Part shown: positions 1-34,707 of the stretch, piece by piece
Layout: the number at the start of each line of letters is the position of its first letter
Position numbering within the stretch: the first letter of the stretch is position 1
Source: a virus
IMG/VR virus record: IMGVR_UViG_3300025781_000029
Span: 1 to 34,707 of that record
Reading direction: 5' to 3' (one strand)
Length of the DNA stretch: 34,707 nucleotides
Translations under genes and position numbers: made by a program
Notes under the pieces: model-generated
Told to the model about the DNA's origin: nothing
The model's input: only the letters and a program-made list of their open reading frames with translations
Databases searched by the model: none

Positions 1-176
1 CCCGCGACAATAACACTTACTTTAGCAACCCAGCCAATTGTCGTTGCAAAATACGTTGTCGCGCTAATTTCGTATGTATTAACAGTACCAGCAATGTTTT
101 GTGTTGTGTGATTAAGAGCATTGATGCCCTGCACACCGTTTTTTTGTGTGGTAAGAATATCGTCAAGTGATGCCAC
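1..176 (-). CDS. small phage protein next to tail nozzle, partial (3' end outside window)
   Basis: The reading frame opens with a GTG that shares one base with the nozzle stop codon (TAGTG) and runs open to the window edge, giving 58 residues that begin MASLDDILTTQKNGVQGIN. A GGGAGG ribosome binding site lies just upstream inside the nozzle gene, which supports the GTG start and translational coupling. The opening resembles a family of short (about 100-residue) phage proteins that follow tail genes and begin with a MA(S/T)LDD(I/L)L-type sequence. I recall the family from other phages, and no function is established. The visible part is Thr/Val-rich, as in a small beta-structured virion protein. 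The C-terminus cannot be assessed. Confidence 0.75.
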   Translation of the reverse strand, partial: MASLDDILTTQKNGVQGINALNHTTQNIAGTVNTYEISATTYFATTIGWVAKVSVIVA

Positions 177-2443
177 TAGAACCTCCCGTCAATCTGATAT
201 CGGTATCTGATTGCACCCAAACGCCAGAACGTACCAACGTCGTTGGACGATATATTAAACGCCATAAGACGCGCCCTAATTCGAACAGATATATACTCAG
301 TCGCTTGCGTCATCGTATACGGGCCGTATGCCACTGGTGTATCGCTGGGGTAATTGGTTGCATAAAACGTAATTTGCACAGTAGCATTTGGATTACCAGA
401 ATACGTACCCCACTTCATATCCGGCCAAATTTGATCGATAAAGATTAAGTTGTCGGCCTCGTTAAGTTCAAAATAACCCGTTTGAAACGATGACAACATG
501 GCTGTTGTTTGTGTTCCAACGGCGGCGTCATTACCTACTTCGTGCTGATATAAGTAATTATCAGACCCAGCACCAATGGGAGGCCCAAGAACAGATTGGT
601 CAATCCAAGCAGTACGCCCAAGAGTACCGTAGTCCCACTGTTGGAGAACCGTATTGTATTTAACATAGCTATCGTTCTCGGTGGACGAGGCAGATGGATA
701 ATACCATGTAATTTCATTAAACTGACTGTTTACGCCACAAGCAACCTTATAAAGATATGATGTATTGATATTCTGAAAAATCACGTCCCAGACAGGGCAT
801 GGAATAGATTGAGGCCCAGACCCCATGCTCATAAAAAATTGTTTCTGCGACATCCAATAGATAGCACCATTCAATTGACCTGTGCAGTGCCTTGATATTG
901 CGCCGCAGTTTGAACCAATTTTGTTGAACCCGTAAACAAACGGAGGCCCGATGTACTGCATTGCCCAAAGGTCTAAGTCAGTCCATAAAAGACCCTGTTG
1001 CGGACCTTGGATACCAGCAACTATCTTAGAACCCGTTGGGATGCGATAAGACCCTGCTTGATTCGTCGGTGTTGCGGCCCATTGAGTAAAGTCCCCAATA
1101 TCAGACCAACGAATAAGAAGCGGATCCGGAGATAGCGTAAACGACGAGCCATAAGCTATTACTTGGCGCTCAGGCATAGCAACGAAAATACCGCTATTAA
1201 CAAGAGGTGCATTTCCGCCAACAATTTGACCTGTTTGAAGTTGTCCGCTTGGATCCCAATAATAGATTGCACCACCTGCGGGACAGGCAATTAAATCTTG
1301 ACCAAAGTTATCAAGTGTCCAATCGGTTGCAGAAATAGATGTACCCGGTACAGATATTTGCAACGTACCAACACCAAAACCGCCAGTACCATATCCGCCG
1401 ACACCAAATCCAGTACGCGTAGGTTGTGGTCCTAAAGCAATATAAAATGTTGATTGAATGTTTCCACTATTGATATACGCGCTTGCTCCGGATGTTGCCG
1501 TATTTTGTGCCGAAAAAGTAAATACGCTTGTCGATGTAACTGAGGAAACGGTATAAAGACCAGATAGCGTAATGCCGCCAACTGTTGTTGAAACACCGAT
1601 ATAAAATTGATTTCCAACGCTATAGCCATGATTGGCTAGCGTACAAGTTACCGTTTGAGATCCGGATGTCGTGGTAAAATAATAAGAAACGCCGGGCGTA
1701 TAGGGTGCGGCAAATGCATTGTTGGATGCAAGAATTGAATAATTTGATCCGTATTGAATTGTCCCAGAAACGGTTTGCGATCCCGTAGCCGTGCTTGCAA
1801 AAGACACAGATGTTGTAGATGACGCCGTAACGGTCCAATTACCATTGTAAGCTAATGGTGTAACGCCGCTTATTGAAATTATTGAGCCTAAAACGGGAGC
1901 TACGGATTGTGCGGGAAATGTAATTGTTGCTGTCGTACCGTTTCCACTTGTGGTGCTTGTTGCGGCACTTACGGCAGAAGAAGATGAATAAACAGGGTAA
2001 GGCCCGTTTAAAACCAACCCACCAACCGCAACGGGCGTAACGTAATTGACGTAATCTAAAGTTGAAGCAACAAGACCATAATCAACAACTTGAATGACGT
2101 TTGATCCATTTGTTGCCGTGAAATTAGGCGTTGAATTGGTAACAGTTGTTTGCGGCGTTATGTTAATTAGATTGCCACCCGTTAACACATTTAAAGAAGA
2201 TTCAGCGCCAATACCAAGGTGGTTTACGGCGTTAAGGTCTGCCCAACCTTTTAAGGCACGGATTTTTGAGTTAATAGCAGAGTTAAAATAAGCAACCCAA
2301 CCGCCAAGTTTTTGTGCCAAACCATAACCGTTTCGTTCAGGCAAAAACCGAACAAGCTGAGACGATGAATATGCCGCCTCATTCAACGCAGGTGTTGTAT
2401 TTGTTTCTACGCCGGGTTTCAGCTTGATCGTATTATGAGGCAT
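176..2443 (-). CDS. tail nozzle / P22 gp10-like packaged-DNA stabilization protein
   Basis: A 755-residue protein starting at an ATG with a GAGGTAA ribosome binding site. The N-terminus (through the VRFLPERNGYGLAQKLGGW segment) and the C-terminal half (ALGPQPTRTGFGVGGYGTGG, LIRWSDIGDFTQW, MQYIGPPFVYGF, then GTLGRTAWIDQ) match the general appearance of gp10/nozzle proteins, the beta-propeller component at the tip of short tails. Such proteins close the DNA exit channel and open on adsorption. Between about residues 150 and 330 it carries Thr/Ser-rich beta modules (ISGVTPLAYNGNWTVTAS and a second NQFYIG...GLYTVSSVTSTS type) that look inserted and recur in other tail proteins of this phage. It follows the adaptor gene by 3 bases, fitting a connector-to-tail cassette. 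Family assignment is from recognisable segments, not a search. Confidence 0.7.
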   Translation of the reverse strand: MPHNTIKLKPGVETNTTPALNEAAYSSSQLVRFLPERNGYGLAQKLGGWVAYFNSAINSKIRALKGWADLNAVNHLGIGAESSLNVLTGGNLINITPQTTVTNSTPNFTATNGSNVIQVVDYGLVASTLDYVNYVTPVAVGGLVLNGPYPVYSSSSAVSAATSTTSGNGTTATITFPAQSVAPVLGSIISISGVTPLAYNGNWTVTASSTTSVSFASTATGSQTVSGTIQYGSNYSILASNNAFAAPYTPGVSYYFTTTSGSQTVTCTLANHGYSVGNQFYIGVSTTVGGITLSGLYTVSSVTSTSVFTFSAQNTATSGASAYINSGNIQSTFYIALGPQPTRTGFGVGGYGTGGFGVGTLQISVPGTSISATDWTLDNFGQDLIACPAGGAIYYWDPSGQLQTGQIVGGNAPLVNSGIFVAMPERQVIAYGSSFTLSPDPLLIRWSDIGDFTQWAATPTNQAGSYRIPTGSKIVAGIQGPQQGLLWTDLDLWAMQYIGPPFVYGFNKIGSNCGAISRHCTGQLNGAIYWMSQKQFFMSMGSGPQSIPCPVWDVIFQNINTSYLYKVACGVNSQFNEITWYYPSASSTENDSYVKYNTVLQQWDYGTLGRTAWIDQSVLGPPIGAGSDNYLYQHEVGNDAAVGTQTTAMLSSFQTGYFELNEADNLIFIDQIWPDMKWGTYSGNPNATVQITFYATNYPSDTPVAYGPYTMTQATEYISVRIRARLMAFNISSNDVGTFWRLGAIRYRYQIDGRF

Positions 2444-2446
2444 GGA

Positions 2447-3154
2447 TTACCTCGTAGGCGATGCGGCAGGGGCAGGCGAATAAGAGGTCCACGCTGCAGC
2501 TTCAAACTTTTTCCGGTTTTCTTCAATCAAGGCAGAACGAAGCAAAGCCTGATATTGCCCCTCATAAGATTGGGCCATTTGCGGATCGTCCGATTGACGG
2601 CCGAAGTTGCGTTGATATGCGGAAATGTAAATCATTGAAGCCATAATAAACATATCAGGCAAATAAACAGAAATGTATGTCGTGGTGTTTGTAGCCGACA
2701 GCGGCGCGGAACGTACAGTACCAGTAAGGCGGACAGAATAATTTGAATCAGGCGTTGGCCCAACAATTATATTCTGACTAGTCAAACCAGTCGTGGCCGA
2801 ATCACCGCCATAAACGGCAAAATATTGAGGCAAACCCTGACTGGACCCCGTACCATAGACGTTTTGGATATACTCTTTGCCCACTGGCAATAAAGGCGAT
2901 GAATTGGTTGAACCGTCAATAACTTCAAAAGTTTGCACAACCACAAATGCGGACGTTGGTATTGTTAAAGTGTTATTGCCGGACGTAAAAGAATAAGATG
3001 AATTGCTAATTTGTGTTGACAAGAAGTCAAGATCACGCTGCATCCGCAGTTCTGCGTAATTAATCATTTGAGGCAAAATGATTTGATAGTTGGTATCCGT
3101 TGTCGGGATAACCGCCATTGTCGCTATTTGCTGGACGTAGGTGTTATAATCCAT
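2447..3154 (-). CDS. head-tail adaptor protein (SU10-type adaptor-like)
   Basis: A 235-residue protein. Its opening (MDYNTYVQQIATMAVIP, then LPQMINYAELRMQRDLDFLS) is the helical pattern of phage adaptor proteins: a short N-terminal helix, then a helix with AE.R..RDL that docks on the portal ring. The middle is beta-rich (SGNNTLTIPTSAFVVVQTFEVID), and the C-terminus returns to a helix (AQSYEGQYQALLRSALIEENRKKF). Such proteins form a ring beneath the portal and receive the tail nozzle. The position, three bases upstream of the nozzle gene and directly after the endolysin, fits. Length is usual for the group. The function follows from family resemblance and gene order. Confidence 0.65.
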   Translation of the reverse strand: MDYNTYVQQIATMAVIPTTDTNYQIILPQMINYAELRMQRDLDFLSTQISNSSYSFTSGNNTLTIPTSAFVVVQTFEVIDGSTNSSPLLPVGKEYIQNVYGTGSSQGLPQYFAVYGGDSATTGLTSQNIIVGPTPDSNYSVRLTGTVRSAPLSATNTTTYISVYLPDMFIMASMIYISAYQRNFGRQSDDPQMAQSYEGQYQALLRSALIEENRKKFEAAAWTSYSPAPAASPTR

Positions 3155-3156
3155 GT

Positions 3157-3666
3157 TTACACCATGTTAAATGCGGTTTGCTCAACCTCTGACACCCGAC
3201 GGGACCAGCCTTTTCCGAATGTACCATAAGTCGGCAATGATTGTAAGAACGCTAATCGGGCTTCGCATACCGCTGTAGCAACTTCACGAGGGTTTGACGT
3301 TTCAAGAGCGCGTAGCGTGGCGGGGCCGATTTGTCCGTCTGGATTGGTACTGAGTACCGACTGAAGGGTTTTTGCAGCGCGGGACGGCCCCGAGTTGATG
3401 GCAAAATCGAAGACGGCATAATCCACGCCTTCCGGCAAATCGTCGCCCTTAATTGTATCCCAATACTTGGCTTTGTACAGGGGCATGACGTCGTTGGGCG
3501 TTAGCGCCTTGATATCGTCCTTGGTCACCGAATGTCCAACATACTGTTCCCAAACTGCTTTAGTGCAGCCAAGGTTGGTCGCCCCGCCGGGATCGGCAGG
3601 GTTATCAACGTAACCACCTTCGTTTTTAAGGACGAGGGCAAAGCACTTTTCCCAATTGTCTTTCAC
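3157..3666 (-). CDS. endolysin, glycoside hydrolase family 108 (N-acetylmuramidase)
   Basis: A 169-residue lysozyme-like enzyme expected to cleave the glycan backbone of peptidoglycan at lysis. The N-terminal domain has the GH108 signature VLKNEGGYVDNPADPGGATN; Glu16 of the ENEGGY-like motif is the expected catalytic acid. It is followed by the YWDTIKGDDLPEGVDYAVFDFAINSG-type core. The C-terminus (about 110-169; DGQIGPATLRAL) looks like the peptidoglycan-binding domain normally found in this family. The start chosen is the GTG at 3666, which overlaps the holin stop as GTGA. The frame stays open to 3867, but that extension lies inside the holin gene and has no homologous look. No signal peptide is seen, so release should depend on the holin. 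Confidence 0.92.
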   Translation of the reverse strand: MKDNWEKCFALVLKNEGGYVDNPADPGGATNLGCTKAVWEQYVGHSVTKDDIKALTPNDVMPLYKAKYWDTIKGDDLPEGVDYAVFDFAINSGPSRAAKTLQSVLSTNPDGQIGPATLRALETSNPREVATAVCEARLAFLQSLPTYGTFGKGWSRRVSEVEQTAFNMV

Positions 3667-4172
3667 GGTGCGTCCTTTGGAGGAGAAGTGTGCTGATGAG
3701 AAGCGCCAAAATAATAAGAAAGAACCAAGGTTAAAGCCGCATCGAGCGTACCAAGGACACGGGCAACCAGTTCGCGCATATCGGCGGGGATCGTATTGTT
3801 CAGCAAATGCCACTGAATAAACACCCAAGCAACAATCACAACAATGGCAATGGCGCGAGGCGTCCAATCATGTGTTGCAATCTGCATTTGACGGGCCGAA
3901 GCACGGTCATCCGCGGCAATACGCTCAAGATCAATGTCCAACGACTTCATTTGAGTTTTGAAATCGGCATCAATCTTTTTTAGGGCGGCAAGCTGATCAC
4001 CAGTTGGGTTAGCCAAGGCTGCCTGAATGTCTTCTTCCGTGCCGTTTTCGTGGCCAAACAATGCACCAGATAGAGCCTTGACCGCCATACCTGCGACTGG
4101 ACCACCAAGAGCGGTAGCGATGGTAGGTGCAACTGAACCAATCAATGGTCCAAAAGTTTTAAGAATGTCCAT
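3663..4172 (-). CDS. holin, three-hydrophobic-segment type (Holin_3TM-like)
   Basis: A 169-residue protein with a hydrophobic glycine/alanine-rich N-terminal segment (residues 8-40, GSVAPTIATALGGPVAGMAV) and a charged linker containing AALKKIDADFKTQM and IAADDRASARQMQ. Two clear transmembrane segments follow, near 107-124 (AIAIVVIVAWVFIQW) and 138-155 (LGTLDAALTLVLSYYFG). This arrangement and the linker wording are those of the 3TM holin family, also seen in gene-transfer-agent release systems. It would perforate the inner membrane and let the endolysin reach the wall. It is coupled to the endolysin by a GTGA overlap and follows a tail-anchored membrane protein by one base, making a lysis cassette. 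Confidence 0.85.
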   Translation of the reverse strand: MDILKTFGPLIGSVAPTIATALGGPVAGMAVKALSGALFGHENGTEEDIQAALANPTGDQLAALKKIDADFKTQMKSLDIDLERIAADDRASARQMQIATHDWTPRAIAIVVIVAWVFIQWHLLNNTIPADMRELVARVLGTLDAALTLVLSYYFGASHQHTSPPKDAP

Positions 4173-4173
4173 G

Positions 4174-4641
4174 TCATTTCACCGTTATCATGAGAAAAAT
4201 ACCAATTGCAGCAATACCCAATACCAGAAAACCGACTATGCTGCTAACCATAATCAAATCCTTTCGGTTCTCTTCTTGCTCCTTTAACGCGGCCGCAGCC
4301 TGACGAGCCGCTTCTTTACGCATTTCAATCACTTGCCGTTGAATGCCTTCCCACGCTGCAGGGCCATATTGACCAACAAACAAGTTTTTTACCTGAAGCT
4401 GCATATCAAGGGCTTTGGCTTTAATGGCGTATATCTTAACCGCCTCGGCCTCAAATTCAGCTTGCGATTGGAATAGTTTCTTTTTGCGCGGCGTTGACGC
4501 GATCGTAACAATCTGGCCCACTTTACCAAAGAGATTGCTTACCTTCTCGGCGGTCGCCATCATATCCTGACCAGCATCAACTGCGGACTTGATTGAGTTA
4601 TATATCGCGGTTGCGCCAGCAATCAGGGTAAATGGATCCAT
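4174..4641 (-). CDS. C-terminally membrane-anchored protein of the lysis/tail cassette
   Basis: A 155-residue protein of unknown function. It starts MDPFTLIAGATAIYNSIKSA with a mildly hydrophobic N-terminal segment and continues with a helical, lysine-rich middle (STPRKKKLFQSQAEFEAEAVKIYAIKAKALDMQ). An alanine/glutamate-rich probable coiled coil follows (IEMRKEAARQAAAALKEQEEN), and it ends in a transmembrane helix at about 130-152 (IVGFLVLGIAAIGIFLMI). Proteins with this opening and layout occur beside holins in marine T7-like phages. The start is the ATG at 4641, preceded by GAGGT and lying just after the stop of the upstream gene; the longer frame to 4695 is inside that gene. Its place one base before the holin suggests a lysis accessory role, possibly spanin-like, but this is inference. 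Confidence 0.7.
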   Translation of the reverse strand: MDPFTLIAGATAIYNSIKSAVDAGQDMMATAEKVSNLFGKVGQIVTIASTPRKKKLFQSQAEFEAEAVKIYAIKAKALDMQLQVKNLFVGQYGPAAWEGIQRQVIEMRKEAARQAAAALKEQEENRKDLIMVSSIVGFLVLGIAAIGIFLMITVK

Positions 4642-4648
4642 GGTAACC

Positions 4649-4957
4649 TCAGTAGGGTGGCGCTTGCGTTTGGATAACGGGTTTGGAAAGATCATTTACT
4701 TGCATGGCAATCTGATTTTCCACGCCAATTATACTTATACTTTGCGCCACCCACGCATACGCCATTGCTTGTGTGATGTCAGCATACGGCACAAATTCAG
4801 CGGGGTTAGGCGACCCTAATTGAACTGTGCCAGACATGGATGACGTATATGTGCCGTCAGTCCCCGTGCAAACCCAGTTGATTGCCGTAACCACATTGGT
4901 CAGGCCATTAGATGTTGGATTGACAATGAATTGGGGAAACGTCCAAGTAAAATTCAT
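4649..4957 (-). CDS. small fibre-associated protein (DUF7936-like)
   Basis: A 102-residue protein with the sequence style of a family seen beside phage fibre genes: an opening FTWTFPQF, a central VVTAINWVCTGTDGTYTSSMSG strand pair, then FVPYADITQAMAYAWVAQ and a closing segment ending QTQAPPY. The family has no proven function. The predicted fold is a small beta sandwich followed by helices. The start is ATG 4957, which overlaps the stop of the second fibre gene as TGATG; a TTG immediately before it would add only one residue. Tight coupling to the fibre gene suggests a structural or assembly partner of the tail fibres. Confidence 0.65.
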   Translation of the reverse strand: MNFTWTFPQFIVNPTSNGLTNVVTAINWVCTGTDGTYTSSMSGTVQLGSPNPAEFVPYADITQAMAYAWVAQSISIIGVENQIAMQVNDLSKPVIQTQAPPY

Positions 4958-6540
4958 CAACGTAATTCAACCCACTGTTGAAGACCCGCGCCGCCTGTTC
5001 CTGTAACAATATAATAATGCCCATTTGGAACAACAAAAGTTCCCGTGCAATAAGTAGCGCCACCACTATTTGCATCTTGGCCAATTAAAAATGAAGTGCC
5101 ATTTACATTGGCGCTTAAGGTTTGATAATTACCGGCTCCTGAGGCAACCGAAACAATGACCATAATTGGACTACCAGTTGAATTTGTATATGTTGAACCA
5201 AGAGCACGGGAAACATTTTGCCATGATTGATTAATGCCAATACCTGCTGATGTAATAGTCACAGCGCCCTGATTAGCAGAAACACTAATCCCAGAACCCG
5301 CCGCTACAGAAGTTACAAGACCACCGGAATAAGATGTTGCATTAACAGAACTTGCATTTATTGCATTTGCATTAGTGGTTGTAGAATTAAGATTTATAAC
5401 GCCATTGGTGGATGAAATAGATGACCACTGAGCACTAATTGCATTATTTGTGAATTGAATAAGACCTGCTGTATCTCCTGAACCAGCAACAACCCTAACA
5501 CCATAACCTTGACTTGCTATTGTTGTACCCTGAACGCCGCTACTAAAATAGCCGGACGGGGCCGTAACTGCTCCATTAACGTTAAGATTACCAGATGTGT
5601 CAATACGCATAGATTCTGATGCATTGTAAAAAAAGGCTATGGGACCGCCTCTTATTTCTATGCCTTGATTAGCGTTACCAGCGTCATTTAATGACTGTAT
5701 TTTTATACCAGTAGATAGAACCTCTGGTGTTGTAACACCAAAATTGCGATTAGTTCCAACCGAAACTGAAAGTTTACCGTACGTGCTTGTCGTCCCCACC
5801 AGCAGATTGCCGGAGGAGTCGATACGGGCGCGTTCTGTATTTGATGTTTGAAAAACAATTGGAGCCGCAGCTGCGTTAGAAACATAACCAGTCCCATCAC
5901 TGGCGCTTTGCGACATTGTGAAAACGGATTGGGTTCCAGAACTAATAATAAATCCGGGGTATGAACTTGTCGTCGCGGTTCCGGTAACTTGAATGCTGGT
6001 TCCCGTTGTATTTTTTACTTCTAGCTGCTTTGCTGGCGAAGTTGTACCAATCCCGACACTCCCCGATTGGGTCGCCAAATACGTGTTGCCTAGCACCGTC
6101 AACGTAGAAAAATTATTAGTCAAACCATCATCGGTATAACGAATGTTTGTGCCATCAGAATAGATGGATACATTGTAACTTTGTGGAGCAACAACACTCG
6201 TTCCGCCACCACCAGACGTAATGTACACGTTTGATGTACCTGTGCAGGTATTGTATACAATCCAACGACCGCCAATACCTGCCGGAATTTGAAGATACTG
6301 ATTGGCGGACAAGGCACCCGTTAAAAGAATACGCATAGATTGCGTTTGACCAAGAGATCCCGACGATGCGGGTCCGGTCAACGTGGTCGTGCTGGTAGCG
6401 CCCGTAGGCATGGCGATAGAAGTTGTATTCCCAAAAATGGAATCCAAAATTGTTTCATTATAATTGAGAGGCTGATCCCAAGTAGGTACGGTGCTGTTAT
6501 AATCCGGCTTATTTAAACCCGTATTGGTTGTCGTACTCAT
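4957..6540 (-). CDS. tail fibre / receptor-binding-region protein
   Basis: A 527-residue, Ser/Thr/Gly/Asn-rich protein. The N-terminus (MSTTTNTGLNKPDYNSTVPTW) is a typical virion-attachment head of phage fibres (GLNKP.YN...WD.PLN.N...ID). The middle has the modules GIGTTSPAKQLEV and ERARIDSSGNLLVGTTSTYG, repeated thread-like beta elements also present in the larger fibre gene upstream. The C-terminus (GSGISVSANQGAVTITSAGIGINQSW, then a VNGTSFLIGQDANSGGATYC part) resembles receptor-binding tip domains. No S74 chaperone is present. It overlaps the preceding gene by 4 bases. It probably trimerises and forms the distal or accessory fibre. Confidence 0.75.
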   Translation of the reverse strand: MSTTTNTGLNKPDYNSTVPTWDQPLNYNETILDSIFGNTTSIAMPTGATSTTTLTGPASSGSLGQTQSMRILLTGALSANQYLQIPAGIGGRWIVYNTCTGTSNVYITSGGGGTSVVAPQSYNVSIYSDGTNIRYTDDGLTNNFSTLTVLGNTYLATQSGSVGIGTTSPAKQLEVKNTTGTSIQVTGTATTSSYPGFIISSGTQSVFTMSQSASDGTGYVSNAAAAPIVFQTSNTERARIDSSGNLLVGTTSTYGKLSVSVGTNRNFGVTTPEVLSTGIKIQSLNDAGNANQGIEIRGGPIAFFYNASESMRIDTSGNLNVNGAVTAPSGYFSSGVQGTTIASQGYGVRVVAGSGDTAGLIQFTNNAISAQWSSISSTNGVINLNSTTTNANAINASSVNATSYSGGLVTSVAAGSGISVSANQGAVTITSAGIGINQSWQNVSRALGSTYTNSTGSPIMVIVSVASGAGNYQTLSANVNGTSFLIGQDANSGGATYCTGTFVVPNGHYYIVTGTGGAGLQQWVELR

Positions 6541-6776
6541 GGTTTGTCCGCCTTATTGTCAAGTTTGTCGTAGATACGTTGGAACATATCCTCAATATGC
6601 TTCATTCTCTGGTCCAAATCCACCTTCAGGACATATTCCTTTGGCATATTGGCTTCCAGTTTATTCAAATCACGTTGCAGTTCTTTGACTGCGCCCCATA
6701 GTTCACGCAGGAACCACCCCGCCACCGTCAGGATTGCACCGCCAACTATGTCTATAAGGGTTTGGTAATCGGTCAT
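6537..6776 (-). CDS. small membrane-associated coiled-coil protein
   Basis: A 79-residue protein with one hydrophobic N-terminal segment (residues about 8-30, IDIVGGAILTVAGWFLRELWG), followed by a charged helix with coiled-coil character (VKELQRDLNKLEANMPKEYV, then DLDQRMKHIEDMFQRIYDKLDNKADKP). Short proteins of this design, hydrophobic patch then a MPK.YV and LDQKADK-type tail, are common between phage fibre and lysis genes and have been called holin-like without proof. It overlaps both neighbours by four bases (ATGA type), so it is translated together with the two fibre genes. It could be an inner-membrane lysis helper or a fibre accessory; the sequence does not decide. Confidence 0.7.
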   Translation of the reverse strand: MTDYQTLIDIVGGAILTVAGWFLRELWGAVKELQRDLNKLEANMPKEYVLKVDLDQRMKHIEDMFQRIYDKLDNKADKP

Positions 6777-9700
6777 GGGTGCGCGGCCTTATATGCGTCA
6801 AATTCAGCTTTAAGTTCTTGGATGGCTTTCACAAGAGCAGCAACAATTGGCCTATCGTTAAGACCAATATATGTGCTTTCTTTGTCGGAAGCATCAATAG
6901 AAGTATGCTCAACATACGCTTGTGGTATGTAATCTTTAACTTCTTGAGCAATAAAACCAAGTTCTTTTGGGCTATCCTCATCAGCATCTTTCATCCGATA
7001 AAGAGTTGGCTTTAACTGAAGAATAGCATCCAACCCGATAGCTGATGGTTCAAAATCTTTTTTCCTATTTACGTCAGATAGCGCGGTATAAGTACCATTG
7101 GCTGTATTAACGGATGCTATGTTTGCTGAACCATTATAAAGGTAAATCACGTTGCTGGTTGTATACCAACCGTACCAGTTTGTAGTGGATGTTGCAGCGG
7201 AACTTCTGTTTTCCCAAAAATACCCAGCTGCACTTCCTTTTGAAAAAGGAGCGCCATTAACCACTAAAGTTGGAAATACGATTGAGGCCGAAGTAGTGGT
7301 CGTCGTCCCCACCAGCAGATTGCCGGAGGAATCGATGCGCATACGTTCGGTAACGTTTGATGACCCAGCGGACTCCGTTGCGAAAACGAGAGAGCCAGCG
7401 TAACCTGTTGCATTGTAACTTTCGTAAAAACCGTATACACCAGCTAGCTTCGCGCTACCACTGCCGTTCCTATTAAAAAATTCAATGCCGGAAGTTTCCC
7501 CAAGAGCCGAACTTTGCGAATTGACAACACTAACTACCGCAGTTGAAGAACCAACTGTCGTTGATGTGCTTGCTTTTGAAACTTGCAGTATTGTGCTTGG
7601 CGAAGTCGTCCCAATGCCTACGTTGCCGCTGGTGTCGATACGCATCGCAGATGCAAGCGTATTGGCTGTAGTGCCTGTTGATCCAACTGGGGCAACTTGG
7701 AAATCAATGTATCCAGAGCCGCCCGTGCCTGTGCCGTTACCTGCATATAGCGATAAATTACCGCCAGTGATGTTGGTTCCCGTGCCGTTTGGCGAACGGA
7801 TAATAGAAGCACTTGGCGTAGCACCCGCATCACCACGGCCCAAAATAAAGACAGGACTTGCTGAAATATCAAGTTGGGCGGCTTGCGTACCGTTTGTGTA
7901 GAACGATAGCGGCAAATACGTACCCGTGCCGTTGATACCCGACACCAACTGAACGTCTGTGGAGCCGTTCGTCGCAATCAAAATTTTGGATGCGTTGGTA
8001 GGATTAGCGGCATTGGTTGCTTGCCAAGAAGCAGCCGTGGATGTGCCGTTAGGCAGCGCATAAATGCCCGTTGTGCCGTTGGTTGTACTTGTTTGGAAAG
8101 CCAGACGATTTGTGATGGTTGCGTTGGTAAAATCACCAAGAATACGCGCACCAGTTCCAGTAAACGTCTCGTTACCGCTATTGCTGACACTGCCCGTTGT
8201 TAAAGCCGTAACCGTAGGCGAATTAGACCATGCAGGAGCGACACCAACGCCGCCGGACACAAGAACTGATCCCGTAGCAACGTCAGCCAGTTTGGATAGC
8301 GTTGTAGAAGCAGAAGCGTACAGAAGATCGCCAACCGTGTAGGACGTGATGTTTGTGCCGCCAGAGGCTACAGGAACCACGCCGCCAAGCGTTGCAAGCG
8401 TAACCGTCGTCCAAGATGGAGCGGCAGACGCGCCACCAGACGTTAAGAACTGACCGGACGTGCCGTATGTAGCGCCACCAATGCCTAACTGACCCGCAGG
8501 GCCAAAGCGGAAGGCTTCCGTTGGCGAGTTTGCGCCAGTGGCGGTTGTAAATACAGACGCATATGTACCCTGCGCCGTATCCGTAAAGTTTTCGGCCGCC
8601 GTAATATCAAACCGTCCCGTAGACGCGGTAGCAAATCCAGTTGCGCCATAACCACGACCCGTAAACTGAGCCAGTGTATCACCAGACTGCGACGCAGTAG
8701 GCGAAGCCGCCGTGCCACGGGCCATACGTGCAGTGAACACACCGTAAGCGCCAGTGCCGTAAGCATCTTGCGTAATACGGGTATTAGCAGCATTTGCGCC
8801 AACAATGTACAAGTCAGTACCCGCAGGGAGCGTAGCCGTTGGCGTGGTCGTCTGTGTATTGGAAACAACCGTCAACTGCGTCTGTGGTGTGGCGGTGTTA
8901 ATACCCAAACGGTTGTTGGTGTTATCCCAGAAGAACTTAGCATTGTTCTGGCTGTAAACGCCAGATGCACCCGCAAATACGACGGAGCCAGTGGTAAAGG
9001 CCGTTGAAGTACCCGTGCCGCCATTGGCAACGCCCAAAGTTCCAGTAACACCTGTTGTTAAAGGAAGACCCGTAGCATTAGTTAGCACAAGCGCAGTTGG
9101 CGTTCCCAGTGCTGGAGTTACAAGTGTTGGCGACGTAGAAAGAACAACTGAACCAGAACCTGTGGAAGTTGTTACACCTGTGCCACCTGCCAAAACAGGC
9201 AATGTACCAGCCGTTAAAGCAGATGAAGATGTTGAATAAATAGCATTATTGGCTGCTGTAAATGTGGTTAAACCAGTTCCACCATATCCAGTTGCGATAG
9301 TTGTTCCGTTCCAAACACCCGCAGTAATTGCGCCGCTTGTGCCAATCGTCATGGCATCCGTTGCGCCGTTATTTACTACAAAGTGAATAGCATTATTTGT
9401 CGTTGTACCAATAGCAAGGTCAGCGGATGTCGCATCAAGATAAACAGTATTAGGTGCGTTAAATGCACCCGATCCTGCAAATGTTGAAGAATTCATCCCC
9501 AATTCGCCATAATACGTTGATGACGTACCAAGGTTGTTGGAAACAATAAAGTTTGTGGAGGCAGTGCTGCCGGAATTGGTGTTTTGAAGCACCATTTCGT
9601 TATAGGTGTTTACGCTATTGGTATAAGACGCAAAGATATTCGTATCGCTATAGCCAAGCGTACCGTAACTATAAGCACCTGCGTTCAGCGCACTGGCAAG

Positions 9701-12352
9701 CGAACCGTTGGCGGTCACATAGGTAAACGCACCCGTAGAAGGCGTTGTTGCGCCCACCGTGCCGTTAATGCCGCTGACCCAAGATGCAGTCGTGCCGTTG
9801 GATGTTAAGATTTGTGTATTCGTACCAATGCCCAAGCGGGTTGCACTGTTCGTGCCGTTCCCAATAATTAAGTCGCCCGTTGTGGTAATTGGCGAAAGCG
9901 CATTGAATGCAGCGGATGCAGTTGTCTGGCCCGTGCCGCCAAACGAAATACCAACGGTGCTAAGGCCAATGGTATTACCAGTCTTGGTGATAGGTGCAGA
10001 TACGGTGATATTACCGGAAGAAGATGTCTGCACCCACACAAGAGATGTAGTGCCAACCGTAATCGTGCCAGTCGTATTCATAACCCATGAGGTTGAACCC
10101 CATGTTGTGCCACCGCTAACAAATGTAGAAGCGCCAGTTTCAATAAAATTAGGGCCAGTGCCGACCGTGTTAAAGTCAGTTGCACGGGTAAGAACCCAGT
10201 TGGTTGAACCAGAACCAAGTGTTGTGACGGTATAAATACCGTTCTGTGCGCCAGTGCTTTGGTCTTTAACAAGAATGCGGTCATTTAATGATGCAGTATA
10301 ACCATCAACAGCAAAAGCGGCCTGTGCGCCACTATTGGTAAGCGTAGCGCCAACACCAGCAGTTCCGTTGTTATACGTGGCAGTCAGATTGGCCGTAGTA
10401 GCCGCCGCAGAAGCCGTATGGAATGTCGTATTGCTGACAGCAGAAACCTGACCATCAACATATTGTTTGGTGGACAACTGCAACGCGGAAACTGGGTCTT
10501 GCGTAACCGTAACCGTTGTTAAACCAGACAACGTAGCCACTGTAGCACCCAGTGATACAGATGTCGTTCCAAGCGTAATAGATGAATTGGTTAGACCAGC
10601 GTTAGGAATAGTAGCCGATGCCGTAACCGCGCCAGTGCCGTTACCAAATAGATAACCACTGAGAGTAGACGCACCCGTACCACCATTGGCGACAGGAAGA
10701 ATGCCAGTAACGCCTGTTGTGAGCGGCAAGCCTGTAGCATTGGTTAAGATAGCCGCAGATGGTGTGCCAAGGGCTGGCGTAAGAAGTGTTGGCGAATTTG
10801 ACAACACTACAGAACCAGTTCCCGTGGATGTTGTAACGCCCGTGCCACCTGCCGATACTGGCAATGTCCCTGATGCAAGAACGGAAGAAGATGTTGCGTA
10901 TAAAGCGCCACCAGATGTAAATGATGTAAGACCGGTACCGCCGTTTGTCGTTCCAAGCGTACCCGTAACACCCGTCGTTAAAGGAAGACCTGTTACGTTT
11001 GTCATAACGCCTGATGACGGTGTACCAAGAGCCGGAGTGACTAAAGTTGGCGAATTTGACAACACTACGGAACCAGTTCCCGTGGATGTCGTTGTTCCCG
11101 TACCGCCAGATGCTACAGGCAATGTGCCAGTGGTAAAAACAGACGTGGACGTTGCATATAAAGCACCGCCAGAAGTAAACGACGTAAGGCCCGTACCACC
11201 ATTGGCCGTTCCAAGCGTACCCGTCACATGAGTAGAAAGACCAATTTTACCCCAAGACGGAGCAACGCCGACCCCTCCAGAAATAAGAGCATTGCCAGTA
11301 GCCACGTCATTAAGACGGGCCAAGGTGGAAGATGACGAAGCATAAAGAAGGTCACCCGTCGTATACGATCCATAGCCCGTGCCGCCCTGCGTTTCAGATA
11401 ATGGCGTGGTCAGGCCAGAAAGGGATGTAATATCGCTATTTGCACCTAAAGATGCCGCACTAAGGTTTGCCCTTGCAGTTGACGCTGTGGTTGCGCCTGT
11501 GCCGCCATACAGAATACCAATAGGATTTCCCTGCCAAGTGCCGGAACTAATTGTTCCAATAGACACCGTTCCAGTAGCTGTAAGATTGGTAAACGTACCT
11601 GCCGCAGCAGTAGTCCCGCCAATAACCGTTTGGTCTATTGTTCCGCCTGTAATCGCAACGGCGTTAGCGTTTTGGGTAGCCATCGTACCAAGGCCAACCA
11701 CTTGGCTTGGCGTAATAGAAATGGTTACGCTATTGGCGGTTGTAATTTGTCCTTGAGCGTTAATTGCTATCCGAGGAACAGTTGATGCCGTACCGTAGGT
11801 CTGTGCTGATACCCCAGTATTAGCAATCGCAATCGTTCCGCTTGTGGTAATTGTTCCACCGGAAAGACCCGTTCCAGCCGTGATTGATGTAACACTACCA
11901 AATCCGTAATTAAGGGATTTAACATAAGCTGTTGTTGCCAACGAGGTGCTATTGTCACTTGACGCAGGTGTAGGTGCTGTTGGATTTCCTGTAAATGCAG
12001 GAGACGCTAAAGGTGCAGCGCCTAACAAAGTCATTGTTTGTGCAACAGTTAAATCTTGAGGCTGCGCTGGACTTGCTGAATTGTTACCCTTGATTGACCG
12101 GGCGGCCATATTGGCGAGGTAAGTATTGTCTATGCTGTTTGTATTTAAGCCAATCGTACCCGTTGTGGTAATAGTGCCGCCAGACAATGGCGATTGAGCC
12201 GTGATCGATGTTACAGTACCGCCATTGGCGTTGAGGTTTGCAACCTGCTGCGCTGTCGCGCTCGATGACACGCCATTTTGAACCACCATAAGCTGGGCGG
12301 AACCGCTTAACGAAGTTAGAACTGGGAGGTTGGTAACGGTAATGTTGCTCAT
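6773..12352 (-). CDS. giant tail fibre with C-terminal S74 self-cleaving chaperone
   Basis: A 1859-residue Thr/Ser/Gly/Asn-rich fibre, the largest gene in the window. Residues 1-45 form the attachment head (MSNITVTNLPVLTSLSGSAQ). Most of the rest is thread-like beta repeats marked by about eleven GGTG turns and three copies of an 86-residue-type unit with SNSPTLVTPALGTP and TNATGLPLTTGVTG. Near the end there are GIGTTSPS and ERMRIDSSGNLLVGTT modules. The last 100 residues (from Asp1760; SDVNRKKDFEP, LKPTLYRMKD, LGFIAQEVKDYIPQA, KAIQELKAE) are an S74 intramolecular chaperone, expected to trimerise the fibre and cut itself off between Ser1759 and Asp1760. It overlaps both neighbours by four bases. 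Confidence 0.9.
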   Translation of the reverse strand: MSNITVTNLPVLTSLSGSAQLMVVQNGVSSSATAQQVANLNANGGTVTSITAQSPLSGGTITTTGTIGLNTNSIDNTYLANMAARSIKGNNSASPAQPQDLTVAQTMTLLGAAPLASPAFTGNPTAPTPASSDNSTSLATTAYVKSLNYGFGSVTSITAGTGLSGGTITTSGTIAIANTGVSAQTYGTASTVPRIAINAQGQITTANSVTISITPSQVVGLGTMATQNANAVAITGGTIDQTVIGGTTAAAGTFTNLTATGTVSIGTISSGTWQGNPIGILYGGTGATTASTARANLSAASLGANSDITSLSGLTTPLSETQGGTGYGSYTTGDLLYASSSSTLARLNDVATGNALISGGVGVAPSWGKIGLSTHVTGTLGTANGGTGLTSFTSGGALYATSTSVFTTGTLPVASGGTGTTTSTGTGSVVLSNSPTLVTPALGTPSSGVMTNVTGLPLTTGVTGTLGTTNGGTGLTSFTSGGALYATSSSVLASGTLPVSAGGTGVTTSTGTGSVVLSNSPTLLTPALGTPSAAILTNATGLPLTTGVTGILPVANGGTGASTLSGYLFGNGTGAVTASATIPNAGLTNSSITLGTTSVSLGATVATLSGLTTVTVTQDPVSALQLSTKQYVDGQVSAVSNTTFHTASAAATTANLTATYNNGTAGVGATLTNSGAQAAFAVDGYTASLNDRILVKDQSTGAQNGIYTVTTLGSGSTNWVLTRATDFNTVGTGPNFIETGASTFVSGGTTWGSTSWVMNTTGTITVGTTSLVWVQTSSSGNITVSAPITKTGNTIGLSTVGISFGGTGQTTASAAFNALSPITTTGDLIIGNGTNSATRLGIGTNTQILTSNGTTASWVSGINGTVGATTPSTGAFTYVTANGSLASALNAGAYSYGTLGYSDTNIFASYTNSVNTYNEMVLQNTNSGSTASTNFIVSNNLGTSSTYYGELGMNSSTFAGSGAFNAPNTVYLDATSADLAIGTTTNNAIHFVVNNGATDAMTIGTSGAITAGVWNGTTIATGYGGTGLTTFTAANNAIYSTSSSALTAGTLPVLAGGTGVTTSTGSGSVVLSTSPTLVTPALGTPTALVLTNATGLPLTTGVTGTLGVANGGTGTSTAFTTGSVVFAGASGVYSQNNAKFFWDNTNNRLGINTATPQTQLTVVSNTQTTTPTATLPAGTDLYIVGANAANTRITQDAYGTGAYGVFTARMARGTAASPTASQSGDTLAQFTGRGYGATGFATASTGRFDITAAENFTDTAQGTYASVFTTATGANSPTEAFRFGPAGQLGIGGATYGTSGQFLTSGGASAAPSWTTVTLATLGGVVPVASGGTNITSYTVGDLLYASASTTLSKLADVATGSVLVSGGVGVAPAWSNSPTVTALTTGSVSNSGNETFTGTGARILGDFTNATITNRLAFQTSTTNGTTGIYALPNGTSTAASWQATNAANPTNASKILIATNGSTDVQLVSGINGTGTYLPLSFYTNGTQAAQLDISASPVFILGRGDAGATPSASIIRSPNGTGTNITGGNLSLYAGNGTGTGGSGYIDFQVAPVGSTGTTANTLASAMRIDTSGNVGIGTTSPSTILQVSKASTSTTVGSSTAVVSVVNSQSSALGETSGIEFFNRNGSGSAKLAGVYGFYESYNATGYAGSLVFATESAGSSNVTERMRIDSSGNLLVGTTTTTSASIVFPTLVVNGAPFSKGSAAGYFWENRSSAATSTTNWYGWYTTSNVIYLYNGSANIASVNTANGTYTALSDVNRKKDFEPSAIGLDAILQLKPTLYRMKDADEDSPKELGFIAQEVKDYIPQAYVEHTSIDASDKESTYIGLNDRPIVAALVKAIQELKAEFDAYKAAHP
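10686..11231 (-). repeat. 86-codon repeats within the giant fibre gene
   Basis: Two tandem units with a period of 258 bases (86 codons) contain 44-base stretches differing at one position (10788-10831 and 11046-11089). Each encodes the SNSPTLVTPALGTP and GLPLTTGVTG motifs. A third, more diverged copy lies at about 9000-9190. Such repeats extend the fibre shaft and can change number by recombination. Confidence 0.8.
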
Positions 12353-13080
12353 GTTATCGGCCCAGTTAATGGTATCTGAGTGTAGCCATAAGGCAGTCCG
12401 ACCAGAGCGGTGACAATGAGTGTCGTACCCTGAAGCAGATTACCTGATGGTATAGCACTATTTGTTTGATAAGTGAATTGCGTAGCTGTGGTTACAGTAA
12501 CGCTGTACATTCCATCGGCGGCATTTTTAGACAGTCCCTCAACCGAAACCTGTGCGTTGGTGGCCAAGCCATGCGGCGATGAGCAATTAACCGTAACCGT
12601 GCTTGTTCCATTAGCCAAAACGGATGTCGGATTGACGTTTACGCGGTACGCGGTTGATAAAAATTGCGGTTGTACAGCGTTCTGATCCAAGCCTGTAGGC
12701 GCACCAATTGGTTGCGTTGTCGGCGTAAAACCGTCTTGGTTGATCAAACTGACCGTTGGATAGATTGGAATACCCGTTGTTGGGTCCGTAGGAGCGCCTG
12801 CAGATACCGCAATTGTCGTTGTTTCGGCCGCAGCATAGTCTTGAACGCGAGAATTTTGGATAGGCGTTGGATCTGAAGGCAAAACGATGGCGCGTAATTG
12901 ATTTTGTGGTTTATCAAGGCACGGGCTACATACCAGAATACGTTTGTTAATTAAGCCAGCGCCTGCATAATCAAACTGCCACTGCAATTGACTGTGATTG
13001 TACAAAAATCCGCAACGATCGCAAATAGCAAACGCCTTTGGGTTTCTGATAGATACTGAGGCACGGCCGTGAGGTCTCAC
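12349..13080 (-). CDS. zinc-ribbon virion-associated protein with C-terminal beta module
   Basis: A 243-residue protein. Residues 1-75 hold a zinc-ribbon-like four-cysteine motif: CDRC at 20-23 and CSPC at 51-54, separated by a WQFDYAGAGLINKRIL strand region, then KPQNQLRAIVLPSDPTPIQN. This N-terminal block is a recurring phage protein family placed between gp4-like tail genes and fibres. From about residue 145 a Thr/Val-rich module (NVNPTSVLANGTSTVTVNC, HGLATNAQVSVEG, GMYSVTVTTATQFTY) resembles the modules in the nozzle and gp4-like proteins. The GTG start at 13080 overlaps the upstream stop as GTGA and gives the MRPHG opening expected of the family. Its role may be anchoring the fibre to the tail. 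Confidence 0.75.
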   Translation of the reverse strand: MRPHGRASVSIRNPKAFAICDRCGFLYNHSQLQWQFDYAGAGLINKRILVCSPCLDKPQNQLRAIVLPSDPTPIQNSRVQDYAAAETTTIAVSAGAPTDPTTGIPIYPTVSLINQDGFTPTTQPIGAPTGLDQNAVQPQFLSTAYRVNVNPTSVLANGTSTVTVNCSSPHGLATNAQVSVEGLSKNAADGMYSVTVTTATQFTYQTNSAIPSGNLLQGTTLIVTALVGLPYGYTQIPLTGPIT

Positions 13081-14024
13081 CTAAAGTACCCCTGTATTTG
13101 CGGGGATATGTACTGTTGGGCGGTTTCTACGTTTTGCTCGGCCGCAACCTGATAAGCCTCATCGGCCAATGGTTTGAGCATCATGGATTTTTCTGGGTTC
13201 CACATAACGGCAAGACGATGACCAAGGGCATAAGCATAGGCTTCCATCCAGAGATACGGTATATCAACCGTTTGGCCAGACGTATAATTACTATCTTGGA
13301 GTTGCCGCACACGGTAGTATTTAAAATATTGCGACGACGTTCCATCCGGAACAGGCCAGAGAGTCACTGAAGGACCCGGCGAACCCGCCGATCGAGACGA
13401 ACTAATTAAACGATCAAACCAAAATACCGTTGGGAATCCTGTCTGTTGCTTATTGGGATATGATGCATATTCCGTACGAGAAACAGGCAAAATTATACGG
13501 TCTATCGGTTGTGCTGAGTTGTTTGTTGTTTCCACATAAGCGTCGAGAAGAACAACGGTACTAGGATCAACCGAATACGTACCTGCTGGAGTAGAAGACG
13601 ATATAGTTCCCGCTACTGTTTGTGCGCCTGTTGTGGAGTTTGCATAAGAAACAGATCCATTTGACGATGCAGTGACCGTATAAGTGCCGTTATAGCCCGA
13701 TGGCGTAACACCAGACACTGTAATTTGCGTACCTACTGTGTAAACAGGCGTATTTGGCGTGGCAAACGTCAGTGTGGCAACCGATCCAGTACCTGTAGCA
13801 CTTAGTGTGGTAGGCGTTTGGTTAAAGTTAACCGTTTGAAGATCCACCGTCCATAGGTTTACGCCACGGTTAGACCAGTTAGCCAAAAGCATATTCGACG
13901 CCATACGGGCCGATTCCATATGCTCTTGTGCTATTGCCGTATTGCGTATCTCAGCAAGGTTAAACGCATAAAGCGTAAGTTCGCCAAGCGACGGATTATA
14001 GTTGTAAGTGCCGCTCGTAGCCAT
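13077..14024 (-). CDS. P22 gp4-like tail accessory / head-completion protein
   Basis: A 315-residue protein whose first 75 residues (ELTLYAFNLAEIRNTAIAQ, then ESARMASNMLLANWSNRGVNLWTVD) form the helical start typical of gp4-like head-tail connector proteins that add to the portal after packaging. The C-terminal part (IDRIILPVSRTEYASYPNKQ, then PSVTLWPVPDGTSSQYFKYYRVR, IPYLWMEAYAYALGHRLAVMW, KPLADEAYQVAAEQN) is also characteristic. Residues about 80-142 form an inserted beta module (TVSGVTPSGYNGTYTVTASS) nearly interchangeable with one in the nozzle. It has a GGAG ribosome site. The function is expected to be stabilising packaged DNA and joining portal to tail. Confidence 0.75.
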   Translation of the reverse strand: MATSGTYNYNPSLGELTLYAFNLAEIRNTAIAQEHMESARMASNMLLANWSNRGVNLWTVDLQTVNFNQTPTTLSATGTGSVATLTFATPNTPVYTVGTQITVSGVTPSGYNGTYTVTASSNGSVSYANSTTGAQTVAGTISSSTPAGTYSVDPSTVVLLDAYVETTNNSAQPIDRIILPVSRTEYASYPNKQQTGFPTVFWFDRLISSSRSAGSPGPSVTLWPVPDGTSSQYFKYYRVRQLQDSNYTSGQTVDIPYLWMEAYAYALGHRLAVMWNPEKSMMLKPLADEAYQVAAEQNVETAQQYISPQIQGYFR

Positions 14025-14033
14025 GTTGGCTCC

Positions 14034-14855
14034 TTAGAAGGTCGTAGCGGTAGCGTCAGCGATCAGATAACCACCTGCGAAGATTGAACCAACAAATGGG
14101 CCACCTGTATTAGACTTCATTTGAAATTGAATATCCGTGCCGCCGGGGTGGCCCACAGGAACCGTGTATGGAATGTTGAAAATTTGAACAAATGGCGACT
14201 GAGAAAGCAATGTCGTATTGCCGTTCACGTTATAGGTATAACCATTTTCTGTGATGCTATTAGCAATATTGAATTTATTATACTCAGCAAAAATCATATA
14301 GTTGCTAGATGTAAATCCAATGCTTGCGTTGCCTTGCACATATGTCAAATAAAACGAATAACCCTTTGGCACGGTGTAAATCGACATTTGCGTTTGACCG
14401 ACACCTGCGTTGATTTGGGCGTAAAGAACGGTTGCAATTTTACCAGTAATGTTCCCTGCGTTGATGCCATTCGTCACAAACATACCATTGATGCGGAAGA
14501 ACGAATTGGTTGTCGTTGCCGTGCCTGAGCCGTTTAAAGTGACAGATTCAGACAGAAGATTATAACTTGAATCCAAACCATTGACCTGAACAGTCAAACC
14601 AGAATCGGTCGCGCCAGATGCGCTGAGAAGAACAATAACACCCGCAGAAGATGGGTATGTGTAATTACCGCCTGATTGAGTCAAACCTTCCCATAATGGG
14701 CCAAGAGCAGTTCCGCCAATTTGTGTGCTATAGCCAAAAATTTCTACAGGCTGGTGATTTGTGATTTGACCACGCGAAACCTGTAATTCAAACGGCTCAT
14801 GCTTGCCATTCTTGGTAATTGAGTCCCAGACAACGCCAGTTTGAGAAATAGTCAT
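14034..14855 (-). CDS. beta-rich virion structural protein
   Basis: A 273-residue protein beginning MTISQTGVVWDSITKNGKHE, followed by FELQVSRGQITNHQPVEIFGYS. It has a central beta domain (LTVQVNGLDSSYNLLSESVTLNG, FFRINGMFVTNGINAGNITGKI) and a C-terminal strand region with VPKGYSFYLTYVQGNASI and GGTDIQFQMKS. Proteins with this wording are known as structural components of aquatic podophages and cyanophages, often located between capsid and tail genes. The exact site, head fibre or tail collar, is not known. The SNSENVTLNG-like domain also resembles the C-terminal half of the 409-residue protein next to the coat gene. It has no signal peptide and no catalytic motif. Confidence 0.65.
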   Translation of the reverse strand: MTISQTGVVWDSITKNGKHEPFELQVSRGQITNHQPVEIFGYSTQIGGTALGPLWEGLTQSGGNYTYPSSAGVIVLLSASGATDSGLTVQVNGLDSSYNLLSESVTLNGSGTATTTNSFFRINGMFVTNGINAGNITGKIATVLYAQINAGVGQTQMSIYTVPKGYSFYLTYVQGNASIGFTSSNYMIFAEYNKFNIANSITENGYTYNVNGNTTLLSQSPFVQIFNIPYTVPVGHPGGTDIQFQMKSNTGGPFVGSIFAGGYLIADATATTF

Positions 14856-14857
14856 AA

Positions 14858-15256
14858 TTACTTACCTTTTTTTGCGCCTGAAGGGGAAACAGGCCACGAC
14901 CTTCTTGTCGGACTTGTTTTTTCCTTAGACATTGTTTGTTTTTCGGACTTGGACATAGAAGATGCCGCATGAGCGGGCCTACAAGCAGGATATGGACGAC
15001 TGGATTTTTCACTACCCGATCGACCGCATGCCTCACCTGTCTTTATGTCTTTCCAGTCCTCGTGAAACCATTTACCCAAACCGCCGCCAGAATCTTTTTT
15101 GACGCGATTATCGTCACCGGACCAGTGGCCACCGTGTTCTTTATACCACTTTGACGCAAAAGCATTAGCATAAGCCGATGGATACACATCAAATTTGGCA
15201 CGGGCAGCGGCCTTTGCTCGACCCCATAGACCAGCGTTTTGCGCTTTAGCAGACAT
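14858..15256 (-). CDS. DUF5872-like basic protein
   Basis: A 132-residue lysine-rich protein. The centre (KKDSGGGLGKWFHEDWKDI, then CGRSGSEKSSRPYPACRPA) matches the conserved core of DUF5872: a GGL.KWF.E.W.D motif, a CGR and a YP.CRP element. That domain is known from phages and from large eukaryotic DNA viruses, and its function is unknown. The N-terminal 50 residues (AKAAARAKFDVYPSAYANAFASKWYKEHGG) form a separate helical block that is also common in phages. The tail is Ser/Lys-rich (TSPTRRSWPVSPSGAKKGK). The ATG overlaps the stop of the 27-residue gene upstream (TAATG). High net positive charge suggests nucleic-acid contact, possibly as a packaged protein. Confidence 0.75.
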   Translation of the reverse strand: MSAKAQNAGLWGRAKAAARAKFDVYPSAYANAFASKWYKEHGGHWSGDDNRVKKDSGGGLGKWFHEDWKDIKTGEACGRSGSEKSSRPYPACRPAHAASSMSKSEKQTMSKEKTSPTRRSWPVSPSGAKKGK

Positions 15257-15339
15257 TATTTTCGCACCAACAACAAAGCAACAATCACAAGAGAAAGAAC
15301 AATTTGTGCAATTTCACCAAATGATAAACCGACAACCAT
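15256..15339 (-). CDS. 27-residue single-pass membrane protein
   Basis: A tiny gene found by reading the gap. ATG at 15339 lies one base after the stop of the DUF6321-like gene (TAACATG), and its own TAA shares bases with the start of the DUF5872-like gene (TAATG). The peptide begins MVVGLSFGEIAQIVLSLV and continues with a purely hydrophobic stretch to a LVRK end, so it is almost entirely one transmembrane helix with a positive C-terminal cap. The precise overlap on both sides and complete filling of the gap argue that it is a real gene. The function is unknown: small phage membrane peptides can be lysis helpers or virion membrane contacts. No strong ribosome binding site is seen, so translational coupling is likely. 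Confidence 0.6.
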   Translation of the reverse strand: MVVGLSFGEIAQIVLSLVIVALLLVRK

Positions 15340-15340
15340 G

Positions 15341-15583
15341 TTAGCAACCCCACTTGCGAAGAGACTTGTTAATCCGACTATCAGGATCTGCCGCTTTAGC
15401 CGAACCAGTCATTTTACGTTTCATGCCAGTCATTCTAGCACAAAAGTTATCATGACGGGGATTATCTTTATCCTTAGTCGGTGCTTTTAAGTGATGACCT
15501 TCGGCACGGGCCGATTGACGACCACGTTCGTTAAGTCCACCGGATGGTGATTTGCCTTCAGAGCGTGTCCAAGCAGCAGTCAT
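15341..15583 (-). CDS. DUF6321-like small basic protein
   Basis: An 80-residue lysine- and arginine-rich protein matching the pattern of DUF6321. It has an opening WTRSEGKSPSGGLNERGR, a central LKAPTKDKDNPRHDNFCARM, then SGMKRKM-like TGMKRKMTGSA and an ending SLRKWGC. The domain is widespread in aquatic phages and also found in giant viruses; function is unknown. The FCARM and final KW.C cysteines are conserved in what I recall of the family. It has a GGAGT ribosome binding site that lies within the tail of the terminator upstream. With its DUF5872-like neighbour two genes downstream it forms a pair of basic, possibly virion-packaged proteins. Confidence 0.78.
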   Translation of the reverse strand: MTAAWTRSEGKSPSGGLNERGRQSARAEGHHLKAPTKDKDNPRHDNFCARMTGMKRKMTGSAKAADPDSRINKSLRKWGC

Positions 15584-15591
15584 TTTAAACT

Positions 15592-15622
15592 CCGAAAAGG
15601 GAAGAAGGGGGCTTTCGCCCCC
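15592..15622 (-). terminator. terminator-like hairpin, GGGGGC stem with GAAA loop
   Basis: Minus strand GGGGGC, GAAA, GCCCCC followed by an interrupted pyrimidine tract (TTCTTCCCTTTT). It stands seven bases after the stop of the His-rich gene. The broken T tract suggests partial termination, allowing some read-through into the DUF6321-like and tail genes. Confidence 0.7.
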
Positions 15623-15628
15623 AACTTA

Positions 15629-16030
15629 TTAATCGTGTTCTGGCTCGTACGAGTGATGAGCCTTTGGCTCTTTACCCGGATTTGCCGAGGACAATGGGTT
15701 CATATCCGATGCACGACCGCCTGCCTTACGTGGCTTACGATCGCCGCGGTGATGAGCCATTTTACCCATAGCCATACCAACGTGGTGCTTTGCCTTACCG
15801 CCATGCTTACGCTTTTTTGCTTCCACTTCAACGTGGGAACCTTTGCCTGCGTAAACTTCTTCTGGCGACGAATCGTCAGCGAAGTGGCCTTCCATGTCCG
15901 ACTCCACGTCATGATGCATGACATGGCCACCCTTGGCGTGAGCCGCACGAGGGTGTTTGTGATGCACTTCATGCCCATAGTGATGGGCTTTTCCACCGTG
16001 CATATGGTGATGTGCCTTGTGACCCTTCAT
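15629..16030 (-). CDS. histidine-rich KKGG-motif protein
   Basis: A 133-residue protein of unusual composition: the first 40 residues are dominated by His, Lys and Gly (KGHKAHHHMHGGKAHHYGHE). An acidic stretch follows (HDVESDMEGHFADDSSPEE), then further HGGKAKHH and RKPRKAGGRASDMNP motifs. The GG-(K/R) motifs, especially the DRKPRK(A/S)GG(R/K)A block, are shared with the 821-residue protein at 21224-23689, although the rest is unrelated. The His clusters could bind metal ions such as Zn or Ni; that is inference from composition. It has an AAGGAG ribosome site and is followed at once by a terminator, so it closes the coat-protein transcription unit. The function is unknown. Confidence 0.75.
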   Translation of the reverse strand: MKGHKAHHHMHGGKAHHYGHEVHHKHPRAAHAKGGHVMHHDVESDMEGHFADDSSPEEVYAGKGSHVEVEAKKRKHGGKAKHHVGMAMGKMAHHRGDRKPRKAGGRASDMNPLSSANPGKEPKAHHSYEPEHD

Positions 16031-16040
16031 GGTTCACTCC

Positions 16041-17270
16041 TTAGAAGTTGTAGTACTGGGTTAAGCCAAACAAGCCGGTCGCTGACTGGACATTGTAAGC
16101 CTGTGGGATCTGACGGAACACGTATTTGTTCGTGCCAGTGGAAGGCGTTAGATTGACACCCGACGCATTCGCGAGATCAATCGTGCCGCGGACATCGCCC
16201 GTTGTTGCGGACGGTGTAGTACGATCAGCAGGTAAGAACCCGTTTGCAGCAAATGCCGTGTTGGCACCCACGGTAACCTGCGAGGCACCAGAGTTAACAA
16301 CGATTTCTGCAGCAGTGTCCGAACGAACAGGAAGACCAACAATTGCGGTTGTACCAACGGAATAGGCATGGGTAGCATCGGCAGCGTTAAGAACAACGCT
16401 CTTGATGTACTTAAATGCTTTCTTTCCGTTAACGGCGTTACCTGCCGAAATCGTAATGTTTTCCGACATTGGATATCCGTAGACATCGTAGCCGTTAACA
16501 GTTGCGGTCGTAGCAGTAGCGCTTGCTGCAGCAGTAACGCTTACAGCGCGGCTAACCATGGCCATTGGGTTCCAAAGCCAAATAGATGGCGATTGGATGT
16601 TCGTCGGAATAGCGCACTGTTGCACGTTTGGATAAGCCAAAGTGACCGTACCAGACGTGAAAGTTACGTTCTGACTAAGCTGATAAGTACCAGTTTGTCC
16701 GTTACCAACCGTTGATGAAGTTCCCGTTGTCGTAATCTGAGAACCGATATAGACGCCAGAAGATGCACCAAGGGTTCCGCCCGTTACCGACGTAGATGAC
16801 GAGAGAAGAACCATACCCGGACCGATTGGCATGCCACTGTTTGCCGTAACCGTCAGAACGCCGTTCGTTGCCGAAGCGGTAACTGAAGCATAAGCATCAA
16901 GTGCAAGAACCGTATCCGTAACGCCTGTATCCGAACGCGTAAACGTGGACGAATAATAGACGCCAGTGGTCGCGGAGTTAGTCGAAACGAGCGTAAGAGT
17001 TGCACTCGTTGCGTTTGCAGAAGCCACAATGGCTGCCGCTGCGTTGGTGTATGGAACGCCAGTGAACGAAACAATGTCACTGAAGCCATACCATCCAAAA
17101 TCCTGCGCTGCCTGCGACTCACCCGGAAGGTAAGTAAATGGTTGGCGCGGATCAAGGATGCCGCCCCCCGCATAAAACAGCGAGGAGCCTAGATCTGGAT
17201 TGTAATCCGAAGGTTGCGTTGGGTTCTGCCCAAATACAATCAACGGACCGGAGAATGCGGTATCAGCCAT
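16041..17270 (-). CDS. beta-rich head-associated structural protein
   Basis: A 409-residue protein directly after the coat gene. The N-terminal 100 residues (MADTAFSGPLIVFGQNPTQP, then PRQPFTYLPGESQAAQDFGW) look like a capsid-binding anchor. Residues about 95-230 are Ser/Thr-rich repeats. The C-terminal half (VTAAASATATTATVNGYDVY, YPMSENITISAG, GKKAFKYIKSVVLN, IVGLPVRSDTAAE) is a recurring phage structural domain. It ends in YVFRQIPQAYN and GLFGLTQYYNF, a typical aromatic closing strand. The position suggests a head fibre or head-surface protein. It has a strong GGAGAAGG ribosome site and no catalytic motifs. Confidence 0.65.
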   Translation of the reverse strand: MADTAFSGPLIVFGQNPTQPSDYNPDLGSSLFYAGGGILDPRQPFTYLPGESQAAQDFGWYGFSDIVSFTGVPYTNAAAAIVASANATSATLTLVSTNSATTGVYYSSTFTRSDTGVTDTVLALDAYASVTASATNGVLTVTANSGMPIGPGMVLLSSSTSVTGGTLGASSGVYIGSQITTTGTSSTVGNGQTGTYQLSQNVTFTSGTVTLAYPNVQQCAIPTNIQSPSIWLWNPMAMVSRAVSVTAAASATATTATVNGYDVYGYPMSENITISAGNAVNGKKAFKYIKSVVLNAADATHAYSVGTTAIVGLPVRSDTAAEIVVNSGASQVTVGANTAFAANGFLPADRTTPSATTGDVRGTIDLANASGVNLTPSTGTNKYVFRQIPQAYNVQSATGLFGLTQYYNF

Positions 17271-17282
17271 GGTGCCTTCTCC

Positions 17283-18197
17283 TTACGAGGTTGGGAATGA
17301 ACCGTAAATCGAACGCCAGTTATAGTAACCGAACGAGTAACGCTCATAGCCCTTGACGAGCAAGTTGTCAGTGACGAAATCGACTTGCATGTCTGTTTCG
17401 AACTTAATGCGTTCCATATAGGCAAGACCATCAATGTTCGTGAGCAAGAACCATGCATAAGACGAGGTCAAGAAGTCGTTGACCATATAGCCTTCTGGCA
17501 AGCCGCCTGCAGTGGTCATGATCGCGTTGACATCGTTATCTGCAGTACCCGGACGCAATTCAGTCTTGAGAAGACGGATCGCAACTGGTTCTAACTGCGG
17601 AGGAACAATGAGTTTGCGGCCACGAGCGAAGACCTTCAAGTTAGCCTGATCGCGGAAGTTCGTGCGGATCGCAATCATTGCGTTCAACAAGGTGGCTTCG
17701 TTGAGGTCAACTTGGGTCGTTGGCGTATTGGCTACCGTGTTGCCGTCGATCGGATGCGAAGTGGAGCAAAGTGCAACACCGTCACCGCCAACTGCAGCAT
17801 TATAGGTCTGTGCCGTGTTCAAGATGTTCGCGCCGTAGATTTCCTTGGTCTGCTGGAAAGATTCAATCAGGCCGAGGTTCGAAGGCGTAAACTGGGTCTT
17901 GTAGAGGTTGTCGTCGATAGCTTTACGGGTGATTGCGTAGCCGAGTGCAATTTCCGTATGCTCTTGGTTAAACACAAAACGTTCACCAGCGCCCGAATCA
18001 AATGCAGTCTGACCACCTTCGGTCTTTAACTGGGCCAAACCGAGGTAACGCATTTCAGCGGTACGTTCGAGGGCCATCTTTGATTCATGCTTCGTGAAAA
18101 TCTTGTCGTACTGAGATGGGATCATCTCGTACTTGCCTTCTACGCCACGGAGACCGGGAAGGAGAAGGTCACGGATCTGTGAGAGATTAACAGCCAT
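17283..18197 (-). CDS. major capsid protein, HK97 fold (Mu gpT-like)
   Basis: A 304-residue protein forming the head shell. The N-terminal half (LSQIRDLLLPGLRGVEGKY, PSQYDKIFTKHESKMALERT) and the strand-helix pattern around FNQEHTEIALGYAITRKAID (P-domain/spine helix) are typical of gpT-like coat proteins. So is FQQTKEIYGANILNTAQTYN, then LCSTSHPIDG, KVFARGRKLIVPPQLEP and FETDMQVDFVTDNLLVKGYE. It is slightly shorter than many HK97-type coats and has no N-terminal delta domain, which fits a separate scaffold gene upstream. It has a GTAAGGAG ribosome site and lies 13 bases after the decoration gene; the pair begins a transcription unit after a terminator. Confidence 0.9.
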   Translation of the reverse strand: MAVNLSQIRDLLLPGLRGVEGKYEMIPSQYDKIFTKHESKMALERTAEMRYLGLAQLKTEGGQTAFDSGAGERFVFNQEHTEIALGYAITRKAIDDNLYKTQFTPSNLGLIESFQQTKEIYGANILNTAQTYNAAVGGDGVALCSTSHPIDGNTVANTPTTQVDLNEATLLNAMIAIRTNFRDQANLKVFARGRKLIVPPQLEPVAIRLLKTELRPGTADNDVNAIMTTAGGLPEGYMVNDFLTSSYAWFLLTNIDGLAYMERIKFETDMQVDFVTDNLLVKGYERYSFGYYNWRSIYGSFPTS

Positions 18198-18210
18198 GGA
18201 AGTCTACTCC

Positions 18211-18864
18211 TTACGAGATACCAGTGACAGCAGAGTTCGAACGCCAGACTTCGTTATTGAAGCCAACGATCAAGTTGCAGTACTGAGTGGTTTGATCTCC
18301 ACCGTTTCCGAGGGAAACAGCATAATCGACAACGATGAAGGGCGAGGTATTTGTGGTGGCCGTAGCGTTTACATAAGCCGTTGAACGGCCGCTAAGGTTG
18401 TTACCACCGTTGGCGTTACCAGACGTTGCACCCGTTGAAGAGTAAGCAAACGTGACAAGCTGACCTTGGATACCAGAAGTCTGCGAGGTAGCCGTACCCG
18501 TTACAGGGAAGCCAGAACCCGAAGTCTGGACAACAAAACGTGCGTTAGGATCGTCAATGACATATGCCTCAACGTCGCCCGTTGCACCCGAACCCGGCCA
18601 ATAGTTTGACCAGACAACGCGGTTGAGCGATGTGGAGAGATAACGGCAACCAACGAAGATACCAGCAAGCTGAACCGTACCACCTGCAGTTGCCTGCGTG
18701 ATGTAGCCGTTAGCGGTTGAGGTTACAGGCTGTACTGGGTCACCAGTGAAAATGGCGGTTGTATTACCAGCGGCAATACGACGAGCGGATTGTGCGAACG
18801 TTGGAGCTCCGCCTGCACCACCCTGATATTGTAAAAATCCGTAGGGCGCAAAAGTGTTCGCCAT
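18211..18864 (-). CDS. capsid decoration / cement protein
   Basis: A 217-residue Gly/Ala/Thr-rich protein immediately upstream of the coat gene. The opening MANTFAPYGFLQYQGGAGGA and the ...IAAGNTTAIFTGDPVQPVTS segment are typical of a phage head-protein family found next to coat genes, likewise AGIFVGCRYLSTSLNRVVWS and the closing VDYAVSLGNGGD region. It would bind the shell surface after expansion and stabilise it. The ribosome site AAAGGAG is strong, fitting a protein made in amounts similar to the coat. Assignment as decoration rather than another head protein is inferred from position and composition. Confidence 0.7.
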   Translation of the reverse strand: MANTFAPYGFLQYQGGAGGAPTFAQSARRIAAGNTTAIFTGDPVQPVTSTANGYITQATAGGTVQLAGIFVGCRYLSTSLNRVVWSNYWPGSGATGDVEAYVIDDPNARFVVQTSGSGFPVTGTATSQTSGIQGQLVTFAYSSTGATSGNANGGNNLSGRSTAYVNATATTNTSPFIVVDYAVSLGNGGDQTTQYCNLIVGFNNEVWRSNSAVTGIS

Positions 18865-18984
18865 GACGGGTTCTCCTTTCAGAGAGTTCCAATCATCGCG
18901 CGCCGGGGCGATTTAGAAACAGGTTAAAGATCAACCCTTCCACGCCGGGGGAAGAGGAAACATATTATTACAGAAAAAAAACCA

Positions 18985-19008
18985 AAAGAAAAGGGGGCCG
19001 AAGCCCCC
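18985..19008 (-). terminator. rho-independent terminator, GGGGGC stem with UUCG loop
   Basis: Minus strand GGGGGC, TTCG, GCCCCC followed by TTTTCTTTTGG and more T. It is three bases past the stop of the 182-residue gene and separates the terminase-scaffold unit from the decoration-coat unit. A new promoter is expected in the roughly 120 bases before the decoration gene, but none is convincing. Confidence 0.9.
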
Positions 19009-19011
19009 AAA

Positions 19012-19560
19012 TCAATCTGGTATTGGCATAGGCTCATAACTGCTCTTAATCTTTGGAGCAATTTGAGCGTCTTCGCGGCTAATAAGACCGCCTTTACCCT
19101 TTGGATCCAATTGGCCTTGCTTGATTTGGACCTGTTGACGGGCATTAAGATAGTCGCGGTGTTTGCGTTCTTCGGTAATTTCCAGAGGACGTTCGCACAG
19201 GACCATGCCTTCGCGTTCGATAGACCCCACATAGCCCTTGGGCATCATTTCAGGGTGTCTAAATGATTCGACAGGCTCCCAACCGCCAATAGTGATTCGG
19301 TTGTAGTGCGAGGGGTCTTCCCATCCCATAACCGACTTCATTTTCCACTCATAAGACCATCCATCCGGTGGGGTAGGGGTAGCAAATTTGTCTACGCCTT
19401 CGTCTAGATTGGCATTGTTATGCCCACGAAGTTCTGCCGCACGTCTTGCCGCCCGTTCACGGGGACTTTCTGATGCAACATCAGTACCTTCGCTTGTTTC
19501 TGGACGAGCCGTTGGCCGAATAGGGGGCCGTTCTTTTTTTTCTTCAGCGATATTTCTCAT
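19012..19560 (-). CDS. conserved phage hypothetical protein near scaffold
   Basis: A 182-residue hydrophilic protein. The N-terminal 50 residues are charged and apparently disordered (EEKKERPPIRPTARPETSEG, PRERAARRAAELRGH). A compact middle follows: TPPDGWSYEWKMKSVMGWED, YNRITIGGWEPVESFRHPEM, GYVGSIEREGMVLCERP. It ends in a helical segment (RKHRDYLNARQQVQIKQGQL) and a short tail. Proteins with GW.Y.WK and MVL..RP motifs recur just downstream of scaffold genes in podoviruses of uncultured bacteria. The function is unknown; a head-assembly factor is plausible. It is the last gene before the terminator at 18985-19008. Confidence 0.7.
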   Translation of the reverse strand: MRNIAEEKKERPPIRPTARPETSEGTDVASESPRERAARRAAELRGHNNANLDEGVDKFATPTPPDGWSYEWKMKSVMGWEDPSHYNRITIGGWEPVESFRHPEMMPKGYVGSIEREGMVLCERPLEITEERKHRDYLNARQQVQIKQGQLDPKGKGGLISREDAQIAPKIKSSYEPMPIPD

Positions 19561-19568
19561 GGTTGTTC

Positions 19569-20495
19569 CTAACCTGCTATTTTACCTTCACGGAGAAGGG
19601 CTTGTTTTGATAATGCGTATTCACGATCGGTCATGCCAAGGTCTCGGGCGGTTTCCCGCTCAATTGCTGTAAGCCTGACAACGTTGGAATTAGGGTTTGT
19701 GCTTCCAGAACTTCCAGAACGAGACACTGGGGCCGCTGGAGGTGCAGAACGCCGTTGGGTAGGGGAAGAAGCCTCGGACATGGCGTTTTGTTCCGGTTCA
19801 CGTAAACGGGCTGGCTGTATATCCAACTTGCGTTCAACATATTGGAAGTATTCAGGCGTATCAGCTTTGATACCGCGGCGTACGGCCGAGTTATGGGCAT
19901 CAATCATATCCGCTTTAAGCGTTTCGTCCTTGGCATATTCAGGATGCGCCCTAATCCACTCCGCTGATTCGCGGGTTAACTGTGATGCAAATGCTTCTAC
20001 GGGATCAGAAGGTGTATAAGCAGGACGAACAGGTATTCTTGCTGCTTGTTCTGCCTGTATTTTGCCCCTTACAAGGTCACGAAGATCCAACTCCGCCTTT
20101 GTCATCGTTAATTGAATGTCGGCAGCGGCATCATAATCACCAACAGACAAAGCATCACGAAGATTTTGCTTTAAAATGTCCGTATTTCGCTTAACCGTAT
20201 CAATTGCACTGTCAATTAAACGTAAATTGGTGTCATTAACATCGTTTTGAGCAACAGCAAACCGTTCCGTTGCTTCATTGGCACGACGTTCAGCAATTTC
20301 ACGAGCCTTGCGTTCTTCTTCAAGACGAGTTTTTAGTTCGTTTATACCATCTTCTACGGTTAATTCGTTTTTAGGACCGTTAAATGGTTCTTTTTCTGGC
20401 TCTTTTACCTCTACAACAATGATGTCGTCTTGTTTTTTCTCATTCTCAAGAGGTTCTAAATCCAGTTGGAGTTCTGGTTCATCATCTTTATTCAT
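19569..20495 (-). CDS. probable capsid scaffolding protein
   Basis: A 308-residue, strongly acidic and helical protein. Residues 1-50 are very acidic (DDEPELQLDLEPLENEKK). A long coiled-coil region follows (LKTRLEEERKAREIAERRAN, then AIDTVKRNTDILKQNLRDAL), then a helical domain (ESAEWIRAHPEYAKDE). A Pro/Ser-rich linker precedes a short C-terminal helix (TAIERETARDLGMTDREYAL). Acidic coiled coil followed by a short basic C-terminal hairpin is the usual design of phage scaffolds, which line the procapsid and leave before or during packaging. The start is ATG 20495 with AAGGA overlapping the GroES stop; a TTG at 20501 would add two residues. Confidence 0.75.
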   Translation of the reverse strand: MNKDDEPELQLDLEPLENEKKQDDIIVVEVKEPEKEPFNGPKNELTVEDGINELKTRLEEERKAREIAERRANEATERFAVAQNDVNDTNLRLIDSAIDTVKRNTDILKQNLRDALSVGDYDAAADIQLTMTKAELDLRDLVRGKIQAEQAARIPVRPAYTPSDPVEAFASQLTRESAEWIRAHPEYAKDETLKADMIDAHNSAVRRGIKADTPEYFQYVERKLDIQPARLREPEQNAMSEASSPTQRRSAPPAAPVSRSGSSGSTNPNSNVVRLTAIERETARDLGMTDREYALSKQALLREGKIAG

Positions 20496-20504
20496 GGTCA
20501 ATCC

Positions 20505-20897
20505 TTACCAAACATAATCCGGCGACTGAATACGCGCACGAATTGTATAATCTTCCAAAATACGGCACGGAGCACCGTTTACTGCTAACGCCCAACCATC
20601 GGATGGACGGAAAACAACCCAATCGCCTTCTTTGATAGATACATCCTTAAACCATTCGCCTTTTTCATCTTTAAAAGCGACAGGACCAACCTTTAATACC
20701 AAGCCAACTTTGCCTTGATACTTGTCTTCATCAACGGTTTTGTCGGTGAGAATGATGCCGGATTTGGTTTTGGTTGGACGGATATAGATACCAACAAGGA
20801 TTTGGTTGTTAAAAAGTTGAAAGTCTTTGAGATCACCAATTGCTTCTTTAATTTCAACTGATGGGTCTACTGTGTGTTCCATCTTCATAGGAGGCAT
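20505..20897 (-). CDS. phage-encoded GroES-like co-chaperonin
   Basis: A 130-residue protein with a Cpn10 fold signature. The first strand (NNQILVGIYIRP) precedes a mobile-loop equivalent (TKTKSGIILTDKTVDEDKY) in which the tripeptide IIL stands at the place of the IVL that inserts into GroEL. Strands typical of the barrel follow (GKVGLVLKVGP, KEGDWVVFRPSDGWALAVNG), ending CRILEDYTIRARI like the GroES closing strand. Like T4 gp31, such proteins replace or supplement host GroES so that large phage coat proteins fold in host GroEL. It lies directly upstream of the scaffold gene, whose ribosome site overlaps its stop. Length exceeds the roughly 95 residues of bacterial GroES, with an extra N-terminal 28 and a short C-terminal tail. 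Confidence 0.88.
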   Translation of the reverse strand: MPPMKMEHTVDPSVEIKEAIGDLKDFQLFNNQILVGIYIRPTKTKSGIILTDKTVDEDKYQGKVGLVLKVGPVAFKDEKGEWFKDVSIKEGDWVVFRPSDGWALAVNGAPCRILEDYTIRARIQSPDYVW

Positions 20898-20908
20898 TTA
20901 TTTATTCC

Positions 20909-21109
20909 TTAACGCATTTTGCTTAAAATGTTGTTGGCTTCGTCCATAAATTCAAGGGCTAGGGCTAAACCCTGCACCATGCCAACTGCTTTTTTATACT
21001 CGTCGTATGAATTAGCAGAACCACCCGCAAGGTTGTCCCGTGCCGTTTGATAGGCTTCAGATATTAGTTTTTTCAGTTCTTTTTCAAACTGGTCTTTACT
21101 CGTTAACAT
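20909..21109 (-). CDS. small helical hypothetical protein
   Basis: A 66-residue, apparently all-helical protein (MLTSKDQFEKELKKLISEAY, then YDEYKKAVGMVQGLALALEF and DEANNILSKMR). I do not recognise a family by name; small helical proteins of this style lie near portal or scaffold genes in many podophages. Its ribosome site, GAGGGG seven bases before the ATG, is inside one arm of a perfect 10-base inverted repeat (21115-21124 with 21157-21166), suggesting control of its translation. It is separated from the upstream giant gene by 114 bases, the largest gap in this head-gene block. Confidence 0.7.
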   Translation of the reverse strand: MLTSKDQFEKELKKLISEAYQTARDNLAGGSANSYDEYKKAVGMVQGLALALEFMDEANNILSKMR

Positions 21110-21114
21110 TCCAG

Positions 21115-21166
21115 ACCCCTCTGGTTAGTACCCCTCTTGAATGGCTGGACCGGACGCCAGAGGGGT
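21115..21166 (-). promoter_or_regulatory. possible RNA hairpin masking the ribosome site of the 66-residue gene
   Basis: On the minus strand the leader reads ACCCCTCTGG (21166-21157), then AGAGGGGT (21137-21130), then CCAGAGGGGT (21124-21115), followed by CTGGA and the ATG. The first arm can pair perfectly over 10 bases with the last, which contains the GAGGGG ribosome site, or over 8 bases with the middle copy. Two competing partners for one arm is the design of a translational switch. No ligand or binding protein is evident. A second weaker stem (CTCTCAT/ATGGGAG with one G-U on the plus strand) lies at 21185-21201. Confidence 0.45.
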
Positions 21167-21223
21167 TAAAAGCGCCCGGCCCTCCTCTCATCGGATGGGA
21201 GACACACCCGAGAAAAGTATTAT

Positions 21224-23689
21224 TTAACGAGATTCATAGTAGGCCCTTCGTTCACTATCCGACATCATGTCCAAAGTATTTTTTTGTGTCCTTGGCATAG
21301 GACTATATTTTGGTGGAGTATAATTGTCATATCGACGTTGCCAACCAGCGTGTTCTTCCGTTCCGGGCGGATGCGGATTTGGTGTTTTTTGAGATGTACC
21401 CATATCCCTTGCAGCGGCAATTTGAGGATAATCTCGAATCATTTTATCATGCTGTTCATAAAATTCTTTTAAACGACCACCAGAATTACGACCTCTTGGT
21501 GTTTCGAGACCGTAGGCTTCTATTTTTTCCAATCGAGCATTGGCACCACCTGAACCCGTATCAATTGGATAGGCGCGGCCACCTGTCTTGCGGCCCATAG
21601 GCAAAGGCATTTGAGGCATAGCCGGACGAGAACCGCCCATCTGTGGCATCTGAGAACCGCCCATAAAAGGCGCTCCCGGCTGCATACCGCCTATTGGACG
21701 AGGCATTTGGGGCATGCTACCTTGTTGTGGATATCCCGACATACCACCTATTGGACGAGGCATTTGGGGCATCTGAGGCATTCCGCCTTGTTGTGGATAT
21801 CCTGACATACCGCCAATTGGACGAGGCATTTGGGGCATTCCGCCCATAGTCTGCGAACCACCTGCAAAATTTCCGCCAAACGCTTTAGCAATACGCCCAC
21901 CCTTTTTAAATGCGCCGGGCATTCCGCCTTGCGGAGGCATACCCTGTGGAGGCATACCTTGTGGAGGCATACCCTGTGGCATTGGTGGTTGTTGTTGAGG
22001 AATACGAGGCGACGCAGAAGCATTAGGAAGCGGAGCACCACCCATCATGCCAGTAGGCTGCTGACCTTTACCTGCAGCAATAATGATGTTGACGTTGGTT
22101 TTACCCTTGGTTTTTCCGCCCGCTGCATGAGCCATACGGCCACCCGGAACTACACCCGGTACTTTTTCCTTAGAATTACCGTCAAACACACCACCGCCGG
22201 AATACTTGCCCATGCGGCCACCCATGCACTTTTTGCAAGAGCAATCCTCATGATGCATCGCTTTTCCACCATCGGCGCGGCGGCTAAATGGCTTGTCAAA
22301 GTAATTTAAGTCGGGACCAGACATATCACCACGAGCCATAGCGGCTTCGCGTCTCGGATCCATTTTACCTTGGGCCTGCAACCGACGTTGGGCGGCTAAT
22401 TGTTGTCCAGCCCGTGTTCCTGCATCCTCTGCCTTTTTAATCAACTCTTGCAAAGGAGTTAATTTTGTTGGGCCGCCATCTGCCTTAAACGCTTTAGGCT
22501 TAAGGATCTTGTGCATCAATTCTTTATCCTGTGCCTCGTCTGAATGGCTTGCTTTACCACCATGCTTGCGGCCAGTTTTTTGTTTTGTTTCTTTTGAGAA
22601 CGCCAAGAAGTCAGGTTGTTTACCACCACGCTTCATCAATTCCGTCATGGTTTTGATGTCGGCTTTTGTACCCATTAATTTGTTCATGCCGGGTTCAGAA
22701 GCCATGTGCTCGCCATGCTCGCCATATTCTGACGGGTGATACATGCCCTGTGGATACATTGACTTGCGTACGTTCTTCATCATGGCTTTTTGAACTTCGC
22801 CACCCGACGCGTGATGCATGCCACGTAAAGTTTCAGCAAGATGTGCCTTCTTGGCAAGTTTGCCACCCTTTTCTTCGGCTGCATGCAGCTTTTTCATAGG
22901 GATTTTCTTGCCTTCAGGAACCTTTAACGCCTTATGGAGCGAGCCGGGATGCTTAATAGCGTCCTGTATCCACTTGACCTTGTGGCCATCGGTTTTACCG
23001 CCGTGTTTACGGGCCATAGGATAATCAGGAGACTGCCGTGGGTTACGTGAAAGCATTTCAGTAATTTGAGCAGCACCCTCGCTATAATCTGGGCCAGTAT
23101 AGTAACGATCTACTGACACATTAGGATTATAGTCTTGTTCAATACCCGTTGGTTTGAATGGCTTTGGCGCTTCCTTTTTTTCAATTGGCAAATATGAAAG
23201 GTCCGTACCGCCTTTGGCTTTATGAGCACGGCCACCCTTTTTCATCATGCCAGCGGCTTTGCCCATCATCTCGTTTTGTTGACCCACTGGGTTCATGCCA
23301 ATAGGACCGCCACCTAGTTTTTGTGCCTTGCCACCCTTTTTAAACGCACCTTCGTGCTTTACGCCTTCGCGCATATCATTAGCCATCCGCACGTCACGGT
23401 TAATCAAATCATCAACCCATGGTGCCTTGTGCTCTGCCTTACCACCGCTCTTACGAGGTTTACGATCGGCACGGAACTCTGCCTTTTTGCCTTCTGCTTT
23501 CCCAACGACCTTGCCGCCCTTCTTATAAAGACGCTTTACAAGGGGACGAGCGCCCGTTTTCTTGTCAGCTTCTAACAGGGGGGCGGGTGACCATGAAGAC
23601 GAATCAACCTTTTCGCTAGGATCCGCGGATGTGAGGCGCTTGGCTTTAGCCCTCATTGCATTCCGCGCAGTTTTGGCGGCTTCAGACAT
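21224..23689 (-). CDS. giant KKGG-motif, Met/Pro-rich protein of unknown function
   Basis: An 821-residue, strongly basic, low-complexity protein. It carries about a dozen short [KR]xGG[KR] motifs spaced through the chain (YKKGGKVVGK, FKKGGKAQKLGGG, MKKGGRAHKAKGG, RKHGGKASHS, FKKGGRIAKAFGG, GRNSGGRLKEF). Near residue 490 there is a His/Cys cluster (HHEDCSCKKCMGG) able to bind a metal. Residues about 575-675 are Met/Pro/Gln/Gly repeats (GMPPQ units; MPQMPRPIGGMSGYPQQG). The C-terminus is more ordinary (DKMIRDYPQIAAARDMGTSQ). No catalytic domain is seen. The start is ATG 23689 with GGAG; a TTG four codons earlier is less likely. It lies between the other giant and the 66-residue gene in the head block, so an internal virion or DNA-binding role is inferred only. 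Confidence 0.72.
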   Translation of the reverse strand: MSEAAKTARNAMRAKAKRLTSADPSEKVDSSSWSPAPLLEADKKTGARPLVKRLYKKGGKVVGKAEGKKAEFRADRKPRKSGGKAEHKAPWVDDLINRDVRMANDMREGVKHEGAFKKGGKAQKLGGGPIGMNPVGQQNEMMGKAAGMMKKGGRAHKAKGGTDLSYLPIEKKEAPKPFKPTGIEQDYNPNVSVDRYYTGPDYSEGAAQITEMLSRNPRQSPDYPMARKHGGKTDGHKVKWIQDAIKHPGSLHKALKVPEGKKIPMKKLHAAEEKGGKLAKKAHLAETLRGMHHASGGEVQKAMMKNVRKSMYPQGMYHPSEYGEHGEHMASEPGMNKLMGTKADIKTMTELMKRGGKQPDFLAFSKETKQKTGRKHGGKASHSDEAQDKELMHKILKPKAFKADGGPTKLTPLQELIKKAEDAGTRAGQQLAAQRRLQAQGKMDPRREAAMARGDMSGPDLNYFDKPFSRRADGGKAMHHEDCSCKKCMGGRMGKYSGGGVFDGNSKEKVPGVVPGGRMAHAAGGKTKGKTNVNIIIAAGKGQQPTGMMGGAPLPNASASPRIPQQQPPMPQGMPPQGMPPQGMPPQGGMPGAFKKGGRIAKAFGGNFAGGSQTMGGMPQMPRPIGGMSGYPQQGGMPQMPQMPRPIGGMSGYPQQGSMPQMPRPIGGMQPGAPFMGGSQMPQMGGSRPAMPQMPLPMGRKTGGRAYPIDTGSGGANARLEKIEAYGLETPRGRNSGGRLKEFYEQHDKMIRDYPQIAAARDMGTSQKTPNPHPPGTEEHAGWQRRYDNYTPPKYSPMPRTQKNTLDMMSDSERRAYYESR
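21688..21838 (-). repeat. in-frame tandem repeats in KKGG giant (MPRPIGG unit)
   Basis: Three near-identical 25-base copies of a segment encoding MPRPIGG (plus-strand core TTGGACGAGGCATTTGGGGC) lie at 21691-21715, 21748-21772 and 21814-21838, spaced 57 and 66 bases apart. The longer spacing contains nine extra bases encoding MPQ. The DNA-level identity points to recent in-frame expansion, likely by slippage or unequal recombination. Confidence 0.85.
21927..21980 (-). repeat. 15-base tandem repeats encoding GMPPQ
   Basis: Plus-strand units CCTTGCGGAGGCATA, CCCTGTGGAGGCATA and CCTTGTGGAGGCATA follow each other directly, then a partial fourth. On the coding strand they encode repeated GMPPQ. 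The unit length is a multiple of three, so copy-number change would keep the frame. Confidence 0.85.
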
Positions 23690-23705
23690 ATGATTCTCCA
23701 AGGAG

Positions 23706-26456
23706 TTAGTAGCGGCGTCCCGCTTTTGCTGCCATGAGGGGAAAGTCTAATGCTGGCAACGGAGCACTGACTCTATTGAGCGCCTGCTCAACAATTGCGG
23801 TATTATGCAGGGAACGACGTGATTTTGCAACGCCACCCTTCTTGAACGGCTCATCTACCAATTGGTAAGTGCCGTCAGGCATCAATTTTCTAACCTTACG
23901 GGTTTGGTTTAATCCTTGACGCTGATTTGCAAGACCCGATTGAATGCCAAGAAGATCATATTGCGCTTTAGTATAAGCGTCGGACGGGCTAATTCCTTGA
24001 TCAGTATAAGTTTTGGCTTTGTTGGAAACCCATGATGCGCTATCTAAACCAAATGGTTTCAATATGTTATCCAGTAAATTGCCTTCTCCGTATCCTGCAG
24101 GATTGACAGGCGGTAGCGGAACGTTTCCGGGCGCTGGCATAGGCTGTGGCGTTGACCCCAGTATAGCCTGATCGGGCCTTGGCGTAGGGAGTGGAGCGTT
24201 TAAAATAGACTGGTCTGGACGCGGCGTTGGCAATGGAACATTAAGTGTCGGATTTACGACAGGCTGCGTTGGTGTTCCCGGTGTAGGTATTGGTTCAGGT
24301 TCGGGAGGTTGAATTGCAGCAAGAAGTGATTCGTCCGGTGTGCCAGTAGCAGAACGTAATTCAGGGGGCGTGGGTTGGCCAGCGGCTAGAATGGATTCCA
24401 GCGGCGTACCCGTAGCAGAACGTGGCAATTCAAAAGATTCGCTTGCCAATGGTGGGATATTAAACGTTGTTCCTGCACCCGTTGGTGTTGCAAACGCAGT
24501 GTTCATTTGTTCTGCAGCAGCTTCAGCGGCGTTTGCCTTAGCCGTATCTTCAGTAGTACCAGTTCCACGGGTTAACCCCGTTGGGGCTACATCCGCCTTT
24601 CCACTACCAAGCACCGCATTTAATGTTTCATTTTGTCCTACAAACGACCTTGCAAGCTGCGGCGGGTTATCTTTAGCTTCTGCGGGGGACACAAAAAAAT
24701 TACCAATTGCATTTGCAACTTCACCCGCTTGATCCATAAACGAGTTGCCGCCTTTATTTTCGTTTTCGCTTGGGGATGGCGCGTCAGATTCGGCACGTTC
24801 GGTTTCTCCTCGGCTAACAGCATTTAATGTTTCGTGTTCTCCCGCTTCACCACCGTCGTCAAAATGAGTACGGCCACCTGCTGCAAAGTTATTACGCTCT
24901 TCAATAGTAAAATCATTTAACCGATGGCGTATGGTGCGTTGCACATGATCATCCTGATCAACAACAGGTTTATGCCAATGAATAGTTCCCATCTTGGGAA
25001 GTTCATTTGCTTCCTCGGACACCTTGGATGATATAACGCCTACGTCCTCTGGGTCTTTCTCAGGGTGCAGTAAAGCGTGTGGCTGTACGGGTTCATCGCC
25101 CATACCAATATCGTCTTCATGCCAAATGGACCCCTCAACTTTACCACCCTTCTTGTACGCTACACGCCCACCTTTTTTAAACCCGTATTTGGATTGGTTT
25201 TTTATTCCCATTAAAACACTTTCAAGCCATGGCTCATCAATGTTTTGCAGCAACTTCTGCTCTTCTGTCATCTTCTTAAACCCAGAACGAGCGTTAGGAT
25301 TTTCAGAATATGGATGCAAAACGCCCGGCTTATGCGGCTCTTCGGCAAATTGTTTTACTGCTTCCGGTAAAGCATAGTGGCGCTGAACCAATGGTATGTC
25401 TGCCACATAACGGCCGCTTGTTATTTCTGGATATGTATTGTGTTCAAACGCGGATGCCTCGATGCTCTGTGGCGTAAGTTCAACCACTCGATGACCAATC
25501 ATATTACCGCCAGTTTTAAGCAGTTCTGGATCCGTCAATGCTACTCTGGTCATACCAACATGAGGGAACCCTGCCTTGTGATATCCAGACTTATCCATGT
25601 GTTTAACAATAAGACTGCGTGTAGTACCCGGTAATGTCTTTAAAAAGTTTCGTGCAGCCCATGGATCATCAAGGCCCGGCCACTCTTTCATTTTTTCAAC
25701 AGCCTTATCGCGTTTAGCAGGCTCTTCAAACAAACCAGCACGAAGTTCTTTATCAAACTTTTTAACCATTTCTGGTTCTGGTTTTTGTTTAGCCAATTGC
25801 GACATAAGCGCGTCGGACATTTGGAACGATGAATCAACCGACTTTGGACCCATGGGAGAATACACTCCGTATACTGGTCCTTTTCTTTGCAAATCTTCAA
25901 TTAATCTTTTGTTTCTCGTCGTCTGTCCCGCGGCATTAGCCCACACCGCACCCTTATTGGGTTCAAGCATGTATTGCGGACCCGCATGGAGATCGACAGG
26001 CCAAGCCAATTCCTGCCCATGGATATGCGTAAGCCGCCCCAACCTAGAACGATCTCCACCAAGATTAACCAGTGTTCCGCCTTTAGCGGTTTTATAAAAC
26101 TGTTCGTATGTTTGCTTTTGCGGATTAAGCGGATTAACGCCGGGTATTGGATTTACTGTAGCTTGAACGTTTTCAGGGCTAGTGGGTGTTCTAAAACTAT
26201 AAAAAGATTGCCCAAGGTTTGGCTCATAATCAGAAGTTAATGCGTGGGTCTTTTGTGCAATACCAAGTGCTTTTTCCCGCATGGCAGGGTCTTCATGTTC
26301 AATCGATGGTATAGCCTCTAACCGTTGACGAACAATATCATTCTCAGGTGATCCACCGTCCTTATAGCCATCAACGTCTCCGCCAGTGTTTACGGAATCC
26401 CGCTCATGCCATATTGAGCCTTCCACTTTACCACCTTTGCGGTAGGCGCGGCGCAT
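23706..26456 (-). CDS. giant KKGG-motif protein with polyvalent-protein-like domain
   Basis: A 916-residue protein directly after the portal gene. It begins RRAYRKGGKVEGSIWHERDS. Residues about 130-380 form an ordered domain with GDRSRLGRLTHIHGQELAWP, AGPQYMLEPNKGAVWANAAG, GPVYGVYSPMGPKSVDSSFQ, MSDALMSQL, MDKSGYHKAGFPHVGMTRVA and GRYVADIPL. The wording resembles a domain I recall from large polyvalent (ejected) proteins of phages and conjugative elements. Near residue 440 the opening motif recurs (YKKGGKVEGSIWHEDD), as if two related proteins fused. The C-terminal half is Pro-rich and probably disordered (LPTPRPDQ twice), ending with FKKGGVAKSRRS. The start is ATG 26456 overlapping the portal stop (TGATG). 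The function is unknown; ejection with DNA is a possibility. Confidence 0.72.
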   Translation of the reverse strand: MRRAYRKGGKVEGSIWHERDSVNTGGDVDGYKDGGSPENDIVRQRLEAIPSIEHEDPAMREKALGIAQKTHALTSDYEPNLGQSFYSFRTPTSPENVQATVNPIPGVNPLNPQKQTYEQFYKTAKGGTLVNLGGDRSRLGRLTHIHGQELAWPVDLHAGPQYMLEPNKGAVWANAAGQTTRNKRLIEDLQRKGPVYGVYSPMGPKSVDSSFQMSDALMSQLAKQKPEPEMVKKFDKELRAGLFEEPAKRDKAVEKMKEWPGLDDPWAARNFLKTLPGTTRSLIVKHMDKSGYHKAGFPHVGMTRVALTDPELLKTGGNMIGHRVVELTPQSIEASAFEHNTYPEITSGRYVADIPLVQRHYALPEAVKQFAEEPHKPGVLHPYSENPNARSGFKKMTEEQKLLQNIDEPWLESVLMGIKNQSKYGFKKGGRVAYKKGGKVEGSIWHEDDIGMGDEPVQPHALLHPEKDPEDVGVISSKVSEEANELPKMGTIHWHKPVVDQDDHVQRTIRHRLNDFTIEERNNFAAGGRTHFDDGGEAGEHETLNAVSRGETERAESDAPSPSENENKGGNSFMDQAGEVANAIGNFFVSPAEAKDNPPQLARSFVGQNETLNAVLGSGKADVAPTGLTRGTGTTEDTAKANAAEAAAEQMNTAFATPTGAGTTFNIPPLASESFELPRSATGTPLESILAAGQPTPPELRSATGTPDESLLAAIQPPEPEPIPTPGTPTQPVVNPTLNVPLPTPRPDQSILNAPLPTPRPDQAILGSTPQPMPAPGNVPLPPVNPAGYGEGNLLDNILKPFGLDSASWVSNKAKTYTDQGISPSDAYTKAQYDLLGIQSGLANQRQGLNQTRKVRKLMPDGTYQLVDEPFKKGGVAKSRRSLHNTAIVEQALNRVSAPLPALDFPLMAAKAGRRY

Positions 26457-28780
26457 CACTTAGAACCCGTAATAGCAGGTATAACATTGCCAAGAAGATT
26501 ACGTACGATTGCATCGCTTTCAGGATGCACGGCTATGTTTTGCGCCAAGTCAATCATTTGAATACGCTCTTTAGCAAGCATTTCCTCTTCACCAACCCGA
26601 GCCTTCATGGCGTCGTTATGCATACCAGCGCCCAATTCTACGCCCTTAAACTTTGTATCCATAACCTTGGCATCAGCTAATTTGTTTTTAATCGCCAACT
26701 CCATGCGCTCAATGTCCGTAGGCCCACCAAGCCCCTTCAATTGTTCCTGCATTACACGAGCCTTATCAAGATCGGACTTGGCTTGATCAAGCATTAACTT
26801 TCCTTGTACGGCTTGCGCTTTTGTATCTGCTTCTTGTTTTTTAAGCTGCAGTTCAGCAATTGCTTTTTGCATTTCTGGTGGTGGATTACCACGCGCAGAT
26901 GCAGGAATCATAAACTGTTCAGGATTAGACCAACCCACTGCCTGCAATGCAGCCGTATCAATTGCAATTGGGTCATACATAGATGGGTTTTGCGCTTGTA
27001 TCTGCTTTAACGCCATAACCTTCATGAGACGCTGGGTCTGCGATGCCGTGTTAGGATCCGCCTGTGGCACCAGATCAACCTGATCCAATGCACGGAAAAA
27101 CGTCTCTTCATCCCACTTACGCGCAGGCTTGCGGTTCTTTTGCCAGAACGAATTTGGGTTTTCACGGAAGCACTGTACTAATAACTCAAACTCTTCCGCT
27201 TGCGATGCATGCATACGCTTGTGTACCGAGTTCAAAACCTTGGTGGCTTGGTCAATGAGCGCAATCGTGGTTCCCACAGGGGCGTCTTGCTTGCCTTCGC
27301 CTACGGCCTGTTCTGCAGTTCCACCGACACGCATACCCGTTTGGTTGATGTTCTCCACCAGCGACATGAGACCACCGCCCACATCCTTGTAAGGCAACGG
27401 CATTACGGCTTGGCTAATTGGCATACCGCCCGTCTTGACCAATGCTCCACCGCCGGGTGGCACACGGAATATGTTAGTATTCTGCCTTGCACCTGTGTCG
27501 GCATACAGAAAACCGGGGAAGTTGGCGTACATACCAGCGTCAAGCATTTCACGCCAAGCGGCCGTCAGTGCGTTGGTTGTGTTGCCTAGGATGTGCAGGA
27601 GACCCAGATCATAAAAGCCCATCCCCGGTACAAAGGTGTACTTGACGAAGTTCTGGCGGGGTTCAGGTAAATCTTTAGTATCTTCGTCATAGTTTCTGAC
27701 AATGGATAAGATTTCTTTTGATGATACATCGATGGTTACTCGGTATGGGATTTCCAAGCCCGTGTCCCTGCCATTATGGCGGTGCTCAAATCCCTTGATA
27801 TTCAATTCACAATAGCACTCATAGATTTCGCGGTCACGATCGTCAGGATTGGTTTGATCTGCTGAAATACCCTGCTGTGCTTTCTTTTCCCGTTGTGCGG
27901 CATCCAGTTGGAACATCTTTGGAGCGGACAGGTCTATTTCGCGGTATACACCAAGGATCTGCATCCGCTTAACTGTTGACGGGCGCATGTAGATACGGTG
28001 GGTGATACGTTTGGCGTTGGACAGATCGGTTGCCGCATTGTTAACGATCAGATCATCGGCATCGACGCTTTCGCTAACTGGACGACCGCGTAGGGGACAG
28101 AAATATACCTTCTTGAACGCCGTCCCGCCAAAGCCCAACATGAGGAGCATTCGGTCGGTATCAGGGTAATACTCTTTGGCAGTGGCCGTGAGGTAGTGGT
28201 TGAGGTCGTTTTCAAGGTCATTGGCAAGCTGGTCGGAGGCAAAGTCAGCATTGTTGTTGTCCTCCCTGATCTTTACGGGTCCATCCGTAGGCAATAGTTC
28301 TGACCGAGCATTGGCTTGGAAACGTAGCACTGCCTCGAGCAAGAGCGGGTGCCGAACGCGAGACATACCTTCAACGGGGGCGTTGTCTGCTGCCCCTGCC
28401 AGACCGGGGATTTCCACCTTGAGACCAAGAAGTTTAATGCCTTGAGCACGGTCGTCTATCCATTCTTTGCGGGAGTCTAAGTCGTCTTGGATGCCCTTGA
28501 TGAGATCAAAGGATATGGCGGATAAGTCGGCTTGGTCTATTCTATGGACCAGATTATCAAACCACCCTTCGGTGCCATCCTCTTCTGCCCTTTGTAAGGG
28601 TGACCCGTCCAAGGTGATGGTAATGGCCCCATCGGGGGTCTCAATCGACATAAGGTTGCCGTGCTCGTCATAGCCCTGTTCTGGCCCGTCTTCGACCATT
28701 TCTATCTCAATACCGTCAATATCCTCATGAACAGGCGAAGGATCCGCTGGTAAGCGTAGGTTGGACGGTGCGAGTGGCAT
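26456..28780 (-). CDS. portal protein (P22/SU10-like)
   Basis: A 774-residue portal that forms the 12-fold ring at the head vertex through which DNA enters and leaves. After an acidic N-terminus, typical segments follow: LLEAVLRFQANARSELLPTD (about 150-170), YYPDTDRMLLMLGFGGTAFK with a following FCPLRGRPV, and DDLIVNNAATDLSNAKRITH, then PGMGFYDLGLLHILGNTTNA and PGGGALVKTGGMP in the stem/crown. Residues about 640-774 are a long helical barrel (IAELQLKKQEADTKAQAVQG and following), as in long P22-type portals. It follows the large terminase by 3 bases. Its stop overlaps the start of the KKGG giant, so the two are translationally coupled. Confidence 0.9.
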   Translation of the reverse strand: MPLAPSNLRLPADPSPVHEDIDGIEIEMVEDGPEQGYDEHGNLMSIETPDGAITITLDGSPLQRAEEDGTEGWFDNLVHRIDQADLSAISFDLIKGIQDDLDSRKEWIDDRAQGIKLLGLKVEIPGLAGAADNAPVEGMSRVRHPLLLEAVLRFQANARSELLPTDGPVKIREDNNNADFASDQLANDLENDLNHYLTATAKEYYPDTDRMLLMLGFGGTAFKKVYFCPLRGRPVSESVDADDLIVNNAATDLSNAKRITHRIYMRPSTVKRMQILGVYREIDLSAPKMFQLDAAQREKKAQQGISADQTNPDDRDREIYECYCELNIKGFEHRHNGRDTGLEIPYRVTIDVSSKEILSIVRNYDEDTKDLPEPRQNFVKYTFVPGMGFYDLGLLHILGNTTNALTAAWREMLDAGMYANFPGFLYADTGARQNTNIFRVPPGGGALVKTGGMPISQAVMPLPYKDVGGGLMSLVENINQTGMRVGGTAEQAVGEGKQDAPVGTTIALIDQATKVLNSVHKRMHASQAEEFELLVQCFRENPNSFWQKNRKPARKWDEETFFRALDQVDLVPQADPNTASQTQRLMKVMALKQIQAQNPSMYDPIAIDTAALQAVGWSNPEQFMIPASARGNPPPEMQKAIAELQLKKQEADTKAQAVQGKLMLDQAKSDLDKARVMQEQLKGLGGPTDIERMELAIKNKLADAKVMDTKFKGVELGAGMHNDAMKARVGEEEMLAKERIQMIDLAQNIAVHPESDAIVRNLLGNVIPAITGSK

Positions 28781-28783
28781 GCT

Positions 28784-30409
28784 TTAGACCCCGTATAGTG
28801 GCGCAGGCGGTGCGCCTTGGTGAACCCTGATCTGGTCAAGTTCCGCCTGAACCTCGTCAGCCCTTTGAATGAAACCAGTTTTGCGTAAGTATCGCATGGC
28901 GTAGGCCACCGTGTCCACTAGGTCGTCATGCTTGGACTTTGGGAACCGCATGCACTGGGTAATGACATCGTCGGCCCATGCCTTGTCAGGAGCATATACG
29001 AGGCCTTCTTGGAACAAATGCTGAACAGAATACAGCCGTGCGGTCTTGTCGATGCCTTCGGGATCCACCAGTTGAACGTGGAATTTGCCATTGGAATACA
29101 GGCGGCGCAGTTCTGACGCTACAGGGATGCCAGCGGCTTTGTTTTCAATAAGGACTTTTTCGATCGGGAATCTGTTGCAAGTCCATGATATTTTCTCAAC
29201 CACCCCGGCAAACGATAGCCTTTCTTGCCATGCGTAGATCAACATGACCTTCGGGTGGGGCTGTTTGTACGTACGCTCTACGCGGTATGCCTCCCCGGAC
29301 TTGGCGGCTGACGCCACCGGATCCTCGGAGAACACGCCCCAGACGGTCATGGCGGTAAAGTCGTTCTCGGACTTCTCGCTGAGAGCAGTATCCACGGCCG
29401 CAATGATGTGGTCGAAGTCGGGGAATACATTTTCGTTCTCCCACAACTGCCACATGGAACGCTTGATGATACCGCCATCGTCAGGGGTTGGCTGCTGTTG
29501 GAACTGGCCGGACGTGGCAAACGACCCCATGATTTTCTTTTCTCGCTCCACAACGTGGGCGGGGAACCGATCGGGGAATAGCAGTTCGCCTTTTTCTTCT
29601 CGAGGATCTTCAAGGCCCAGCAAGGTGGGTGAGGCACGATCGGGATCGTACTCCATGGGCAGCATGATGTGGTCGTAGCCCAGTTGTTCTTCTAGGATTA
29701 CGCCAGATACGTCCTCTTCGTGGAGGCGCTGCATGATGACGATGATGGCGGACTTGTCGGGGTTGTTGAGACGGGTCGGGATAGCAGTTTTAAATGTTTC
29801 GATAGTTGTCCTGCGCTGTTGTTCTGAATTGGCCGAATCAACCGAATGGGGGTCATCGATGATGACGCGATCGCCACGAGCACCAGTCATACCGTCAATG
29901 GCGAGGGCTTGGCGAAACCCAGTGGAAGTGTTTTCGAACTTGGTCTTTTGGTTCTGATCGCCTGTCAACTTAACGTGGGGCCACATTTCCTGATACCAAT
30001 CGGACGCGATAAGGCGGCGCATTTTGGTTGAGTCGCGGATGGCATTGTTCATCGAGTAGGAAGCGCAGACATATCGCAAATGCGGCATATTCCTCGGCCC
30101 CCATTCCCAAGCAGGCCAGAACACGTTTACCAACAGGGACTTCATTGTGCCGGGCGGGACGTTGATCAGCAGGCGGTTGTAGTATCGTTCATCGTCAACC
30201 ATGACCTCGTCAGTGATGGCCGTCAGGGCTTCGCTAATGAGGTGGATGTGCCAGTTGTCGATAAAGGGTTGTCCCGGCTCCACGACAGGCCATGCATACT
30301 CAATGAACTTGGGAAGGGACCGGAACGATCGTTCGCGTCTGATATCCAGCAGGGAAGCCTTAGCGTCGATTCTGTCGCCTTTGTGGAGAATGTGAACGGG
30401 AGCGTTCAT
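28784..30409 (-). CDS. terL: terminase large subunit
   Basis: A 541-residue packaging motor. The N-terminal ATPase has Walker A at residues 84-91 (VPPGTMKS), the following VFWPAWEWG helix, an adenine/coupling region with YVCASYSMNNAIRDS, and Walker B at 181-188 (RVIIDDPH). The C-terminal RNase H-like nuclease shows its first acidic strand in IIAAVDTALSEKSENDFTA, the central VLIENKAAG, and the final DDLVDTVAYAMRYL with the metal-binding aspartates. The Walker B carries DDP rather than DE, which is usual for this terminase branch. The ATG overlaps the small-terminase stop (ATGA). It cuts and translocates concatemeric DNA into the procapsid through the portal. Confidence 0.96.
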   Translation of the reverse strand: MNAPVHILHKGDRIDAKASLLDIRRERSFRSLPKFIEYAWPVVEPGQPFIDNWHIHLISEALTAITDEVMVDDERYYNRLLINVPPGTMKSLLVNVFWPAWEWGPRNMPHLRYVCASYSMNNAIRDSTKMRRLIASDWYQEMWPHVKLTGDQNQKTKFENTSTGFRQALAIDGMTGARGDRVIIDDPHSVDSANSEQQRRTTIETFKTAIPTRLNNPDKSAIIVIMQRLHEEDVSGVILEEQLGYDHIMLPMEYDPDRASPTLLGLEDPREEKGELLFPDRFPAHVVEREKKIMGSFATSGQFQQQPTPDDGGIIKRSMWQLWENENVFPDFDHIIAAVDTALSEKSENDFTAMTVWGVFSEDPVASAAKSGEAYRVERTYKQPHPKVMLIYAWQERLSFAGVVEKISWTCNRFPIEKVLIENKAAGIPVASELRRLYSNGKFHVQLVDPEGIDKTARLYSVQHLFQEGLVYAPDKAWADDVITQCMRFPKSKHDDLVDTVAYAMRYLRKTGFIQRADEVQAELDQIRVHQGAPPAPLYGV

Positions 30410-30840
30410 TTAGCCTCTATGGCCGATGCCAAGGCCAATTCCAGTGCTTCCAGCGTATCATCATCGAGTTCGGCTGATTTGATGGTTTTGGTTTCAATTT
30501 GAACAGGACCACCGTCTTTGCCCATCAATTCGTTAATGCGGCGCTCGGCATAATCGTCACGGAAGCGGGAAGCCACGTTTTTGAGCCAAAGCTGGGCGTT
30601 AAAGTCCCGTTTTCCCAAGTTTGTGCGGCCAGTTTCTTCCCACCAAACTTGCGATAATTCTCGTGCGTACGCGAGAGCGGTAGAAAATTCTGGGTGGATC
30701 TCCTTCCAATAGTCCAAAGTCGCGCGCACAGTTCCACAAGCAACGGCCATTTCAGCGTAAGAGCAGCCTATTTTGCCCTTTTCGATGACGACATTGCAGT
30801 ATTCTGGCTTATACGTTGTTGGACGGCCGACTTTTGCCAT
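30406..30840 (-). CDS. terS: terminase small subunit
   Basis: A 144-residue protein that should recognise the packaging site. Residues 1-65 form an HTH-type DNA-binding domain (RPTTYKPEYCNVVIEKGKIG, then SYAEMAVACGTVRATLDYWK). A helical oligomerisation part follows (ELSQVWWEETGRTNLGKRDF, AQLWLKNVASRFRDDYAERR) with an acidic C-terminal helix (DDDTLEALELALASAIEAK) that typically contacts the large subunit. The ribosome site AGGAGG lies 5-6 bases before the ATG. It is the first gene of the leftward head-tail block, next to the AT-rich non-coding region, where a packaging site could lie. Confidence 0.9.
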   Translation of the reverse strand: MAKVGRPTTYKPEYCNVVIEKGKIGCSYAEMAVACGTVRATLDYWKEIHPEFSTALAYARELSQVWWEETGRTNLGKRDFNAQLWLKNVASRFRDDYAERRINELMGKDGGPVQIETKTIKSAELDDDTLEALELALASAIEAK

Positions 30841-30916
30841 AAAATCCTCCTAGAACGTCACCAATATAAGATGAAACGCAGCAAAATGCTATAGCACCAA
30901 AGAATATTACGAATAG

Positions 30917-30930
30917 TGTTAACGTTAACA
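30917..30930. promoter_or_regulatory. perfect palindrome TGTTAACGTTAACA
   Basis: The 14 bases are identical to their reverse complement and contain two overlapping GTTAAC units. It lies 77 bases upstream of the small-terminase ribosome site and beside a weak TTGAAT element on the minus strand, so it could be an operator for a dimeric regulator of the late genes. No regulator gene is visible in the window apart from small HTH proteins. Confidence 0.4.
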
Positions 30931-30971
30931 TTCAAAACTTCCCCATAACCCATTGATCTTTCTACTTAAGG

Positions 30972-31019
30972 TAATAATAAAATATATAAATATATATATA
31001 TATATAAATAATAATAATT
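30972..31019. repeat. 48-base A/T-only tract with TA and TAA microsatellites
   Basis: No G or C occurs over 48 bases. The core is alternating TA of about 16 bases flanked by TAA/AAT triplets. Alternating TA melts easily and is typical of unwinding elements, but also arises by slippage. Confidence 0.8.
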
Positions 31020-31181
31020 CTCTCTTATAAATCCCAAAACAATGTCTGGCTACTCTTATATCTATCACTATTTTATCTCTCTTCTGGACAAATATATCTG
31101 TCTCTCTCTGGATAAGTAACTAAGTATAAGTTAAACACGTTTTATTAATTAATATCAATAACTTAGTATGTATTTTAAGGT

Positions 31182-31209
31182 TTGATATTCATTCCATTGG
31201 ATATATTTA
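31182..31209 (+). promoter_or_regulatory. candidate sigma70-like promoter for plus-strand gene
   Basis: TTGATA (31182-31187) is followed after 16 bases by TATTTA (31204-31209). An inverted pair GGTTTGAT and ATCAAACC flanks it. The strength is moderate: one mismatch in the -35 box and two in the -10 box. Confidence 0.35.
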
Positions 31210-31371
31210 ACCGAGGGATGTCATCAAACCGCAACCATGATATGGTGAAACCCAACTCTCATAACCGAAGGAGGCTAGACCTTGATGGCATCGTTAACGA
31301 CCGCAACGACCGTTTCTTTTGAATGGAATACACCAACTTTAACCGTAACCAGCATTGACCGGAGTGAAACC

Positions 31372-31668
31372 ATGTCTTGGAATTATCGCGTAATCTACAT
31401 CCCGAAGGATGGGGATTCTATTTTTGATGACGACCAGTTCGTGATTCGTGAGGTATTCTATAACGATGACGACGAAATTGAGTTTTGGACAGAAGAAGAC
31501 GCGAGCCCATTTGGCGAAACGTTTGAAGAACTGGCAGACGATTTTGATCTGATGCAGGAAGCGTTTGAAAAGCCAATCCTTATGCTAACCAAGGACGAGG
31601 ACGACGAAGACACGCTTGTTGAACTCGATGACGAGGACGGCGAGGAAAGCGAAGCTGAAGAGGCTTAA
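31372..31668 (+). CDS. MSWNYRV-family acidic small protein
   Basis: The only plus-strand gene. From ATG 31372 it encodes 98 residues beginning MSWNYRVIYIPKDGDSIFDD, the standard opening of a small protein family found in bacteria and phages. The family pattern continues in FVIREVFYNDDDEIEFWTEE, the PFGETFEELADDFDLMQEAF helix and KPIL. The last 25 residues are extremely acidic. A GGAG ribosome site precedes this ATG. The frame also opens at ATG 31285 (or TTG 31282) with a better AAGGAGG, which would add 29 residues not expected for the family. The function is unknown; a strongly acidic phage protein may mimic DNA or bind basic host proteins, but that is a guess. It faces the leftward genes on its right. 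Confidence 0.75.
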   Translation: MSWNYRVIYIPKDGDSIFDDDQFVIREVFYNDDDEIEFWTEEDASPFGETFEELADDFDLMQEAFEKPILMLTKDEDDEDTLVELDDEDGEESEAEEA

Positions 31669-31810
31669 CGTAAGTCGGCTCTAACTGGTGTGTGTTCTGG
31701 TTAAGCCTAGCGGCAGATTGTCCGTCACTGTTAGACACACTGCTACCACGCTGTACGGGGGTGTGGTTTAAGACAATGGAGAGTGGAATATGCAATCCAT
31801 AGCCCGTACC

Positions 31811-32740
31811 TCATAAGACGTACTGCCCTCGGAACACTGGACGACCGTTAATCAGTTCGCAGAGTTCTGGGGGCATCATTATACCCTCTTCATCAAATGT
31901 AAGAATGGCAAACCCCTGCTGCGCTCTAGACGGTGCTCCTTCTGTGTATTGGAACTGGGGACCATGTGGATCGGCAAGAGTGCCAGTTTCTACGCCCCAG
32001 CGGGATCCACGACGATCTCGGACAGCAGTGACCTGTAATTGGTGGGTGTGGCCCGTAACCATGCTAATTCCCGCGTGTTGGGAAGAGTTATAGGCCGAAT
32101 GGATCCCTGATCGGAAACGATGGCGTATTTCTGTCCCGTTGATTTCAAACCCCCACGCAAATTCCCAGTCTGTGAAGTGTTCCGCCAAGGACATGATGTA
32201 TCCGTCGAGTTCTCCTGCGTTTGAGGCAATGTATGTGTCAATTCTAATGTCGTGGTTTCCCATGGTCCACAGACGGTGACGGGTTTTTGGGAGTAGTTTG
32301 AGCCATGCCTTGGCGGTTTCGATTTCTTTTTCAATCTTTGGTGCTCGTGACCCACGGGTCGGTGTGTGCCTTGAGATCCTAGCGCCATCAATGACGTCTC
32401 CGTTGAGGATGATTCCATCTACTTTGATCATCTTACATACTTTAACGAAGGCTTTATAAATCAGCGGTGGGTCACCGTCCCATATGTGGATATCAGATCC
32501 AACGGCCCATACACTTGACGGGATCTCTTTTGAGATCATGCGGGGATACATCCATTGGCCCATAGTCGGGGTGTCTGGCAATCCATCAGGAAACTCTTGG
32601 AACGCCCGTTCGAGACGGCAATCGAATGTCTTGCGAGGAAGGTTAGAGGCTCTTGCCGCGGATGCTATACTTCTTCCACATGCCTCATAGATGCGTAGGG
32701 TTTCAATCATAATCTCTTTTGATAATCTGTACATTGCCAT
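31811..32740 (-). CDS. HTH-metallophosphoesterase (calcineurin-like)
   Basis: A 309-residue two-part protein. Residues about 5-45 form an HTH-like segment (RIYEACGRSIASAARASNLP) similar to DNA-binding resolvase/transposase helices. The rest is a calcineurin-like phosphoesterase with the ordered metal-binding motifs SDIHI, LNGDVIDG, MGNHDIRID and TGHTHQ, and a GVETGTLADP segment. The two metals would be held by D, H, N and H residues of these motifs, all present. Phage enzymes of this type may act on nucleic acids or cyclic nucleotides; the substrate is unknown. ATG 32740 is chosen because GGAGA stands at proper distance; ATGs at 32755 and 32752 lack a ribosome site. It follows a terminator at 32762-32787. 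Confidence 0.85.
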   Translation of the reverse strand: MAMYRLSKEIMIETLRIYEACGRSIASAARASNLPRKTFDCRLERAFQEFPDGLPDTPTMGQWMYPRMISKEIPSSVWAVGSDIHIWDGDPPLIYKAFVKVCKMIKVDGIILNGDVIDGARISRHTPTRGSRAPKIEKEIETAKAWLKLLPKTRHRLWTMGNHDIRIDTYIASNAGELDGYIMSLAEHFTDWEFAWGFEINGTEIRHRFRSGIHSAYNSSQHAGISMVTGHTHQLQVTAVRDRRGSRWGVETGTLADPHGPQFQYTEGAPSRAQQGFAILTFDEEGIMMPPELCELINGRPVFRGQYVL

Positions 32741-32761
32741 AGTGGTCTCCATCATATAGGC

Positions 32762-32787
32762 AAAAAAAAGACTCCCCGAAGGGAGCC
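32762..32787 (-). terminator. rho-independent terminator with UUCG loop
   Basis: On the minus strand GGCTCCC, TTCG, GGGAGTC forms a 7-pair stem (one G-U) with a stable UUCG loop, followed by eight T. It ends the small-gene operon right after the 42-residue gene. Confidence 0.9.
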
Positions 32788-32791
32788 TAAG

Positions 32792-32920
32792 TCATGGGAG
32801 GTGCGCCAAAGGAAGGGACGCATCGATCATCTTACGGAGTTTCTTCACACGCGCAAGGTTATTGTTACGCATGGCGTAAACAAGGGCTACAAATAGTTCT
32901 GCAATGGAAGGGGTTCTCAT
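32792..32920 (-). CDS. 42-residue basic peptide gene
   Basis: A short gene found in the gap before the terminator. ATG 32920 overlaps the stop of the upstream gene as ATGA, and the TGA is five bases before the terminator hairpin. The peptide begins MRTPSIAELFVALVYAMRNN, continues with a basic helix (LARVKKLRKMIDASL) and ends AHLP. An amphipathic, positively charged helix is predicted. Complete use of the space between the overlap and the terminator supports a real gene. The function is unknown. Confidence 0.65.
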   Translation of the reverse strand: MRTPSIAELFVALVYAMRNNNLARVKKLRKMIDASLPLAHLP

Positions 32921-33162
32921 TGTAGGGTCACCTTATGCAATTGGTAATCTGTAAATGGATCTAGATGCCAAACGTTATGAGCAACGAGGGCGCAAGCCTT
33001 TGCATACTCAGAGTTTTGTTGATTACACACATTTCCCACAAAAGCCAAGGCTTCTTCTACGTGTTTAAGGCGCATGAAAGCGAGGCGTAACAGTTCACGA
33101 TCGGGTTCATCTTCATTATTTGCCTTTTCCCGAAGGCGTTCTATTAAGACCTCGCTACTCAT
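32917..33162 (-). CDS. small helical hypothetical protein
   Basis: An 81-residue protein (MSSEVLIERLREKANNEDEP, then LLRLAFMRLKHVEEALAFVG and CALVAHNVWHLDPFTDYQ), mainly helical. I do not recognise a family. The start is ATG 33162, sharing bases with the stop of the HTH gene (TGATG) and preceded by GGAAGG; a GTG one codon earlier is possible. Its stop overlaps the 42-residue gene (ATGA). The chain of overlaps indicates one mRNA for HTH, this gene and the peptide. Confidence 0.7.
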   Translation of the reverse strand: MSSEVLIERLREKANNEDEPDRELLRLAFMRLKHVEEALAFVGNVCNQQNSEYAKACALVAHNVWHLDPFTDYQLHKVTLQ

Positions 33163-33344
33163 CACAATACCTTCCGTGGTAATTTGCCTTGTAATTTAAA
33201 CGCCCGGTGAAGGGCTTGCCGATGGACACCTAGTTCTCTGGCCACTTGTGACATGGTCTTGCCACCGTATATCATTTCAAGAGCGTCATCTAGATATTCG
33301 GTAGTGTATTTATGGCTTGCGCCTTTCTTGCGGCCTCTTGGCAT
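33162..33344 (-). CDS. small HTH DNA-binding protein
   Basis: A 60-residue protein: basic opening MPRGRKKGASHKYTTEYLDD, then a helix-turn-helix of the resolvase/transposase type (MIYGGKTMSQVARELGVHRQ, ALHRAFKLQG). SQVARELGVHRQALHRAF shows the classic pattern with Gly in the turn. It could be a phage transcription regulator or a DNA-binding accessory. The start is ATG 33344 with GGAG at 33354-33351; the frame extends to 33392, but that part would lie across the terminator hairpin. It resembles the N-terminal HTH of the metallophosphoesterase two genes downstream. Confidence 0.8.
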   Translation of the reverse strand: MPRGRKKGASHKYTTEYLDDALEMIYGGKTMSQVARELGVHRQALHRAFKLQGKLPRKVL

Positions 33345-33359
33345 TGTTTTCTCCGTTAT

Positions 33360-33383
33360 AAAAAGGTGGGGGCCGTAGCCCCC
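33360..33383 (-). terminator. rho-independent terminator, GGGGGC stem with UACG loop
   Basis: Minus strand GGGGGC, TACG, GCCCCC followed by ACC and five T. It lies just after the 74-residue gene and before the ribosome site of the HTH gene, so part of the transcripts would end here. The same six-pair stem occurs in two other terminators of the window. Confidence 0.8.
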
Positions 33384-33388
33384 GGTTA

Positions 33389-33613
33389 TCAATCTATTTG
33401 GCAGTAGGCGTCGAGGGCGTCATGCATGTTGTAAAACACTTTATGAAACCACCGAGGATCTGTTGGGTGTAAATCATTTGTTCTAACAAAAAACGCTTCT
33501 GGTGCTTGTTTCCAACCATCCCAACCTGCCTTGCGACGTACTAGGGAAATTTCAAACGTCTTGTTACTTACACCGTCAATCTTTTTTGTCATTAGAACTT
33601 TTGGAAGTGTCAT
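33389..33613 (-). CDS. small hypothetical protein
   Basis: A 74-residue protein with a strand-rich first half (LPKVLMTKKIDGVSNKTFEI, VRRKAGWDGWKQAPEAFFVR) and a helix in FHKVFYNMHDALDAYCQID. I do not recognise a family. It has an AGGAG ribosome site in the leader TAGATAGGAGATTAGAA, similar to that of the next upstream gene (TATAGGAGATTATA), and a consensus promoter (33656-33683) 43 bases upstream. A terminator follows directly. Confidence 0.7.
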   Translation of the reverse strand: MTLPKVLMTKKIDGVSNKTFEISLVRRKAGWDGWKQAPEAFFVRTNDLHPTDPRWFHKVFYNMHDALDAYCQID

Positions 33614-33655
33614 TTCTAATCTCCTATCTAGTCAGGACCGCCCTGAACAAAACCC

Positions 33656-33683
33656 ACTATATACATGGCTCAGATCGTGTCAA
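33656..33683 (-). promoter_or_regulatory. consensus sigma70 promoter
   Basis: Minus strand TTGACA (33683-33678), 16-base spacer, TATAGT (33661-33656). The -35 is perfect and the -10 has one mismatch. It would start transcription near 33649, ahead of the 74-residue gene, and is the best promoter seen in the window. Confidence 0.7.
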
Positions 33684-33696
33684 CAATAAATATCGA

Positions 33697-33972
33697 TCAT
33701 TTAGAATTTTTTTTACGCACCCGTACCTTGAAGGTTTTTTTCGGTTCTTCAAAGTTGTCCATGGCTACAAGGATATCGTGGTACAGGCTTTCATACATAC
33801 GGATTTCTTGTAGTAGATATTCAATCTGTTCAGCCGCAGCCCATTCAAGGGTGGTTTCTTTCGGCCATGTAGATTTACCAGTCTTTGGCGACCGTTCGGA
33901 ATCTTCACACTCTTGGGCTTTTTTGCGTAAGGCGGCCATCAATTCAGATGGGAACATTTCACGGGGTAGCAT
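33697..33972 (-). CDS. small hypothetical protein with basic tail
   Basis: A 91-residue protein: MLPREMFPSELMAALRKKAQ, then a WAAAEQIEYLLQEIRMYESL helix and a very basic C-terminus (EEPKKTFKVRVRKKNSK). The function is not recognised; the tail could bind nucleic acid. AGGAG precedes the ATG at good distance. Upstream lies a pair of TATAAT-containing direct repeats (34004-34062), probable promoters or operators for it. Confidence 0.7.
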   Translation of the reverse strand: MLPREMFPSELMAALRKKAQECEDSERSPKTGKSTWPKETTLEWAAAEQIEYLLQEIRMYESLYHDILVAMDNFEEPKKTFKVRVRKKNSK

Positions 33973-34003
33973 TATAATCTCCTATACGCGAATGAGTATT
34001 AAC

Positions 34004-34062
34004 TGATATTATACGGTTACTCGTATGCGAAAAGTGTCTCTAAGTGATATTATATGGTTACT
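34004..34062 (-). promoter_or_regulatory. paired TATAAT-containing direct repeats
   Basis: On the minus strand AGTAACCATATAATATCA (34062-34045) and AGTAACCGTATAATATCA (34021-34004) are identical except for one base and 41 bases apart. Each contains a perfect TATAAT. Both are bracketed by a direct copy of CATTCGCGT (34078-34070 and 33994-33986). They lie before the 91-residue gene. No TTGACA stands at -35, so an activator or phage-modified polymerase may be needed. Confidence 0.5.
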
Positions 34063-34066
34063 TACT

Positions 34067-34165
34067 TTAACGCGAATGCCATTCTAATTTAATTACGTCA
34101 TCCCACGCTATAAACCATCCGCCGTCATGGGACACAAATTCAAATTTCCAAAAACTAAATTCCAT
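34067..34165 (-). CDS. 32-residue peptide gene
   Basis: ATG 34165 preceded by GAGGGTGAGTG, the same ribosome-site sequence used by two genes upstream. The peptide (MEFSFWKFEFVSHDGGWFIA, then WDDVIKLEWHSR) is aromatic- and Trp-rich and resembles a small beta-sheet protein. The stop TAA lies at the edge of the paired repeats. The common ribosome site and tight spacing support a real gene. Function is unknown. Confidence 0.6.
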   Translation of the reverse strand: MEFSFWKFEFVSHDGGWFIAWDDVIKLEWHSR

Positions 34166-34178
34166 CACTCACCCTCTT

Positions 34179-34292
34179 TCAGTATTTGCGATATCTTGGC
34201 CGTGTACGGCGTGTCCAATTACCAATTCTATTAAATATCCGCCACATCATAGGGTCTCTTATACTTGCGGTTCCTTTGAGTTGAAAACACAT
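34179..34292 (-). CDS. 37-residue basic peptide gene
   Basis: ATG 34292 shares bases with the stop of the upstream gene (TGATG) and has AGGAGGGTGAGTG before it. The peptide starts MCFQLKGTASIRDPMMWRIF and ends in a very basic stretch (RTRPRYRKY). Support is the coupled start and shared ribosome site; no homologue is recognised. An internal MMWRIF start with fewer residues is possible. Confidence 0.5.
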   Translation of the reverse strand: MCFQLKGTASIRDPMMWRIFNRIGNWTRRTRPRYRKY

Positions 34293-34612
34293 CACTCACC
34301 CTCCTTCAGTGCGGCACGGCGTTTCTTTTCTTCCAAAAACAAATCAAGCGGATTGATTGCCGCATTATGCAACCAAGCTGGAAGAACATAACCGTTTTGA
34401 CGGGCATGAATTACGGCGTCAGCAAGAACAAGGCCGCTGTCTATAGCGTAATTTTTCCACGCTATTTGCCTGTCAAGTTCTTCCCGCAACTGTTCAATTA
34501 CGTTCGCGGCTTCTGATCCATCTGGATTTACAGGCACTTGAAGATAAACCAGTTCTTGCCCAATAGTGGCAGTTTCTTCTTCAGTATGTCGCAACCGTTC
34601 AACAATATCCAT
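34292..34612 (-). CDS. Ea22-like protein
   Basis: A 106-residue helical protein starting MDIVERLRHTEEETATIG, the DIVERLR opening common in phage accessory proteins of the Ea22/ead type, with AANVIEQLREELDRQIAWKN as the matching second helix. The C-terminal part (VLPAWLHNAAINPLDLFLEE) is distinct. Role unknown; such genes are variable between related phages. The start is ATG 34612 with AGGAGG seven bases away; a GTG just before it is less likely. The stop overlaps the next start. Confidence 0.75.
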   Translation of the reverse strand: MDIVERLRHTEEETATIGQELVYLQVPVNPDGSEAANVIEQLREELDRQIAWKNYAIDSGLVLADAVIHARQNGYVLPAWLHNAAINPLDLFLEEKKRRAALKEGE

Positions 34613-34615
34613 CAC

Positions 34616-34707
34616 TCACCCTCCTACAATTTTAAATGCATACACACGCAATGAAAATGAACCATCCCCATCCATCTGCCCCGCGCATTGCGGTAACAGC
34701 CGCGCAA
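34616..34707 (-). CDS. truncated gene, C-terminal fragment at window edge
   Basis: An open frame entering from the right edge encodes 29 residues and ends in GSFSLRVYAFKIVGG and TGA. The stop lies at 34616-34618, and the final Gly codons form the AGGAGG ribosome site of the Ea22-like gene. The arrangement repeats the pattern of the next two genes. The family cannot be told from so short a piece. Confidence 0.45.
   Translation of the reverse strand, partial: ARLLPQCAGQMDGDGSFSLRVYAFKIVGG

What the first reader, a model, noticed from the sequence alone, without database searches (positions are those of the whole stretch)
21224..26456. Three otherwise unrelated head-region proteins share a Lys-Gly-Gly motif code
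Both giants (821 and 916 residues) and the His-rich protein at 15629-16030 carry repeated [KR]xGG[KR] motifs, often with an aromatic or Met before (YKKGGKV, FKKGGRI, MKKGGRA, RKHGGKA). The block DRKPRK(A/S)GG(K/R)A occurs in both the 821-residue and His-rich proteins. The proteins otherwise differ. Motif sharing across separate genes suggests a common partner: DNA, the portal or capsid interior, or a targeting or processing signal. Short GGK/KKGG motifs occur in other phage proteins without an explanation I know of. This is the strongest candidate for an undescribed system.
Basis: partly seen in the sequence, partly recalled or inferred. Interest (0 to 1): 0.75.

Follow-up and report, generated by a model that had tools for sequence, protein, structure and literature searches.

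The report
Address tags on phage-delivered proteins
In many lake and ocean viruses of bacteria, otherwise unrelated proteins encoded beside the head genes share short end-tags built around a "hydrophobic-x-x-Gly-Gly" motif, which most likely act as address labels that load ready-made weapons into the virus head for injection; this is not yet shown by experiment.

Summary
[KR]xGG[KR] occurs 9, 3 and 2 times in the 821-aa, 916-aa and His-rich proteins (0.42, 0.08 and 0.06 expected by shuffling) and in none of the other 30 window genes tested. The reading needs correcting. Lysine is not the shared core: around Gly-Gly, effector proteins are enriched only for F/Y at -3 and V at +2. The 916-aa protein belongs to a hypervariable set of effector-type genes after the portal: 17 of 40 relatives carry an ADP-ribosyltransferase of polyvalent proteins. 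Of 69 such full-length proteins, 57 bear a recurring terminal tag, usually a helix beside the Gly-Gly motif. The motif tracks head type, not enzyme: 25 of 27 effectors of one ART family carry it in phages with this head module, 4 of 43 in others. Marine relatives use a C-terminal tag on over 100 protein families; cultured Roseobacter phage CRP-902 has a different N-terminal tag on four unrelated effectors. Synonymous sites of repeated tags have drifted, so selection acts on the peptide. Best explanation: virion-loading tags that work like the T4 and P1 capsid-targeting sequences, with the 821-aa protein a disordered, multi-motif internal protein. Packaging was not tested. I found no published description.

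The parts
23706..26456 (-). 916-aa mosaic effector-type protein (P916), first gene after the portal; carries the motif at its N-terminus, in the middle and at its C-terminus
   Evidence: no Pfam match of its own
26403..26444 (-). P916 N-terminal tag YRKGGKVEGSIWHE (residues 5-18)
   Evidence: recurs at residues 434-447 and near the C-terminal tag of L032/L034/L041
25185..26360 (-). P916 conserved domain (about residues 33-424), shared at 41-95% identity with differently built proteins of relatives; joined right after a Gly-Gly in each
   Evidence: AF2 mean pLDDT 57 with disordered Gly-Gly ends; Foldseek finds only uncharacterised phage proteins
25116..25181 (-). P916 internal double motif FKKGGRVAYKKGGKVEGSIWHE (residues 426-447), at the end of the conserved domain
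   Evidence: 12/12 residues KGGKVEGSIWHE identical to the N-terminal copy, but only 38/60 bases over the block with flanks
23709..23846 (-). P916 C-terminal tag FKKGGVAKSRRSLHNTAIVEQALNRVSAPLPALDFPLMAAKAGRRY (type c1)
   Evidence: a position-free HMM hits the C-terminus in 22 of 22 closed ORFs
21224..23689 (-). 821-aa basic, mostly disordered multi-motif protein (P821), syntenic between the effector cassette and the GroES gene
23630..23683 (-). P821 N-terminal helix (residues 3-20, AKTARNAMRAKAKRL), conserved across orthologs
   Evidence: pLDDT about 80
23507..23527 (-). P821 first motif YKKGGKV; GGKV invariant in 21 aligned orthologs
   Evidence: Gly-Gly columns more conserved than the rest (0.87 vs 0.55)
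23435..23467 (-). P821 block DRKPRKSGGKA
22757..22984 (-). P821 helical module WIQDAIKHPGSLHKAL...AETLRGM (residues 236-311)
   Evidence: phrog_15706 9e-5; pLDDT about 85; same module behind FKKGG in separate small proteins of other phages, e.g. HTVC027P gp44
15629..16030 (-). His-rich 133-aa basic protein in the small-gene cluster after the capsid genes, a position where tagged small proteins sit in relatives
15710..15742 (-). His-rich protein block DRKPRKAGGRA
20505..20897 (-). phage GroES-like co-chaperonin (Cpn10), marks the end of the cassette
26456..28780 (-). SU10-type portal protein, marks the start of the cassette

Best explanation
The shared motifs are parts of virion-loading tags. 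Shown: genes between the portal and the GroES gene form an interchangeable cassette of effector-type (polyvalent) proteins; their bodies are mosaic while short terminal tags recur, typically a short helix beside a hydrophobic-x-x-Gly-Gly-(x-Val) motif, at the N- or the C-terminus, with internal copies where units appear fused. The 821-aa protein is a predicted disordered basic protein with an N-terminal helix and many copies of the motif. Inferred: during head assembly the tags dock on a component of this head module (scaffold, portal, inner capsid surface, or the 821-aa protein acting as a multivalent hub on the DNA), so the effectors are packaged and later injected with the DNA. It would work like the T4 and P1 capsid-targeting sequences: conserved address, variable cargo.
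For: Cargo type: 17 of 40 relatives carry ART-PolyVal, others InPase, M15, M23, GNAT. Tags: 57 of 69 full-length cargo proteins carry at least one tag by HMM or regex, against 92 of 1692 control ORFs by the regexes alone; position-free HMMs hit termini in 22/22, 11/11 and 9/9 closed ORFs for three C-tags and 20 of 25 for the N-tag, no reversed-sequence hits. Motif follows head type, not enzyme: 25/27 vs 4/43 homologous ART effectors; outside the ART end 36 copies vs 6, about 3 expected in each set. 134 of 137 C-tagged loci and 98 of 119 FKKGGKV loci contain homologs of this head/neck module. C-tag: 237 ORFs, all within 35 aa of the C-terminus where the ORF is closed, 104 body families, different families in 60 of 60 loci with two or more tagged bodies. 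Independent cultured case: CRP-902, four proteins sharing 7-15 of the first 18 residues with no similarity beyond residue 25, among them a GNAT and a PBECR5 nuclease. Peptide-level selection. Precedents: T4 internal proteins diverse with only a conserved CTS (PMC3012670); the N-terminal 30 residues of P1 DarB suffice for packaging (PMC9024508).
Against: No virion proteomics and no binding test. Regexes were written after seeing the sequences. Tags are found at both termini, T4 and P1 signals at the N-terminus. In the window's own group a test for similar termini between proteins of one contig was essentially negative (1 of 838 pairs): there tags recur between phages more than within one. Shared domains link most tagged bodies into one network, so recombination of gene ends explains part of the sharing. 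The window's 916-aa protein matches no known effector domain. Head-negative contigs are partial.
Confidence: 0.57

Rival explanations
1. The motifs bind nucleic acid: basic, Gly-rich disordered segments help to condense or hold the packaged DNA, as viral core proteins do.
For: P821 pI 10.0, His-rich pI 9.4; K/R enriched at -3, -2 and +1 in the P821 family; weak similarity of one module to a fusellovirus VP2 model (E 0.056, below cut-off).
Against: In the effectors the flanks are not Lys-enriched and can be acidic (FDDGGEA, YKDGG, YAEGG); P916 pI 6.1. A position-specific aromatic and Val pattern and strict terminal placement are not needed for charge-based binding.
Confidence: 0.16
2. Gly-Gly marks protease sites: a maturation protease cuts after xxGG and releases tags or separates fused effector units.
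For: Motifs lie in predicted disordered stretches beside domains; Gly-Gly cleavage is known for other viral proteases (own knowledge: adenovirus and asfarvirus); P1 Dar proteins are processed (PMC5512222).
Against: No protease in the TerL-capsid region of the window; extreme C-terminal tags with conserved sequence after Gly-Gly suggest that the distal peptide matters; P821 would be cut into a dozen pieces.
Confidence: 0.11
3. The motifs are only flexible linkers or recombination joints between shuffled domains and have no binding function.
For: Domains are joined exactly at Gly-Gly in window P916 and L010; mosaicism is strong.
Against: Synonymous sites of repeated tags are diverged: 12/12 residues identical but 38/60 bases; in-contig C-tag pairs share 51% of codons against 41% by codon usage. 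Tags are at termini where no linker is needed and depend on head type.
Confidence: 0.11
4. P821 and tagged proteins are a head-assembly core or scaffold rather than cargo carriers.
For: Location beside GroES and scaffold-like genes; conserved synteny of P821 in this group.
Against: Relatives with the same head module (Alcaligenes QDWS535, Planktothrix Pag-Yong1, Caulobacter RW) lack the effector cassette between portal and GroES, so it is accessory.
Confidence: 0.05

Closest known systems
Phage T4 capsid targeting sequence (CTS) of internal proteins
   Same: A short conserved terminal sequence on otherwise diverse, head-packaged, injected proteins; cargo turns over while the address stays (PMC3012670).
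   Different: Several tag types at either terminus, built around hydrophobic-x-x-Gly-Gly; a different head lineage; no prohead protease seen; packaging not demonstrated here.
Phage P1 DarB N-terminal packaging signal
   Same: An N-terminal stretch directs a large polyvalent-type protein into the head; 30 residues are sufficient (PMC9024508).
   Different: For P1 no consensus between Dar proteins was found by BLAST (PMC9024508); here the tags are readable and shared between proteins.
Polyvalent proteins (Iyer, Burroughs, Aravind and colleagues 2017)
   Same: The cargo: ART-PolyVal, InPase, PBECR, GNAT and peptidase domains in large proteins next to portal/terminase genes, predicted to be packaged (PMC5512222).
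   Different: My term searches of that paper turned up no shared terminal tag or Gly-Gly motif.
KGG repeat of general stress protein GsiB (PF10685, from own knowledge)
   Same: Lys-Gly-Gly triplets.
   Different: No Pfam match for the three proteins; different context.

Membership tests
T4-type capsid targeting sequence | Same short terminal sequence on several unrelated proteins of the head gene region | tested here: met
   strongest within one genome for the marine C-tag and CRP-902
T4-type capsid targeting sequence | At the N-terminus | tested here: not met
   Tags found at N- or C-termini
T4-type capsid targeting sequence | Removed by a prohead protease | tested here: inconclusive
   No protease found in the TerL-to-capsid genes of the window by Pfam/PHROGs; the record is a fragment
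T4-type capsid targeting sequence | Sufficient to package a foreign protein | not testable with these tools
   needs a phage experiment
Polyvalent proteins | Large multi-domain protein with domains of the polyvalent set | tested here: inconclusive
   Met for relatives in the same position (17 of 40 ART-PolyVal); the window's 916-aa protein has no Pfam match
Polyvalent proteins | Encoded beside portal/terminase genes | tested here: met
GsiB KGG repeat | Profile match | tested here: not met

The most novel reading that the evidence does not exclude
Aquatic phages with this head module use a general, interchangeable set of terminal address tags (hydrophobic-x-x-Gly-Gly plus a short helix or a conserved basic tail) to load many unrelated effectors into the head, with lineage-specific versions (MANPVKG in CRP-902; possibly PV[DE]HDPF in another lineage), so that injected effectors in uncultured phages can be read from sequence by their tag.
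Probability: 0.45. Interest if true: 0.88.

Novelty: new variant of a known kind. Interest (0 to 1): 0.74.

Why it matters
How phages choose which proteins to pack and inject is known in molecular detail for very few systems. A tag that can be read from sequence would turn hundreds of uncharacterised proteins of abundant lake and ocean phages into predicted injected effectors and give a portable handle for loading proteins into phage heads. It also makes the question directly testable, because cultured relatives exist (Roseobacter CRP-901/902, Pelagibacter HTVC023P/027P).

Tried and rejected
BLAST of both giants against 50,697 phage records found few relatives, so comparison rests on metagenomic viral contigs. 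A within-contig pairwise test for similar termini in the window's own group was essentially negative. The C-tag peptide gave no BLAST match among deposited phages, but a variant is present in Planktothrix phage Pag-Yong1. Fold of the P916 domain: medium-low confidence model, no solved relative, only uncharacterised phage proteins. Host assignment by searching 84,980 genomes for P821 gave only eight metagenome-assembled contigs of mixed taxonomy, probably mis-binned phages. Pam1 (virion proteins mapped by mass spectrometry) is not a close relative: its gene map lacks a GroES gene and an effector cassette. Anti-phage defence profiles: nothing convincing. Four paper searches aimed at the motif or at shared virion-loading tags returned no paper that by title and abstract describes it; the library lacks most subscription journals. 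The idea that the motif is lysine-based was rejected.

Full report
What the window is. The 34.7-kb window is a viral record by itself, a fragment of a tailed phage; its closest relatives by portal are viral contigs from IMG/VR and a phage genome from Manatee Spring. The minus strand carries terminase, an SU10-type portal, the 916-aa and 821-aa proteins, a GroES-like co-chaperonin, a scaffold-like protein, a Mu gpT-like capsid protein, the His-rich protein and an SU10-like adaptor.

Observation. Composition-preserving shuffles confirm the motif excess in all three proteins and its absence from the other genes tested. Codons differ between copies. The most telling pair is inside the 916-aa protein: KGGKVEGSIWHE occurs twice, identical at 12 of 12 residues, but only 38 of 60 bases match over the block with its flanks. 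The peptide is kept while the DNA drifts, so this is neither a recent duplication nor a DNA site.

What the motif really is. In 80 portal-related contigs I compared residues around every Gly-Gly in P821 orthologs, in the genes after the portal, and in all other genes. In P821 and in the post-portal proteins F/Y at -3 and V at +2 are enriched, up to about 4-fold; other proteins lack the F/Y pattern and show only a weaker V preference (1.9-fold). Lys/Arg is enriched only in P821. The shared core is therefore hydrophobic/aromatic-x-x-Gly-Gly-x-Val, and lysines are an addition in P821.

P821. It is syntenic between the variable genes and GroES; the 38 orthologs found all carry 2 to 10 KxGGK motifs, truncated copies included. 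Gly-Gly columns are more conserved than the rest (0.87 vs 0.55). AlphaFold2 predicts mostly disorder (495 of 821 residues below pLDDT 50), a confident N-terminal helix and a helical module at 236-311.

The genes between portal and P821. They differ between relatives in number and size and are mosaic. Pfam finds ART-PolyVal in 17 of 40, and InPase, peptidases M15 and M23, cell-wall hydrolase and GNAT in others, which are domains of the polyvalent proteins predicted to be packaged and injected (PMC5512222). Their termini, however, recur. N-terminal: MNDAIRLAKSVKPVARVRLSEGG, MSKDVLGIARSVKPVMRVKLAKGG and similar. C-terminal: at least four types, each after a Gly-Gly; the window's 916-aa protein ends in one of them. 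Profile searches that ignore position hit termini in nearly all cases, with no reversed-sequence hits; five internal N-tag copies lie where units appear fused. 57 of 69 full-length cargo proteins carry a tag by HMM or regex, against 5% of control ORFs by the regexes alone. The regexes were written after seeing the data, and shared domains link most tagged bodies into one network, so part of the sharing is recombination. In L010 and in the window the same domain (SPE[DN]DIVRQRL) is joined directly after Gly-Gly to different N-termini.

Link to the head, not to the enzyme. Fetching contigs by the ART domain alone gave a natural experiment. With this head module detectable, 25 of 27 ART proteins carry [FY]xxGGx[VIA] (50 copies, 2.9 expected); without it 4 of 43 (6 copies, 2.9 expected; Fisher p about 1e-12). 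Part of this is one site at the ART C-terminus (KRKYxxGG against KKYG); leaving that out, 36 copies in 18 of 27 against 6 in 4 of 43. Head-negative contigs may simply be incomplete.

Wider relatives. A scan for FKKGGKV and one for the sequence ADGCAxxGKT lead to marine and freshwater phages. There a tag of the form [FYM]KKGGKV-SSASKRADGCAxRGKTRG ends small proteins: 237 ORFs, every closed one within 35 residues of the C-terminus, 236 with Gly-Gly just before, 104 body families, and different families in 60 of 60 loci with two or more tagged bodies. Codon identity between tags of one contig is near that expected from codon usage (51% against 41%). 134 of 137 of these loci contain homologs of the present head and neck genes, with the tags a median 0.9 kb from the adaptor. 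These loci were chosen by the motif, so frequencies cannot be read as prevalence; linkage and placement can.

Cultured relatives. Eleven named phage isolates and several uncultured genome records have a homologous portal. Roseobacter phage CRP-902 has four proteins between portal and GroES sharing MANP[VI]KGAIxxLGexVI at the N-terminus and nothing detectable beyond residue 25; two are a PBECR5 nuclease and a GNAT acetyltransferase. CRP-901 has two such. DSL-LC04 has a PcfJ-like protein beginning with three tandem motifs (FAMGGPV, MADGGLV, FAEGGEV). Alcaligenes QDWS535, Planktothrix Pag-Yong1 and Caulobacter RW have no effector cassette there, so it is accessory.

Mechanism. [quoted passage not shown] I therefore commit to virion-loading tags as the most likely function (0.57). 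Shown: tags, placement, peptide-level selection, link to head type, effector-type cargo. Inferred: packaging, the docking partner, injection, and P821 as a hub. DNA binding, protease sites and neutral joints remain as rivals.

Novelty. The kind of system (capsid targeting of injected proteins) is known; the tag family, its use at both termini, its spread through this phage group and its readability from sequence appear undescribed in the papers I could search. It should not be filed as a T4 CTS: N-terminal placement is not met and packaging is untested.

Noticed in passing
L315 (OQ401624, Roseobacter phage CRP-902) 7550-12801: Four non-homologous proteins share the N-terminus MANP[VI]KGAIxxLGexVI; the relatives in CRP-901 (L320) have MANPVKGAISQLG and MGNPLKDFIGDLG.
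   Followed up: yes
L364, L368, L375, L381, L404, L406 and others: In another phage lineage ART-PolyVal effectors carry PV[DE]HDPF-type motifs at their ends: 22 copies, 20 within 60 residues of a terminus against about 5 expected. Possibly a third tag family; only ART proteins were seen with it.
   Followed up: partly
L202-L314 and L087-L200: C-terminal tag SASKRADGCAxRGKTRG on over 100 families of small phage proteins near neck genes.
   Followed up: yes
window 14858-15256: DUF5872 protein; its two halves (KVYPSAYAN... and KWFHEDWKDIKTG...) occur as separate neighbouring genes in Phage C72C1 and Pelagibacter phage HTVC027P.
   Followed up: partly
window 20505-20897: Phage-encoded GroES-like co-chaperonin, conserved at this place in the relatives examined.
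   Followed up: partly
L328; records OL906435, PP438419, OQ594354: Three phages deposited from Planktothrix, Planktothricoides and Synechococcus hosts have the same length (65,014 bp) and are identical over the 1.8 kb compared; they may be one phage under three host names.
   Followed up: no
window 31811-32755: Calcineurin-like phosphoesterase with a helix-turn-helix match at its N-terminal end, upstream of the terminase.
   Followed up: no
window 6773-12352: 1859-aa protein ending in an S74 chaperone-of-endosialidase domain, probably a tail fibre or spike.
   Followed up: no
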